A DNA stretch of 42,122 bases, taken from positions 1-42,122 of the IMG/VR virus record IMGVR_UViG_3300046817_000512; one strand, given 5' to 3'. The DNA is from a virus. The notes under the pieces were generated by a model. The model was not told the DNA's origin, did no database searches, and saw nothing but the letters and a program-made list of their open reading frames with translations. Below, one piece after another: positions 1 to 42,122 of this stretch. Numbering within the stretch: the first letter of the stretch is position 1; every line of letters starts with the position of its first letter. A program made the translations under genes and the position numbers.

Positions 1-127
1 CCGAACGGGGGCGGTCAGTGACGAACCGACCTGAACCCAAACGGCTAGGAAGTGCAATAGGCCCCTAGGGAGAGAAGCCCGCAGCGAACCGAGACGGACC
101 CTGAAAAACCCAGGATCGCTTTCATGA
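1..127. repeat. Terminal direct repeat, left copy (circular contig overlap)
   Basis: Bases 1-127 are identical to bases 41996-42122. An exact overlap of 127 bases at both ends is what a de Bruijn assembler using k=127 leaves when a circular or terminally redundant molecule is closed. I therefore read it as an assembly overlap and not as two biological copies. The unique circle is 41,995 bp. The left edge also splits a small hairpin (CCCCC-GAAC-GGGGG, about 41994-42007 at the other end). Confidence 0.95.
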
Positions 128-237
128 GGGCAACTATTCCATGTTGAATATATTGAGCAATCCGAACAGGTGAGGTTTTTTCCCCACACCTTTCCCCCAT
201 ATTGACGCAGGCAGGCGTTCCGGGGCTAATCGCACCT
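128..237. other. AT-rich intergenic stretch upstream of the first gene; candidate attP neighbourhood
   Basis: Across the circular junction, this stretch and bases 41971-42122 form a gene-poor region of roughly 265 bp in front of the integrase gene. Around 140-165 it is clearly more AT-rich than the rest of the genome (GTTGAATATATTGAGCAAT), and a T-run follows at about 176-181. In temperate phages the attachment site normally lies next to the integrase, so attP is expected here. I cannot see a tRNA 3'-end fragment or obvious arm-site repeats, so the core is not defined. Confidence 0.35.
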
Positions 238-411
238 ATGACCGATGACCGCGAAGCCGCCCTATCGCTGACCGCCGCCCTGGTGATCCTGGCCAGTTTC
301 AACATCCCGACCGACATCCAAGGACTGCTGATCGGCGGCGACCCTAACCGGCACATCCGCCCCGGCGCGCTACAGGCTGTCTTAGAAGCCGCCAGGAAAG
401 CGCGCGAGTGA
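238..411 (+). CDS. Small hypothetical protein
   Basis: A 57-residue reading frame begins MTDDREAALSLTAALVI and has no family I recognise. I chose the ATG at 238 over the in-frame TTG at 202 because the sequence from 238 on has the better start codon and a protein-like, hydrophobic-then-polar pattern. There is no convincing Shine-Dalgarno sequence. It runs towards the small minus-strand membrane gene at 425-607, and a short hairpin lies between their stops. It is the only plus-strand gene at this end of the virion module and lies near the integrase, so it could be a lysogeny accessory gene. That is inference. A spurious frame is possible. Confidence 0.45.
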   Translation: MTDDREAALSLTAALVILASFNIPTDIQGLLIGGDPNRHIRPGALQAVLEAARKARE

Positions 412-418
412 TGGCGAA

Positions 419-435
419 GGCGGGTTAGCCCCGCC
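419..435. terminator. Short hairpin between convergent genes
   Basis: GGCGGG (419-424) and CCCGCC (430-435) form a 6-bp perfect stem around TTAGC, between the stop of the 238-411 gene and the stop codon of the 425-607 gene. It has no T-run on either side, so it may be a weak or Rho-assisted end for both transcripts. The call rests on position and pairing only. Confidence 0.4.
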
Positions 436-607
436 CGATGACGACCAGCAGGGCGAAGACGGCCAGCCCGATCAGCAGCACCGGCCAGAAGCCCATGACC
501 AGGGCGACGAGCAGCGGCAGGGCCATCCAGCCCAGGGTCTGTTCGATCAGGGTGTCGCCGTTGCGGAACCACCAGCGGGCGAACGGGGTCTTCGGCGGGG
601 TCTTCAT
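425..607 (-). CDS. Small membrane protein, holin-like candidate
   Basis: The product is about 60 residues: a short basic N-terminus (MKTPPKTPFARWWFRNGD) followed by one long or two closely spaced hydrophobic segments (roughly residues 24-58), ending in a basic residue. This makes it an inner-membrane protein. I chose the ATG at 607 because the longer frame upstream is an Arg-rich run without protein character. It is the last gene of the leftward virion operon, which is a common position for lysis genes, and no other lysis gene was recognised in the genome. A holin role is plausible but unproven. It could also be an unrelated virion or superinfection-exclusion membrane protein. Confidence 0.65.
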   Translation of the reverse strand: MKTPPKTPFARWWFRNGDTLIEQTLGWMALPLLVALVMGFWPVLLIGLAVFALLVVIGRG

Positions 608-659
608 GGCCCCGCTATAGCCGGTCGAGCTTAACCGGGCCCTGCGGTCGAAGGCCGCG

Positions 660-2867
660 CTAACGCGGCTGGGCCGCCACCTGGGCGGCGCCGCCGCCCG
701 AGGCTGGCGCGAACGCCTGCGCCCACTCGTCAATCGTGTCCAAGATCGGGTGGATGTCCGGGTGCATCTGGTCGATCAGGCCTTCTGGGCTGGCGCTCGC
801 CAGTCCGGCGTTCACGATAGCCGCCCGTTCGTCGCCGGTCAGGGCCGCGCCCTGGTGCAGCCGGGCCAGCGCCATCATGATCGCGCCGCTGGCCGACTTT
901 GGGACGCTGGGCAGATCGGCGACCGCCATCGCCCGGTCAACGGACCCCGACCCGAAGCCGGGATTGTTCCGCCGCGCGTTCGACAGCTTCAGCAGTTCGT
1001 TGTTCAGCCCCTCGCGCGTCCGCCCGCCCACTTCAGGCCCGAAGGTGGCGTCCTGAATGGCCGCCTGGCGGGGAGACGTGGCCAGCTTATTGACGATCCC
1101 CGTCGAGCCCGCAGGCGGGTTCTCGATGGCGTCGGTGGCCGCCTGCCGGTAGCCGACGCCCGCCGCACCTTTGATGTCCTCGGCGCTGACCGGGTAGGGG
1201 TTGTCTTCCGGCGTGGCCATGCCGGTCTTTTCGCCAAGCTGGGCGACGTATTCGTCAGACGGCAGAGACGGGCTGTTCGGGCCGCTGCCGATGCCCTGCC
1301 TGCCCAGGTCGAGAGCCTGTTCCTGGCCCGTGTAACCCCGATAGGTCGCGCGGGCCTCCTTCAGCCCAGGGACCTGATCGAGGGCGTCGTTAATGTCCCG
1401 CTGGCGCTGGAACAGGCCCTTGGCCACGCCCGCCTCATTGGCCTGCTGGGTGGCCCCGCGCTTGCCGAAGGCGATCTGCACACGGTCGAGGTCACCGGCT
1501 TGCAGTCCCACGTCCTCGGCGGCCTTCGGCATCCGGGCCTTCAGCCCGTCGAGAACGAACTGGCTTAGCTGCATGGGCGTGCCGTCCGGGTGGGTGAAGG
1601 TCGGAAGTTCGCTGTCGCCCGCGCTCGACTTCAGAAAGGCGCCCAGCCGGTCGGCCCGGCCATAGTCGCGGTTGGATGTCGCTTCGTTGATCGCCTGCTT
1701 GATCGCCGCCACCCCGTGGCTGTCGGCCAGGGCGTTGGTGATTTCCGGGGTGACCTCGACGGGCTGGGCGTAAGGCGTCTTGTAGGTCGTATCGGCAATG
1801 CCGCTCTTCGTGTCCTTCAGTTCCTTCGCCACCTGGGCGGCGGTGCGCGGCTCGTCTGGCGTCAGGCCGCGCACCAGCCGGTCGGCGTTCTCGGGCAGGT
1901 TGGTGGCGACCTGTTCGGCGTACTGGCCTGCGGGCCCCACGCCCTGGTCGTGCATCGAGGCGCCCATGATCAAGCGGCGCACCGGGCCGCCGCCGCCCGG
2001 CAGCTTGCTGGCCAGATCAAGGATCGACGGGTCGCTGGCGCCGGTGGCGCGCCATTGCGCCAGGATCGTCCGCATCTGATCGGGCGTGGCCTTCGACACG
2101 CGCAGAGCGTCCAGCAGCTGTTTGACGGCCACGCCGCCCGTGTCCTTCCGCTCAAACCCGGCGAGGTTCAGACCGCCGCGTGCAAGGTCGCCGACGACCC
2201 GGCCCCCAGTCTTGGCGACAGCGGTGGCCCCCCGCGCCACGCCGCCAGCAACGGAAGGAACCGCCGCGCTGGTGGCGATCCCGGTCAGCAGGCCCGTCTT
2301 CGCACCCTGAACTTCTTCACCCGGCTTCGCCGCCGCCGCGCCGCCCACCGCCCCGATAGGCGCGCCAGCTGCCGCCGAGCGGAGTGTGACCGCAGGTAGG
2401 TTTTTGCTGGCCAGCACGTCTTTCAGCAGTCCGGGGGCCAGTTCGGCGCCCGCCTTGCCCGCCACGAAATCGGCGACCTTGCCCATCCCAGGCATCCGCA
2501 GGCCCGCCAGCAGGCCGACCCCGCCGCTCAACCACGGTGCGGCTTCGGCGTTCTGCTTCTGGATGTCGCGGATCGCCCTGTAGGCGTCATAGCCGCCGTA
2601 ATTCGACTTTTCCCCCGTGACCATGCGCTTCAGGCCCAGGGCGGCGGCGGGGATCGCCGCTTCGGCGACGTTGTAGAGCCCCAGGGTCGGGCCGTTGGCC
2701 ATCGCCGTCAGGGTGGTGTCCATCGCGGTCGGGCGGTCGGGCTTGCCGGTCTTGTTTCCCAGCAGGGCTTCCGCCGCCAGCTGCTTGCGAACAGCGGCCC
2801 GCGCCACCGCAGGATCGTTGGTGTTGACCTGGGCTATGCGCCCATCTGGGAGGCGGACGGGGATCAT
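660..2867 (-). CDS. Large internal virion / ejection protein
   Basis: This 735-residue protein begins MIPVRLPDGRIAQVNTNDPA, an N-terminus typical of phage structural proteins that follow the tail-tube genes. It has Gly/Ala-rich hydrophobic stretches in the N-terminal third (about residues 60-230), which look like segments that insert into membranes, and a mainly helical, charged remainder. No lysozyme or transglycosylase motif is visible. It follows two other Ala/Gly/Pro-rich proteins with overlapping stop and start codons, the usual arrangement of the three P22- or T7-like ejection proteins. I infer that it is injected with the DNA and helps form a channel through the cell envelope. The family assignment rests on position and composition. 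Confidence 0.7.
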   Translation of the reverse strand: MIPVRLPDGRIAQVNTNDPAVARAAVRKQLAAEALLGNKTGKPDRPTAMDTTLTAMANGPTLGLYNVAEAAIPAAALGLKRMVTGEKSNYGGYDAYRAIRDIQKQNAEAAPWLSGGVGLLAGLRMPGMGKVADFVAGKAGAELAPGLLKDVLASKNLPAVTLRSAAAGAPIGAVGGAAAAKPGEEVQGAKTGLLTGIATSAAVPSVAGGVARGATAVAKTGGRVVGDLARGGLNLAGFERKDTGGVAVKQLLDALRVSKATPDQMRTILAQWRATGASDPSILDLASKLPGGGGPVRRLIMGASMHDQGVGPAGQYAEQVATNLPENADRLVRGLTPDEPRTAAQVAKELKDTKSGIADTTYKTPYAQPVEVTPEITNALADSHGVAAIKQAINEATSNRDYGRADRLGAFLKSSAGDSELPTFTHPDGTPMQLSQFVLDGLKARMPKAAEDVGLQAGDLDRVQIAFGKRGATQQANEAGVAKGLFQRQRDINDALDQVPGLKEARATYRGYTGQEQALDLGRQGIGSGPNSPSLPSDEYVAQLGEKTGMATPEDNPYPVSAEDIKGAAGVGYRQAATDAIENPPAGSTGIVNKLATSPRQAAIQDATFGPEVGGRTREGLNNELLKLSNARRNNPGFGSGSVDRAMAVADLPSVPKSASGAIMMALARLHQGAALTGDERAAIVNAGLASASPEGLIDQMHPDIHPILDTIDEWAQAFAPASGGGAAQVAAQPR

Positions 2868-3748
2868 GGGTTCAGGTCGATGGTTCCGGGCGGCGGGCGG
2901 TTGCGGGTCGCCGCTGACCTGTTGACCAGGGCCCGGTTCGCGGCGGCGCGCGGGTCCTGCGCGGCTTTCGCCGCCGCCAGCTGCTGGGCGTCATAAGCCG
3001 CCTCAGCGGCCCCGTAGCCGCCTTGACGGGTGTGGACGAAATTCTGCACGAAAGCGGCGCGCGGGACCGCCTCGGCATATTCCTTGTTCAGCCGGTCGCG
3101 GATGTCGGCGTTGGTGGTGCCCATGTTGGCGGTGTGGGTGAACCCCTGCTGCCAACCGGTCGGACCCTGGGCTTCGAACCCCCGGATGGCGCCCGATCCG
3201 ATCTCCCGCAGCTTGGCCCAGGTCTCGGCATTGATCGCGTCCATTTTGCCGATCCTCGCCGCTTGGTCATCGTGCGTCACCGCGTCGATCCCGGCCCTGG
3301 CGACCTTGGCGAAGTTGGGGATCACGTGATTGACCAGCGGAATGTCACCGTACACCTGCCCGGTCGAGACCGCCGAAGGGCCTTGCCCCTGCCGGGCCAT
3401 GAAGTCGTTCGACCGGGTGGCCAGGATGCGCTTGGTTTCAAGGTCCAGCAGCATCTTCTTCAACCCTGCGGCGTCCTCGGCGGCGATGGGCGCCGCAGGG
3501 TTGTCCTGCGGCGTAATCTTCATCATGTCGGCATAGGCCTTGGAGGTCAGGTACTTCTTGGCGCGGCGGCTGTAGTAGAGGTCTTCGCCGTTCGGGCCGG
3601 TGGCCGGGTCAAGTTCCGGCAGGTCAGTGGAAGGCGCGGCGGCCTGCGGCGCAGGGGCCGCAGGCGCAGGACCGCCGCCGCCCGCAGCCGGTGAGGCGAA
3701 CATTGTCATGCCATCGGTCGGCATGGTCAGGTCATCCAGCAAAGCCAT
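2864..3748 (-). CDS. Putative internal virion / ejection protein
   Basis: The protein has 294 residues. Its N-terminus is rich in Gly, Ala and Pro (residues about 17-40), and a helical middle and C-terminal part contains Ala/Gln-rich stretches (AAYDAQQLAAAKAAQ near residues 255-270). I recognise no enzymatic motif. The gene overlaps the start of the 735-residue gene by 4 bp and begins 3 bp after the stop of the 273-residue gene, so the three are co-translated. Position between the tail proteins and the largest internal protein suggests an ejection or internal core protein. The function is inferred from context. Confidence 0.65.
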   Translation of the reverse strand: MALLDDLTMPTDGMTMFASPAAGGGGPAPAAPAPQAAAPSTDLPELDPATGPNGEDLYYSRRAKKYLTSKAYADMMKITPQDNPAAPIAAEDAAGLKKMLLDLETKRILATRSNDFMARQGQGPSAVSTGQVYGDIPLVNHVIPNFAKVARAGIDAVTHDDQAARIGKMDAINAETWAKLREIGSGAIRGFEAQGPTGWQQGFTHTANMGTTNADIRDRLNKEYAEAVPRAAFVQNFVHTRQGGYGAAEAAYDAQQLAAAKAAQDPRAAANRALVNRSAATRNRPPPGTIDLNP

Positions 3749-3751
3749 CGG

Positions 3752-4573
3752 TCACCGCCCAGGGTTCTTGCGGGTAACTTCGGAGGGGTCGAACGCGCCT
3801 CGGGCAGGACCCTTCGGCGGCGCGCGGCCCACGGGCGGCGCGCCTTCACGCTTCTTCTGGGCTTCGGCCAAGACGTTTTGCAGGTGCGCGGCGGTATCCA
3901 GCCCGGTCGTCGCATCGACGCCGTATGGCGCCTGCGGGGCCTGGGGCGCGACGACCTGAACAGCTGGGCCGCCGCCGAATTTCGGAACCATGTAGGCGCC
4001 GCCCGCACGACCCATGTTCAACGGGTCGTTCGGCGTCTGCATGTCGAACCCGCGCTTCATGTCTTCCATCGACGGGTGCAGCTTCGCGGCGGCGGCGTCC
4101 CTGACGACGCCCCCGAAATCCAGCCCGTGCGGGCCGTAGTTCTTGGCCATGATCTGGGTCAGCTGGTCCGCCGCATCCTGCTTGTCCTGGGCGTCCTTCA
4201 GCTTCTGGGCGTCGGCCTGGCTCTTCGCGTAGCCGGTGCGGCGCTTTTCGAGATATTCCCCAGCCCCCTTGCTGTCGCCCTTCAGGATGCCGCCCGCCGC
4301 GAAGAGCTTGTCCTGAAAGGTCAGGCCGTCCGGCGACGGGGCCATGATCCGCGCCAGGAGGCCCTGTGGGGCCGCAGGGGCGGCGGCGGGCTCATCCGGT
4401 GCGGCAGACGGCTGAACGCCGCCCAGCAGGCCCTGAGGAGCCGCCACGGGGGCTTGCGGCGCTGGCGCCGGGGGCGCGGCGGCAGGTACGGCGCCAGTAG
4501 ACGGGTCCTGGCCCAGAAAGTCGAACGGGTTCCGGGACAGGTTGCTGAAGTCGAGGCCGTCGAAGATGCTCAC
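3752..4573 (-). CDS. Putative internal virion protein, Ala/Pro-rich
   Basis: This 273-residue protein has a low-complexity Ala/Pro/Gln-rich N-terminal region. That region contains two related PQGLL segments (APQGLLGGV and APQGLLARI) and is followed by a charged helical section (about residues 105-145, EKRRTGYAKSQADAQKLKD). The start is a GTG at 4573 that overlaps the TGA of the preceding gene (GTGA), which indicates translational coupling. It belongs to the run of internal or ejection-type proteins at the end of the virion operon. I recognise no defined domain, and the function is inferred from neighbours. Confidence 0.65.
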   Translation of the reverse strand: MSIFDGLDFSNLSRNPFDFLGQDPSTGAVPAAAPPAPAPQAPVAAPQGLLGGVQPSAAPDEPAAAPAAPQGLLARIMAPSPDGLTFQDKLFAAGGILKGDSKGAGEYLEKRRTGYAKSQADAQKLKDAQDKQDAADQLTQIMAKNYGPHGLDFGGVVRDAAAAKLHPSMEDMKRGFDMQTPNDPLNMGRAGGAYMVPKFGGGPAVQVVAPQAPQAPYGVDATTGLDTAAHLQNVLAEAQKKREGAPPVGRAPPKGPARGAFDPSEVTRKNPGR

Positions 4574-5721
4574 GCCAGCGCCTCCGCATTGACCAGCATG
4601 AAGCCGGTCGGGTGGAGGATCACCGCCTCAGGCTTCACCTTCAGCACGTCCTGCGCCATCACGCCGAACCTGACCGCCCGATCCCACAGATAGCGGAAGG
4701 CGTAGAGCGGCAGGCCGTCTGCCCGCTGGCCAATCCGCATCACGTCGCGCTTCAGGCGCCGGTCGCTGACAATGGCGCCGAACCCCGACGACCCGCCCGC
4801 TGCGCCCTTGGCGGCCAGGGAGAGCGCCGACAGCGGGCCAGCTGGCGTGAACAGGCTGGCCAGCTGCGCCGCCGACCCGAGGCCGGACAGCAGCTGGCCG
4901 GTCGGGTCGCTGACGGTCTGAGTGCCGTGGGTGTCCTGCACGCCGGTCTGGCTCTGACCGGAATACTGCCCGGTGTTCAGGCCGCCCAGCAGGCCTTCCA
5001 GCTGGGCCTGATATTGCAGCGGGTACTGCTTGGCCTGATTTTCGAGGTTGGTGGCGTCCTCGCCGAACTGGCCTTGCAGCGCGAGGTTCGCCCGCTGGTC
5101 GGCGCCCTGGGCGCTGCCGATGTTGGTCAGCAGCCCGGCTTTTTGCAGGCCCACCTGCTGGTTACCCTGCATCGCCTGCTGCCGCCGCGCCGCGTCGGCT
5201 TCTGAAAGGCCCGTGGCCTGGGTGTAGAGGTTGTTCAGCAGGCTACCTTCGGTCGCCGCCCGGCCGCGGGCGAGATTGTCTTCCGTCTGGGCCTGGGCGA
5301 CCCCGTAGCGCGAGCCGCCGAACGCCCCACCCCGGGCGGCGGCTGCGGCCTGTGCGGCGCGGGTCTGCCCGGCCTGCTGGTCGAAGTCGTTCAGGACCGG
5401 GTTCAGCACGCTGTCGCGGTAGGGAGTTTCGTAAGACCCCAGGTTGTCGAGGACGCTCTGGCCCTGCACGTCACCGACATTGCCGACCGCCGTGGTCGCA
5501 TCACCGTAGCTGGTGGAAGGGGTCAGGTTGCTGGCGGCGGTGTTCGCCTGCTTTTGCAGGTCCGACATGCCGGGGGTGTATTGCCCGGCGTTACCACCCA
5601 GCAGGCCGCCCAGCTGACCGGCCACGTTCTGGGCTGGGTTCAGCAGCCAGTCGGGCACGCTGGGGGTGGTCGTTTGATTGCTGGTCTCGTGCTGGTCGGT
5701 GGTGGTCTTTTTGCTGGACAT
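4570..5721 (-). CDS. Internal/tail protein with C-terminal S74-type chaperone-like domain
   Basis: The 383-residue product has a Gln/Ala/Gly/Asn-rich N-terminal 300 residues, with many heptad-like Ala/Gln runs (TRAAQAAAAARGGAFGG). It ends in a domain starting SDRRLKRDVMRIG at about residue 318 and continuing YAFRYLWD and GVMAQDVL. That pattern is characteristic of the intramolecular chaperone (endosialidase or peptidase S74 type) that trims tail spikes and fibres after folding. Known members use a Ser-Asp-x-x-x-Lys motif; the visible SDRRLKRD fits. The start overlaps the stop of the preceding gene by 1 bp. It may be a needle or ejection protein or a fibre-like protein, and the C-terminal domain is the safer call. 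Confidence 0.75.
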   Translation of the reverse strand: MSSKKTTTDQHETSNQTTTPSVPDWLLNPAQNVAGQLGGLLGGNAGQYTPGMSDLQKQANTAASNLTPSTSYGDATTAVGNVGDVQGQSVLDNLGSYETPYRDSVLNPVLNDFDQQAGQTRAAQAAAAARGGAFGGSRYGVAQAQTEDNLARGRAATEGSLLNNLYTQATGLSEADAARRQQAMQGNQQVGLQKAGLLTNIGSAQGADQRANLALQGQFGEDATNLENQAKQYPLQYQAQLEGLLGGLNTGQYSGQSQTGVQDTHGTQTVSDPTGQLLSGLGSAAQLASLFTPAGPLSALSLAAKGAAGGSSGFGAIVSDRRLKRDVMRIGQRADGLPLYAFRYLWDRAVRFGVMAQDVLKVKPEAVILHPTGFMLVNAEALA

Positions 5722-6161
5722 TACAGCGCCTTACGCACCGTGACCGACCAGAGCTTGTAGCCCAGCGGTTCCAGCAGCTTGCGCCACGCCTCGCGGCCTT
5801 CGATCAGCACTTCGCCGCAGCCCATCATCCGGGCGAGGCTTTCGATGCCCGGGGCCATCTGGATAAGCTCTTCGGCCTCACCCACGGCCCACAGCACCTG
5901 AAACACCCGCACGCCGCCCGGGTAGCTCTCGATCTGGCCAACCATGGCGCTGTTGGCGCCGGGGAAGAAGAACGCCCGCCGATGCGCGATCCGGGCTTCA
6001 AGGTCTTCGACGGTCCAGAACCCGTCATCCATGGCCGCCTTGAAGAGGTCGCGGAACCGGGCCCACTGGCTCAGCAGCGGATCGACGGTGGTGGCCAGAT
6101 TGATCAGCACGCCGCCGTCAGGGTCGTCAAAGCCGGTCAGATCGTCGCGCGGTTCGCTCAT
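5721..6161 (-). CDS. GNAT-fold-like virion-associated protein
   Basis: This 146-residue protein has a C-terminal half that reads like the acetyltransferase fold seen in small virion or internal proteins of T7-like and related podoviruses. It contains GGVRVFQVLWAVGEAEELIQ, followed by CGEVLIEGREAWRKLLEPLGY. The IEGR-x-W-x-x-x-L-x-x-x-GY pattern is the recurring signature. No acetyl-CoA loop is evident, so enzymatic activity is doubtful. It is the first gene after a promoter-like element at 6190-6213 and is followed directly by the internal protein genes. Assignment is by pattern and position, with moderate certainty. Confidence 0.6.
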   Translation of the reverse strand: MSEPRDDLTGFDDPDGGVLINLATTVDPLLSQWARFRDLFKAAMDDGFWTVEDLEARIAHRRAFFFPGANSAMVGQIESYPGGVRVFQVLWAVGEAEELIQMAPGIESLARMMGCGEVLIEGREAWRKLLEPLGYKLWSVTVRKAL

Positions 6162-6189
6162 CTAAGCGGCTCCTTCAGCCGCTGGTGCT

Positions 6190-6213
6190 GGAAGCGTGCA
6201 TCGGCATGTTCAA
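6190..6213 (-). promoter_or_regulatory. Late-promoter-like element, copy 1 (before the internal protein genes)
   Basis: Read on the minus strand it is TTGAAC, six bases, then ATGCACGCT. The same spacing and the same 9-mer occur at 12829-12849 and 25004-25024, and a variant occurs at 18973-18994. Its TTGA lies over the stop codon of the 6210-7718 gene, and the element ends about 30 bp before the ATG at 6161. The pattern resembles alphaproteobacterial housekeeping promoters (TTGACGS, a short spacer, then GCT-rich -10), but the promoter role is inferred. Confidence 0.6.
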
Positions 6214-7718
6214 CGCCCGCCGATGGCGGCCACGTCGAACTCCTGGCGTCCGGCCCGCGCGTAGCAGGGCGCCGCCGACCAGTCATAGCGGATGCGGGCG
6301 ATGCGCCCGGCCACCCGGATCGACTTCTGAAGCATCCCCGGCTGCATGGTGAACGGGCCGTGCTGGCGCTCTGCCCCCTGGGGCCAGTCCTTCGTGAAAA
6401 TAGTCAGCTGAAGGACGCCCTGCTGCTGCCGGAAGTCTGGCCAGACGCCGTTCACCATCACCCCGCCCGCCGCTTCCGACAGGTAGAAATCATTGCTCTC
6501 GATGAAGCCGGTCAGCGGGGCGCCGTCCTGGCTGTTGCCCTTCTCGTGCCAGTAGGCCATCCGCCCTGGCCCGGTCCCCACCGGGTAAGGCTGCGGGCCG
6601 CTATCAGCCCAGGCGGTTCTGGCCAGCCTGCCGCGACACCAGCCCTGCTGCGAAACGGTGATGTCGCGGCTGCACTCCAAGCCGTCGCGGGCGTCCGGGT
6701 AGAACCACGTCAGTTCGCCGTAGGTGCTGATCGTGCCGCCGACGATCTTGTCCTGCTGGCCGGTCGAGACGTGGCCCACCAGATCGGTGCGGATCGGGCA
6801 CGGGACGATCTGCGGCACGCCGCCCAGGACGCAGGCGTAGAACTGGCCATCGGGTGAAATCCAGGTGGCCAGCTGGGCTTTCACGATAGGCGCGCCGGGG
6901 CTGATCGACCCGCAGTTGTCGGCCACCTTGTCGAAGCTCCACGTCTGGTCCGGCGAGCCGATATAGGTCCCCAGGAACAGCGCGGTTTCGGTCCAGACGA
7001 AGACGTAGTTGCCGACCAGGCGGGCGCAGACGATCCGGCCCCCGCCCGGCAGGATCACTTCGCCCGCGTTGTTCGACGGCAGGGTGTTCCAGACGGTCGG
7101 GTCCTCGATGTCGGAGAACCGGATGCAGGACTGATTGAAGACCCCGCTGACCTCTTCGTTGCAGCCGAAGGCCATCACCTGCCGCTGCGGGACGCACAGC
7201 ATGTAGGTGACCTGGGCCGGGGCGTTCGGCAGCGGGATGGCCTTGTTCGCCAGCACGTTCTGCCAGTAGAAAATCGTCTGCCCGCGCGGGTTCGCCATTA
7301 ACCACACGCCGAACGCACCGAGGCTCCACGTCAGCGGGAAATAGCTGGCGGTCGAGGGCGCGCCAAAGGGGCCCACGTTCCAGGCGCCGGTCCCGTAGCC
7401 AGCCCCTCCGGCGCCGTCGATGGCGCCGGGCAGGAAGCTCACCGGGGTGATGTCCACGTGCGCCCCGCCCGACCAGATTTCCAGGGTCGCGTGCGTCCCG
7501 AAGGCGACGTTCAGGGTGGCGAACTGATCAGACCAGCAGAACACCGCCCGGCAGACCCCGCCCAGCAGGTCGAGCATCATCTGTTCCCAGCCGAACCTGA
7601 CCTGCCAGTTGTTCTCGTAAAACCGCACCATCTGGGCGTCCCGCCAGCGGCCTGGGGCGGCGAAGGTGGTGTCGTCGGCCACCAGACCGGTGGGGAGTTG
7701 GAACGGGGTTTGGGTCAT
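6210..7718 (-). CDS. P22 gp10-like tail stabilisation / hub protein
   Basis: The 502-residue protein starts MTQTPFQLPTGLVADDTTF and contains many Trp/Tyr/Gly-rich repeats (for example WSLGAFGVWLMANPRGQ and YVFVWTETALFLG). Such repeats are expected of a beta-propeller tail protein. This is the pattern of phage stabilisation proteins of the P22 gp10 type, which plug the portal-adaptor channel after DNA packaging and carry the spikes. It follows the fibre gene with a 4-bp overlap, as expected in a podovirus tail module. Length fits the gp10 family (around 470-500). The assignment is from memory of the family pattern and not from a search. Confidence 0.7.
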   Translation of the reverse strand: MTQTPFQLPTGLVADDTTFAAPGRWRDAQMVRFYENNWQVRFGWEQMMLDLLGGVCRAVFCWSDQFATLNVAFGTHATLEIWSGGAHVDITPVSFLPGAIDGAGGAGYGTGAWNVGPFGAPSTASYFPLTWSLGAFGVWLMANPRGQTIFYWQNVLANKAIPLPNAPAQVTYMLCVPQRQVMAFGCNEEVSGVFNQSCIRFSDIEDPTVWNTLPSNNAGEVILPGGGRIVCARLVGNYVFVWTETALFLGTYIGSPDQTWSFDKVADNCGSISPGAPIVKAQLATWISPDGQFYACVLGGVPQIVPCPIRTDLVGHVSTGQQDKIVGGTISTYGELTWFYPDARDGLECSRDITVSQQGWCRGRLARTAWADSGPQPYPVGTGPGRMAYWHEKGNSQDGAPLTGFIESNDFYLSEAAGGVMVNGVWPDFRQQQGVLQLTIFTKDWPQGAERQHGPFTMQPGMLQKSIRVAGRIARIRYDWSAAPCYARAGRQEFDVAAIGGR

Positions 7719-9166
7719 GGTGGCGCGAGCAGGAAATTCGTGGCGCGGATCGTGCCTCCCGCGTCGATGCTCATGACCGCGACGTTGTTCGTGAAGTAGG
7801 TGAGCTTGCCGGTCGCCCAGTCCAGCCGCAGGAAGAAGTTCGTGGCGGCGTGCAGCATGACCTGGGTGAAAGTCGCGCCGTCGCTGGACAACGACACCTG
7901 ACTGCCCGCGCCGACAGAAACCGACCCGCCGACGCTGAGGTTGCCGGTGACGCCGAAAGCGCCGGTGATCGTGTCCCCGGCCTTGTTCGTGGGCGTGTAG
8001 CCGATGTTCGCCACGGCGGCGCCCGCCGCCAGCTTCGCGGCGGTGACGTTGGCGTCAGCGATCTTCGGCGTGGTGACCGAATTGGCCGCCAGCTTGGCCG
8101 TGGTCACCGACCCGTCGCTCGGCGTGATGTTCGCCGCCGTCAGGGTCCCGGCGAAATTGCCGTTCCCGGCCCCATCGACCGTGAACTTGGGAACCGCACC
8201 GATGAAGAAGCCCAGCTGGCCGGACGGGCTGTCGTACTGAAGGAAGGCGTTTACCGCCGTGTCGAACACGATGAAGGAGGTCGTCGCGCTGCGCGAAAGA
8301 GTGAAAATCGGGCCGCCAACCTGAATGTTGGCCGCCCGCATGAAACCCGCAAAGTTCTGATTACCCGCCGCATCCAGCTGTGAGACGGCGACACCACCAA
8401 TCACCGTGACAATGCTGTGGGCCGTCCAATCGTATTGTGTATAGGCGGAACTTGCGCCGCTCGTGTCCCACACGAGATTGGAGAAATGGCCAACCTCATC
8501 CGTGTGAATTAGGAACCGCGTCGAAGCCCCCAGGTAGAGGCCCGGTGCGAAGATCGAGCCCGTGAACACGTCTCCGGCTTTATTCGCGGGTGTGTAGCCA
8601 AGGTTGGCCAGCGCCGTCCCGGGGCTCATCTGGGCCGCGCCGATCAGCCCCGGAAGCCATGTCGGGCCCAGGCCGTGATCCTGCACCACCAGCGTCTTGC
8701 CGAGGTTCCCCGCAGGCGACGGCAGGTTGCCGCCACCGGTCACCTGAGAGGTGATGAAGTCCCGCAGCGAAAGGCCCGCGATCTGCAAGCCGTAAACGGC
8801 GGCGCCGTCCGTCCACACCGGCCCGATGTCCCCGGTGTGGAACGTGAAGGTCGGCGCGCCGCCCGCCGTGACCTGCACGTCGCCGCTGGCGGCGTTGCGG
8901 ATGAAATAGCCCTTGCTGGACGCCGGAATGACAATCTGGCCGCCCGTACCCCCGGTCACGTCGAGCATCCCCGCGCGGGCCTCGTCGGCGGCCCCCAACG
9001 CGGTGGTCAGGGTCTTCGTCCCGCTGAGGTTGAAGGCCAGCCGTCCGGCGATGGAGAAGTCCACCAGGGCGAACACCCCGGTGTTCAGGATCGTGCCCCA
9101 GGTGTTGTTATTCTCGCCCGTGGCCTGAAGGGTGAAGCGGCAGCTGAGGGTGTAGGATGAAGGCAT
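7715..9166 (-). CDS. Tail fibre protein
   Basis: This 483-residue fibre begins with MPSSYTLSCRFTLQATGENN, an N-terminus common in phage tail fibres that attach to the tail. Two related segments carry GYTP-x-NKAGD followed by TG (around residues 190 and 390). This motif recurs in many fibre shafts. A run of SVTTAKLAANSVTTPKIADA repeats between them is typical of trimeric fibre shafts. The C-terminal part is Gly/Ser-rich and likely contacts the receptor. The DNA between about 8265 and 8545 is visibly less GC-rich than its surroundings, suggesting that a shaft segment was replaced by recombination. It sits between two tail proteins in one operon. Confidence 0.85.
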   Translation of the reverse strand: MPSSYTLSCRFTLQATGENNNTWGTILNTGVFALVDFSIAGRLAFNLSGTKTLTTALGAADEARAGMLDVTGGTGGQIVIPASSKGYFIRNAASGDVQVTAGGAPTFTFHTGDIGPVWTDGAAVYGLQIAGLSLRDFITSQVTGGGNLPSPAGNLGKTLVVQDHGLGPTWLPGLIGAAQMSPGTALANLGYTPANKAGDVFTGSIFAPGLYLGASTRFLIHTDEVGHFSNLVWDTSGASSAYTQYDWTAHSIVTVIGGVAVSQLDAAGNQNFAGFMRAANIQVGGPIFTLSRSATTSFIVFDTAVNAFLQYDSPSGQLGFFIGAVPKFTVDGAGNGNFAGTLTAANITPSDGSVTTAKLAANSVTTPKIADANVTAAKLAAGAAVANIGYTPTNKAGDTITGAFGVTGNLSVGGSVSVGAGSQVSLSSDGATFTQVMLHAATNFFLRLDWATGKLTYFTNNVAVMSIDAGGTIRATNFLLAPP

Positions 9167-9169
9167 CGC

Positions 9170-9805
9170 CTAGACCCCCGTTCCGCTGAGATACCAGTCG
9201 TTCGAGAGGCCCCGCACCACCCAGGCCGACTTGCCTGCCGCCAGGGCGAAGCTGGTCACCGATCCGACGTTCGGATTGAACAGGGTGTCAGCCCCAGACC
9301 GGGCGATGGTGACCACCCCGCCGCCCGCCGCGTTCTGGATGAAGAACGCCGCTCCCGGCTGGCCAATCGAACTGTTCAGCGGAACCGTCACGGTGACCGC
9401 CGCGAAGACGATGAGGTAGGCCCCGATCTGCGCCGCCGTCAGGGCCGTGTTGGCGCCAAGCCCCACCACATTGGCGAAGCTCCCCAGCGCCCGCTGCACG
9501 AAAGCCGTGGTCGCAATCGAGGTGTCATTGTCGAACTGCGGCGGGGTCGGCGAAGTCGTCGGCGCCGGGGTCGGCCCGACCAGCACCCAGGCCCCGCCGA
9601 CCGAAATCCACATCGCGCCGCCCGCGACAGCCACCGTATCTGGCCAGTCAGCGGCAGGTGGCAGATCGGCGAGGACGCCCGCATCCCAGACCCGCATCGG
9701 CTGGGTGGGGAACACCGGCCAGAACATCTGCTGAAGCCGCAGGGCGAAGCGCAGCGCCCAGGGCGGCGCGGTGGGTTCGACCAGGGGGGCGGACATCGCT
9801 ACCAT
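9170..9805 (-). CDS. Tail fibre-like / tail accessory protein
   Basis: The 211-residue protein has a Pro/Trp-rich N-terminal part (APPWALRFALRLQQMFWPVFP). A Thr/Pro linker (about residues 78-92) follows, then a beta-rich C-terminal part resembling the fibre N-terminal head-binding region of the neighbouring gene, with FFIQNAAGGGVVTIARSG here against FIRNAASGDVQVTAGG there. I infer that it is a fibre-proximal or adaptor piece of the tail. The start at 9805 has a GAGGG at good spacing, and a second ATG lies at 9796. The gene overlaps the adaptor gene by 7 bp and ends 3 bp before the fibre gene. Confidence 0.6.
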   Translation of the reverse strand: MVAMSAPLVEPTAPPWALRFALRLQQMFWPVFPTQPMRVWDAGVLADLPPAADWPDTVAVAGGAMWISVGGAWVLVGPTPAPTTSPTPPQFDNDTSIATTAFVQRALGSFANVVGLGANTALTAAQIGAYLIVFAAVTVTVPLNSSIGQPGAAFFIQNAAGGGVVTIARSGADTLFNPNVGSVTSFALAAGKSAWVVRGLSNDWYLSGTGV

Positions 9806-10434
9806 CCGGCCCTCACCCGCCCCGTGGTGACCTTCCTGACGCTCTCAGACCGCAGGCGGCTGTAGGCCTGGGCCTCCTGCTCGATGGCGTTCTGAAGCCT
9901 CGGGTCCTGCACGCCGCTCGACAGGTAGTCGCGGTAGAGCCTGATCTTCGACTGGGCGGTGATCAGGTCGGAGCCCGCGTTCGTCCAGACGTTGGAGGAC
10001 GTGTCGTCGGTGAAGTCGAGGACCGGCGCCACATCGGCGATCAGGTTCCACAGCATCGGGTAGGCTTGATTGGGGGTCGGCCAGACGTAGGCGTTGTCGC
10101 CCAGCACTGCGTAGTCGGTCGGCTGGCCGGTGATCGGCGTGGCGTACAGCGCCTCGATCTGGGCCAGCTGACGCGCCGACAGCGCGTAGCGGACGCCGCC
10201 GATCAGCAGGAACACCGCCTCGATGATCCGCCAGCCGAGCGGGATCGGCTGAAACTGCGCGCCGACCACGCAGGTGGTGGTGGTGCGGACTTCGTTGAAC
10301 AGCCACGGTTCGTTGGCGTACTGGTCGATGGCCTTCTGGATGATCAGCGTCAGATCAGCGGCCATGGTGTCCGCGAGGTCGTCTCGCAGGGTCTCAGAGA
10401 TGATCCGGGCTTTCAGGTCACCAAGGGTCGCCAC
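9799..10434 (-). CDS. Head-tail adaptor protein
   Basis: This 211-residue, mainly helical protein (MATLGDLKARIISETLRDDL at the start; SKIRLYRDYLSSGVQDPRL and EQEAQAYSRLRSE near the end) fits the P22 gp4 / phage adaptor pattern. In that pattern a helical protein docks below the portal ring. It starts with GTG and is preceded by the capsid and decoration genes and followed by tail genes, which is where the adaptor gene sits in P22-like and related podoviruses. A central WRIIEAVFLLIGG segment is also typical of this family as I remember it. Confidence 0.7.
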   Translation of the reverse strand: MATLGDLKARIISETLRDDLADTMAADLTLIIQKAIDQYANEPWLFNEVRTTTTCVVGAQFQPIPLGWRIIEAVFLLIGGVRYALSARQLAQIEALYATPITGQPTDYAVLGDNAYVWPTPNQAYPMLWNLIADVAPVLDFTDDTSSNVWTNAGSDLITAQSKIRLYRDYLSSGVQDPRLQNAIEQEAQAYSRLRSESVRKVTTGRVRAGW

Positions 10435-10446
10435 ACGCCACCGCCC

Positions 10447-10833
10447 CTATCCCGGGCCGGGCAGGTATTCGAGCCAGAAGGCGCAGGCGCCGACCGTATC
10501 CGGGCCACCGGTCAGAGCCGCCGTCCAGTAGATCGGCGTGTCGGCCAGGAAGGGGCCCACGGCGGCAATGGAGATCGGCAAGTCGATCCGGCCAGCCGCC
10601 TTGACGTTCTGCGCGGCCAGCACCTGGGCGCCACCCGGCGCGGTGCCCAGGGCAATCGTCAGGGTGGCGGCGTCGAAGGCCACCGAGGTCACGAAATGGG
10701 CGCTCAACAGGACCGCCGAAGACCCCGGAACGACACCCACCAAGCCGCCGCCCAGGTTCACCTGGGCCGGGCCGACCTGGGCCGAAATCTCGTGGATCAG
10801 CTGAGGTGCGTTTTTGCGTCCGCCAGTGGCCAT
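10447..10833 (-). CDS. Decoration-like capsid protein, paralogue 3
   Basis: The 128-residue product starts MATGGRKNAPQLIHEISAQ and ends LEYLPGPG. It is a clear paralogue of the next two genes upstream: all three begin MATGGRK, share an NxxxLxLGxxPGGxxxxAAxxxKxxGR core and a DTPIY-type motif, and end YLPGPG. Small beta-rich proteins encoded directly after the major capsid gene commonly decorate the capsid surface. It is the most diverged of the three. The neighbours are spaced by 10 bp, giving one operon. Confidence 0.65.
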   Translation of the reverse strand: MATGGRKNAPQLIHEISAQVGPAQVNLGGGLVGVVPGSSAVLLSAHFVTSVAFDAATLTIALGTAPGGAQVLAAQNVKAAGRIDLPISIAAVGPFLADTPIYWTAALTGGPDTVGACAFWLEYLPGPG

Positions 10834-10843
10834 GGTTCTCTCC

Positions 10844-11218
10844 TCAACCCGGACCCGGCAGGTAATCGACCCAGACGGTGATCACCCCCGCCGTGGGGGC
10901 CGCGCCGGTCGAGCCCAGCGTGTAGTAAATCGGCTGATCGACGGAGTACGGCCCCGCCGAACCAATCGGGACCAGGGCGTCCACCCGCCCCACCGCCTGA
11001 ATGTTGACGGCGGCGGCAATACCCGAACCGCCCGGCGCGCCGCCCAGGCTGAGGGTGTTGGTGGTCGAATTGAAGGCCTGCGACGTGTAGGCGTGATAGG
11101 CCGAGGCCACCGCGCCTGCGGGCAGCACACCGATCAGGCCCTGGGTCTGGCCGAAGCCGCCCTGGCCGCTGATTTCGTGGATCACCTGAAGCTGGTGTTT
11201 ACGTCCGCCCGTGGCCAT
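10844..11218 (-). CDS. Decoration-like capsid protein, paralogue 2
   Basis: This 124-residue middle copy of the triplicated family starts MATGGRKHQLQVIHEISGQG, contains FNSTTNTLSLGGAPGGSGIA and IYYTLGSTGAAPTAG, and ends DYLPGPG. It is closest to paralogue 1: the segment FNSTTNTL and the block around YYTLGSTGAAPTAG are shared with it nearly unchanged. The DNA around the starts and stops is also repeated (CTCAACCCGGACCCGGCAGG at 10854 and 11228), which points to tandem duplication. A capsid-surface role is inferred from position after the major capsid gene. Confidence 0.65.
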   Translation of the reverse strand: MATGGRKHQLQVIHEISGQGGFGQTQGLIGVLPAGAVASAYHAYTSQAFNSTTNTLSLGGAPGGSGIAAAVNIQAVGRVDALVPIGSAGPYSVDQPIYYTLGSTGAAPTAGVITVWVDYLPGPG

Positions 11219-11228
11219 GCGCGTCTCC

Positions 11229-11606
11229 TCAACCCGGACCCGGCAGGTACTGCACCAGCGCGATGGCGGCGCCCGCCGTGGGCGCCGCCCCGGTCGAGCC
11301 CAGCGTGTAATAGATCGGCGTATCCACGCTGAACGGGCCGCCCGTGGGCGGCACCGGGTTGGTGGGCGTGCGCGCCACGGTTTTCAGGTCGGTGGCGGCG
11401 AGGATTTGGGTTCCCCCCGGCGTGGTGCCGAGCGCCAGAGTGTTTGTCGTCGAGTTGAAGGCGGTCAGCGCAAAGATCGTCGCGGCGTCGATGATCGCCC
11501 CGACCGGCAGCACGCCGACGACCCCCGCAATCGGGCTCGCCGGGCCAAGCTGCACGCTGATTTGGTGCATCGCCTGATACTGGGTTTTGCGTCCGCCCGT
11601 GGCCAT
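11229..11606 (-). CDS. Decoration-like capsid protein, paralogue 1
   Basis: The 125-residue product is the copy nearest the capsid gene, 9 bp after its stop. It starts MATGGRKTQYQAMHQISVQL, carries FNSTTNTLALGTTPGGTQIL and the GPFSVDTPIYYTLGSTGAAP block, and ends QYLPGPG. A position-specific Pro/Thr insertion (RTPTNPVPPTGG) distinguishes it from the other copies. The predicted product is beta-rich. I infer a capsid decoration or stabilisation role, possibly with the three copies occupying non-equivalent sites or forming a mixed trimer. Confidence 0.65.
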   Translation of the reverse strand: MATGGRKTQYQAMHQISVQLGPASPIAGVVGVLPVGAIIDAATIFALTAFNSTTNTLALGTTPGGTQILAATDLKTVARTPTNPVPPTGGPFSVDTPIYYTLGSTGAAPTAGAAIALVQYLPGPG

Positions 11607-11615
11607 GTCCGGCCC

Positions 11616-12686
11616 CTAGTTGGTGAACGTGGACCCGACGATCACGCCGAAGTCCGCCGCGTTGAACCGGAGCTTCTTAATGCCGTGGATCAGGCCCGCC
11701 TCGACGCCCAGCTGATTGCCATAGTCGAAGAGTTCTTCGTTCCAGTCGAAGTTCTTGAACGACTGGCCCTGGCCGAAGGCGATAGCCCCGGCCTGGGCGC
11801 CCAGCAGGATCGAACGGCGGGCGGTGGCGACCGGCAGGCCGGTGCCACTGTCCACCCCGTTGGTGATCCGCGTGCTCTCGTGCAGGACGGCGCCGTTATA
11901 CATGCCCAGCGCGCCGGTCATGATCGGGTTGTCCGCCGAGCCGTCGCCGGTCATCGCGGCCTTCTGGATGTCCAGCCACTGGCCCGCGTTCACGTTGGCC
12001 CGCAGCTGGGTGACCTGCCGGGTGTGCATCACGACCACGTACCGCGCGTCCCCGCCCACCATGATCGGGCGGATCACCGGGCCGATCCCGGTGGTGGACC
12101 CGAGCTTGGCGCTCTCCACCAGCTTGTCGATCAGGGTCAGGCTCATCTCGTCGCCCGCCGCCAGCGCCTGATCGGAGGCCTTGGCGTTCGGACGGGTGAT
12201 GTGATTGGCGTCCGGGCCCAGCACCGCGTTCATGCCGGTGAACTTCGGGTCGGTGACCGGGGTGTAGCCGCACAGCTGATTGAAGGCGGACGTATCCAGG
12301 CGGCCCGCCCACCAGTCCTTCAGACCCAGCATCGCCTCGTCCCTGATCTTCCAGGGGATGCGCTGTTCGGTCATCTTCCCGCCCGACCGCACGCCATGGC
12401 GCAGCTGGTCGATGAACAGGTTGTCGGTGTAGGTGGTCAGCGGCTCTTCGTTGCCTTCCAGCGTGGCGTCACCCGCGACCCCATCGCCGGACAGCTGCAT
12501 CCGCAGGGTGACCGTGATCCGGTCGCCCGCGTCTTTGCCGGTCTCGCCGAACACCTGAAGGATGTCATCGGAACTGTCGCCGATGAACTTCTGTATCCAC
12601 GTCGCCTTCAGGGCTTCGCGGGCCAGCTGGGAGCGCCAGAGCTTTACGGCTTCAGGCGAATTGACAGAATATTGGGTGGTGGCCAT
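11616..12686 (-). CDS. Major capsid protein, N4-gp56 family
   Basis: This 356-residue protein starts MATTQYSVNSPEAVKLWRSQ. The N-terminal third contains GDRITVTLRMQLSGDGVAGD, followed by LEGNEEPLTTYTDNLFIDQL and RHGVRSGGKMTEQRIPW. This series is characteristic of the HK97-fold major capsid proteins of the N4-gp56 family. I chose the ATG at 12686 over the GTG at 12719 because GAGG lies at proper spacing and the extra 11 residues are not protein-like. Scaffold and portal genes lie upstream and decoration genes downstream. A promoter-like element at 12824-12849 precedes it, so it is likely expressed at high level, independently of the portal operon. Confidence 0.9.
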   Translation of the reverse strand: MATTQYSVNSPEAVKLWRSQLAREALKATWIQKFIGDSSDDILQVFGETGKDAGDRITVTLRMQLSGDGVAGDATLEGNEEPLTTYTDNLFIDQLRHGVRSGGKMTEQRIPWKIRDEAMLGLKDWWAGRLDTSAFNQLCGYTPVTDPKFTGMNAVLGPDANHITRPNAKASDQALAAGDEMSLTLIDKLVESAKLGSTTGIGPVIRPIMVGGDARYVVVMHTRQVTQLRANVNAGQWLDIQKAAMTGDGSADNPIMTGALGMYNGAVLHESTRITNGVDSGTGLPVATARRSILLGAQAGAIAFGQGQSFKNFDWNEELFDYGNQLGVEAGLIHGIKKLRFNAADFGVIVGSTFTN

Positions 12687-12823
12687 GCCAGCCTCGTGCA
12701 GGGAGGGTGAGACGTTCACCGCGCCTGACGTGGCGGCTGGCCGGGGCTGGGCTTACGCCCCCAGCGGCGGGTGGCCCTTAACGGGGGCCGGGCGGCAGCG
12801 CCTTACCAGCGCAACCCGATGAG

Positions 12824-12849
12824 AGCGGAGCGTGCATTTCAGGCGTCAA
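12824..12849 (-). promoter_or_regulatory. Late-promoter-like element, copy 2 (before the capsid gene)
   Basis: On the minus strand it is TTGACG, six bases, then ATGCACGCTCCGCT. The 16-mer AGCGGAGCGTGCATTT (plus strand, 12824-12839) is exactly repeated at 24999-25014 in front of the terminase operon. It is followed by a leader of about 140 bases before the capsid ATG. The same bases lie in front of the plus-strand gene at 12861, but the TTGAC end faces the capsid gene. The promoter function is inferred. Confidence 0.65.
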
Positions 12850-12860
12850 GGGAGAATAGA

Positions 12861-13085
12861 ATGATCGTCAAAGTACAGGCGCCGCTGGTGTCCGACGCCG
12901 CCCCTGGCGAACCGGACATCCTGATCTACGGCCTGGGCCGGTCACATTTGCGGCAGGTGACCCTCGACAGCCTGCCGGACTGGCTGCAACAGGCCCTGCA
13001 CGACTACCCGAAAGTCTACGCCCACGCCGACCTGCACAACGGCGGCTGGGTGTTCAAAAAGCTGGCCGACCCGCAGCCCTGGTGA
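12861..13085 (+). CDS. Lone plus-strand small protein (moron-like)
   Basis: The product has 74 residues and starts MIVKVQAPLVSDAAPGEPDI, with an excellent AAGGGAG ribosome site 8 bases upstream. A MIVKVQ start followed by a LIYGLGRS-like strand and a YPKVYAHADLHNGG segment is a pattern I associate with small proteins of unknown function found on alphaproteobacterial plasmids and phages. It stands alone against the direction of the virion genes and is followed within 6 bp by an intrinsic terminator, so it forms a one-gene unit of the kind called a moron. Such units can be expressed from the prophage. The function is unknown. Confidence 0.75.
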   Translation: MIVKVQAPLVSDAAPGEPDILIYGLGRSHLRQVTLDSLPDWLQQALHDYPKVYAHADLHNGGWVFKKLADPQPW

Positions 13086-13090
13086 AAAAA

Positions 13091-13120
13091 ACCCGCCCTG
13101 GGATGGCCAGGACGGGTTTT
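13091..13120. terminator. Bidirectional intrinsic terminator
   Basis: ACCCG-c-CCTGG-GATGG-CCAGG-a-CGGGT forms a stem with one mismatch. TTTT follows on the plus strand, and the AAAAAA on its left reads as TTTTTT on the minus strand. It ends the 12861-13085 gene and would also stop leftward transcription coming from the portal-scaffold genes before it reaches the capsid gene. That is consistent with a separate capsid promoter. Confidence 0.85.
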
Positions 13121-13203
13121 CCGTTCGCTATGGTCGGTTACGGCCACCTGGGGAAAGGCTTCCGAAGGCCGCCTGGTGGGTCTAGCGCGGACCCGCTGCG
13201 GTG

Positions 13204-13232
13204 GCAATACGCCCCGGCTTGAACACTCGCAA
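13204..13232 (-). promoter_or_regulatory. Possible minus-strand sigma-type promoter, weak
   Basis: On the minus strand TTGCGA (13232-13227) and TATTGC (13209-13204) are 17 bases apart, inside the 219-bp gap between the 13091-13120 terminator and the membrane gene. The match to the classical consensus is modest, and a transcript from here would run straight into the terminator at 13091-13120. I list it only as a candidate. Confidence 0.2.
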
Positions 13233-13292
13233 AAGTAGCGTAATCCTGGGGACAGCGCAGGGCCATCCCCCCTCTACCCGGCGCCTGCGTTA

Positions 13293-13334
13293 GACGCCCG
13301 GCATTTGTCGCAACCCCGGTAAGAGCCGGGCGTC
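13293..13334 (-). terminator. 10-bp perfect inverted repeat downstream of the 56-residue membrane gene
   Basis: GACGCCCGGC (13293-13302) and GCCGGGCGTC (13325-13334) are perfectly complementary around a 22-base loop that holds a smaller CCCCGG. On the minus strand it begins six bases after the stop codon at 13340. It has no T-run, so it may be a Rho-type or processing hairpin at the 3' end of the portal-scaffold transcript. Confidence 0.5.
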
Positions 13335-13339
13335 GCCCT

Positions 13340-13510
13340 TCAGGCCAGCCCCATCTTCTGGGCCAGGATCACCAGGGCGATCAGCAGGGCCACGCAGGGG
13401 ATCACCCACTTCAGCCACGCGAGCGGCGGCGGGAACGGGATGTAGTAGGCGATGGCGCAGATCACGCCGACCACGATCAGCACGAACAGCGCGAAGATCA
13501 GCAGGGACAT
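13340..13510 (-). CDS. Two-helix small membrane protein (Thivi_2564-like)
   Basis: This 56-residue gene reads MSLLIFALFVLIVVGVICAI, a short loop with PFPPPLAW, then a second helix (WVIPCVALLIALVILAQKM). Two hydrophobic helices separated by a Pro-rich turn match a widespread family of tiny bacterial and phage membrane proteins (Thivi_2564 type) as I remember it. Its stop overlaps nothing, and its ATG lies 2 bp past the stop of the 13512-13718 gene. It could act as a holin, since no other lysis gene is evident, but holin genes are seldom placed between scaffold and capsid genes. The frame and membrane nature are clear; the role is not. Confidence 0.75.
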   Translation of the reverse strand: MSLLIFALFVLIVVGVICAIAYYIPFPPPLAWLKWVIPCVALLIALVILAQKMGLA

Positions 13511-13511
13511 T

Positions 13512-13718
13512 TCAGCGGCTCCCTTTCAGGACGCGGTTGGCCTTGGCCTTGATCGAAGACGCCGCTGACGGGCTCAGATTGCCCGCCTTGACCTGCTGGG
13601 TGGCGCGGGCCTTGGCGTTGGCGGCGTGGCTCCGGTCAGGGACCGGGTAGGACCGGCCAGGACCGGCGAATTTCGCCCGCGGCAGGGCGTTACGGGCCTT
13701 CGAAGTGAGTTTGGCCAT
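13512..13718 (-). CDS. Small basic conserved phage protein
   Basis: The product has 68 residues, is very basic, and starts MAKLTSKARNALPRAKFAGP. It carries GRSYPVPDRSHAANAKARAT, a signature I associate with short proteins encoded beside phage scaffold and capsid genes. A run ending SPSAASSIKAKANRVLKGS follows, which looks helical. It may bind DNA or the capsid interior. The function is unknown. It is in the same operon, 9 bp after the scaffold stop. Confidence 0.75.
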   Translation of the reverse strand: MAKLTSKARNALPRAKFAGPGRSYPVPDRSHAANAKARATQQVKAGNLSPSAASSIKAKANRVLKGSR

Positions 13719-13727
13719 CTCGATCTC

Positions 13728-14609
13728 CTATTTCCGGGCCATCTCGCGTTCGCGGAGCTTCGCCCAGGCCTTATCCCTAGCGGCGCCGTCGAGTTTCGCC
13801 ACGTCGCCCCAGGACAGCACGCCCGCCCCCGGACGGCCCTGCGGGCGCACGCCGCTTTCGGCGGCGCGGCGGGTCGCGTCGAGCTTGGCGTCGGCGGCCT
13901 TGCCGCCCGACTTGAAGCCCCGGCGCTTGGCCAGGGCGTAGACCCGTTCGGCGGGGTCGAGACCGGCTTCCAAGGCCATCCGCACCACCCCGAACAGGTC
14001 GTCGGCCAGCTTGCGGTCCAGGTTTTTGCCGCTGTAGCCCGCGTCGGTCAGTTCCTCGATCCGGGCCTTCTTGTAGAAGTTCGCGGCGTCCGGGTAGTCG
14101 GGCTGATCCGCCCCGAAATCGGCTTCCGCGTCGAGCATCGCCGAACGCAGGTTGTCGAACTGGCGTTCCAGCTGCCGCTGCTGGGCGGTCTGCTGGCCTT
14201 CATCGACCTGCCGCTGGCGGAACAGCTTCAGGGCCCGCTTGACGCCCGCGATGTCGCTGATCGGGTCGTCTTCGGTGTCCGGCAGGCTGGCGATCAGGTC
14301 GAGGAGGTCGTCGCGGTCCTCACGCGAGCCGCCGCCCTTTTCGAGGGCTTCCAGGCGGCCCTCTAGGTCAGAGGCGCGCTTCTCGGCGGCGACCCGGCGT
14401 GACCGCTCGCGGGCGGCGCGCCCGGCCTGATTGTGGGCCTTCTTCTCCCAGTCGTCGGACGGCTTGCGAGCCTTTGCAGCCGCCTCGCCTTCATCATCCG
14501 TTTCTTCACCCTCACCGCCTTCGTCCTGGCCCCCCGCTTCCTCTTCGACAGCTGGGCCTTCGGTTTCTTCAGCTTCATGTTCGGCGGGCTCTGAATGTGG
14601 TTCGCTCAT
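13728..14609 (-). CDS. Capsid scaffolding protein
   Basis: This 293-residue protein has a very acidic N-terminus (residues 1-45, mostly Glu/Asp/Gly). A coiled-coil-like stretch follows (about residues 48-95, KKAHNQAGRAARERSRRVAA onward), then a charged helical body, and it ends with a basic tail (KLREREMARK). An acidic head, coiled coil and basic C-terminal helix are the hallmarks of scaffolding proteins. Its place between portal and capsid genes is the usual one. It should assemble with the N4-gp56-type capsid protein into proheads and leave before packaging. The start overlaps the TGA of the 54-residue gene. Confidence 0.8.
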   Translation of the reverse strand: MSEPHSEPAEHEAEETEGPAVEEEAGGQDEGGEGEETDDEGEAAAKARKPSDDWEKKAHNQAGRAARERSRRVAAEKRASDLEGRLEALEKGGGSREDRDDLLDLIASLPDTEDDPISDIAGVKRALKLFRQRQVDEGQQTAQQRQLERQFDNLRSAMLDAEADFGADQPDYPDAANFYKKARIEELTDAGYSGKNLDRKLADDLFGVVRMALEAGLDPAERVYALAKRRGFKSGGKAADAKLDATRRAAESGVRPQGRPGAGVLSWGDVAKLDGAARDKAWAKLREREMARK

Positions 14610-14770
14610 GCTCCGGTCTCCAAGAATTGCAGCAGCCGGACGGCGCCCGCGACCACCCCGGCCACGTCCTGATTGAGGCGGTTGGCCTGGGCGAGCGCGA
14701 TGGCCAGCGACAGGGCCTGAAACTTCTGTTCGTCGGTCGGCGGCGGGGTGGGTGGCGTGGGCGGCGGCAT
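14606..14770 (-). CDS. Small Pro-rich protein between portal and scaffold
   Basis: This short 54-residue frame begins with a Pro/Thr stretch (MPPPTPPTPPPTDEQKFQAL) and continues as an amphipathic helix (SLAIALAQANRLNQDVAGVV) ending LLQFLETGA. It is supported by tight packing: its ATG overlaps the TGA of the portal gene and its TGA overlaps the ATG of the scaffold gene (ATGA at both ends). No family is recognised. It may be a small head-assembly factor. I infer that it is a real gene from the coupling alone. Confidence 0.7.
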   Translation of the reverse strand: MPPPTPPTPPPTDEQKFQALSLAIALAQANRLNQDVAGVVAGAVRLLQFLETGA

Positions 14771-16842
14771 CAGGCGGGTCCTCCGGGTTGCTGGCCGGTC
14801 GGCGTCATCGGCGCGGCTTCAGGGTTCATGCCTTCGCCCGGCGCGCCGTACCCGGCGACCGGCTTTTCGGCCAGGACGGTGCGCGACAGGTTCGGCTTCG
14901 GCGCGGCGCCGCCCGAGGCCTGAAGGAAGTCCACGCCGAGCCCGATGTGGGTGGCGTGGGCGTCGGTCACGTCCTTGAACGCCTTGGCCTTGTTCAGCTG
15001 GGCGGTGGACGACTTCTGGGCGGTGTCGGCCTGCTTGTTCGCCATCTCGGCCTGCTGCGCGGCCACCACGTTCGGGTCGGGCGGCTGGGCGGCCTTGGCG
15101 CGGATGTCGTTGGCCAGCTTGTTCGCCACCACGGCGGGGATCGGCAGGTAGGGGATGATGTCGGCCAGGGTCTCCGGCCCGATCAGCTGGGCCTGCAACA
15201 GCTGCGGCAGCAGCGGCATGAGGACCGAAATCACCTTGGCCTTCTGGTCCGGGCCGGACGGCGCCTCATCGACCACCACGTCATAGTGCTGGGCGTCGAG
15301 GCTGAGGGCTATCGGCACGTACTGCGCCTCGCCCTGCTGCACGATCCTGACCAGCTTGTCGGGCGGGAAGAACACGCTCATCTGCGACAGCAGCAGCTTG
15401 CCCTGGTTGCGCTGATAGCGGCGCTTGGCGTCGAAGAAGGCCGACAAAATCCCGTAGGCGGCCTGCTTGCGCTGGGCTTCCAGAACGCCCGCCTGGTCGC
15501 GTTCCACCAGCCCCAGGATTTCTTCGTTCACCCCGGTGGTGGCCTTCACCATGTCGCGGGCGAATTCCATAAGCTGGAACAGCGCCGCCTGCACGGGCGG
15601 CGGGGTCTTCGGCAGCATCTTCGACCCGTGGGCGCCTGACAGCGCGCCGGGCTTCAGCCACGTGATCTTGTCGGTGGCCGCCCAGCTGTTCTCGAACTGG
15701 CGGATGTCGGAAACCGCATCCTCTTCCAGCGCCATGCCGCCGTTCGCGTTGGTGCGGACGATGTGCAGGACTTCGGAGTAGAGCTTGTTCACGAACCGGC
15801 CAGGATCGACCATCGGCTTGACCAGCCCGAACCACGTGCCCCGGTTGCGGTCGCGCTTGCCGGTGATGCACTTGTAGCGGAAGTCGCCCTCGGGCAGCTG
15901 TTCCTTGAACAGCAGCTGGCCGTCGCCGACGAAGGCCCGATAGAACACCTTCTTCTTCGACTTCACGTGCGGCGTGCCGCCCGGCAGCTGGTCGAACTCG
16001 GCCTGGGTGTGCGACTTCAGTTCGACCACGTTCGGGTCCTTCGCCGAAGGCGCCTTGGCCAAGTAGGCGGGCTCGCGGTCCCACCATTGCCATTCCGAAA
16101 CAATCACCGTGTCGGCGGCCATCGACCCGCCGTCGCCGAGCATCCCGTGGGTGTAACGCTGGCGCGGGTTCACCACCGTCAGGCGCTTGCCGCTGTCGAT
16201 CCCGGCGCCCTCGCCATCGAGGTCTTCGCGCCCGATCTCGGCTTTGAAGTCATCGAATTCGTCCGGCGACATGGGGATTTCGCGCTTCAGGTAACGCTTG
16301 TCCTCCAAGCACCGCTTGCGGGCGGCGGGGTCGGCCAGCATCTGAAGCGGATCGACCCGTTCCTTGATCAGGTCCACATCGGCGTCCTCGACCTCGGGCC
16401 GGGTCTCCGTCCAGCCCATGCCGCAGACCAGGGTGTCCCAGAAGGCCTCACTGTCCTCCTGATCGCCGTTGCACTCCTGGGAGACGTAATCGGCCCCCTG
16501 GGTGAGCACGTCCGACACCCCGGTGTCGCCGACCTCGCGCGGGTAGAACATCGCCTGCTGGCGGTTGCCGATCTCGGCGCCCTGCACGGCATCGACCACG
16601 GGCCCGATCAGGTTGAAGGTCACCGGGATTTTCCCGGCCTCCTCCATCATCGCGACCTCGGCGTCGGTCCACTGGTCGCCGGACACGAAGCCGTACCAGA
16701 AGCGGGCTTCTTCGCGCCATTGGCTCCAATGCGCCTGAAGGGCCACGTCCCAGTCGTCGAACCGCTTCAGCAGCGCCTCGTCTTCGGCGTCCTGGCCAGG
16801 GACGCCTTCGTCATCGAACTGCGGCCCGCGCACGTCAGCCAC
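14770..16842 (-). CDS. Portal protein, P22-like
   Basis: This 690-residue protein has an early WREEARFWYGFVSGDQW segment (about residues 41-58). FNLIGPVVDAVQGAEIGNRQ follows at about 76-95, which is the typical core of P22-type portal proteins (dodecameric DNA gateway). The middle contains wing and crown regions (YKCITGKRDRNRGTWFGLVK) and a conserved VNEEILGL-type segment (about residue 435). The C-terminal barrel is Ala/Gln-rich. Length is normal for the family. It is encoded upstream of the scaffold and capsid genes and lies far from the terminase genes, which sit 5.7 kb away across the plus-strand island. Confidence 0.9.
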   Translation of the reverse strand: MADVRGPQFDDEGVPGQDAEDEALLKRFDDWDVALQAHWSQWREEARFWYGFVSGDQWTDAEVAMMEEAGKIPVTFNLIGPVVDAVQGAEIGNRQQAMFYPREVGDTGVSDVLTQGADYVSQECNGDQEDSEAFWDTLVCGMGWTETRPEVEDADVDLIKERVDPLQMLADPAARKRCLEDKRYLKREIPMSPDEFDDFKAEIGREDLDGEGAGIDSGKRLTVVNPRQRYTHGMLGDGGSMAADTVIVSEWQWWDREPAYLAKAPSAKDPNVVELKSHTQAEFDQLPGGTPHVKSKKKVFYRAFVGDGQLLFKEQLPEGDFRYKCITGKRDRNRGTWFGLVKPMVDPGRFVNKLYSEVLHIVRTNANGGMALEEDAVSDIRQFENSWAATDKITWLKPGALSGAHGSKMLPKTPPPVQAALFQLMEFARDMVKATTGVNEEILGLVERDQAGVLEAQRKQAAYGILSAFFDAKRRYQRNQGKLLLSQMSVFFPPDKLVRIVQQGEAQYVPIALSLDAQHYDVVVDEAPSGPDQKAKVISVLMPLLPQLLQAQLIGPETLADIIPYLPIPAVVANKLANDIRAKAAQPPDPNVVAAQQAEMANKQADTAQKSSTAQLNKAKAFKDVTDAHATHIGLGVDFLQASGGAAPKPNLSRTVLAEKPVAGYGAPGEGMNPEAAPMTPTGQQPGGPA

Positions 16843-17128
16843 TGGCGGCCCCCTTCTCGCCCAAAGCCGACCGGGCGGCGTCGGCCCAGGCCATGATGTT
16901 CGCCTCGGCGGGCAGGGTGAGGGTCTTCGCGGGCCGGTCCGGGCCGACGATCAGCCGCAGGGTGCAGGTCGCGCCGTCCAGCGACCCGGACACGCCCAGG
17001 ATCGGCACGCCGTTCGACAGCAGCCGGTCGGCGACCTCGACAGCCCGGCAGTAGGAGCGTTCGGCGGGCGTCATCACGAGCCCTTCGCGAGTGATCTGAG
17101 CGGCGAAGACGCGACCATTTACAGCCAC
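16835..17128 (-). CDS. Hypothetical protein, member of a tandem paralogue group
   Basis: The product has 97 residues. The part from ADRLLSNGVPILGVSGSLDG to KTLTLPAE aligns by eye with parts of the two preceding proteins (A-x-x-L-x-x-x-G-x-P-v-x-G ... DG ... L-T-L-P). This suggests a beta-alpha module that was duplicated in tandem. The gene overlaps the portal start by 8 bp and the previous gene by 10 bp. Such small genes in front of portal genes are usually of unknown function. Confidence 0.7.
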   Translation of the reverse strand: MAVNGRVFAAQITREGLVMTPAERSYCRAVEVADRLLSNGVPILGVSGSLDGATCTLRLIVGPDRPAKTLTLPAEANIMAWADAARSALGEKGAASG

Positions 17129-17364
17129 CCCGCCTTCCCCTGGCCCGCCGCGCGCTGCTCCTCGACCTTCGCGGCCATGTCCGGCTGGTCCGGGAGCGTC
17201 AGCACCGCGCCTTCCGCCCCGCTCGGCGTCCTGAAGCCGACCCCCAACGAAAACCCGTCATGCCGCGCCCCAGACACGGGAAGCCCCAGGGCCTTCAGCG
17301 CCCCGGCCAGCTGCACGCTGTCGGCGAAGGCGTCGGCTTCAGTGCGGGGTTCAGGAACCTGCAT
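17119..17364 (-). CDS. Hypothetical protein, paralogue of neighbours
   Basis: This 81-residue protein starts MQVPEPRTEADAFADSVQLA. The ATG at 17364 was chosen because the upstream extension is Arg-rich noise. It contains AGALKALGLPVSGARHDGFS and GVGFRTPSGAEGAVLTLPD, a layout shared with the 17351-17818 and 16835-17128 products. No catalytic or metal motif is visible. It overlaps both neighbours, so the group is translated together. Confidence 0.65.
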   Translation of the reverse strand: MQVPEPRTEADAFADSVQLAGALKALGLPVSGARHDGFSLGVGFRTPSGAEGAVLTLPDQPDMAAKVEEQRAAGQGKAGWL

Positions 17365-17818
17365 CGCCCGCCGCCTCCTGATAGGCCCGCGCAAACAGGC
17401 TCGGGTCGGCCAGGGCCTCGTCACGCGGGAAGCTGAAGCCGCGCACGTTCCCGTCCGGCATCCTGAACGCGACGCCGATCCTTAACCCCCCGTCGAACTG
17501 CTCGATCCCCGCCACCGGCAGGCCATCGGCCCGCAGCTGCCCGGCGATCTTCGCGCCTTCGGCATGGTGCAGGTTCGGGGCCGACGACATCGCCCAGACC
17601 TGCTGCATCTGCGCGGCCACTTCGTTCGCGGCGGCCTCAGCCTCTTCGTCCAGCTGGTCCCACATCCGGTCGGCCATGGTGGTGATCGCGCTGGCCTTGC
17701 CGAGCGCGTCGAGCTTCCGCAGTTTCGGGTCGGCCTCGATGTGCTTCTTGGCGATCACCCGGGCGATCCGCCGCGCGACCTTTTCGAGGTCCAGTTCAAC
17801 GTCCAGGGGGCTGATCAT
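17351..17818 (-). CDS. Hypothetical protein with helical N-terminus and paralogous C-terminal module
   Basis: This 155-residue protein has a helical N-terminus (MISPLDVELDLEKVARRIAR) and a central acidic helix (DRMWDQLDEEAEAAANEVAA). The C-terminal module AGQLRADGLPVAGIEQFDGG plus GVAFRMPDG resembles the two genes downstream. It seems to be the longest, perhaps ancestral, form of the group. The start at 17818 overlaps the TGA of the previous gene. The function is unknown. Confidence 0.65.
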   Translation of the reverse strand: MISPLDVELDLEKVARRIARVIAKKHIEADPKLRKLDALGKASAITTMADRMWDQLDEEAEAAANEVAAQMQQVWAMSSAPNLHHAEGAKIAGQLRADGLPVAGIEQFDGGLRIGVAFRMPDGNVRGFSFPRDEALADPSLFARAYQEAAGDAGS

Positions 17819-18162
17819 GCGGCTCTCACGAATTGCGGGGGCCCGGCCATCGCGGCGCGCACGGCGTCGGGCCCGTGTTCGGCCAAGAGGCGGCGGACGG
17901 TGGCGGACAGCTGCTCGCGGGTCGCCAGCCGCCGCAGCACGTCCTCGCGCCAGCGGTTCACGGCGCGCTCGATGCCATCCGGGGTGCATTGCAGGCCCAC
18001 GACCTCAAACGCCTTCAGCCAGTTCGGCCTGACGCTGGGCATGAAGTCGAAGCCGATCAGCAGCCCGGTGGGCGTCCGCTCGGCCTCGGTCACCCACCAC
18101 CCGCGGCCGACCAGTTCGCGCAGGATCGCGGTGGTGACGAGCGGGGTCAGGTAGCTGGCCAT
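17815..18162 (-). CDS. Hypothetical protein
   Basis: The 115-residue product has an N-terminal segment (TTAILRELVGRGWWVTEAER, then TGLLIGFDFMP) with the same rough order as the neighbouring paralogues: helix, strand, G-x-x-F strand. The C-terminal half is a charged helix (RWREDVLRRLATREQLSATV). It might be a distant fourth member of the tandem group. It overlaps the next gene by 4 bp. No function can be assigned. Confidence 0.65.
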   Translation of the reverse strand: MASYLTPLVTTAILRELVGRGWWVTEAERTPTGLLIGFDFMPSVRPNWLKAFEVVGLQCTPDGIERAVNRWREDVLRRLATREQLSATVRRLLAEHGPDAVRAAMAGPPQFVRAA

Positions 18163-18165
18163 GGC

Positions 18166-18342
18166 TCAAGCCGCCTGCGGCTCGGCGCGCGGCGGGAGCC
18201 CGACGCTCTCCGGCGTCCACGTCGAGCCCGGGATCAGCGGGTGGTCCCGCCGCCAGTCCGCGCGGGCCTGCCCGTAGGCCGCGCGCTGGCGGTCGAAGTG
18301 GGCGTGCAGGGCCTCGCCCAGGACGCGGTGCAGGCGGCCCAT
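18166..18342 (-). CDS. Small hypothetical protein
   Basis: This 58-residue protein starts MGRLHRVLGEALHAHFDRQR and is Arg/His-rich in its first half, ending PESVGLPPRAEPQAA. I chose the ATG at 18342 because it lies 4 bp after the stop of the previous gene and the upstream frame is Arg/Thr noise. Its stop is 3 bp before the next start. Its position and helical basic nature suggest a small virion or assembly protein, but nothing specific can be said. Confidence 0.6.
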   Translation of the reverse strand: MGRLHRVLGEALHAHFDRQRAAYGQARADWRRDHPLIPGSTWTPESVGLPPRAEPQAA

Positions 18343-18346
18343 CCCG

Positions 18347-18679
18347 TCAGGCCTTCTCGCCGGTCTTCTCGCCCGTGTCGGGGTCCTTCGACCCGTCCGT
18401 GTTGTTCGACACGAAGGTCCGCAGCTGGTTGTCCGCCGGATCGACCCGCACATCCCGGTCGAGCCCCCGGTCGTCCTTGCCGATGTCCACCGGCTCGCGG
18501 CGCGGGTCGGCCACGTCCGGCTGCGCCAGGGTCTCGGCGGCGGCCCGGTTGGCGTCCTGCACCCGCGCCTGGGCGGCTTGCGCGGCCTTCTCGTCGGCTT
18601 CGTCCGCCTGGGACGCCTCGGGCGCTGTCCGCTTCGGGTCTTCGTGCGCCTTCTCGTCGGCCTTATGGTCCTTGGTCAC
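18347..18679 (-). CDS. Highly charged hypothetical protein, first gene of the portal operon
   Basis: This 110-residue product is dominated by Asp, Glu, Lys and Ala (MTKDHKADEKAHEDPKRTAP), with an Ala/Gln helix around residues 28-50 and a disordered-looking C-terminus. It starts with GTG at 18679 behind an AGGAG at 7-bp spacing. It is the first gene of the leftward virion operon and has a long leader with a promoter-like element at 18972-18994. No family is recognised. Charged small proteins at this position could be virion accessory proteins. Confidence 0.65.
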   Translation of the reverse strand: MTKDHKADEKAHEDPKRTAPEASQADEADEKAAQAAQARVQDANRAAAETLAQPDVADPRREPVDIGKDDRGLDRDVRVDPADNQLRTFVSNNTDGSKDPDTGEKTGEKA

Positions 18680-18847
18680 GGCTAGGCTCCTAGGTGTGTG
18701 CGGGCGGTGCAGATCGCACTTGGTCCGGTGGGGGATTTTGGGCGGTCCTGCGCGCGGCGGGCGGGTCCTCCGCGTGGGTCGGTGCGTCTTGCCCGTAGTC
18801 CGGTGAGCGGCTGGATTTCGGTGTGGGAGAGGTAGGTGGGTTTAAGA

Positions 18848-18887
18848 GCCCCCCCGCCCCCCCGCCCTCGCGAGGAGGGCCCCCCCG
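18848..18887 (-). other. G-quadruplex-prone tract with inner hairpin
   Basis: On the minus strand four G-runs follow each other with short gaps: a run of seven, then GGG, then two further runs of seven separated by single C bases. On the plus strand these are the C-runs at 18849-18888. GCCCTC/GAGGGC and the CTCGCGAG palindrome lie within it. It sits between the two divergent operons. Formation of a quadruplex is a prediction from sequence only. Confidence 0.5.
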
Positions 18888-18971
18888 ACCATGGTTCGGT
18901 GAACGCTGGTCGGGTGACGCTCGGCAGGGGGCGGGCAAGGCGTGACGCGGGGGCCATGGCGCGCGGGGTGC

Positions 18972-18994
18972 AAGCGTGCGCTTCAGCCCGTCAA
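18972..18994 (-). promoter_or_regulatory. Late-promoter-like element, copy 3 (before the portal operon, variant)
   Basis: On the minus strand it is TTGACG, then GGCTGAA, then GCGCACGCTT. It shares TTGACG and GCACGCT with the other copies, but the gap is seven bases instead of six and the 9-mer starts GC instead of AT. It faces the 18679 start, leaving a leader of nearly 300 bases that includes the G-run tract. The promoter role is inferred. Confidence 0.45.
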
Positions 18995-19276
18995 CGGGGG
19001 GAAGGCTGGGGGGAAAGCGGGCCAGCGGCGGCGGTTTCCCCCGGGAGGGTAGTTCCCTTCGAAGCAACCCGCCGCGGGCGAAAGCCGGTCAGGCGGGCCA
19101 GTTTGTGCGCCTGGTCGCGCATCGAAAAACGATGAACCCGCATCGAATTACAGAAAGATCGGGCGCGCGCCAGCAACACCCCTTCAGTGAGGCTCTATAC
19201 GTGGTCCCATGCGACCGTCTGACCCTCGCGCACGGGTGCAAATTGCCATTGCATCATACACCGTGACGGAGTAGGA

Positions 19277-19303
19277 AAGGCGTGCGGGCAGGCAGGCCCG
19301 CGC
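19277..19303 (+). repeat. 27-bp leader repeat with hairpin, copy A
   Basis: Twenty-seven bases (core GCGGGC-AGGCAG-GCCCGC, 19284-19301) are identical to 20195-20221. The homology continues with small differences up to and including GAGAAC-ATGACCCG at the start of both following genes. The core is a 6-bp perfect hairpin. It corresponds to the third hairpin of the repeated element described at 20146, 21443 and 21948, but the first two hairpins are absent here. Confidence 0.9.
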
Positions 19304-19320
19304 CTTTGGAACCCGAGAAC

Positions 19321-19512
19321 ATGACCCGTAAGGACTTCGAACTAATCGCCCGCGCCGTGCGCGGCCTCGACTGCTTTTCGTACCAGTATGACGGCGCCGA
19401 CATGCCGTCCGCCCGCTTTCAGGCCGCGACGGCTATGGCGGACGCGCTGGGCTCCACAAACCCCGCCTTTGACCGGGCCCGCTTCCTGACCGCGTGCGGG
19501 GTGCAATCGTGA
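19321..19512 (+). CDS. Small plasmid-type hypothetical protein
   Basis: The product has 63 residues: MTRKDFELIARAVRGLDCFS followed by a helical section (FQAATAMADALGSTNPAFDR) and FLTACGVQS. Proteins starting MTRKDFELIA and ending with this type of RFLTACG tail are common on plasmids and phages of proteobacteria, with unknown function, as I remember it. I chose the ATG at 19321 because it sits right after the GAGAAC that is shared with the 20239 gene. Its TGA overlaps the GTG start of the ArdA-like gene (GTGA), so the two are coupled. Confidence 0.75.
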   Translation: MTRKDFELIARAVRGLDCFSYQYDGADMPSARFQAATAMADALGSTNPAFDRARFLTACGVQS

Positions 19513-20129
19513 CCCGCGAGCTAGACCTGACCGCCGACCTGATTGACGTGCGCGACATCATCGCCCGCGTGGAAGAGCTTCGCGAAACCGCCACGCCTTG
19601 GGGCGCCGGTTTCAACATGCCCGGTTATATGCCGGACAATGACCCGGGCGCCTTCGCCACGTGGGAAGAGGCGCGCGACAGCCTCGCCGAAGATATGGAA
19701 CGGTTCGCCGAAGAAGACGCGGAAAGCGCGCAACCCGAAGAGCAATCGGACGATTTTGCCGAGGCGGTGAAGCGCCTGCGGGCCCTGACCCCGGGCGAGG
19801 AATTCGGCGAGACTGTCGGGCCCTATCACTACTGGCTTTCGCGCTCGCATGACGTGGACGTTCAGGAACTGGCGGACCTGACGGCGTTGCTCGCCGATCT
19901 GGCGGGCACTGGCGGTGATGAACAATTCGAGGGCGACTGGTATCCGATAACACTGATTGATCAAACCTACTTCAAAACCTACGCGCAAGAATTGGCCGAG
20001 GAGATCGGCGCCATAAACGCCGACGCCAGCTGGCCAAACAACTGCATCGATTGGGACAAAGCCGCCCGCGAACTGCGGATGGATTATACCTGCGTCACCG
20101 TGGGCGGGCGCGATTACCTGACCCGCTAA
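19509..20129 (+). CDS. ArdA-like antirestriction candidate
   Basis: This 206-residue acidic protein has a C-terminal third (FKTYAQELAEEIGAINADAS, WPNNCIDWDKAARELRMDYT, GRDYLTR) strongly resembling the conserved end of a plasmid and phage family often annotated as ArdA-like. ArdA proteins are acidic DNA mimics that block type I restriction enzymes. The many Glu/Asp residues (EDMERFAEEDAESAQPEEQS) fit. The N-terminal half does not obviously match classical ArdA, so the function is a hypothesis. It starts with GTG at 19509, overlapping the previous stop, and belongs to the hairpin-led island. Confidence 0.65.
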   Translation: MTRELDLTADLIDVRDIIARVEELRETATPWGAGFNMPGYMPDNDPGAFATWEEARDSLAEDMERFAEEDAESAQPEEQSDDFAEAVKRLRALTPGEEFGETVGPYHYWLSRSHDVDVQELADLTALLADLAGTGGDEQFEGDWYPITLIDQTYFKTYAQELAEEIGAINADASWPNNCIDWDKAARELRMDYTCVTVGGRDYLTR

Positions 20130-20145
20130 AATTTCCCCGCACATC

Positions 20146-20221
20146 GCGCCCCTGAGGCGCCCTAGGGCCCGGACCGGAAACGGTGGCGGGCCCGAAGGCG
20201 TGCGGGCAGGCAGGCCCGCGC
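20146..20221 (+). promoter_or_regulatory. Three-hairpin element, copy 1 (includes 27-bp repeat copy B)
   Basis: Hairpin 1 is GCGCC-CCTGA-GGCGC (20146-20160). Hairpin 2 (20165-20193) is GGGCCCG / CGGGCCC closed by an internal loop G / GG, then ACCG-GAAA-CGGT with a GNRA tetraloop. Hairpin 3 is GCGGGC-AGGCAG-GCCCGC (20202-20219). The same order with compensating base changes occurs at 21443 and 21948. It lies in the 109-bp gap between the ArdA-like gene and the 20239 gene and ends 20 bases before the ATG. Hairpin 3 lies within the 27-bp repeat also found at 19277. Confidence 0.8.
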
Positions 20222-20238
20222 TTTAGGACCCTGAGAAC

Positions 20239-20811
20239 ATGACCCGCAGAGACTTTGACTTCGGAAGCTGGGCAGGCCCCGGCGCCACCTCCACAATCGA
20301 GCGCGACGGCTTCACCCTGACCGCGACCTTGCACGCCGACGACTGCGCCGACGCGCCGTGGGATCGAGCGGACGGTCACGGGCCCGTCAGCGGCTGGCGC
20401 GGCTACGGCTACAACCAACATCCCACGAAGGCGCCGGGCGAACGGGTCCTAATCAGCGACGGGCGAAGCGCCCGCTTCTATGACTTCGCGGAAGCCGTGA
20501 AGCTCGCCCGCCGCGATGGCTGGGGAACCGCTGGGGACGCGGGCCTGACCCCCGGCGCCAAGGCGGCGCGGGCGGCGGAAGCTGACTTCGCCTACCTGAA
20601 ATCATGGTGCGACGATAAATGGTCCTACGTTGGCGTCAGCGTCACCATTGAACGCGACGGCGCCGAACTGGTCAGCGAATTCGAACACGCTCTTTGGGGC
20701 GTCGAAAGCAATTCGGGCGACTATCTCGCCGAAATCGCCGGGCAGGTCGCCGAAGAGGCGCTAGACGCCGCTGGCGCCGCATGGGCGGCCCGCGTGAATT
20801 GCGAGGCCTGA
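20239..20811 (+). CDS. Plasmid-type hypothetical protein
   Basis: This 190-residue protein starts MTRRDFDFGSWAGPGATSTI and contains IERDGFTLTATLHADDCADA, DGHGPVSGW and a later second IERDGAELVSEF segment. The middle has RSARFYDFAEAVKLARRDGW. The DGHGPVS-W pattern is one I associate with conserved proteins of unknown function on mobile elements. The first eight codons resemble the start of the 19321 gene because the leader repeat extends into them. No enzymatic motif is evident. The next gene begins 3 bp after its stop. Confidence 0.75.
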   Translation: MTRRDFDFGSWAGPGATSTIERDGFTLTATLHADDCADAPWDRADGHGPVSGWRGYGYNQHPTKAPGERVLISDGRSARFYDFAEAVKLARRDGWGTAGDAGLTPGAKAARAAEADFAYLKSWCDDKWSYVGVSVTIERDGAELVSEFEHALWGVESNSGDYLAEIAGQVAEEALDAAGAAWAARVNCEA

Positions 20812-20813
20812 CC

Positions 20814-21131
20814 ATGCGCGGCTTTACCGTAACTTACGACATCGTGACCCCCGAAAGCGCCGCCGAAGGCGACCACGCGGAATGTGGGCGGATTGACCCC
20901 TGGGGCTATCACTGGCCCGTCAACGGGGAAAAACAACCCGACGACAGCGACATGAGCTTGCGGCAGGCGTTGAACTACGTCTGCCCCCAAGAGGACGCGG
21001 GCGCGTGGTTCTCCGAGGCGGACGGGCGCGACGATTACCGCACGGGCGCCAATGAAACCCGCGCCCTTCACCCCCCGCGCAACATCACCCCCGCAAGCTA
21101 TGCGCGCCTCGCGCGCCTGCTGAAAATCTGA
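20814..21131 (+). CDS. Plasmid-type hypothetical protein
   Basis: The 105-residue product starts MRGFTVTYDIVTPESAAEGD and contains SLRQALNYVCPQEDAGAWFS and ALHPPRNITPASYARLARLL. The TPESAAEGD start and the HPPRNITPASY end form a well-conserved signature of a mobile-element protein whose function is not known to me. I chose the ATG at 20814, since the longer frame is out-of-frame noise over the previous gene. It is followed by an RBS-like GGAG and the next gene. Confidence 0.75.
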   Translation: MRGFTVTYDIVTPESAAEGDHAECGRIDPWGYHWPVNGEKQPDDSDMSLRQALNYVCPQEDAGAWFSEADGRDDYRTGANETRALHPPRNITPASYARLARLLKI

Positions 21132-21145
21132 CCGGAGCCTGACCT

Positions 21146-21427
21146 ATGCACAATCCCACGCCTGCCGTTTCCTGCCGCTATGGCGCGCCTATGGGCCGCT
21201 ACACGGGCCCCGACTATCTGGAAACAGAAGCCGGACGCATCAACCTTTGCCGCATCCGCCTTGACCGGGGCGGATATGACCCCGGTGGCGCCTACTGGGG
21301 CTGGGGCGCGCCGCTCTTCTACGCGTGCGACGGTGACGGCAATTCGCGGTTTTTCCGCGCCGCTGACCGGGCGGACGCGAAGGCGCAAATTCTCGCCGAT
21401 TACCCGGACGCGCGCTTCTACCGCTAA
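21146..21427 (+). CDS. Plasmid-type hypothetical protein
   Basis: This 93-residue product contains VSCRYGAPMGRYTGPD, INLCRIRLDRGGYDPGGAYW and a RAADRADAKAQILADYP tail. This pattern is familiar from conserved small proteins on plasmids and phages, again of unknown function. The ATG at 21146 follows GGAG at good spacing. Its stop is 16 bp before the next three-hairpin element, so the three genes 20239-21427 form one group between two copies of the element. Confidence 0.75.
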   Translation: MHNPTPAVSCRYGAPMGRYTGPDYLETEAGRINLCRIRLDRGGYDPGGAYWGWGAPLFYACDGDGNSRFFRAADRADAKAQILADYPDARFYR

Positions 21428-21442
21428 CCCCCCCAGCCCTTC

Positions 21443-21516
21443 GCGCCCTGACGCGCCCCTAGGCCCGCGCCGTGACCCGGTGGCGGGCCTTTGGCGTGCG
21501 GGGGGATGGCCCCCGC
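21443..21516 (+). promoter_or_regulatory. Three-hairpin element, copy 2
   Basis: Hairpin 1 is GCGC-CCTGAC-GCGC (21443-21456). Hairpin 2 (21461-21490) is AGGCCCG / CGGGCCT with an internal loop C / GG, then GCCG-TGACC-CGGT. Hairpin 3 is GCGGGGG-GATGG-CCCCCGC (21498-21516). Compared with copy 1, outer pairs change G-C to A-T in hairpin 2 and the stem of hairpin 3 changes on both sides, so pairing is kept while sequence varies. It ends 18 bases before the ATG at 21535. Confidence 0.8.
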
Positions 21517-21534
21517 TTTCGGAGAACGCCAGCT

Positions 21535-21750
21535 ATGGCCCTGCCTACCTCTTCCACGCCTATCGCGAAGTCCCTTCACACCCTGACCGTAATTCAGCAG
21601 GTCACCACGGCCATTGCGGGCCTAGATGAAAGCTACACCCTGCCGGAGGCCCTAGAGACTGCATTGCGGGTCCTGGGGCTGGCGGGCCGCCCGGACCCCT
21701 ACGGGCTGGCGGCGCGGGCCCTAGTCCTCCTGACGGGGGCCAAGGCGTGA
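21535..21750 (+). CDS. Small hypothetical protein
   Basis: This 71-residue protein starts MALPTSSTPIAKSLHTLTVI and is helical (TLPEALETALRVLGLAGRPD, then LAARALVLLTGAKA). I chose the ATG at 21535 because GGAGAACGCC precedes it and the three-hairpin element ends just before, as at the other genes. Its TGA overlaps the GTG start of the next gene. No family is recognised. Confidence 0.65.
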   Translation: MALPTSSTPIAKSLHTLTVIQQVTTAIAGLDESYTLPEALETALRVLGLAGRPDPYGLAARALVLLTGAKA

Positions 21751-21935
21751 GCGAGGAACACGGGGGCCCGCGCCCAGAACCCGAAATCGAGGGCGGGCAG
21801 GACTTCTACGCCTGCCGCCATGACAACCCATACCCGGAAGGGCACCCATACCGCCCGCGCTGGAAAGCCGGTTACGAACGCGCCCGCGACCGTGAAGCGG
21901 CGTGGCGCGACCGTCAGGCCCGCAAGGGGCTCTAG
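21747..21935 (+). CDS. Small charged hypothetical protein
   Basis: The product has 62 residues and starts MSEEHGGPRPEPEIEGGQDF. A central YPEGHPYRPRWKAGYERARD segment and an Arg-rich helical tail follow (REAAWRDRQARKG). A short acidic head and a P-x-R-x-x-W-x-x-G-Y-x-x-x-R motif are features of small phage proteins that I recall without a known function. It starts at a GTG overlapping the previous TGA and ends 12 bp before the third copy of the hairpin element. Confidence 0.65.
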   Translation: MSEEHGGPRPEPEIEGGQDFYACRHDNPYPEGHPYRPRWKAGYERARDREAAWRDRQARKGL

Positions 21936-21947
21936 AGCCCATACATC

Positions 21948-22018
21948 GCGCTGTAGCGCCCGAAGGCCCGGACCGGTGACGGTGGCGGGCCTAAGGGCGT
22001 ATCGGGCCCTGTAGGGCC
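21948..22018 (+). promoter_or_regulatory. Three-hairpin element, copy 3
   Basis: Hairpin 1 is GCGC-TGTA-GCGC (21948-21959). Hairpin 2 (21964-21992) is AGGCCCG / CGGGCCT with the G / GG internal loop and ACCG-GTGA-CGGT, again a GNRA loop. Hairpin 3 is GGCCCT-GT-AGGGCC (22005-22018), a sequence quite unlike hairpin 3 of the other copies but still fully paired. It ends 18 bases before the ATG at 22037. Confidence 0.8.
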
Positions 22019-22036
22019 GCAAACGGAGGGCGCCGC

Positions 22037-22393
22037 ATGACCGGGCCTGAACTAGAGGCGGCGCGCCATAAGCTGCGCCTGACCGCCGCCCAGCTGGGGC
22101 GCGCGCTTGAACTGACCGGGCGCGACCCGGGGCGCGACGTGCGCCGCTGGGAAACCGGCGCCTTCCCTCAGGTTCCCGGGCCCGTGCGCGTCGCGGTGCG
22201 CTACATGCTCGCCGAAGCTGAGGCGAAGCGGCGCGAGGCCCGCCAGCTGGCGGCGGCGGCGCGGCAGGTCGCCAGCCTTCGCGATAGCGGCTTTATGGAC
22301 CTGACCGGTCCGCCCGCGGCCGGACCGGAGTTCCGGGCGCCGACCCCTGGCGTGGGCCGCAGGAGGGGTAAGCCGCGCGCCATTGAAACCTGA
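22037..22393 (+). CDS. HTH transcriptional regulator of the island
   Basis: This 118-residue protein has MTGPELEAARHKLRLTAAQL followed by GRALELTGRDPGRDVRRWET. This is the helix-turn-helix pattern of XRE/MqsA-type regulators (recognition helix around residues 30-42, then the R-x-W-E-x-G motif). A charged helix follows (AEAEAKRREARQLAAAARQV) and then a disordered C-terminus. It is the last gene of the island and could control the island's own promoter. That is inference. Confidence 0.75.
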   Translation: MTGPELEAARHKLRLTAAQLGRALELTGRDPGRDVRRWETGAFPQVPGPVRVAVRYMLAEAEAKRREARQLAAAARQVASLRDSGFMDLTGPPAAGPEFRAPTPGVGRRRGKPRAIET

Positions 22394-22454
22394 CCCGGTT
22401 TTTCGGTCCGCTGTTATTCTGGACCCGAAAATTTCCCGCTGCCGATCCGGCCCT

Positions 22455-22484
22455 AGGCCCCCGGCGAGCGGGGGCCTTTCTTTT
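22455..22484 (+). terminator. Intrinsic terminator of the island
   Basis: AGGCCCCC-GGCGAGC-GGGGGCCT (22455-22477) is an 8-bp perfect stem followed by TTCTTTT. It closes the rightward transcript after the HTH gene. The bases in front (AAAATTTCCC, then CCCTAGGCCC) resemble those in front of hairpin 2 in copy 1 of the hairpin element, so terminator and element may share an origin. Confidence 0.9.
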
Positions 22485-22531
22485 GCGCCCAGGGGGCCTC
22501 TAAGCGCCCTATCCAAGCGCAGCGCAGGATC

Positions 22532-22578
22532 GGGGGCGTAGAGGCCTCCCGAGCCCGCGAGGGGGCCTCTACGCCCCC
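22532..22578 (-). terminator. 15-bp perfect inverted repeat at the end of terL
   Basis: GGGGGCGTAGAGGCC (22532-22546) and GGCCTCTACGCCCCC (22564-22578) pair perfectly around 17 bases. Three more pairs are possible inside. The stop codon of the terminase gene (22569-22571) lies inside the right arm. A partial extra copy of the right arm, AGGGGGCCTCTA, occurs at 22491-22502 and could pair alternatively. No T-run follows on the minus strand. I read it as the end of the terminase transcript, facing the island terminator. Confidence 0.6.
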
Positions 22579-24158
22579 CAGAGGCTGCCGAGTAGCCCAC
22601 GGCCCTTCCCGGGCCGCCAGCGGCCCCCTGGGGCCCCGCTGTCGATGGCCTTGACCGGCGCCGCGAAAGTCAGCGCCACCGCGTCCCAGCCGTCCGGGCT
22701 CCTGAGGCCCCGCTCCCTGATCTTCTCCTTGCTTTCCAGCACCAGAAACTGCCGGGCGTCGTACTTGTAGCCGGGGGCCACGGCGTCCGCGTGCAGCGCA
22801 TCGTCATCCGGGATGTCGGCCCCGCCCGGATCGGTCAGCCAGTCCTTTGACCGCATCCACATCTCAGCCCTGCGGTTGCGCGGGCCCGGGACCACATCGC
22901 CCCGGCTCGTGTAGATCGTCGGCTCTTGCGGGGCGCCGCCGAAATTCACGCCCTCGACCAGCTTCTCGTATTGCCCGCCCCAGTCGCGCAGGATGTCCAC
23001 AACGCCCGCGCCCGTGTTGCCCAGGTCGATGAACACCTTCGCCGGGGCCTCGTGGTCGATGATCGACTTGACCCAGTTCGCGCCTTGGATCGTGTCCAGC
23101 TTGTAGCGGCGTTCGACCCGCTCGACCTTGCGCCCCCGCCGCCAGGCGACCGCGAAACTGTCGTCGCCGAACCGCGCCGGGTCCACGCCGACGATCAAGC
23201 TGCCGAACGGCTCGCACGTGCGCTTCCGGGCCAGCATGACGATCTGGCCGGGGATGAAGGCGTCGTGGCCGGTGGACTGGAAAGCCTCGGCGGCGGTGGC
23301 CGGATACTCGGCCTTGAACAGGTTCGGGTCCTTCAGTTCGGCGATCTTCGCGCGCCGCCAGACCAGCTGCTGCACGCTGAGCCCGTACAGGGCCGCGTAC
23401 TCCTCCTCCTCCTCATTGACCTCAAACCCGAGAGGCGGTGGCCGGGCGTAGTCCGCCGACCAGAACCACGGGCAGAAGATCGCCTGATAGTCCCCGTCCC
23501 CGGCCTCGGCCTGCTGCCACCGTTCATGGAATTCGCCGCCGATCCCGTTGGCGGTGCTTTCCAGAATGATCTCGGTTCCGGGCAGGTCAGGAACCGTCTG
23601 CACGGCGCCCGCGAAATGGTCGCTGGCGTTCGGCCAGAAGGCGACTTCCGACCCGTGGAACAGCTGGATGGTCTTTGACCGGCCAATCGCCTTCGACCCC
23701 GCCGTGCCGACGCTGTAGCCGCTGTCCAAGCGGCTGAAGTAAAGCTCCTTGGCGTTGGCCGCCCCGGTCCCTGGCGCCATGCCCATGGGGCTGTGCTTCT
23801 GGAACCGCTCGACCATCCCGAACAGGTTGTTCGTCGCATCCTGTTCATGGGTCAGGATGAACACCTGACAGCCCTTGCGGTGGATCACCTGATGGTAAAA
23901 CCGCGCGCCGATATAGGTGCTGACGCCCTCCTGGCGGGCCTTCAAAATCAGCGCACGGACCTTCTGGGTTTCCCGCCGCTGTTCATCCAGCCGCTTGTCC
24001 ACATACTGCTGCACGCTGTTGAACCGCAGCGGCATAAGCTCGCCGGACTTCGGCCTGATCTTCAGGCACTCTTCGCAAAAGTAGCTGAGGTCATCCTTCC
24101 GCCGCTGGCGCCAAGCCTGTTCTTCCTGCGACATCCTGACGGGGGCGACCAGGGGCAT
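22569..24158 (-). CDS. terL: Terminase large subunit
   Basis: This 529-residue DNA packaging motor has an N-terminal ATPase: an atypical Walker A (LKARQEGVST, residues 72-81), the LFHGSEVAFWP segment near residue 166 (SE instead of the usual DE), and ESTANG (about 199-204) as coupling motif. The C-terminal nuclease of the RNase H type starts at VGVDPARFGDDS (about 324-335), with a further acidic residue in SPDGWDAVAL near residue 493. Length and layout are normal. It is encoded directly downstream of the small subunit, with a 101-bp gap that carries repeats. It docks on the portal and cuts concatemers. Confidence 0.92.
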   Translation of the reverse strand: MPLVAPVRMSQEEQAWRQRRKDDLSYFCEECLKIRPKSGELMPLRFNSVQQYVDKRLDEQRRETQKVRALILKARQEGVSTYIGARFYHQVIHRKGCQVFILTHEQDATNNLFGMVERFQKHSPMGMAPGTGAANAKELYFSRLDSGYSVGTAGSKAIGRSKTIQLFHGSEVAFWPNASDHFAGAVQTVPDLPGTEIILESTANGIGGEFHERWQQAEAGDGDYQAIFCPWFWSADYARPPPLGFEVNEEEEEYAALYGLSVQQLVWRRAKIAELKDPNLFKAEYPATAAEAFQSTGHDAFIPGQIVMLARKRTCEPFGSLIVGVDPARFGDDSFAVAWRRGRKVERVERRYKLDTIQGANWVKSIIDHEAPAKVFIDLGNTGAGVVDILRDWGGQYEKLVEGVNFGGAPQEPTIYTSRGDVVPGPRNRRAEMWMRSKDWLTDPGGADIPDDDALHADAVAPGYKYDARQFLVLESKEKIRERGLRSPDGWDAVALTFAAPVKAIDSGAPGGRWRPGKGRGLLGSLWGA

Positions 24159-24167
24159 GGGTCAGGG

Positions 24168-24301
24168 TCACCGCAGACGTTCAAGAGCATCTTCACGGCA
24201 AGGGCGAAGCCCGAAGACGTTGGATGCTTTGGAAGCGCCAAGGTGAGAGCCGCAGGCGATCACCGCAGGTGTTCCAAAGCATCTTCTTGGCGGGTGAAGC
24301 C
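24168..24301 (-). repeat. Direct and inverted repeats at the terS/terL junction (candidate pac region)
   Basis: On the plus strand 24260-24301 (the last codons of terS) and 24168-24211 are about 80% identical (TCACCGCAG, then GTTC, then GCATCTTC, then GAAGCC). Between them GATGCTTTGGAA (24223-24234) is the exact inverse of TTCCAAAGCATC (24272-24283). The non-coding gap thus holds a degraded copy of the end of terS plus an inverted arm. Packaging recognition sites often lie in or near small-subunit genes, so this is a candidate pac site. An alternative is a duplication scar acting as an mRNA hairpin. Confidence 0.65.
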
Positions 24302-24733
24302 AAGGCTGGCCTCGATGTCCAGCTTGTCGCCCCAGACCTTCGGGTCGAGCCGCGCGGCCATCTTGAAGCGGGCGTCCACCCGCAGCTTCGACCGGGCGAC
24401 GAACTCGCTGTTCATCCGGGTCTCAGTCGTCCCGTCGCGCCGCTCGACCGTTTCCAGATCGCCGCTGTCGTCGTCGGCGATTTCCAGCCCCTGGTACATG
24501 AGCAGTTCGGCCTGCCTGCGCTTGGCGAACTGCATGGCGGCGCGGAAGTCCGGGTTCTCGGCGATCCAGCGGCTGATCGTGCTGGCGTTCGGAAACTGCG
24601 GATTGTGGCCACACAGCCAGTCGATCCCCCGGGGCGTGGTGGCCACCGCCTCGCAGATCGCCATGGCCAATTCGTCGGAATAGCTGACGCGGCGGGGAAC
24701 GATGGTCACCAGCCCTTTGCCGGGCTTCGACAT
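24260..24733 (-). CDS. terS: Terminase small subunit
   Basis: The 157-residue protein has an N-terminal helix-turn-helix-like part (SYSDELAMAICEAVATTPRG, then NASTISRWIAENPDFRAAMQ). A helical oligomerisation section (FAKRRQAELLMYQGLEIADD) follows, then the conserved VDARFKMAARLDPKVWGDKL segment, typical of terminase small subunits that bind the packaging site. It lies immediately before the large subunit. The C-terminus (GFTRQEDALEHLR) has a degraded duplicate downstream of the stop. Confidence 0.88.
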   Translation of the reverse strand: MSKPGKGLVTIVPRRVSYSDELAMAICEAVATTPRGIDWLCGHNPQFPNASTISRWIAENPDFRAAMQFAKRRQAELLMYQGLEIADDDSGDLETVERRDGTTETRMNSEFVARSKLRVDARFKMAARLDPKVWGDKLDIEASLGFTRQEDALEHLR

Positions 24734-24745
24734 GGGACAGCGCGC

Positions 24746-24964
24746 CTACTTGCCGTAGGGGCTGTTCGGGACCGGCCAGCCCTTGCCGGTCGTGCCCTTC
24801 GACCCTTCTGGGCCGCCGGACGTGAAGTTTGGACCTCCACCGCTGATCGATCTGATCCGGCCTGCGCTGGCGTTCTTCACCTTACCGCCGCCGGTGTATT
24901 CCCCGCCCTTCTCGTCCTGAAGGTCGGTGATCGGATCGCGGGGGGCCTTGTTCGGGTTGGCCAT
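24746..24964 (-). CDS. Small hypothetical protein, first gene of the terminase operon
   Basis: This 72-residue, Gly/Ser/Lys-rich, low-complexity protein (MANPNKAPRDPITDLQDEKG, then GGEYTGGGKVKNASAG) looks disordered. Its ATG is about 40 bp after a late-promoter-like element (25004-25024) and its stop is 12 bp before terS. No family is recognised. The Gly-rich composition and position hint at a virion or packaging accessory protein. Confidence 0.65.
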   Translation of the reverse strand: MANPNKAPRDPITDLQDEKGGEYTGGGKVKNASAGRIRSISGGGPNFTSGGPEGSKGTTGKGWPVPNSPYGK

Positions 24965-25003
24965 CGGAGCCTCTGAGCCTAACTGTCAGCGGGCCAGAAG
25001 CGG

Positions 25004-25024
25004 AGCGTGCATTTGGCCGGTCAA
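25004..25024 (-). promoter_or_regulatory. Late-promoter-like element, copy 4 (before the terminase operon)
   Basis: On the minus strand it is TTGACC, six bases, then ATGCACGCTCCGCT. The plus-strand 16-mer AGCGGAGCGTGCATTT (24999-25014) is identical to the one before the capsid gene. Spacing between TTGAC and the 9-mer is the same as in copies 1 and 2. It sits in the 85-bp gap between the GcrA-like gene and the 72-residue gene. The promoter function is inferred. Confidence 0.65.
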
Positions 25025-25049
25025 CAGCCTTTTGGCGGCTATCCGAGCG

Positions 25050-25547
25050 TCAGCGAAGGATTGCCGACTGAGGCCCCGGAACCGCTTGCGGCGACGGGTC
25101 CGAAGGAGGCCAGGGGTGTCCGGCCAGGATCGCCACGTGGCCCGCGCAATACAGCCCCGCTTCCCGCGCCACCGGCAGGCAACAGCTGAGGGTGTCGGCA
25201 TGTTCGCCGTCCACCGGGAAGCAGCACTCGCCGTACAGCCGCAGCACCCAGGGCCTGGGCGTCGAGCCCGCCAGCGCGCCCAGCCGGACCGCCTCGGCAA
25301 TGCCCTGCGGCTGGCCGTCGCCGGTCTTCGGCAGGGCCCGCAGGCCGTGGGCGTTGTAGCGCCCGTTGACCCGCATCGCGACCTGGGCGAACGCCCCTGA
25401 CCGCGCTGGAAGCCCGTGGTGCCCGCGCTTGCGCGCCACGGCCCCCCGGGTGCAGTCCCCGCCGATCTGGCGGGCGATCTCGCCCGACGACAGCCCGGTC
25501 TTCCAGCCCACCTCCAACATCGCCACCGCGTTCGTTGTCCAGCGCAT
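25050..25547 (-). CDS. GcrA-like cell-cycle regulator protein
   Basis: This 165-residue protein begins with an N-terminal HTH (W-T-x-x-A-V-A-M-L-E-V-G-W-K-T-GLSSGEIARQIGGDCTRGAV) matching GcrA, the alphaproteobacterial sigma70 co-activator that senses CcrM methylation at GANTC sites. The C-terminal region has a cysteine/histidine pattern (GECCFPV about residue 105, SCCLPV, LYCAGHVAI) like the GcrA sigma-interacting domain. The middle is a variable linker. It sits between the replication module and the terminase operon. By homology it may redirect host RNA polymerase to phage promoters, such as the late elements described here. That last step is inference. Confidence 0.75.
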   Translation of the reverse strand: MRWTTNAVAMLEVGWKTGLSSGEIARQIGGDCTRGAVARKRGHHGLPARSGAFAQVAMRVNGRYNAHGLRALPKTGDGQPQGIAEAVRLGALAGSTPRPWVLRLYGECCFPVDGEHADTLSCCLPVAREAGLYCAGHVAILAGHPWPPSDPSPQAVPGPQSAILR

Positions 25548-25559
25548 AAGCCGCCTCCC

Positions 25560-26177
25560 TCAAAATGGAATTTCGTCGCCCTGATCCGACCAGGCGGATG
25601 CGCCTGAGGTGTTCGGAACCGGGGTCTTCGTGGACGTGAACTTGGCCCCCGGCCACGCCACCTTGGCCATCTGCAAGGCCCCTGGGATCGCGTCGATCAA
25701 ATGGCCAATCTCAGCCGGGGTGTAGACGCTGACGAACCGGCCTTCAGCGATGACTTTCCCCACTTCGGCGTCGGTCTGCACCAGAGCCGCCACGCTGCCG
25801 TCCGCCAGCCGGATTTCCCAGACCCAGGGCGCGATGGGCCGGTGTCCTGCGCTGGCCGCGTGGTCGGCCAGGGCTTGCCAGCCCCGCCGCATGGCCGCCG
25901 CCTTCAGCTGCACCGTTTCCAGCAGCTGGGCGGTCAGGTACGGCGCCGTCCAGGCCGCCTGATAAGCCCCCGACCACGTGGCCTGCTGGCGCCTGAACTT
26001 GGCCAGCAAGTCGGGCTGCGCCAAGCCCGCCAGCCGCTCGACCCGGCCCGCGCCCCAGGTCTGCTCGACCTCCTCGCGGCTGGCCTCGACCGCCTCGAAA
26101 TATCCCGTCAGGGTCGCGCAGTCCTCGGGACTGATCGCGGACGGCTGCTGCGTGGGCTTAGGCGCTGCTGCTGGCAT
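25560..26177 (-). CDS. Replication-module protein with SSB-like acidic tip
   Basis: The product has 205 residues, with an N-terminal helical half (ISPEDCATLTGYFEAVEASR onward) and a middle PWVWEIRLADGSVAALVQTD strand region. It continues AEVGKVIAEGRFVSVYTPAE, and the last residues are SDQGDEIPF. That end matches the acidic tip of bacterial single-strand binding proteins (DDDIPF type), which docks partner proteins. The body is a conserved phage protein of unknown function as I recall, not a standard OB fold. I chose the ATG at 26177; the frame upstream overlaps the previous gene. It may be an SSB functional analogue or a competitor for SSB partners. Confidence 0.6.
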   Translation of the reverse strand: MPAAAPKPTQQPSAISPEDCATLTGYFEAVEASREEVEQTWGAGRVERLAGLAQPDLLAKFRRQQATWSGAYQAAWTAPYLTAQLLETVQLKAAAMRRGWQALADHAASAGHRPIAPWVWEIRLADGSVAALVQTDAEVGKVIAEGRFVSVYTPAEIGHLIDAIPGALQMAKVAWPGAKFTSTKTPVPNTSGASAWSDQGDEIPF

Positions 26178-26451
26178 CTGGTCCTCCGGTGTTCCTGTGG
26201 GCCGCGTGGCCCGGCTTGATCCGCTCGGCGTTGGCCCGCAGGTCGGCGATCTCATTGGCCATCCTTCGCCACCGGATCACGTCGGCGGGCCGGGGCTTCG
26301 GGGTGTGGGCCATGGAGTTCTTCAAGGTGCGTTCGCGCCGCCGAAGCTCGGTCACCGTGTTCCAGTATTTCCGGTTCCCGCCGACCCGCTTCCGCCATTG
26401 CTCAAGCCGCTGTTCCGCCGACAGCCCGCGCCGTGCGCCCCGCCCGCTCAC
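26158..26451 (-). CDS. Small basic hypothetical protein
   Basis: This 97-residue protein is very basic (MSGRGARRGLSAEQRLEQWR), with a helical central section (WNTVTELRRRERTLKNSMAH, then IRWRRMANEIADLRANAERI). It looks like a small DNA- or RNA-binding coiled protein. It starts with a GTG at 26451 that overlaps the TGA of the 26448-26672 frame and ends 20 bp inside the start of the next gene. No function can be assigned. Confidence 0.6.
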   Translation of the reverse strand: MSGRGARRGLSAEQRLEQWRKRVGGNRKYWNTVTELRRRERTLKNSMAHTPKPRPADVIRWRRMANEIADLRANAERIKPGHAAHRNTGGPDASSSA

Positions 26452-26672
26452 AGCCGCACCGCCGCGTCACCGGCCAGCAGCGCACCCCCGCCAAAAAGGA
26501 GGACGGGGTGGTCGTAAGACCGACCCGCGCCGTCATCCTTTTTTTGGCGGGATGCGGCCTGTCTGCGAAACCTATGTCCTGAGGGAGGAGGATATATATC
26601 TCGATAGAGATTATATCCTCCGACCGGGGGGGCGCGCGCGCACGCGAGGGTAACTGCCGGGTTTTGCTGCAT
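26448..26672 (-). CDS. Possible 74-residue leader gene across two hairpins
   Basis: An ATG at 26672 with AAAGG at 7-bp spacing opens a frame MQQNPAVTLACARAPPVGGY, continuing NLYRDIYPPP, whose TGA overlaps the GTG start of the next gene. Start signal and stop/start overlap speak for translation. The amino acid sequence, however, is dictated by a perfect DNA hairpin (26587-26621), an alternating CG tract and a second hairpin (26487-26551), and has no protein-like domain. It may be a leader peptide or merely open by chance over regulatory DNA. Confidence 0.4.
   Translation of the reverse strand: MQQNPAVTLACARAPPVGGYNLYRDIYPPPSGHRFRRQAASRQKKDDGAGRSYDHPVLLFGGGALLAGDAAVRL
26487..26551. other. Long imperfect hairpin with nested GTAA-loop stem
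   Basis: CCCGCCAAAAAGG (26487-26499) pairs with CCTTTTTTTGGCGGG (26537-26551), and GACGG (26502-26506) pairs with CCGTC (26530-26534). Inside, GGTC-GTAA-GACC forms a smaller stem with a GNRA tetraloop, flanked by GGGT/ACCC. It lies about 180 bp downstream of the primase-helicase stop on the minus strand. Possible roles are an attenuator, a processing site or part of an origin. Confidence 0.6.
26587..26621. other. AT-rich perfect hairpin next to an alternating CG tract
   Basis: GGAGGATATA (26587-26596) and TATATCCTCC (26612-26621) pair over 10 bp. After one bulged T, ATCTC-GATA-GAGAT adds 5 bp. It is by far the most AT-rich spot in this part of a GC-rich genome, and GGCGCGCGCGCACGCG (26631-26646), an alternating purine-pyrimidine run, follows it. 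Being adjacent to the primase-helicase gene, it is a candidate origin or regulatory structure. Function is inferred. Confidence 0.6.
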
Positions 26673-26734
26673 ATTCTGACCTTTATTCCAGGCCGAAGGA
26701 ATTGACGGACGCCAGGGGCGGTTCCTGTGGGATT

Positions 26735-28879
26735 TCATCGGCTTATCCCCTGGGAGCCATTTTCGGTGTCCAGGCCGCTCATTCCCGACCTTTTCACCGT
26801 CCAAAGCTGGCCGTCTTCGACCATCTGGCGGATCACCTGCCGCGTGGCCTGCGGCTCGAAACCTTCTTCCTGAAACTGCTTGGCCAGCACCACGTAGACG
26901 TTGCGGCGGTGACCGGGTTTGGCGCTGAGCGGCAGCTTGTCGGCCCAGGCCCTTTTGACCTCGCGGAGGACCGCCTGTTCCAGCCTGCGGCGTTCCGGGT
27001 CGGCGTCGTCCAGTTCCCGGTCGGCCTTGAACATCCCCTGTTCCCAGGTCAGCCGCAGGCCGGTCTCGATCCCGGCGCTGGCGTAATTCGCCTTGCCCCG
27101 GGTCAGGATGCGCTCGTCGGGGCCATCCTCCGGCTTCACCAGATAGAGGCGGGACCTGACGCCAGCTTCCCAGGCGCCGCTGCCGCTGTAGCCCTTGCCG
27201 CCTGCGGCCTTCCCGGCGTCTGACGGGTGGCCCAGCAGGATGAGCGTCAGCGTGTGGCCCTGGGCCTCCTGCCGCTTGATCAGGCCGCCCAGGATGGTCT
27301 TCAGGAAGAAGTTCACCTGCCCCCGGTCGATCTCGTTTGCCGCGTAGACATCGGCCAAGGTGTCGAGGATCAAGAGAGCCGGTTTCAGCGCGTTGATCTC
27401 GGCTTCCAACGGGTCGAGGAACGGGCCTGCGGCGATGTTGCCGGTGCGGTCGAGGACCGCCAGCCGGTTCTCTTCGCCCACCCGGTCGGTGATGTGCAGA
27501 TCGGGGAACGGCCACCCGAGCGCGTAGCCCATGGCCCGTTTGATGTCGTCGGTCCTGCGGTGCAGTTCGTCGGCGTCGTCTTCGCAGCTGACCATGAGCA
27601 CGCGGCCCGGCTTCGTCGGCATCCCGAGCCACCGCACGCCCAGGCTGACGGCGGCGCCCAGCTGAAGGGCGATCAAGGATTTCCCCAGGCCGGAGCCCGC
27701 GTACAGGCTGTTCACCGCGCCTTCGACAATCCAGTCCTTCACCAGCCACTGGCGGTCCGGGGCTTGGCCATGGAACGGGGTGACCAGCTTCATCCGGGGC
27801 GGCGGGCCCGCAGGCTTTCCAGTGTCGAATTCACCCGCGGCCGGGGTCTCGGGCGGCATCGCTTCGTTCAGCCGCTCGCCCCAGCTGTTCTCAGGCTGAG
27901 GGTTTGGGCGCGGTTGCGCCGCCGCCGCCTTCACCTTCGTGTCCCACCCCTTCATCGCGTAAGCCCACTTGCGGCGAAGCTCACTGATCCCCCGGCCTTC
28001 GTGTTCCAGCTTCTCGGCGTTCGACATCTGGCCGAATTCAAGCCCGCTGAGGCGGCTCTTCGTGGTCCGCTCATAGTTCCCCCACAGCCGGTCGATCTCG
28101 GCCTCCTGGGCGGCCCTAGAGGGCGGCACGGGGCTTTCCCGGTACAAGTCCACCACCGCGCCCCAGACGGCTTGCAGCAGCTTCTCCTCGCGTCCGTTCA
28201 CCGTCAGGCCGAAGGCGTTCTGCTCGACCGGCGTGGGCGTGTGTTCTCCCACCTGGTCGGTTCCGCCGTGTTCCAGCCGCAGGGTCTCGATGGCGTCGAT
28301 CAGCCAGTCCGGGGCGGTCATGATCTCGACCTGCCAGGGCGCCGCGCCGGGCTCCCAGCTGTAGGCGTTGCCGGATGCATGGCGGCTCGGCGGCAGCATC
28401 GCGAAACCCCCCTGGCCACGCACGTCCACCCCGGTCGGCGTCTTGAAGGTCGGTGGTCGCCAGCCCAGCGGCGCCCGGAACAGCAGCTGCCGCCCGCCGC
28501 CGCCCGTCCGCTGGATGGGGGTCTCGGGCTCCATGTTCGAATTGTGGACGGCCAGCAGCCCGGTCCACCACGCCTCGGCCTGCTGGCCGGGCTTATTGTC
28601 GAGGTCGAGGACCCAGGCGCCGCTCGACGCGCTGCCGGTGATGGTCCCCATGTTCCTGTGGCGCCGGTAGTCGCCGGTCTCGGGATCGTACCAGCGCCCG
28701 AAGATGGTCGGCGAGGTCAGCGTGTCCTGAAATTCGATCCAGGCCAGCAGCGGCCTTTTCCACTGGCCGCCGTCCTGCGGCATGTGCGCCGGGATCACCT
28801 GAAGATCGAGTTTGCGGTAGAGCGCCGCCCAGCTGGCCGGTGATGCGAACTCGTCGTCGAAGTCGAAGGGCGCGGTCAT
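26735..28879 (-). CDS. Primase/polymerase-helicase fusion protein
   Basis: This 714-residue replication protein has an N-terminal primase-polymerase (archaeo-eukaryotic primase type) domain. It shows the catalytic DLD (residues 92-94, in WVLDLDNKPG), TGGGGRQLLF (125-134) and a later PSRHASGN motif (164-171). After a linker, a RecA-like helicase follows, with Walker A GSGLGKS (395-401) and Walker B LLILDTLAD (502-510). A winged-helix-like end follows (TRQVIRQMVEDGQLWTVKRS). It should both prime and unwind at the phage origin. I chose the ATG at 28879; a TTG lies three codons upstream. It lies directly after the SSB-tailed gene. Confidence 0.88.
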   Translation of the reverse strand: MTAPFDFDDEFASPASWAALYRKLDLQVIPAHMPQDGGQWKRPLLAWIEFQDTLTSPTIFGRWYDPETGDYRRHRNMGTITGSASSGAWVLDLDNKPGQQAEAWWTGLLAVHNSNMEPETPIQRTGGGGRQLLFRAPLGWRPPTFKTPTGVDVRGQGGFAMLPPSRHASGNAYSWEPGAAPWQVEIMTAPDWLIDAIETLRLEHGGTDQVGEHTPTPVEQNAFGLTVNGREEKLLQAVWGAVVDLYRESPVPPSRAAQEAEIDRLWGNYERTTKSRLSGLEFGQMSNAEKLEHEGRGISELRRKWAYAMKGWDTKVKAAAAQPRPNPQPENSWGERLNEAMPPETPAAGEFDTGKPAGPPPRMKLVTPFHGQAPDRQWLVKDWIVEGAVNSLYAGSGLGKSLIALQLGAAVSLGVRWLGMPTKPGRVLMVSCEDDADELHRRTDDIKRAMGYALGWPFPDLHITDRVGEENRLAVLDRTGNIAAGPFLDPLEAEINALKPALLILDTLADVYAANEIDRGQVNFFLKTILGGLIKRQEAQGHTLTLILLGHPSDAGKAAGGKGYSGSGAWEAGVRSRLYLVKPEDGPDERILTRGKANYASAGIETGLRLTWEQGMFKADRELDDADPERRRLEQAVLREVKRAWADKLPLSAKPGHRRNVYVVLAKQFQEEGFEPQATRQVIRQMVEDGQLWTVKRSGMSGLDTENGSQGISR

Positions 28880-28938
28880 CACCGGCAAGGGCTTTCGAAA
28901 AGCCCCCGGCCCGCCCGAAGGCGAACCGGGGATGAGGT

Positions 28939-29613
28939 TCAGAAGTCGTCTTCCACGGTCACCGGCTGCTGGGCGGCCGCGGGCGTTTCTGCGGCCTTGG
29001 CGGCGGCGGTTTCGGCCTGCCCGTGGTCTTCCGCCTCGGCGGGGATCACCCCGTCAGCGGGCAGCTGCGAGGGCCGGGGTATCCACTTGAAGATCGACCA
29101 GCGGGGCATGTAGTTCTGGCTCGACACCGACTTGCCGCTGGCGTCTTTCCCCGACGACTGCACCGCTTCCGTACCGTCCAGCTTCACCACCGGCAGCTGG
29201 CCGGGGTGTTCCTTCAGGCCCGCCAGATAGGCGTCGTGCAGGGCGTCCATGCCCTTGATGCTGACCTGGGCGTTGGCGGCCATCTCGCGCACGTCGCCGC
29301 CGCTCTGGGCCCCCAGGAGCATGTGGACCCGGAAGCCCGCCCGGTGGTTCTTCGACGGCTTGTCGGGCAGCGGCTGGCCGTACTTGGCCACGATGATCGA
29401 CGGGGCGTCGTTGGTCGGGAAATAGAGCCAGCCCAGTTCGATGTTCTCCATGTCGAACACCGCCTGAAACACCGGGGTGATCTCCACCGTCTTGCTGTCC
29501 CAGCCGTCCGCCTCCTGGGTGCGGTCCACCCGGAAGATGCGCCCGGCGCGGGCGTCGTATTTGATGATCGGCGTGCGGTTGCCGCCGTCGCTTTTCGGCA
29601 GGTTCAAGGCCAT
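28939..29613 (-). CDS. Putative single-strand DNA-binding protein with acidic C-terminal tip
   Basis: The protein has 224 residues. It begins MALNLPKSDGGNRTPIIKYD and has a beta-rich body (FRVDRTQEADGWDSKTVEIT, ELGWLYFPTNDAPSIIVAKY, RAGFRVHMLLG). An Ala/Glu-rich flexible tail ends VTVEDDF. A compact beta body with a disordered tail and an acidic, Phe-ended tip is the design of phage and bacterial single-strand DNA-binding proteins, where the tip recruits helicase or primase. It is encoded just before the primase-helicase. The inference is structural and contextual; I recognise no OB-fold signature. Confidence 0.6.
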   Translation of the reverse strand: MALNLPKSDGGNRTPIIKYDARAGRIFRVDRTQEADGWDSKTVEITPVFQAVFDMENIELGWLYFPTNDAPSIIVAKYGQPLPDKPSKNHRAGFRVHMLLGAQSGGDVREMAANAQVSIKGMDALHDAYLAGLKEHPGQLPVVKLDGTEAVQSSGKDASGKSVSSQNYMPRWSIFKWIPRPSQLPADGVIPAEAEDHGQAETAAAKAAETPAAAQQPVTVEDDF

Positions 29614-29667
29614 TTTCACGTCTCACTTTTCACGTGCCGCCGAAGGGCGGCGGCGCCCTTCACACGG

Positions 29668-29928
29668 TCAAAATTCGAAGCGGTTGCGGAGGATCAGCCC
29701 GATGTCCTCGGCGTCGATGGCCTCGGCGCGCTTTTCCAGCAATTCAAGGATCGGCTCTTCCCAGGCGCCGGGGATGTTCAGGCTCTGGCCGAGCAGCCAC
29801 GCCTCGACCTCTTCAAGGTCGTAACGGGTCATCGCCAAGTCGATCCGGGCGACGATCTGGTCCCAGATGCCGGTCTTCTTCGCCGCGTAGCTGCTGGCCG
29901 GGCTGAGGGCGTCGGCGAGCTTACCCAT
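29668..29928 (-). CDS. Small hypothetical protein
   Basis: This 86-residue, helical, acidic protein starts MGKLADALSPASSYAAKKTG and contains DLEEVEAWLLGQSLNIPGAW and EPILELLEKRAEAIDAEDIG. It lies in the replication operon, overlaps the previous gene by 8 bp, and is followed by 54 bp without features before the SSB-like gene. No family is recognised. Confidence 0.65.
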   Translation of the reverse strand: MGKLADALSPASSYAAKKTGIWDQIVARIDLAMTRYDLEEVEAWLLGQSLNIPGAWEEPILELLEKRAEAIDAEDIGLILRNRFEF

Positions 29929-30130
29929 GGTCAGTCCGCCCGCCCCTGGTCACCCCGTCCTTCCGCGACCAGCTGTGCCGTAGGTAGCGGTTGGCGATGG
30001 CGTTGTGCAGCTGCCGGTCGGTGACCCCCAGTTCGTCGGCGATCAGCCGCAGGTCCACGTTCCCGGCCAGCAGCGCGCGGACCCGCTCTTGGCGGTCCCA
30101 GGTCCAGAAGCCGGGGGGGAGCTTGGCCAT
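29921..30130 (-). CDS. Small HTH protein
   Basis: This 69-residue protein starts MAKLPPGFWTWDRQERVRAL and carries AGNVDLRLIADELGVTDRQL followed by HNAIANRYLR. That is a textbook helix-turn-helix of the GcrA or sigma-region-4 kind (recognition helix around residues 39-48). I chose the ATG at 30130 because it shares a base with the previous TGA (TGATG); a GTG lies one codon upstream. It may regulate the replication operon or assist initiation. Confidence 0.65.
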   Translation of the reverse strand: MAKLPPGFWTWDRQERVRALLAGNVDLRLIADELGVTDRQLHNAIANRYLRHSWSRKDGVTRGGRTDHG

Positions 30131-30342
30131 CACCCCGCGTCCAGATCGACAAGTTCAGGAGCTTCAGGTTCGGGCTGGGCGCCGGTGTGCAGCTGCGGGC
30201 TGCGGCGGCGGCGGTGGTCGCGGGCCTCGCCCTTGCAGCGCGGGCACATGCGCGGGTAGCCGGGCTCGCCGCCGTCGATGATGATGCAGCATCCTTCGCA
30301 GATCAGCCCGCGCAGGATCATGTCGGCGACCTCTCCCATCAT
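30130..30342 (-). CDS. Small zinc-ribbon-like protein
   Basis: The product has 70 residues. LICEGCCIIIDGGEPGYPRM followed by CPRCKGEA gives two cysteine pairs (C-x-x-C and C-x-x-C), about 18-20 residues apart, typical of a zinc ribbon. The rest is a basic, then acidic and Pro-rich tail. It starts at 30342 overlapping the stop of RuvC (ATGA) and its stop is shared with the next gene. Zinc ribbons of this size in replication operons often bind nucleic acid. The exact role is unknown. Confidence 0.65.
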   Translation of the reverse strand: MMGEVADMILRGLICEGCCIIIDGGEPGYPRMCPRCKGEARDHRRRRSPQLHTGAQPEPEAPELVDLDAG

Positions 30343-30833
30343 GCCGCCTCGACGCGCAGCTGGCGCAGGCCGTGATCGGCGATCAGTGCCGCGTCGGCCC
30401 GCCCGTGGTGCTTGACCAGCGGCCACAGGCTCGATTGCAGGGGCCAGCGGACGGAGGCCACCTTGCGGCTTTCGTCTTTCTCGCCCTTCACCCCCGCCGC
30501 CTTCTTCCAGACGGTCGGGACGACTTCATGCAGCGGCAGGAAGCTGGCCATGCAGACGCCGCGCAGCAGGCCGTAGACCTCGCCGAACGCGAACCCCTGC
30601 ACGGCGCCCTCGCCGGGCATCGACCAGACCCGCTCGATCCAGACCTCGGCGATCTCGTGGGCGTGGCTGTCGATGATGTGGGCCAGCTTGTAGCCGTCCA
30701 GTTCGCGCTTCGACTTCAGCGTCAGGACCGGCATGTCGTAGACTTCCACCAGGCGGCCTGTGCCGATCTCGACCAGGGCCAGCGCCCCGTTCAGGCCGGG
30801 GTCGATCCCGAGGACCAGATCGGCGGGCATCAT
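30339..30833 (-). CDS. RuvC-like Holliday junction resolvase
   Basis: This 164-residue protein has the RNase H-fold motifs of RuvC: GIDPGLNGALAL (catalytic D11), VWIERVW (E67) and HHGRADAALIA (D147, with H142/H143). It should resolve branched DNA formed during replication and recombination and so prepare concatemers for packaging. Length is near that of bacterial RuvC (about 173). It overlaps both the Cro-like gene and the zinc-ribbon gene by 4 bp, so it is co-expressed with the replication genes. Confidence 0.85.
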   Translation of the reverse strand: MMPADLVLGIDPGLNGALALVEIGTGRLVEVYDMPVLTLKSKRELDGYKLAHIIDSHAHEIAEVWIERVWSMPGEGAVQGFAFGEVYGLLRGVCMASFLPLHEVVPTVWKKAAGVKGEKDESRKVASVRWPLQSSLWPLVKHHGRADAALIADHGLRQLRVEAA

Positions 30834-31051
30834 GCGGCCCTTTCTTTTCGGCTTCGGGCTTCCGCCGCGACGGCCAGTTCATGCAGGGTCGCGAGGCCTT
30901 CGTCGGCCAGCCTGCGCCAGTGTTCAGCCGGGATGCTGTCGCGGACGAACCACGATTTCACGGTCTCGAATTTCTTCGGGTCGAGGCCCAGGCGGTCGCG
31001 GACTTTCTGGGGCCCGCCCGCGTCCCGGATGATTTCGGCATGTGTCCGCAT
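30830..31051 (-). CDS. Cro-like repressor / small HTH regulator
   Basis: The 73-residue protein reads MRTHAEIIRDAGGPQKVRDR followed by LGLDPKKFETVKSWFVRDSI and PAEHWRRLADEG. The pattern of a short helix, GLDPKKFETVKSW and R-x-SIPAEHW matches the compact HTH of Cro-type and carph-isopro proteins. It is the first gene of the leftward replication operon and is divergent from the CI-like gene, the classical switch layout. A role in repressing CI or its own promoter is inferred from layout. Confidence 0.75.
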   Translation of the reverse strand: MRTHAEIIRDAGGPQKVRDRLGLDPKKFETVKSWFVRDSIPAEHWRRLADEGLATLHELAVAAEARSRKERAA

Positions 31052-31145
31052 AACGCCGCATCCTGAAACGGTCAGGATGGTTCAGCAAGCCACAAAATCA
31101 GGGTTCACGGATCGCTGAACTCAGAGTAGGCAGTTTGCACACGCT
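31052..31145. promoter_or_regulatory. Divergent CI/Cro operator region
   Basis: The 94 bp between the two divergent regulators carry ATCCTGA-AACGG-TCAGGAT (31060-31078), a perfect 7-bp inverted repeat. A second dyad, GTTCA-CGGATCGC-TGAAC, lies at 31103-31120. GGTTCAGC (31079-31086) additionally matches the inverse of GCTGAAC (31114-31120). These are the obvious operators of the lysogeny switch. Exact promoters cannot be fixed; an AAATCAGGGTTCAC patch in the middle is relatively AT-rich. Confidence 0.7.
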
Positions 31146-31724
31146 ATGGACACCATCGGAAAACGCCTGACCGACGCCCGTAAGAAACGGGGCTTCGCGA
31201 CCGCCAAGGATGCGGCGCTGGCCATGGGCGTGGCGATCTCCACCTACACCCAGCACGAACTCGCCGAGCGGTTCCTGCCCGCCAGGAAGGCCGCCCTCTA
31301 CGCCGCCTTCTTCAGGACCGAACCGGAATGGCTGCTGTATGGCCGCACGGCCAACGGCGACGGGGGCCCGGCCTGCGTCCAGCTGGTCGATGAGGGTGGT
31401 GTCGAAGTCCGCGAAATTCCAGGTCCGCCCTGCCTGACGCCCCTGACGAAAGCCTATGAAATCAGTCAGAAAGACGGCATGGGCGAGGCTTTCGTCGGGT
31501 GGTGCGCGTTTTTCGAAATGCCGGAGGAAGAGAACGCGCCGATCTTGGAGGGCCCACTTTCGGTCGTCGCCGTGCGCGGTCCTCAGGGTTTGACCCTATA
31601 CGCCCGCCGCGTGCGCGCCTCAGCCATCCCCGGGCGGTTCCACCTGCTGCCGCTCCTGGGCGATCCTGAACTCGACGTGGAAGTGGTTTGGAACGCCCTG
31701 ATCACCGGATTGTGCCCGGCCTAA
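31146..31724 (+). CDS. CI-like prophage repressor
   Basis: This 192-residue protein has an N-terminal XRE helix-turn-helix (RLTDARKKRGFATAKDAALA, then MGVAISTYTQHELAER). The C-terminal region (ILEGPLSVVAVRGPQGLTLY, then ARRVRASAIPGRFHLLP) resembles the beta-rich oligomerisation part of S24-type repressors. I see no convincing Ser/Lys catalytic pair, so self-cleavage is uncertain. It is transcribed away from the Cro-like gene across the operator region. It should maintain lysogeny. No clear ribosome site precedes the ATG, so the mRNA may be nearly leaderless. Confidence 0.8.
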   Translation: MDTIGKRLTDARKKRGFATAKDAALAMGVAISTYTQHELAERFLPARKAALYAAFFRTEPEWLLYGRTANGDGGPACVQLVDEGGVEVREIPGPPCLTPLTKAYEISQKDGMGEAFVGWCAFFEMPEEENAPILEGPLSVVAVRGPQGLTLYARRVRASAIPGRFHLLPLLGDPELDVEVVWNALITGLCPA

Positions 31725-31887
31725 GGTGAAACCCTGAGACCGTCTGCGAAGAACCCTTATACATCTGGTGACATATATAGGCAGATCGCACCGTTGTGAT
31801 CCTTAAAGAACAGTGGTCTGGCGATTTCATATTGCACGGGTCCGTCATCCGGGTCTTCGATGAGCCTCACCCAGGAGGGCTCTGTCG
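31725..31887 (+). promoter_or_regulatory. AT-richer control region before the rightward operon
   Basis: This 163-bp gap carries TTATAC and a TATATAGG patch (31757-31780). It also has the dyads ATCTG/CAGAT (31763-31767 and 31782-31786) and GATCGCAC-CGTT-GTGATC (31784-31801, imperfect), then a strong AGGAGGG ribosome site (about 31873). It is probably the rightward early promoter region with an operator. No -35/-10 pair with good spacing could be fixed. Confidence 0.5.
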
Positions 31888-32208
31888 ATGCACGCGCCCG
31901 CGTACTTTTGCCCCGCCGCCCACCATGACCGCGTGGTCCTCGACACCGGCGAGTGGTCCGATGCGATCCTGACGGGTCGCGACGGGCCGGAGACGCCCGA
32001 AGACGGCATGGGCCTGCGGATCACCTACGTGGGCACCGGCACGATCCCCTCGGTGACCCTGAACGGCCCGGACGGCGAAATCGAACTGGTCGGCCAGCAG
32101 GAAATCATGCAGGCCACGGACGCCCTGGTGACCTGCAACCGGCTGGCCAGCGGCTTCGGCCTGCCGATCCCCTACCACCGCTGGCGCGGCCTTCAGAGGG
32201 GCAGCTGA
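31888..32208 (+). CDS. Hypothetical protein, first gene of the rightward operon
   Basis: This 106-residue protein begins MHAPAYFCPAAHHDRVVLDT and contains RITYVGTGTIPSVTLNGPDG. A helical end follows (EIMQATDALVTCNRLASGFG). The Cys/His cluster in the first 15 residues (CPAAHHD) might bind metal. The start has a strong AGGAGGG ribosome site. No family is recognised. Being first in the operon, it may be expressed soonest after infection or induction. Confidence 0.7.
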   Translation: MHAPAYFCPAAHHDRVVLDTGEWSDAILTGRDGPETPEDGMGLRITYVGTGTIPSVTLNGPDGEIELVGQQEIMQATDALVTCNRLASGFGLPIPYHRWRGLQRGS

Positions 32209-32209
32209 G

Positions 32210-32335
32210 ATGCGCCAGACCGGCCACTACCTCGCCCAGCTGTTCAACCTTGCCGTGATCTGCTTCGGGGTCGGCGCCGTCGCCTACCTGCTGACCAGGG
32301 CTTTCGCCCACGCCTTCCCAGGGGTGCTGTCATGA
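32210..32335 (+). CDS. 41-residue single-helix membrane protein
   Basis: MRQTGHYLAQLFNLAVICFG continues with a hydrophobic helix VGAVAYLLTRAFAHAFPGVL. The start lies 1 bp after the previous stop and the TGA overlaps the next ATG (ATGA). The clean hydrophobic helix (about residues 10-27) and the tight overlaps support a real small membrane protein. Its function is unknown; small membrane proteins of early phage operons can act in superinfection exclusion. Confidence 0.7.
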   Translation: MRQTGHYLAQLFNLAVICFGVGAVAYLLTRAFAHAFPGVLS

Positions 32336-32550
32336 TCCGCGAGGAAACCAGCTTCTTCATGGTCTGGACGAAGAAGGGCCACGTGCCCCGCTTCACCCAC
32401 AACACCCGTGCGGAAGCCGAGGCCGAGGCCGAGCGGCTGGCCGCCCAGGCGCCGGGGAAGAAGTTCGTGGTGCTTCAGGCGGTGTCGAAATTCCACGTGC
32501 CCGCCGAGCCGCAGGTCGGCACGATCAGCGCGCAGAGCTTTGGCGTATGA
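32332..32550 (+). CDS. Small conserved phage protein
   Basis: This 72-residue product contains SFFMVWTKKGHVPRFTHNTR, followed by AEAEAEAERLAAQAPGKKFV and VLQAVSKFHVP. This strand-helix-strand pattern (F-x-V-W ... P-x-x-x-H-x-T ... A-x-x-E-A-x-R-L-A ... F-x-V-L) is a recurring small phage protein that I know only as a family of unknown function. It overlaps both neighbours by 4 bp. Confidence 0.7.
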   Translation: MIREETSFFMVWTKKGHVPRFTHNTRAEAEAEAERLAAQAPGKKFVVLQAVSKFHVPAEPQVGTISAQSFGV

Positions 32551-32843
32551 CCACCCCGCCGCCCCTGCCGGTGAAGGCGCCGCCCGCGCCCTACAAACCG
32601 CCTGATCGGCTGGAACACGCCTTTGATCCGCCGAAGGTCCGCATGTCGATGAACCTTTTCCCCGCCGATCCGCAGACTGAAATCCGGGTCCGCGAAGGCC
32701 CGAACTGCGTGTTCCTCGACTTCGAAACCAAGAACATCACCCTGAAGACCATCCGCCTGACGCTGCGCGAGGCGCGCACCATGGCCGTCCACATGAACCG
32801 CATTGCCTACCGGGTTCAGCACCGCCCAGCCGACAGGCCCTGA
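32547..32843 (+). CDS. Hypothetical protein
   Basis: The product has 98 residues. It begins with a Pro-rich head (MTTPPPLPVKAPPAPYKPPD), followed by RMSMNLFPADPQTEIRVREG and LDFETKNITLKTIRLTLREA. The second half is beta-rich and then helical (ARTMAVHMNRIAYRVQ). No family is recognised. Its stop shares one base with the next ATG. Confidence 0.65.
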   Translation: MTTPPPLPVKAPPAPYKPPDRLEHAFDPPKVRMSMNLFPADPQTEIRVREGPNCVFLDFETKNITLKTIRLTLREARTMAVHMNRIAYRVQHRPADRP

Positions 32844-33079
32844 TGACCCGCCGCATCCCGACCATGAAAGACGTTGAGCGCCACGGCTACGCGGTGTTCC
32901 CCGATGACGTTGTAGACGCCCTCCTGGGGCCGATGCCGCCCGGCATGAAGCGCGAAGACGCGCGGCCCTATCACCCTGAAACGTGGCCCCCGGACAAGCC
33001 CGGCCTCGAATATCTGCACCGCGCTCTGGCCCGCGAACTGATCACGAAAATGAAAAAGCAGCGCCGCTTCAGGACATGA
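32843..33079 (+). CDS. Hypothetical protein
   Basis: This 78-residue protein starts MTRRIPTMKDVERHGYAVFP and continues DDVVDALLGPMPPGMKREDA. It ends with a basic helix (LARELITKMKKQRRFRT). The layout suggests a small nucleic-acid or protein-binding factor. The stop overlaps the start of the methyltransferase (ATGA), indicating coupling between the two. The function is unknown. Confidence 0.65.
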   Translation: MTRRIPTMKDVERHGYAVFPDDVVDALLGPMPPGMKREDARPYHPETWPPDKPGLEYLHRALARELITKMKKQRRFRT

Positions 33080-34191
33080 CCCATGTGGCTCTACATTCCC
33101 CGGCCCGAGACCTCCACGCCGTCAGCTTCTGCACCGGCGCCGCCGCCCTCGACCTTGGACTGGCCATCGCAATTCCACGCCTTCGTCCTGTCCTCTACGT
33201 GGAGAGGGAGGCCTTCGCCGTCGCGGCTCTGGTCGAAGCGATTGAGGCGGGCGCCTTGGATGCGGCGCCTATTTGGAGTGATGCCCGAACCGTCCCAGGC
33301 CGACGATTTCGTGGCTGCGTGGACATCGTTTTTGCGGGCATCCCGTGCCAGCCGTACAGCGTGGCCGGAAAGCAGGCCGGGGCCGATGACGCCCGCGACC
33401 TCTGGCCAGCCCTGCGCCGCCTCATCGTCCAGGCCCGGCCCTGGTGCGTCTTCATCGAGAATGTCGGCGGCCTGCTCGGCGATGACGCCGCCCACCGAAT
33501 TTTCCGAAGCCTTCGTCGGCTGGGTTTCCAGATTGAGGGAGGACTATTCACAGCGGCAGAGGTCGGCGCGCCCCAGGAGCGGGAACGCCTATTCATCCTT
33601 GCGGTCGCGAAAGACCACCGGCCCGGAAAGCCAGCCGCTGTTCCCGCTCGACCAGTGGCCGACGCCGACCGAACGGGACCACCGGTCGATCCACGCCAGC
33701 CCGGCGACCCACGCCTTCAATTCCAGGCCGCTGTCAGAGGCGGTGGGCCTGTGGGCCACGCCGCTGGCGACGGACGGCGACAAGGGGGGCCCGGCCCAGC
33801 AGTTCGGCACGGGCGGCAGGCCGCTGACCGGGCAGGTGTCGCTGTGGGCTACGCCTACGGTCGCCGACACCGAGGGGGGCCGTCAGGCCCGGTCGGGCGA
33901 GCGAAACCACGAACTGTTGCTGGGTGGTCAGGCCAAGGCTCTGCTTGGCCTCCCGGCCCCCTCAACGATCCCGCCTGGCGGGAACTCCTCGCGGTACGGC
34001 CTCGTCTTGAACCCGTGGTTCGTCGAGAGGCTGATGGGCTGGCCGACCGGCTGGACCGCCTCAGACTTCTCGGCAACGGCGTTGTCCCACTGGAAGCGGC
34101 GTATGCGTTCTGCACTCTCGCGGCTCGGCTCGCCGCCGTCTGCCCCCGTGCAGCTGGACTTCTTCGAGTGAAAAAAGGACCCCCGCCATGA
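33076..34191 (+). CDS. C5-cytosine DNA methyltransferase
   Basis: This 371-residue enzyme has FCTGAAALDLGL (18-29, AdoMet binding), GIPCQPYSVAG (88-98, catalytic Cys91), FIENVGGLL (126-134) and QERERLFILAVA (167-178). The C-terminal LGNGVVPLEAAYAF (332-345) is the conserved last motif. All hallmarks are in one frame without interruption. The ATG at 33076 was chosen because it overlaps the previous stop and leads straight into the first motif. It methylates cytosine, presumably to protect phage DNA from host restriction. The target domain is short and Gly/Arg-rich because the same DNA carries a second gene in another frame (33482-34171). Confidence 0.9.
   Translation: MTHVALHSPARDLHAVSFCTGAAALDLGLAIAIPRLRPVLYVEREAFAVAALVEAIEAGALDAAPIWSDARTVPGRRFRGCVDIVFAGIPCQPYSVAGKQAGADDARDLWPALRRLIVQARPWCVFIENVGGLLGDDAAHRIFRSLRRLGFQIEGGLFTAAEVGAPQERERLFILAVAKDHRPGKPAAVPARPVADADRTGPPVDPRQPGDPRLQFQAAVRGGGPVGHAAGDGRRQGGPGPAVRHGRQAADRAGVAVGYAYGRRHRGGPSGPVGRAKPRTVAGWSGQGSAWPPGPLNDPAWRELLAVRPRLEPVVRREADGLADRLDRLRLLGNGVVPLEAAYAFCTLAARLAAVCPRAAGLLRVKKGPPP
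33482..34171 (+). CDS. Overprinted gene inside the methyltransferase (WATP/GWT protein)
   Basis: In the other frame, an ATG at 33482 opens a 229-residue protein: a helical head (EAFVGWVSRLREDYSQRQRS), W-x-TP modules at residues 59-62, 91-94 and 122-125 (WPTP, WATP, WATP), and LNPWFVERLMGWPTGWT at 176-192. SATALSHWKRRMRSAL follows. I recognise this series from proteins next to, or annotated as parts of, phage cytosine methyltransferases. It lies wholly inside the methyltransferase gene, whose own motifs are intact. I infer two real proteins from one stretch of DNA. A spurious frame is unlikely, given the known motifs. No strong ribosome site is seen. Confidence 0.7.
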   Translation: MTPPTEFSEAFVGWVSRLREDYSQRQRSARPRSGNAYSSLRSRKTTGPESQPLFPLDQWPTPTERDHRSIHASPATHAFNSRPLSEAVGLWATPLATDGDKGGPAQQFGTGGRPLTGQVSLWATPTVADTEGGRQARSGERNHELLLGGQAKALLGLPAPSTIPPGGNSSRYGLVLNPWFVERLMGWPTGWTASDFSATALSHWKRRMRSALSRLGSPPSAPVQLDFFE

Positions 34192-34577
34192 CCCTGAAAA
34201 ACGGCACCCATGCCGACCGAACCGGCCTGCAATTTCGAGATAAGGTCGTGATTGCCGAGTACCTGCGCGGCAAGCTTCAGCCCGCTGGCGATGGCTACTA
34301 CGGCTACATCGAGGGGCATAGTGACCGTTCTGTCGCCGAGGCGATGCCCTTCGACTGTTCACACAGCAACGTCGCGGGGGTGCGGGTGCAGATGTATGGC
34401 AAGCTCCGCAACAGCCACCCGACTGGCGGCTTGGCCGCGCGGTTGACCACCTTGGAAAAGTCCGTTGATCGGCTTTATGGCTTGTTCGGCGAGATCGCGC
34501 CCAGTGTCATGGACGCGCCGCCAGAAGCCTCCGCTCTAAGGGTTGCACCTGATAGCCGTCCACAACCTCAGGGGTGA
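34188..34577 (+). CDS. Hypothetical protein
   Basis: The 129-residue product starts MTLKNGTHADRTGLQFRDKV and contains YLRGKLQPAGDGYYGYIEGH and VAGVRVQMYGKLRNSHPTGG. A short helix follows (LAARLTTLEKSVDRLYGLFG). AAAAGGA lies at good spacing and the ATG overlaps the TGA of the methyltransferase. No family is recognised. The central Gly/Tyr-rich section could bind nucleic acid. Confidence 0.65.
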   Translation: MTLKNGTHADRTGLQFRDKVVIAEYLRGKLQPAGDGYYGYIEGHSDRSVAEAMPFDCSHSNVAGVRVQMYGKLRNSHPTGGLAARLTTLEKSVDRLYGLFGEIAPSVMDAPPEASALRVAPDSRPQPQG

Positions 34578-34630
34578 CAAATTGCACCTATTCTGTAGGG
34601 TGATCGAAACTGCTTCGGCAGGAGAACCGA

Positions 34631-35284
34631 GTGATCGAGAGCCGCTTTCCCGATGCGCCGATGAACATTCGGCGCCTGCCCGTCGAGGGAAGAGGATTTC
34701 CTGTCCCGTGGTTCCTGTCGTGGGAGGGGGTGGGCGAGCCAGACTTCCGGTTCGTCCACCCTCACCGCGCGATACACGCGCACCAGCTGGGGCTCTGCTG
34801 GATATGCGGCGGCAAGCTAGGCCGGATCAAGACCTTCGCGATTGGCCCGATGTGCGCCGTGAACCGGGTCAGCGCCGAGCCACCGAGCCATCCCGAGTGC
34901 GCCACCTTCGCCGCCGAGGCTTGCCCCTTCCTGTCGCGGCCACTGGCCAAGCGCGCACCGCCGCCAAACGACTGGAAGGCCTTCGACGCCACCCCCGGCA
35001 TCATGATCGAACGGAACCCAGGCGTGACCCTGCTGTGGGGGTGTCTCCGCTACACCGTCTTCCGCCCGGATTTAGACCGGGGCATCCTCTTCCAGATCGG
35101 GCCGCCCGAGCGGCTGCGCTGGATGTGCGAAGGCCGGGACGCCGCCCGCGAAGAAGTCTTGGAGAGCATCCGCACCGGCCTGCCGAACCTCCTAGAGGTC
35201 GCCCGCGAGGATGGGCCGGAAGGGCTGGAAGAACTGAGGCAGGCCACCGCCGCCGCCCTGAAGCTCGTGCCGAGGGCGGCATGA
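34631..35284 (+). CDS. Conserved Cys-containing phage protein
   Basis: This 217-residue protein has an N-terminal part with PWFLSWEGVGEPDFRFVHPH and then CWICGGKLGRIKTFAIGPMC, EPPSHPECATFAAEACPFLS. The Cys series (C-x-x-C, C, C, C) suggests zinc binding. I remember this pattern from conserved phage proteins of unknown function. The C-terminal third is helical. The start is GTG at 34631 with GGAG at good spacing. The next gene starts at its stop. Confidence 0.7.
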   Translation: MIESRFPDAPMNIRRLPVEGRGFPVPWFLSWEGVGEPDFRFVHPHRAIHAHQLGLCWICGGKLGRIKTFAIGPMCAVNRVSAEPPSHPECATFAAEACPFLSRPLAKRAPPPNDWKAFDATPGIMIERNPGVTLLWGCLRYTVFRPDLDRGILFQIGPPERLRWMCEGRDAAREEVLESIRTGLPNLLEVAREDGPEGLEELRQATAAALKLVPRAA

Positions 35285-35496
35285 CCGAAGACCTGTTCCC
35301 CGCCGGGAAGATCGAGAACATCCGCGACTTCCTGATCGTCGCCCTGGCGCCTGATCTTCAGAAGTGGGGCGACGACAACGGCATCACCCTGAACGCGCAG
35401 GAAGCCCGTGAAATCGTCGCCTTCATTCTCGACCACCTGACCGGAAAATCCTACGGGCTGCTGGCCAAGCTTGGTCAGCAGATGAGTGAAGATTGA
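35281..35496 (+). CDS. Small acidic hypothetical protein
   Basis: The 71-residue product starts MTEDLFPAGKIENIRDFLIV and continues with helices (DLQKWGDDNGITLNAQEARE, then IVAFILDHLTGKSYGLLAKL). It is acidic and probably a small helical partner protein. I chose the ATG at 35281 since it overlaps the previous TGA. No family is recognised. Confidence 0.65.
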   Translation: MTEDLFPAGKIENIRDFLIVALAPDLQKWGDDNGITLNAQEAREIVAFILDHLTGKSYGLLAKLGQQMSED

Positions 35497-35521
35497 TGTT
35501 CAACAGAAGGAAACACCGTTT

Positions 35522-35896
35522 ATGCGATCCGCCGTCTTACACGCCTTCAAACCCAAGGTGAGGCCTCAGCCGATGCCTGAAACACCCCCGAAGTATCAGT
35601 CGCAGGCCAAGTGGGCGAAGCCCGTCAAAGGTCCGAAGAACTTCATCCCCGCCGCCAGTTACCTCGCCTACAATTGGCGGGACCGCGACCCGGAAATGGA
35701 CCTGATCCACGCCGCCATCGCGGAGAGCGGCTGGACCCTCGAAAAGATCGAACAGGAGACGGAGAAGCACGGCCACCGGGTCAGCCGCTACACCCTGATG
35801 GCCTGGGTCTACGGCGACACGAAGCGCCCGCAGAACATGACCATGAGCGTGGTTATGTCGGTGCTGGGCTGGAACAAGCATTGGGTCCGTCGATGA
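35522..35896 (+). CDS. Putative DNA-binding protein with HTH-like end
   Basis: This 124-residue protein begins with a basic head (MRSAVLHAFKPKVRPQPMPE). The section IHAAIAESGWTLEKIEQETE, then HGHRVSRYTLMAWVYGDTKR resembles an XRE-type helix-turn-helix (recognition helix near VSRYTLMAWV). I chose the ATG at 35522 because AGAAGGAAA stands 8 bases upstream; a GTG at 35486 lies within the previous gene. Its TGA overlaps the next ATG. Confidence 0.65.
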   Translation: MRSAVLHAFKPKVRPQPMPETPPKYQSQAKWAKPVKGPKNFIPAASYLAYNWRDRDPEMDLIHAAIAESGWTLEKIEQETEKHGHRVSRYTLMAWVYGDTKRPQNMTMSVVMSVLGWNKHWVRR

Positions 35897-37065
35897 CCGG
35901 CGACCCGAACGTCCGACCTGCCCAGCATCTCGACCTGCTGGAAATGGCCCGGTTCCTCGTGCTGCCGGGCGCCGAGGGCCTGCTGCGGGCCTTCGCCCGC
36001 ATCCCGCCAGGACCGCTTCGAGACAGCGTGATCCAGCACGCCGAGGTGATCGCCCAGACCTACTCGGCGGCCCCAGCTGAACAGCAGATGCCGGACCCGC
36101 TGCTGACCGCCGCCCACACCTCGCCGATGATCCCCCCAGCGGCGCCCAAGCACGCCGCCCTGCCGAACCGCCGCAAGCCCGAGAACGTCGAAGAGGCGAT
36201 CATCGCGGCCCGGTTGGCGGGCAAGAACAAATTGGAGATCATCGCCTCGACCGGCGCCACCCGGCAGGCGGTGGAGGGCGCGCTGAAGGCGGCGATCAGG
36301 GCCGGGGTGAAGTTCCCGCCTGTGCAGGTGGTCCCTGAACCCACGAAGCGGTTCGTCACCCGGATGGAGGATGTCAGCCACCAGGGCCGGTCGAACATGC
36401 AGATGGCCGCCACGAAGTACGGCCACACGCTGGAAAGCTGGATGCGCGCCAGGGCCACCCTGGTCGAGATGCGGCTGGCCAATAAGCCGATGGACGAAAT
36501 CGTCGCCGCGATCAAACCGCCCGTTCCCGAAAAGATGCTGTGGCAATGGATTTACAACGCCCGCGCGGCGGGCATCCCGCTGGCCACCGCCTTCGACTAT
36601 GAGGACGCCGAGGTCGCCCCCGTGGCTGAGACCCCTCCTGCGGCCCCAGGGAAGGCCCAGGACAGGCCTAAGCCGGGCTCCCTGGTCCCAGGGCCCGGCG
36701 TGACCGTCTTCACGCCCCTGGCGCAAATGGAGCGCGACGGGATGCTGTCGGGTGCGCTGGCGGGCATCCGCAAGGCCGCCACCCTGCGGAACATGACGCC
36801 GCAAGCCCTTTTCGAACTGCGCGAAATCATCATCCGCTACCGCTACGCCGGGAAGGGGGCCATCGAAATCTATTCGCTGATCGGCCAGGACCTCGACTTC
36901 ATAAAGAACTGCCTCGGGAACGCCGTTCAGAAAGGCGTGGCCTTTCCCCCGATCACCAGCGACTTCGACGCGCAGGCCTACAGCCGGACACATGCGGTCC
37001 GCAAGAGCGCCGGGATCGGTTCGAAGGGCGGCTGGTCGCACCGCCTGAAGGCGGTGGGAGAGTAG
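35893..37065 (+). CDS. Protein with three repeated HTH-like modules
   Basis: This 390-residue protein has three sections following one layout: residues about 103-143 (IIAARLAGKNKLEIIASTGA, ending AGVKFPP), about 190-230 (VEMRLANKPMDEIVAAIKPP, ending AGIPLA) and about 311-353 (IIIRYRYAGKGAIEIYSLIG, ending KGVAFPP). Each looks like R-x-A-G-K-x-x-x-E-I, a turn, then a helix leading to A/K-G-V-x-F-P. This suggests triplicated helix-turn-helix units that could bind a repeated DNA site or several sites at once. A Pro-rich linker (240-270) separates repeats 2 and 3. Function is unknown; replication or regulatory roles are possible. Confidence 0.7.
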   Translation: MTGDPNVRPAQHLDLLEMARFLVLPGAEGLLRAFARIPPGPLRDSVIQHAEVIAQTYSAAPAEQQMPDPLLTAAHTSPMIPPAAPKHAALPNRRKPENVEEAIIAARLAGKNKLEIIASTGATRQAVEGALKAAIRAGVKFPPVQVVPEPTKRFVTRMEDVSHQGRSNMQMAATKYGHTLESWMRARATLVEMRLANKPMDEIVAAIKPPVPEKMLWQWIYNARAAGIPLATAFDYEDAEVAPVAETPPAAPGKAQDRPKPGSLVPGPGVTVFTPLAQMERDGMLSGALAGIRKAATLRNMTPQALFELREIIIRYRYAGKGAIEIYSLIGQDLDFIKNCLGNAVQKGVAFPPITSDFDAQAYSRTHAVRKSAGIGSKGGWSHRLKAVGE

Positions 37066-37068
37066 GCG

Positions 37069-37266
37069 ATGGTCAGCCGGTGGCCCGCACGTCCTGAGAC
37101 CCTGGTGCGGCGGTTTGAAGAAGCCGTCGAACTCCGCTGGCGTGCAGGCGCCATGCCGCCTGAAACGTGGCCTGAGGTCGAGGCGCGTTACCGGATCGCG
37201 CGGGCGAACCTGCTGGCCCGGATTTACCCCGCGACAGAGTTTCAGGCAGTGAGGAGGACGAAATGA
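37069..37266 (+). CDS. Small basic hypothetical protein
   Basis: The product has 65 residues. It starts MVSRWPARPETLVRRFEEAV and contains ELRWRAGAMPPETWPEVEAR, with many Arg and Trp residues and predicted helices. It lies 3 bp after the repeat protein and overlaps the SLOG gene by 4 bp. No family is recognised. Confidence 0.6.
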   Translation: MVSRWPARPETLVRRFEEAVELRWRAGAMPPETWPEVEARYRIARANLLARIYPATEFQAVRRTK

Positions 37267-37742
37267 TCACGCGCATCGGGTTCACCGGGACGCGGGGCGG
37301 CTTGACCGGCGAGCAGATCGTGACGCTGGCCAATGTGCTGGCGTCCTTCCCGCCGTACTCCGAACTGCACCACGGCGACTGCATCGGGGCCGACGCCACC
37401 GCCCACACGATGGCCAAGCAGATGGGCTGGCGGATCGTCACCCACCCGGCCCTAGTCAGCCCACCCCTGCGGGCGAACATGGTCGGTGACGAGACCCGCG
37501 ACCGCATCGGGCCGCTGGACCGCAACATCGAGATTGTCGAGGAAACCTCGACGCTGATCGCCTGCCCTGGTGGTCTGAAAGAGGAGATCAGAAGTGGCAC
37601 GTGGCAAGCTGTCAGGGCCGCCAGAAAGCGGGACCGGCCTATCGTCATCGTCTGGCCTGACGGTCAGTGTGAGCGTGGGGCCTGCGCCGGGAACGGGCCG
37701 CAAGTACGGCTGGATCACGCGGAGCCTGCTGGCCATCCCTGA
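37263..37742 (+). CDS. SLOG-domain protein (YspA/DprA-like Rossmann fold)
   Basis: This 159-residue protein has ITRIGFTGTRGGLTGEQIVT (residues 2-21), HHGDCIGADATAHTMAKQMG (36-55) and ALVSPPLRANMVGDETRDRI. Near residue 118-130 it has RDRPIVIVWPDG. The G-x-x-GTR, HGDCIGAD and ACPGGLKEEIRSGTW motifs define the SLOG superfamily, whose members bind nucleotides or nucleotide-derived signals. The last 30 residues are an Ala/Gly tail that overlaps the next gene by 149 bp. In phage and defence contexts SLOG proteins sense or process NAD-type ligands. A counter-defence role is a hypothesis. Confidence 0.8.
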   Translation: MITRIGFTGTRGGLTGEQIVTLANVLASFPPYSELHHGDCIGADATAHTMAKQMGWRIVTHPALVSPPLRANMVGDETRDRIGPLDRNIEIVEETSTLIACPGGLKEEIRSGTWQAVRAARKRDRPIVIVWPDGQCERGACAGNGPQVRLDHAEPAGHP

Positions 37743-38100
37743 ACCCTGGCTCGACCGCTGGACCATGAAGATCAATGCGGCGGCCTGCGGTTTTGTGGTG
37801 GTCTGGTGCGTCGGGTCGGCGGTCCTCAGCGCGGGCGGCGTGTTCCGCCACTGGGGCCTGACCCTGAACCAGGGGGTGGTGGTGCAGGTCGGCTGGGCGC
37901 CCGTGATGCTGGCCAGCATGTTCCTGCTTATCGCCCGCAACGCCCACATGCTGGCGTGGCTCGACAGTCAACGCGACCGGATGCAGGCGATGGAAGAGGG
38001 GCTGGCCGAAACCATGGGGGCCGCCATCCACGAAGCCGTCAGCCGCGCCATGGCGGGCGAAGAGCCGCCAGCTGGTCAGAAGGGCCCGACGATCCAATGA
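37594..38100 (+). CDS. Membrane protein with two helices
   Basis: The 168-residue product has a basic and Ser/Thr-rich head of about 50 residues, then two hydrophobic segments (about INAAACGFVVVWCVGSAVLS and VQVGWAPVMLASMFLLIARN). A charged helical tail follows (DRMQAMEEGLAETMGAAIHE). The GTG start at 37594 has GAGGAGA at 7-bp spacing, which supports the long out-of-frame overlap with the SLOG gene. The stop overlaps the next ATG. It could be a membrane partner of the SLOG protein. That is inferred from the linkage only. Confidence 0.7.
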   Translation: MARGKLSGPPESGTGLSSSSGLTVSVSVGPAPGTGRKYGWITRSLLAIPEPWLDRWTMKINAAACGFVVVWCVGSAVLSAGGVFRHWGLTLNQGVVVQVGWAPVMLASMFLLIARNAHMLAWLDSQRDRMQAMEEGLAETMGAAIHEAVSRAMAGEEPPAGQKGPTIQ

Positions 38101-38603
38101 GCCAGCGGCTGACCCCTGACCAGACCGCGCAGCAATGGGCCGACACGCTGGCCGCCCGGCATGAGGAGTTCTACGCCGAGGCGCCGAAGGCCGAGCTTCA
38201 GCAGATGATCGTCATGCTCTACCCGGACGGCGGGATCGACATGCTGCTGTGCCCGTGGGAGGACGCCGAGCAGCGCGAGATCACCCTGACGGTCCTGCGC
38301 GCGGCGGTGAAGGAACTGAAGGTCGTCCGCTACGCCTTCTTCGCCGAGGTCTGGATGTCGATGAGCGTCGGCAAGAAGCCGCCTTCCCTGCGGCCCTCCC
38401 AGGACCCGAACCGCGTGGAAAAGGTGTTCACCCTGGTCTGTGACCGGCGCCTGCCCGAGCCGGTCGCCGTGTTGCAGCAGATCGAACGCGGGCGGAACGG
38501 CGGGGTGCGGCGGCTGGTCCGCGAGCCGCAGCTGGCTGACGTACACATGGCGGGCGGCGCGCTCGCCAACCTGTTCGATGACGAAGGGGTCACGGTGCAA
38601 TGA
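38097..38603 (+). CDS. Hypothetical protein
   Basis: This 168-residue protein starts MSQRLTPDQTAQQWADTLAA, continues with a beta-rich part (MIVMLYPDGGIDMLLCPWED) and ALANLFDDEGVTVQ. No motif or family is recognised. The pattern suggests a compact alpha/beta fold that binds a partner. It starts and stops in 4-bp overlaps with the neighbours, so it belongs to the same translation unit. Confidence 0.65.
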   Translation: MSQRLTPDQTAQQWADTLAARHEEFYAEAPKAELQQMIVMLYPDGGIDMLLCPWEDAEQREITLTVLRAAVKELKVVRYAFFAEVWMSMSVGKKPPSLRPSQDPNRVEKVFTLVCDRRLPEPVAVLQQIERGRNGGVRRLVREPQLADVHMAGGALANLFDDEGVTVQ

Positions 38604-38824
38604 TCGGCCACGACCCCGAAGACTTCGCCCTGAAGCTCGCCGCGATGAAGGCCGCTCTCCCGCCTGGTGGCGAAATGGTGGTCTTCCTGATCATGGACGT
38701 GGGCGCGAATTTCGAGAGCGGCCTGCTGGCCACGCTGCCGCCTGCCGTCTTCGCCCCGGTGATCCGGGGATGGCTGGAACGCTATGACGCGGGCGAGGCG
38801 ACGGGGTGGCGGGCCGATGCCTGA
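38600..38824 (+). CDS. Small hypothetical protein
   Basis: The product has 74 residues. It starts MIGHDPEDFALKLAAMKAAL and contains MVVFLIMDVGANFESGLLAT, then APVIRGWLERYDAGEATGWR. It looks like a small alpha/beta protein. It overlaps both neighbours. No family is recognised. Confidence 0.65.
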   Translation: MIGHDPEDFALKLAAMKAALPPGGEMVVFLIMDVGANFESGLLATLPPAVFAPVIRGWLERYDAGEATGWRADA

Positions 38825-39101
38825 AGCGGTCGAAGGCTCCCTGTCGATCCCGGACACCCGGCATTACCTGTGGACGCTGCGCGAGCGCCTGCCGGTGTTC
38901 GTGATCACTGACCACCCGACCGACTGGCCGGACTTCTATGTCGCCCGCTTGCGGCTCGCCCTGCCGAAGGACACGCCCATGCCGCTGGTGATCATGGACC
39001 GTGATCTGGAACGGCTTCAGGAGACTATGCAGGCCCTGGGGCTCACGAAGCTGATGCGCTCGCCTGAGGACGACCCGGTAATCGTGGAGACGTGGATATG
39101 A
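38817..39101 (+). CDS. Hypothetical protein
   Basis: This 94-residue protein starts MPEAVEGSLSIPDTRHYLWT and continues LRERLPVFVITDHPTDWPDF and YVARLRLALPKDTPMPLVIM. I chose the ATG at 38817 because it lies over the end of the previous gene; the longer frame is an Arg/Gly run. The LPVFVITDHPTDWPDFYVARL section is well formed and probably a beta-alpha unit. The function is unknown. Confidence 0.65.
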   Translation: MPEAVEGSLSIPDTRHYLWTLRERLPVFVITDHPTDWPDFYVARLRLALPKDTPMPLVIMDRDLERLQETMQALGLTKLMRSPEDDPVIVETWI

Positions 39102-39721
39102 CCGACCCGCTGGCCAGGATGCGCGCCAAGCGCGAGGCCCGGTTCGCCGAGGGCCTGCCGCCCACGCGGTCCTGCGAGGGCTGCGACCTGTGCTGCACGG
39201 CGCCGGGGATCAAGGAACTGGCGAAGCCCCCCGGCGTGCCCTGCAAGCACCTGTCCGGCGAGCCCGGCCACAGCTGTTCGATCTACGCCACCCGGCCGCG
39301 GGTGTGCGCGGGGTTCTATTGCCTGTGGCGGATGACCGACGCCATCCTGCCGGACTGGCAGCGCCCCGCCGACGCCGGGTTCGTGCTGGCGGTGAACGAC
39401 CCCTATAACTGGATCGGCGTGGTGACCGTCCACCCGGACCCGGCCCGCCCGAAGGCCTGGGACACGCTCTGGCACACCACTGTGTTCAGCCATCTGGCCA
39501 GCCGCTGGAACTGCATCGTGGCCATCGGTCAGGCGGAGATCGCCACCGACCTATTCTACCCAGACGGAACGCGGGTCAGCCGGGAGAAGAACCCGGCCCT
39601 GTTCACCGACTATGACGGCAACGTCGCCGTGCCCGACAACCGGGTGGGCCCGGACCAGCGCCCGCTAATTGAACAGATGCGCGAGACCATCTTCAAGTGG
39701 AGCATCGAGCCCCCGAAATGA
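39098..39721 (+). CDS. YkgJ-type cysteine-cluster protein
   Basis: The 207-residue protein has CEGCDLCCTAPGIKELAKPP, CKHL, CSIYATRPRVCAGFYCLW near the N-terminus (about residues 24-72). This Cys series is typical of the YkgJ/Fe-S or zinc cluster family. The remainder is a beta-rich domain (VTVHPDPARPKAWDTLWHTT, FSHLASRWNCIVAIG). Family members are thought to bind an iron-sulfur or zinc centre. I chose the ATG at 39098, which overlaps the previous stop and has GGAG 9 bases upstream. The phage role is unknown. Confidence 0.75.
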   Translation: MTDPLARMRAKREARFAEGLPPTRSCEGCDLCCTAPGIKELAKPPGVPCKHLSGEPGHSCSIYATRPRVCAGFYCLWRMTDAILPDWQRPADAGFVLAVNDPYNWIGVVTVHPDPARPKAWDTLWHTTVFSHLASRWNCIVAIGQAEIATDLFYPDGTRVSREKNPALFTDYDGNVAVPDNRVGPDQRPLIEQMRETIFKWSIEPPK

Positions 39722-40206
39722 CCGAACCCGCCATCTTCGTCTTCGGGTCGAACCTCGCCGGTCGGCATGGCAAGGGCGCCGCCCTGCACGCCAAGCTGCA
39801 TCACGGGGCGATCCAGGGCCAGGGCGTCGGGCTTCAGGGGAACAGCTGGGCGATCCCGACGAAGGACCACAGCCTGCGGGTCCTGGGGCTCAAGGAGATC
39901 GGCCTGTATGTCGCGGCCTTCCTGACCCAGGCCAGTGTCCTCTACCCGGATCGGACCTTCGCGGTGACGCCCATCGGCTGCGGTCTGGCGGGCTACACGC
40001 CAGCTGAGATCGCCCCGCTATTCCGCTTCGCCCCGAAGAACGTGATCCTGCCCGAGGTCTTCGTGGCTGAACTGGCCAAGGTGACGCCGCTCGACGCGGC
40101 GCAGAGCGCGGCCTTCGTCCGGGCGCTACAGGACCCCGTGAAGCCGAACGACGCCCTGAAAGCCGCCGCCGCCAGATACAAGGCAGGGGATGCCGATGAC
40201 GCCTGA
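39718..40206 (+). CDS. A1S_2505-family macro-like protein
   Basis: This 162-residue protein shows IFVFGSNLAGRHGKGAALHA (residues 6-25), NSWAIPTKDHSLR (about 42-54) and VTPIGCGLAGYTPAEIAPLF (about 82-101). These three motifs are those of the A1S_2505 phage family, which resembles macro domains that bind ADP-ribose. It may therefore bind or process an NAD-derived ligand. It starts in an ATGA overlap and is two genes upstream of the excisionase. Together with the SLOG protein it suggests a nucleotide-signal theme. The link to defence is inference. Confidence 0.8.
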   Translation: MTEPAIFVFGSNLAGRHGKGAALHAKLHHGAIQGQGVGLQGNSWAIPTKDHSLRVLGLKEIGLYVAAFLTQASVLYPDRTFAVTPIGCGLAGYTPAEIAPLFRFAPKNVILPEVFVAELAKVTPLDAAQSAAFVRALQDPVKPNDALKAAAARYKAGDADDA

Positions 40207-40495
40207 ACAGATCACCCGGAACCTCTACACGTGGCTGACCGACGCGAGCCGGATCACCGACCTGCCGATGGGCTTCCGGCCCGCCACCTGGGCCCAGCTT
40301 CAGGAGACCGACAGCAAGCTGGCGCAGGCGTGGCGGGACGGTGTGCAGGCCTTCCTCGACACCATTGGCGCCGGGGCCCAGCAGGACGGCGACCCCCACC
40401 TGAACTTCATCGGCGCCCTGGTGCTGGAAGAGGCGCCGCTGGCCGCCGAAGACGACCCAGGCGACGAACATAGGATCACCCCCGATGGCGGCTGA
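40190..40495 (+). CDS. Hypothetical protein
   Basis: The 101-residue product starts MPMTPEQITRNLYTWLTDAS and has helical stretches (WAQLQETDSKLAQAWRDGVQ). An acidic end follows (EEAPLAAEDDPGDEHRITPD). Two ATGs (40190 and 40196) are both close to AGGCAGGGG. It overlaps the previous gene by 17 bp and the next by 11 bp. No family is recognised. Confidence 0.6.
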   Translation: MPMTPEQITRNLYTWLTDASRITDLPMGFRPATWAQLQETDSKLAQAWRDGVQAFLDTIGAGAQQDGDPHLNFIGALVLEEAPLAAEDDPGDEHRITPDGG

Positions 40496-40739
40496 CACTG
40501 ATCAGATCGTCTACACCCCGGAGCAAGCTCGACGGGTCCTGGCGGTCGGCAAGACGAAGTTCTGGGCGGCGGTTAAGTCGGGTGAGATACCCACGTTCAC
40601 GTGGCTGGGGAAAACGCTGGTGCGGGCGGAAGACCTGACCGCCGCCCGCGACCGGGCGTTCGCTAAGCGGCCCACCGCCGCAGCGGCGCGGCCTTCGCGG
40701 TCTGCACGACTGCACAATAGTCCGCCCAGGCGCTCGTGA
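40485..40739 (+). CDS. Excisionase-like MerR-type HTH protein
   Basis: This 84-residue protein has IVYTPEQARRVLAVGKTKFW, then AAVKSGEIPTFTWLGKTLVR and AEDLTAARDRA. That is the winged HTH of excisionases and MerR-like helix_turn_helix_17 proteins (recognition helix near GKTKFWAAVKSG). The last 26 residues are a Ser/Arg-rich tail that lies antisense to the end of the integrase gene (77-bp convergent overlap). It most likely steers integrase towards excision. Confidence 0.75.
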   Translation: MAADTDQIVYTPEQARRVLAVGKTKFWAAVKSGEIPTFTWLGKTLVRAEDLTAARDRAFAKRPTAAAARPSRSARLHNSPPRRS

Positions 40740-41970
40740 TCTGGCGGCGCACGCCGACCTCAGCCGACCGGACATAGCGGCGGCGGGTCTTCGACCCGAC
40801 CGCGTGGGCGATGCACTTTTCCAGCAGCTTCTCGGAGTAGAGATGGTCGGACCCGTCCGGCAGTAGCTGGTCCTCGCCCCAGGTGCGGAAGGTCGAGCGG
40901 AAGCCGTGCAAGGTGATCTGGCGGTCCTCCATGGCCGGATCGACGTAAGGGCGGCCATCGGCGTCCAGGCGGGTGATCAGGTACTTCCGCAGGCCGGTGA
41001 CCGACACGCCGCGCCTCGGGTCCTTGCCGGGGAAGATCGGACCCGAGGCCGGGAACTCCGCGCCGACCATCGGCCTGACCTTCAGCAGGATGTCGCGGTG
41101 GGCGTCGGTCAGCGGCACGGCGTGTTCGCGGCGCATCTTCATCCGGCTGGCCGGGATCACCCAGCACTTGGCCTGCCAGTCGATTTCCGACCAGTCGGCG
41201 CCGCAGGTTTCCTGCGCCCGCGTGGCCGACAGGATCAGCCATTGCAGGGCCAGCGACATCATCTGGCGTTCGTTCTCGCCGCGCAGCTGGGCCATGAACT
41301 CGCCGATCCGGGCGTGGGGCAGCGACGGGTGGCTTTCTTCGTCCTCTTCGGACTGGCGCACGACCTGATCTTCAAGGTGGCCTTCCCACCGGAAGGGGTT
41401 CGACCAGCCGGGGGTCTTCACGGCCACGTTCAGCACCCGGTAGAGCCGCTGGCGCACGTCATCGGCCATCACCGGCGCCTTGGCGTAGTAGTCTTTCATG
41501 AGGGTGATCGCGTCGAGGTCGGTGACCTCTTCCGGCAGCATCTTCGCCACCCGCCCGATGCGGCCTTCCTGAAGGCTGTCGATCCAGGCCTGCTGCTGCT
41601 TTTCGCTCTTCGCCTTCTTCGCGATCACGTCGATGTTGTCGCGGACGAACTGGCCAATGCAGGCCTGCCGGGGGGCGTTCGCCTGCCGCACGATTTCCTG
41701 CTTGGCGGCGCGACGGGCGGCCCGAGGGTTCACGCCCAGGCCGACCTGCTTCAGGCAGGCCTCGCGCAGGATGCGGGCTTCGGCCAGCCCGACCTTGTTC
41801 AGTGAGCCCAGGCCGACTTCATCGGCCTTGCCGCCCCACTGGAACTTGAAGAGCCAGGACGCCGAAGTCGCCGACCGGATGTCGAGGATCAGGCCCTTGC
41901 CGTCATGCAGTTTGGCCGGGACACCCTTGGCCAGGGCGGCGTCGATGGTCTTCGTGGACTTGATCAGCAT
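40663..41970 (-). CDS. int: Tyrosine integrase
   Basis: This 435-residue protein has an N-terminal DUF4102-type arm-binding domain (LHDGKGLILDIRSATSASWL and related), a SAM-like core-binding part, and a C-terminal catalytic domain. The active residues are R251 (TRAQET), K278 (near SRMKMRREHAVPL), H355-x-x-R358 (LHGFRSTFRTWGED), H389 (IAHAVGSKTRR) and Y399 (RRRYVRS). This is the P4-type class that usually inserts at the 3' ends of tRNA genes. The start is at 41970, facing the junction region where attP is expected. The end overlaps the excisionase-like gene in the opposite direction. Confidence 0.9.
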   Translation of the reverse strand: MLIKSTKTIDAALAKGVPAKLHDGKGLILDIRSATSASWLFKFQWGGKADEVGLGSLNKVGLAEARILREACLKQVGLGVNPRAARRAAKQEIVRQANAPRQACIGQFVRDNIDVIAKKAKSEKQQQAWIDSLQEGRIGRVAKMLPEEVTDLDAITLMKDYYAKAPVMADDVRQRLYRVLNVAVKTPGWSNPFRWEGHLEDQVVRQSEEDEESHPSLPHARIGEFMAQLRGENERQMMSLALQWLILSATRAQETCGADWSEIDWQAKCWVIPASRMKMRREHAVPLTDAHRDILLKVRPMVGAEFPASGPIFPGKDPRRGVSVTGLRKYLITRLDADGRPYVDPAMEDRQITLHGFRSTFRTWGEDQLLPDGSDHLYSEKLLEKCIAHAVGSKTRRRYVRSAEVGVRRQITSAWADYCAVVQTAKAAPLRRWAA

Positions 41971-41995
41971 GGAATTTTCCCCTTCAGGTTTCCCC

Positions 41996-42122
41996 CCGAA
42001 CGGGGGCGGTCAGTGACGAACCGACCTGAACCCAAACGGCTAGGAAGTGCAATAGGCCCCTAGGGAGAGAAGCCCGCAGCGAACCGAGACGGACCCTGAA
42101 AAACCCAGGATCGCTTTCATGA
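41996..42122. repeat. Terminal direct repeat, right copy
   Basis: It is identical to bases 1-127. It begins within the hairpin CCCCC-GAAC-GGGGG, just upstream of the integrase start. Because it is the overlap of a circularised contig, these bases should be counted once. Confidence 0.95.

Follow-up and report, generated by a model that had tools for sequence, protein, structure and literature searches.

In phage T7, the early RNase III sites are irregular hairpins placed between early gene groups, several per operon, which the enzyme cuts in the internal loop, and the early region also includes an anti-restriction gene. PeSLs, intergenic cassettes of several T4-type phages that sit at the borders of exchanged genes, are said to bear a stem-loop and reportedly carry an early promoter. 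The put elements of phage HK022, which belong to its early operons, are about 70 nt long and consist of two stem-loops with non-canonical internal pairs; two copies lie just downstream of promoters, and they act on both intrinsic and Rho-dependent termination with no dedicated trans-acting protein (PMC9378689). In cluster K mycobacteriophages, the SAS is a 13-bp repeat of the GGGATAGGAGCCC type at the start codon, and the ESAS, made of 17-bp inverted repeats, tends to follow gene families (PMC3203893). Small genes of unknown function crowd the early and accessory regions of phage genomes, and little is understood of how their relative dosage is set within long operons. A covarying RNA family that is tied to stop codons at cassette borders in unrelated phages, as described below, offers a concrete handle on this question.

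The island and its three copies

The DNA analyzed here, hereafter the window, is a complete virus record from IMG/VR (42,122 bp). It encodes a terminase (22569-24158, − strand), a large gene that we read as the portal gene (14770-16842, −), an integrase-like gene (40663-41970, −) and a repressor-like gene (31146-31724, +), and because of this gene content the window is probably the genome of a temperate tailed phage. Between the terminase and portal genes, and in reverse orientation to both, lies an island whose products include an HTH protein and an ArdA-like anti-restriction protein. The island and its elements are as follows.

19321..22393, + strand: host island of eight small genes, on the strand opposite to the late genes on either side
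19277..19340, + strand: truncated relative of the element, with AAGGCGT, hairpin 3, a ribosome-binding site and first codons, without hairpins 1 and 2
19321-19512 and 19509-20129, + strand: island genes 1 and 2, the second ArdA-like
20144..20201, + strand: copy 1 core; hairpin 1 at 20146-20160, hairpin 2 at 20165-20193 with GAAA loop, GGCGU end; R1 80.5 bits, R3 66.1 bits; 14 nt past the stop at 20129, with the ATG at 20239 37 nt on
20200..20221, + strand: facultative hairpin 3 of copy 1, from folding
20239-20811, 20814-21131 and 21146/21191-21427, + strand: island genes 3 to 5
21441..21497, + strand: copy 2 core; hairpin 1 at 21443-21456, hairpin 2 at 21461-21490, GGCGU end; R1 66 bits, R3 50.4 bits; 13 nt past the stop at 21427, with the ATG at 21535 37 nt on
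21498..21516, + strand: facultative hairpin 3 of copy 2, from folding
21535-21750, 21747-21935 and 22037-22393, + strand: island genes 6 to 8, the last encoding the HTH protein
21946..22000, + strand: copy 3 core; hairpin 1 at 21948-21959, hairpin 2 at 21964-21992 with GUGA loop, GGCGU end; R1 76.7 bits, R3 66.2 bits; 10 nt past the stop at 21935, with the ATG at 22037 36 nt on
22005..22018, + strand: facultative hairpin 3 of copy 3 (GGCCC/GGGCC), from sequence and folding
22455..22477, + strand: ordinary intrinsic terminator closing the island, CCCCCGGCGAGCGGGGG then TTTCTTTT

The original prediction, made from the window alone, had described three copies of a three-hairpin element in front of gene groups, and all three lie where it had located them. 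From the end of hairpin 3 to the ATG (20239, 21535, 22037) the distance is 17-18 nt. Copy 2 differs in that the internal loop of its hairpin 2 is a C-G pair plus a bulged G, under a 5-nt loop, and hairpin 3 of copy 3 competes with an alternative pairing in the local 36-nt fold. The truncated piece is 88% identical to 20195-20258 and is the apparent duplicate of hairpin 3, ribosome-binding site and first codons of copy 1. In 100 shuffles the hairpin-2 sequence did not arise once, against two occurrences in the window. Individually, the three copies fold mildly better than shuffled sequences (z of −2.9, −1.6, and −2.2); because single-copy folding is just mildly unusual in such GC-rich DNA, the structure was tested comparatively.

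Several other features of the window were recorded. By its sequence matches, the ArdA-like protein (19509-20129, +) appears chimeric: its first half resembles Caulobacter and Brevundimonas jumbo-phage proteins, and its last third resembles ArdA-like proteins from phages of Mycobacterium and Gordonia. Directly beyond the island terminator, a near-perfect 18-bp inverted repeat (GGGGGCGTAGAGGCCTCC / GGGGGCCTCTACGCCCCC) at 22532-22578 overlaps with the terminase gene at its 3′ end. Among the structural genes, three tandem small genes with the common start MATGGRK... (10447-11606, −) are probably triplicates of one gene of about 125 aa.

A covarying family in several phage types

The first covariance model was built from four copies, the three in the window and one in a terminase relative (L024) in which ACCG/CGGT is replaced by AGCG/CGCT, a compensated change; 80 terminase relatives were retrieved as the comparison set. 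Across the window and 13 loci of related phages, this model detected 29 copies (E ≤ 5e-4), all within the corresponding island, and a covariance search of the complete records gave no convincing match outside it. Later models (R2 and R3) and pattern scans of IMG/VR brought the total to 57 copies in 28 viral records, which contradicts the possibility, allowed for at the outset, that no further copies occur elsewhere. The additional carriers include other phage types, namely a 62-kb genome with five copies (G017), one with two copies that we read as Mu-like from one gene (L097), L108, and L104, as well as L125/L127 and the group L132-L140. Downstream of the elements in the L137/L138 group are genes that look early- or replication-like. 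The roles given as portal, integrase, repressor, Sak4-like and Mu-like are putative readings of the sequences. Carriers span several phage types, with a Mu-like phage and siphovirus- or podovirus-like early operons among them. Nearly all of the records are metagenomic, and gene calls outside the window come from a simple codon-usage script.

The family is bounded in distribution. R3 found no match among about 55 more distant terminase relatives, which speaks for its specificity, and the element is absent from six sister phages (L016, L017, L019, L020, L021, and L028). A plasmid search, also suggested with the original prediction, returned matches at chance level only. A nucleotide search of cultured phages gave matches within genes or at chance level, and a covariance search of 12 cultured records yielded no convincing match. 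Matches of one exact pattern outside the window in IMG/VR fell in unrelated sequence without the hairpin-2 fold and were rejected, as was the single hit of one strict pattern in 84,980 bacterial and archaeal genomes, a chance palindrome in Streptomyces. Rfam 15 has no gathering-level match in the window; near the copies, chance-level matches alone appeared at E ≤ 10, and four other loci had none at E ≤ 1. On the comparative sequence evidence, the element is a structured RNA family not in Rfam 15.

We aligned 54 copies (51 distinct sequences), and the alignment supports the core of the original prediction: the structure is conserved, covaries, and recurs between gene groups. Hairpin 1 usually has 4 bp. 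Hairpin 2 has a stem of 6-8 bp, an A/GG internal loop adjoining an invariant U, a 4-bp upper stem and a small loop, and the element ends in a conserved tail, (U)GA-AGGCGU, often followed by a third, variable hairpin. Standard pairs fill 98.3% of the paired cells, both-sided changes occur at 13 of 15 pairs, and sliding the structure by 1-3 columns leaves 33-50% paired. The anticipated covariation is strong, with 142 compensated cells against 45.2 ± 4.3 in shuffles, counts that kinship among the sequences can inflate. For this reason we used L024 and L129 as a natural control: the two carry the element at the same F7-to-F0 junction, with near-identical downstream flanks, yet hairpin 1 reads GCGC/GCGC or GCGG/CCGC and the upper stem of hairpin 2 reads GCG/CGC or CGC/GCG, each with compensated changes. 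In distant members the entire hairpin-2 stem is swapped with pairing kept (GGCCCG/CGGGCC, GGCGGG/CCCGCC, AGGAGG/CCTCCT, AGCCTCCG/CGGAGGCT).

The finer claims drawn from three copies fared unevenly. The G-C to A-T exchange in the outer pair of hairpin 2 recurs across the family (pair 28-66 in A5 is AU in 35 and GC in 2), and the 1x2 internal loop proved nearly invariant, with G at column 58 in 51/51 sequences, G at column 59 in 49/51, and U at column 56 in 50/51. The GNRA loop is common, not universal. Hairpin 3 does differ each time and is often present, but it folds clearly better than shuffles in just 18 of 51 copies, about a third, and is for that reason regarded as facultative. The least variable letters are the GG of the internal loop, the U preceding it, and the GGCGU of the tail. 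This U pairs with G or A, and wobble pairing in the family is one-sided, with 40 G.U against one A.C; the excess favors the mRNA sense strand, with 35 of the 40 G.U coming from this one pair.

Other foldings were considered. In the window copies, folding gives an alternative longer hairpin in which GCGCC/GGCGU encloses hairpin 2 and excludes hairpin 1. The sequence of this outer stem is conserved and the stem can form in many copies; its mean pairing run of 4.37, against 4.08 in swapped controls, leaves it unproven and it was set aside. A loop-to-tail pseudoknot, tried by eye, was inconsistent, and the element matched no known class of self-cleaving ribozyme in Rfam. In L130 (5130-5249 and 6029-6150), an extra long hairpin (CATCCC...GGGATG) is inserted between hairpins 1 and 2, which indicates that the two are separable.

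Placement relative to stop codons

An upstream stop codon lies within 45 nt of the element in 55 of the 57 copies, and 43 of these 55 start 10-13 nt past it (median 12, interquartile range 11-12). The gap to the next start varies far more (median 37 nt, interquartile range 26-43). The lead from stop to element is C-rich (48% C, 15% G). Intergenic copies in the mRNA sense were found in the window and in L018, L025, L030, L033, L126, L130, L137, and L138; the remaining junctions of element-bearing operons are packed, with −4 to about 35 nt between genes, as are the islands of sister phages without the element. At one island junction of two element-free phages (L016 12170-12223 and L017 8825-8883), a simple 8-bp hairpin with a GAAA loop, GGCGCGGC-GAAA-GCCGCGCC, follows the stop.

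So close a tie to the upstream stop speaks against a translation leader for the next gene and against a promoter. The original prediction had offered two functions, an RNA leader controlling translation of each gene group and a DNA hairpin active in single strands. The contrast between tight stop and loose start distances weighs against the first, and the second is disfavored by the sense-strand copies, the one-sided wobble, and the lack of promoter-like hexamers. A single-stranded DNA promoter of the Frpo type, as in plasmid leading regions, where the folded strand makes a −35/−10 promoter close to the gene start, would sit well with the ArdA-like anti-restriction gene in the same island. Nevertheless, the spacing is tied to the upstream stop with no fixed start distance, no σ70-like promoter or promoter-like hexamers were found in 18600-22700 (other promoter types would escape detection), and the genome is that of a double-stranded-DNA tailed phage. 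We know of no obligatory single-stranded entry form in such phages and find this explanation hardly credible. The element is likewise a stem-loop-bearing intergenic unit at the borders of exchanged genes, as PeSLs are, but the same region lacks a σ70-like promoter, the one type that the scan could see. With SAS and ESAS it shares the character of phage-specific sense-strand repeats before a subset of genes, about half of them with an inverted repeat (PMC3203893); it differs in sequence, in being tied to the upstream stop, and in its independence of the downstream gene.

A stable GC hairpin directly past stop codons could also be an intrinsic terminator, in which such a hairpin precedes a T-rich tract, or a REP-like passive block at the 3′ end. 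The 10 nt past the core hold no T run longer than 2 nt in any of the 57 copies, contrary to the earlier concern that the hairpins are simple terminators, whereas the true terminator at 22455-22477 has a T run; moreover, the letters of the internal loop and tail are more conserved than such a role would need. These roles are very improbable explanations of the family, and a passive 3′ block is possible as part of a processing or stabilization mechanism. The element probably acts on the message, not as promoter or terminator, and the evidence is easier to reconcile with a cis-acting part of polycistronic mRNA than with a DNA element.

The edge of a terminating ribosome, at about 12 nt past the stop, coincides with the start of the element, and in the L137 group the next hairpin shows a Shine-Dalgarno sequence in its loop, as might be expected of a translational insulator or regulator that uncouples the terminating ribosome from the next gene or controls the next initiation. 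That interpretation is decidedly unlikely in our judgment, given that the distance to the next start varies widely, the core leaves the ribosome-binding site uncovered, and the downstream genes are unrelated.

Cassette borders and candidate modes of action

Island maps show small gene groups bordered by the element. At the F3-F2 junction, L024 and L025 are without the element, whereas L129 and L033 have the element together with two different genes. Copies are more alike within a phage than elsewhere (identity 0.766 vs 0.691; 0/2000 permutations), with little dependence on a shared downstream gene (0.718 vs 0.703). Copies are homogenized within a phage independently of the gene that follows, and mark borders where gene cassettes come and go; the element flags gene-group borders in metagenomic phage genomes.

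The presence and absence of the element with differing genes, its homogenization, and its occurrence in unrelated phages are also what a mobile or recombination linker at the DNA level would produce, a PeSL-like or attC-like boundary of cassette exchange whose hairpin is recombinogenic or selfish. This is unlikely to be the main explanation: the tight stop spacing and one-sided wobble indicate mRNA, pairing is selected while the letters vary, a constraint that recombination based on sequence would not require, no associated recombinase was found, and no attC-type core was apparent in the alignment. An attC site has integrase boxes and is used as a folded strand by an integron-type integrase. 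The element is probably also subject to mobility or gene conversion.

No phage protein family was present in 8/8 element-bearing and 0/3 element-lacking phages, as a shared trans-factor would be, which makes a host factor more likely. F0, a 70-aa orphan family (MALPT.STPIAKSLHTLTVLQQV...) with a window member at 21535-21750, occurs in nearly all element-bearing phages of the window group, usually with the element directly upstream; as a candidate trans-factor it was rejected, since for all its frequent co-occurrence in that group it shows no tie to the element sequence.

The explanation we favor, tentatively, is a cis-acting intercistronic mRNA element that would split early and accessory operons into gene-group messages through processing or stabilization. 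For such local cutting, capping, or stabilizing, the nearest working parallel is the T7 RNase III sites, which are likewise irregular hairpins lying between the genes of a polycistronic phage mRNA. A ribosome standing at a stop codon reaches roughly 12 nt beyond it. After an unpaired C-rich lead of about that length, hairpin 1, hairpin 2, and the tail would follow just past the front edge of the ribosome, so the element could remain folded while the upstream gene is translated. A host factor, either an endoribonuclease such as RNase III or an RNA-binding protein, would then recognize the bulged hairpin, and the message would be split or capped, so that every group of one to three genes would have mRNA ends, stability, and dosage of its own. 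What the comparison establishes is the element itself, its structure, strand and position, and its modular gain and loss; action at the RNA level, recognition by a host factor, and an effect on processing or stability are inferred. Several copies per operon likewise suggest a local effect, be it cutting, capping, or stabilizing the message, and the element may serve as a portable part that balances or insulates operon genes.

The analogy to T7 is imperfect. Beyond what those sites have, the element shows a separate covarying hairpin 1, and unrelated phages share its internal-loop letters and tail motif. An invariant bulge and tail point to a specific partner, and because a plain RNase III site needs neither the A/GG loop nor the GGCGU tail, they suggest one more specific than that. 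Moreover, hairpin 2 pairs over roughly 10-12 bp, which is little for a strong RNase III substrate without help from the unproven outer stem, and this counts against processing.

The likelihood of a host factor, with no carrier-specific phage gene, makes put-like antitermination the strongest rival. HK022 put suppresses termination through the zinc-binding domain of RNA polymerase. On this view the hairpins of the element would bind the transcribing polymerase, which would then ignore pausing, Rho, and terminators, and copies placed after stop codons would restore processivity where untranslated RNA invites Rho. Compared by description, HK022 put has a similar architecture of two stem-loops with non-canonical internal pairs (PMC9378689), and both families belong to phage early or accessory operons and lack a dedicated or shared phage factor; the invariant bulge letters of the element are also in keeping with this role. 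Yet put lies downstream of promoters and one copy acts over at least 10 kb (PMC9378689), whereas the element is intercistronic, a median of 12 nt past the stop, in 1-5 copies of about 57 nt with a hairpin 1 of about 4 bp. Up to five intergenic copies spaced 0.4-1.3 kb apart suggest a local role, and we hold put-like antitermination to be possible though doubtful. A comparably doubtful possibility is a novel, protein-free class of phage RNA that would bind the transcription or translation machinery past stop codons and locally reset transcription (anti-polarity); it would have spread as a plug-in among unrelated tailed phages, with uniformity within a phage arising from gene conversion or adaptation to the host partner.

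An AT-rich motif, CAAATTGC, recurs in the intergenic regions of these GC-rich phages (window 19239 and 34578; L023 8754; L026 10597; L028 373; L124 2383). It is possibly an operator or promoter, and it occurs twice immediately 3′ of an element.

Follow-up and report, generated by a model that had tools for sequence, protein, structure and literature searches.

Does a phage methyltransferase gene in which a second reading frame stays open from end to end encode one protein or two, and if two, are they parts of the same enzyme? The question arises from a locus in the 42,122-nt stretch of DNA analysed here in its entirety (the window), which belongs to a temperate phage with portal, terminase and integrase matches. 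Two frames are open together across ca. 1.1 kb of shared DNA, frame 2 being +1 relative to frame 1 (Table 1). A preliminary description had noticed both of them, with the protein signatures of each, over 690 bp; the signatures are indeed all there and the overlap is larger than was claimed. It is near certain that both frames are coding, and we consider it probable that they encode the two subunits of a split, heterodimeric C5-cytosine methyltransferase. To our knowledge, it is rare for a same-strand overlap to extend over a whole 1.1-kb enzyme gene, at hundreds of loci and with selection on both frames; the phage overprints known so far are mostly short or nested. In the literature available to us, no previous account of such an overlap in phage methyltransferases was found.

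Table 1. Features of the two overlapping frames (positions in the window, except where another locus is named).
Feature	Position	Strand	Remarks
Frame 1, C5-cytosine methyltransferase, probable catalytic subunit (alpha-like)	33076..34191	+	ATG 33076 or GTG 33085; motifs I-VIII, X
Frame 2, overlapping protein, 362 aa, proposed target-recognition/motif-IX subunit (beta-like)	33083..34171	+	+1 frame
AGGA, Shine-Dalgarno-like site	33071..33074	+	8 nt before frame-2 ATG 33083, 10 nt before frame-1 GTG 33085
ATGTG, overlapping frame-2 ATG and frame-1 GTG starts	33083..33087	+	from the sequence
Motif I SFCTGAAALDLG, frame 1	33124..33159	+	from the sequence
Catalytic motif IV PCQPYS, frame 1	33343..33360	+	C91, Q92, S95 invariant in 74 relatives
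Motif VI ENV, frame 1	33457..33465	+	alignment of relatives
Motif VIII QERERLF, frame 1	33577..33597	+	alignment of relatives
W-x-TP module 1 (WPTP), frame 2	33656..33667	+	W192, P193 nearly invariant
W-x-TP module 2 (WATP), frame 2	33752..33763	+	from the sequence
W-x-TP module 3 (WATP), frame 2	33845..33856	+	W255, T257, P258 nearly invariant
Motif-IX equivalent LNPWFVERLMGWPTGWT, frame 2	34007..34057	+	nearly invariant; spacing like LTPRECWRLQGFPDW of canonical phage methyltransferases
Motif X LGNGVVPLEAAYAF, frame 1	34069..34110	+	G333, N334, G335, V336, V337, P338 invariant or nearly so
Example of a Streptococcus nested +1 ORF	L530 1201-1626		

Enzyme motifs divided between two frames

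The open reading frame of frame 1 extends from 32983 to 34191 (402 aa), its likely start being the ATG or the GTG given in Table 1. All the catalytic motifs of a C5-cytosine DNA methyltransferase, i.e., I, IV (PCQ), VI (ENV), VIII and X, are present in it, with the signatures SFCTG (motif I), PCQPYS, ENV, QERERLFIL and LGNGVVPLEAAYAF, and phrog_363 matches it over almost its full length (E=3.5e-44). The match to the Pfam domain PF00145 (DNA_methylase, E=5e-26) is confined to residues 47-213 of these 402 aa. A recognition domain and motif IX are missing from this chain, and nothing resembling LMGxP or LQGxP was found in frame 1 among the relatives listed. The AlphaFold2 (AF2) model gives the same impression, with pLDDT above 90 across most of the catalytic domain, an unstructured middle (residues 208-289 below 50, and 188-332 mostly below 50) and a confident C-terminal motif-X helix (pLDDT ca. 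93). Compared with M.HhaI (Z 20.8), ca. 200 of 327 residues were aligned and the recognition domain was skipped; as modelled, the frame-1 product is an HhaI-like catalytic domain that lacks a folded domain for recognition.

Frame 2 of the window runs from its ATG through 362 codons to a stop at 34169-34171, and displays the signatures WPTP, WATP, WATP and LNPWFVERLMGWPTGWT. The last of these adjoins motif X of frame 1 in one stretch of DNA, where the same bases are read as ADGLADRLDRLR in frame 1 and as LMGWPTGWTASD in frame 2. In hhalign comparisons LNPWFVERLMGWPTGW of frame 2 fell in register with the canonical motif IX LTPRECWRLQGFPDW, a short and weak match (E=0.016) that has a low probability (2.8%) because it is so short. 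Among PHROG families, frame 2 matched phrog_27243 (E=3.8e-22) and phrog_1008 (E=1.3e-15); taking the window together with related phages, the frame-2 products were assigned to phrog_1008, phrog_16143 and phrog_31772 (DNA methyltransferase) and to phrog_27243, phrog_26627 and phrog_35493 (unknown function). In these families the frame-2 product stands as a separate protein, and the overlap is not mentioned in the family tables returned. The AF2 model of frame 2 was too poor to serve as evidence (pLDDT 60, pTM 0.26); searched with it, the PDB contained no solved structure of matching fold and the viral models yielded one distant, uncharacterised phage protein only, and a profile search of the PDB gave chance matches only. 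With a poor model and no solved fold, the recognition domain of frame 2 is a putative one, assigned from its motifs and their position. The N-terminal half of frame 2 is variable and devoid of methyltransferase motifs, yet it is kept open.

The preliminary description saw in the two frames two unrelated sequences, of which the smaller protein might modulate methylation. Neither idea fits well with a second frame that holds the recognition region and the motif IX that the frame-1 methyltransferase lacks; that frame 2 supplies the remainder of the enzyme is the better reading.

The start that had been suggested for the second protein, at 33482, has to be abandoned as well: of 75 relatives in the alignment, 1 has this ATG, and the 229 aa that it would give are the distal portion of frame 2. 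What is conserved is the start at the 5' end, which gives 362 aa. There, 101 of 108 loci have M-x-W-[LI]-[YL]-x-P in the same place (a W near the start was among the criteria by which frame-2 starts were chosen), with 73 ATG, 17 GTG, 10 TTG and 1 CTG as start codons. Position five of the start motif is a proline in 72 of the 101 loci and has an entropy of 1.34 bits vs. 2.74 for the variable frame-1 residue that it overlaps. The start codons of the two frames are 2-6 nt apart: the frame-1 GTG comes 2 nt past the frame-2 start in 51 of the 108 loci, and loci of the M-x-W type have a frame-1 ATG 5 nt past it (e.g., L103). Shine-Dalgarno-like sites of at least 4 nt upstream were about twice as frequent as in shuffled sequences (48 of 101 relatives vs. 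24.6 +/- 4.2). Sharing such a site, and with adjoining starts, both proteins can initiate from one place.

Stop codons and complementary constraint

A second frame could also be no more than an annotation shadow, open only through GC-richness and the conservation of frame 1. The window by itself gives a weak signal in this respect, with 0 frame-2 stops vs. 3.05 expected by synonymous shuffling (P ~0.01 overall and ~0.3 for the C-terminal half alone). Taken by itself, its double openness exceeds chance only modestly, and it is the comparative stop data from the relatives that settle dual coding. We retrieved 64 distinct loci with the N-terminal half of frame 1 as the sole query, so that nothing was selected for frame 2. 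Across these loci, with GC contents from 0.48 to 0.73, there were 6 frame-2 stops, all confined to two loci, against 230 +/- 10 expected by synonymous shuffling (the minimum over 300 shuffles was 207) and 302 +/- 13 by codon permutation. By consecutive segments along the methyltransferase, the observed and expected stops were 3/23, 0/30, 0/13, 0/22, 0/24, 0/20, 0/14, 6/18 and 7/26, and past motif X the depletion was gone (56 vs. 62). Stops in the third frame were close to expectation along the methyltransferase, and the flanking genes of the same loci, used as a control, showed no deficit (1114 vs. 1072 expected in 110 ORFs). The depletion is bounded exactly by the frame-2 ORF, whose start is conserved. 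The reverse test gave an equivalent result for frame 1. Where frame 2 holds its recognition region and motif IX, 0 frame-1 stops were counted vs. 71.5 +/- 5 expected, and when 43 distinct loci retrieved through frame 2 were divided into tenths of their length, nine of the ten had zero frame-1 stops, where 14-22 each were expected.

To locate selection, the identity of one frame between pairs of relatives was compared with that predicted from the proteins of the other frame and codon use, with the third frame as control. In the N-terminal half the strong constraint is on frame 1, and frame 2 is conserved only slightly above the prediction from frame 1 and the third frame, a point in favor of a shadow. 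In the middle, W-x-TP, region the constraint lies in frame 2 and frame 1 is nearly free, and in the C-terminal tail both frames are constrained. Each protein is thus conserved in one half, opposite a loosely constrained but open half of its partner frame, and has in addition a tail that is doubly constrained. Freely varying frame-2 codons, the sign of a shadow named in the preliminary description, are not what we find; stops are strongly avoided and the C-terminal half is constrained beyond the demands of frame 1, as expected from its claim that the second frame is coding and under selection. The stop-codon data, with control genes behaving normally, refute the annotation shadow, to which we give practically no chance.

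The same data bear on another possibility, that there is a single product: ribosomes would shift from frame 1 into frame 2 and thereby fuse recognition region and motif IX to the catalytic domain. Such a fusion would unite motifs I-VIII with the rest of the enzyme, and Gordonia phage Upyo does have two ORFs in that order. However, it would lose motif X, located here in frame 1, and it would leave unexplained the avoidance of frame-2 stops over the whole N-terminal half, that of frame-1 stops through the recognition region, and the conserved frame-2 start. At odds with stop avoidance on both sides, a programmed frameshift is very improbable.

Distribution among phages and prophages

The arrangement is common to hundreds of phages and prophages, from which it follows that many annotated phage methyltransferases are probably half described. 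That the pairing is conserved, as the preliminary description supposed, is borne out by nearly all loci of the family having both frames open. Sampled by frame 2, 77 of 80 loci in bacterial genomes (prophages) had both, and frame 1 was open in all 81 viral loci; in a further viral sample, all 37 distinct loci of Erwinia type had both frames open. A stand-alone frame-2 gene, the kind of homologue that had been proposed as a search target, was not found among these 80 + 81 + 37 loci. Frame 1 was damaged in three prophage loci, by one stop each in L165 and L200 and, in L181, by a frame swap midway through the overlap; considered as stand-alone frame-2 genes, they were rejected, since they resemble lesions of draft or metagenome assemblies. 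The swap in L181 (503-1919) trades the C-terminal tails of the two frames and is either a pseudogene or an assembly error.

The +1 overlap is also found in alphaproteobacterial prophages, in Synechococcus phages (where one submitter annotated frame 1 and another frame 2), in phages of Acidovorax, Klebsiella, Stenotrophomonas, Erwinia and Mycobacterium, and in a Paenibacillus plasmid. In several of these other groups frame 2 begins within the methyltransferase gene and not at its start. The depletion of frame-2 stops was confirmed for the Mycobacterium type and amounted to 1 vs. ~115 expected over the first nine tenths in the Klebsiella type. The tree of the catalytic halves had no root, many of its forks were weak, and some of its branches were long. 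Annotations vary too: in Acidovorax phage Alfacinha3 (L247 1193-2359) the frame-2 reading is annotated as “cytosine-specific methyltransferase,” in a Sphingomonas plasmid (L246 1021-2112) as “hypothetical protein,” and in both the real methyltransferase frame is unannotated.

In Gordonia phage Upyo (L253 1000-2269) frame 1 stops after motif VIII, an M.AquI-like split, and the next frame, also open upstream over the first gene, contains L-x-TP modules, a motif-IX-like element and motif X. These elements follow each other in canonical order within a single frame (the L-x-TP modules, LNP...MMGLPDG and GNGVVPQQAAHAL), which supports the view that those of frame 2 are the recognition region and motif IX of one enzyme.

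The Streptococcus phage methyltransferases (L369-L448) are a different case. They are complete in frame 1, and over codons ~48-190 they have a nested +1 ORF of ~140 aa, with 3 stops vs. 38 expected and an excess of synonymous conservation confined to the nested ORF (0.15-0.22 vs. 0.01-0.02). This ORF corresponds to phrog_16143, and the annotations of phages MM1 and pST list it as a second CDS. A +1 ORF in complete enzymes speaks against the split-enzyme reading, and is unexplained by a pure “missing half” model. It would be compatible with frame 2 being a separate overprinted protein (a regulator, inhibitor, anti-restriction protein or chaperone) dispensable for methylation, as would a frame-2 N-terminal half that stays open without any methyltransferase motif. 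In the family of the window, however, motif IX and a folded recognition domain are missing from frame 1, matching elements being supplied by frame 2, and the loci sampled by frame 2 include no free-standing copy; a separate role is therefore unlikely, if less so than a frameshift. It is possible, although we would not put it above an even chance, that a +1 protein over the catalytic half of C5 methyltransferases, found even with enzymes that are complete in one frame, is old and widespread among phages and has its own function, and that the recognition half moved into the second frame in several lineages. One DNA segment would then encode two interdependent proteins along its whole length.

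A split enzyme and its known counterparts

Returning to the heterodimer, which is the reading that we favor and hold to be likely, frame 1 would provide the catalytic subunit, with SAM binding, the PCQ cysteine, motifs I-VIII and a motif X whose helix would pack back onto the catalytic domain. Frame 2 would share the ribosome-binding region of frame 1, with start codons 2-6 nt apart, and would provide a variable N-terminal half and, behind it, the W-x-TP region for target recognition and motif IX. Joined in trans, the two proteins would form an active enzyme and methylate the phage DNA, most likely as a protection against host restriction. The data show that both frames code, that their constraints complement each other and that the motifs are divided between them; actual translation, formation of the heterodimer, methylation activity and this biological role are inferred.

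If the heterodimer is real, many annotated phage “DNA cytosine methyltransferases” would be the catalytic half only, and many phage “hypothetical proteins” the recognition half, coming from the same DNA. This would explain the apparent absence of a recognition domain in such methyltransferases. Cloning and methylome assignment would be affected, and codon-optimising one frame would destroy the other. The locus would also offer a testable system for the evolution of two interdependent proteins in one sequence.

Enzymes of this kind are not without precedent. M.EaeI is, like M.EcoHK31I, a YGGCCR C5 methyltransferase made of two polypeptides, and in M.EcoHK31I the beta ORF sits inside the alpha ORF in a different frame. 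The polypeptides of the window family likewise come from overlapping frames, both of them coding; unlike in M.EcoHK31I, frame 2 spans the whole methyltransferase gene and both starts lie in one initiation region. M.EcoHK31I and M.AquI are natural two-polypeptide C5 methyltransferases (PMC3404938), and natural as well as artificial two-piece C5 methyltransferases work in trans (PMC3404938, PMC3439449). Compared by the published division of motifs, M.EcoHK31I is the closest known system: its large subunit has motifs I-VIII and X and its small subunit motif IX alone (PMC3404938), and in the window too motifs I-VIII and X are on one polypeptide and IX, as judged by a short match, on another. The recognition domain of M.EcoHK31I is predicted to be on the large subunit (PMC3404938), whereas the conserved W-x-TP region of the window is on the second, motif-IX, protein.

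M.AquI (CYCGRG) also resembles the window in having two polypeptides with motif IX on the second (PMC3404938), but its motif X is on the small subunit and that of the window on the large one; the M.AquI type of split is not what we find here, GNGVVP being in frame 1 and LMGWP in frame 2. Gordonia phage Upyo is closer to M.AquI than the window is. A search in E. coli for an M.EcoHK31I-like copy returned a broken prophage gene only; in this prophage of strain PCP07014 (L449 1486-2247) the methyltransferase is annotated as a pseudogene and both overlapping frames are broken at one spot. Finally, the single-chain methyltransferases of the Streptococcus phage Javan240 type share with the window the same frame-1 catalytic motifs and a +1 ORF over the catalytic part, but there motif IX (RLQGFPD) and the recognition region are in frame 1, and frame 2 is nested and ~140 aa long.
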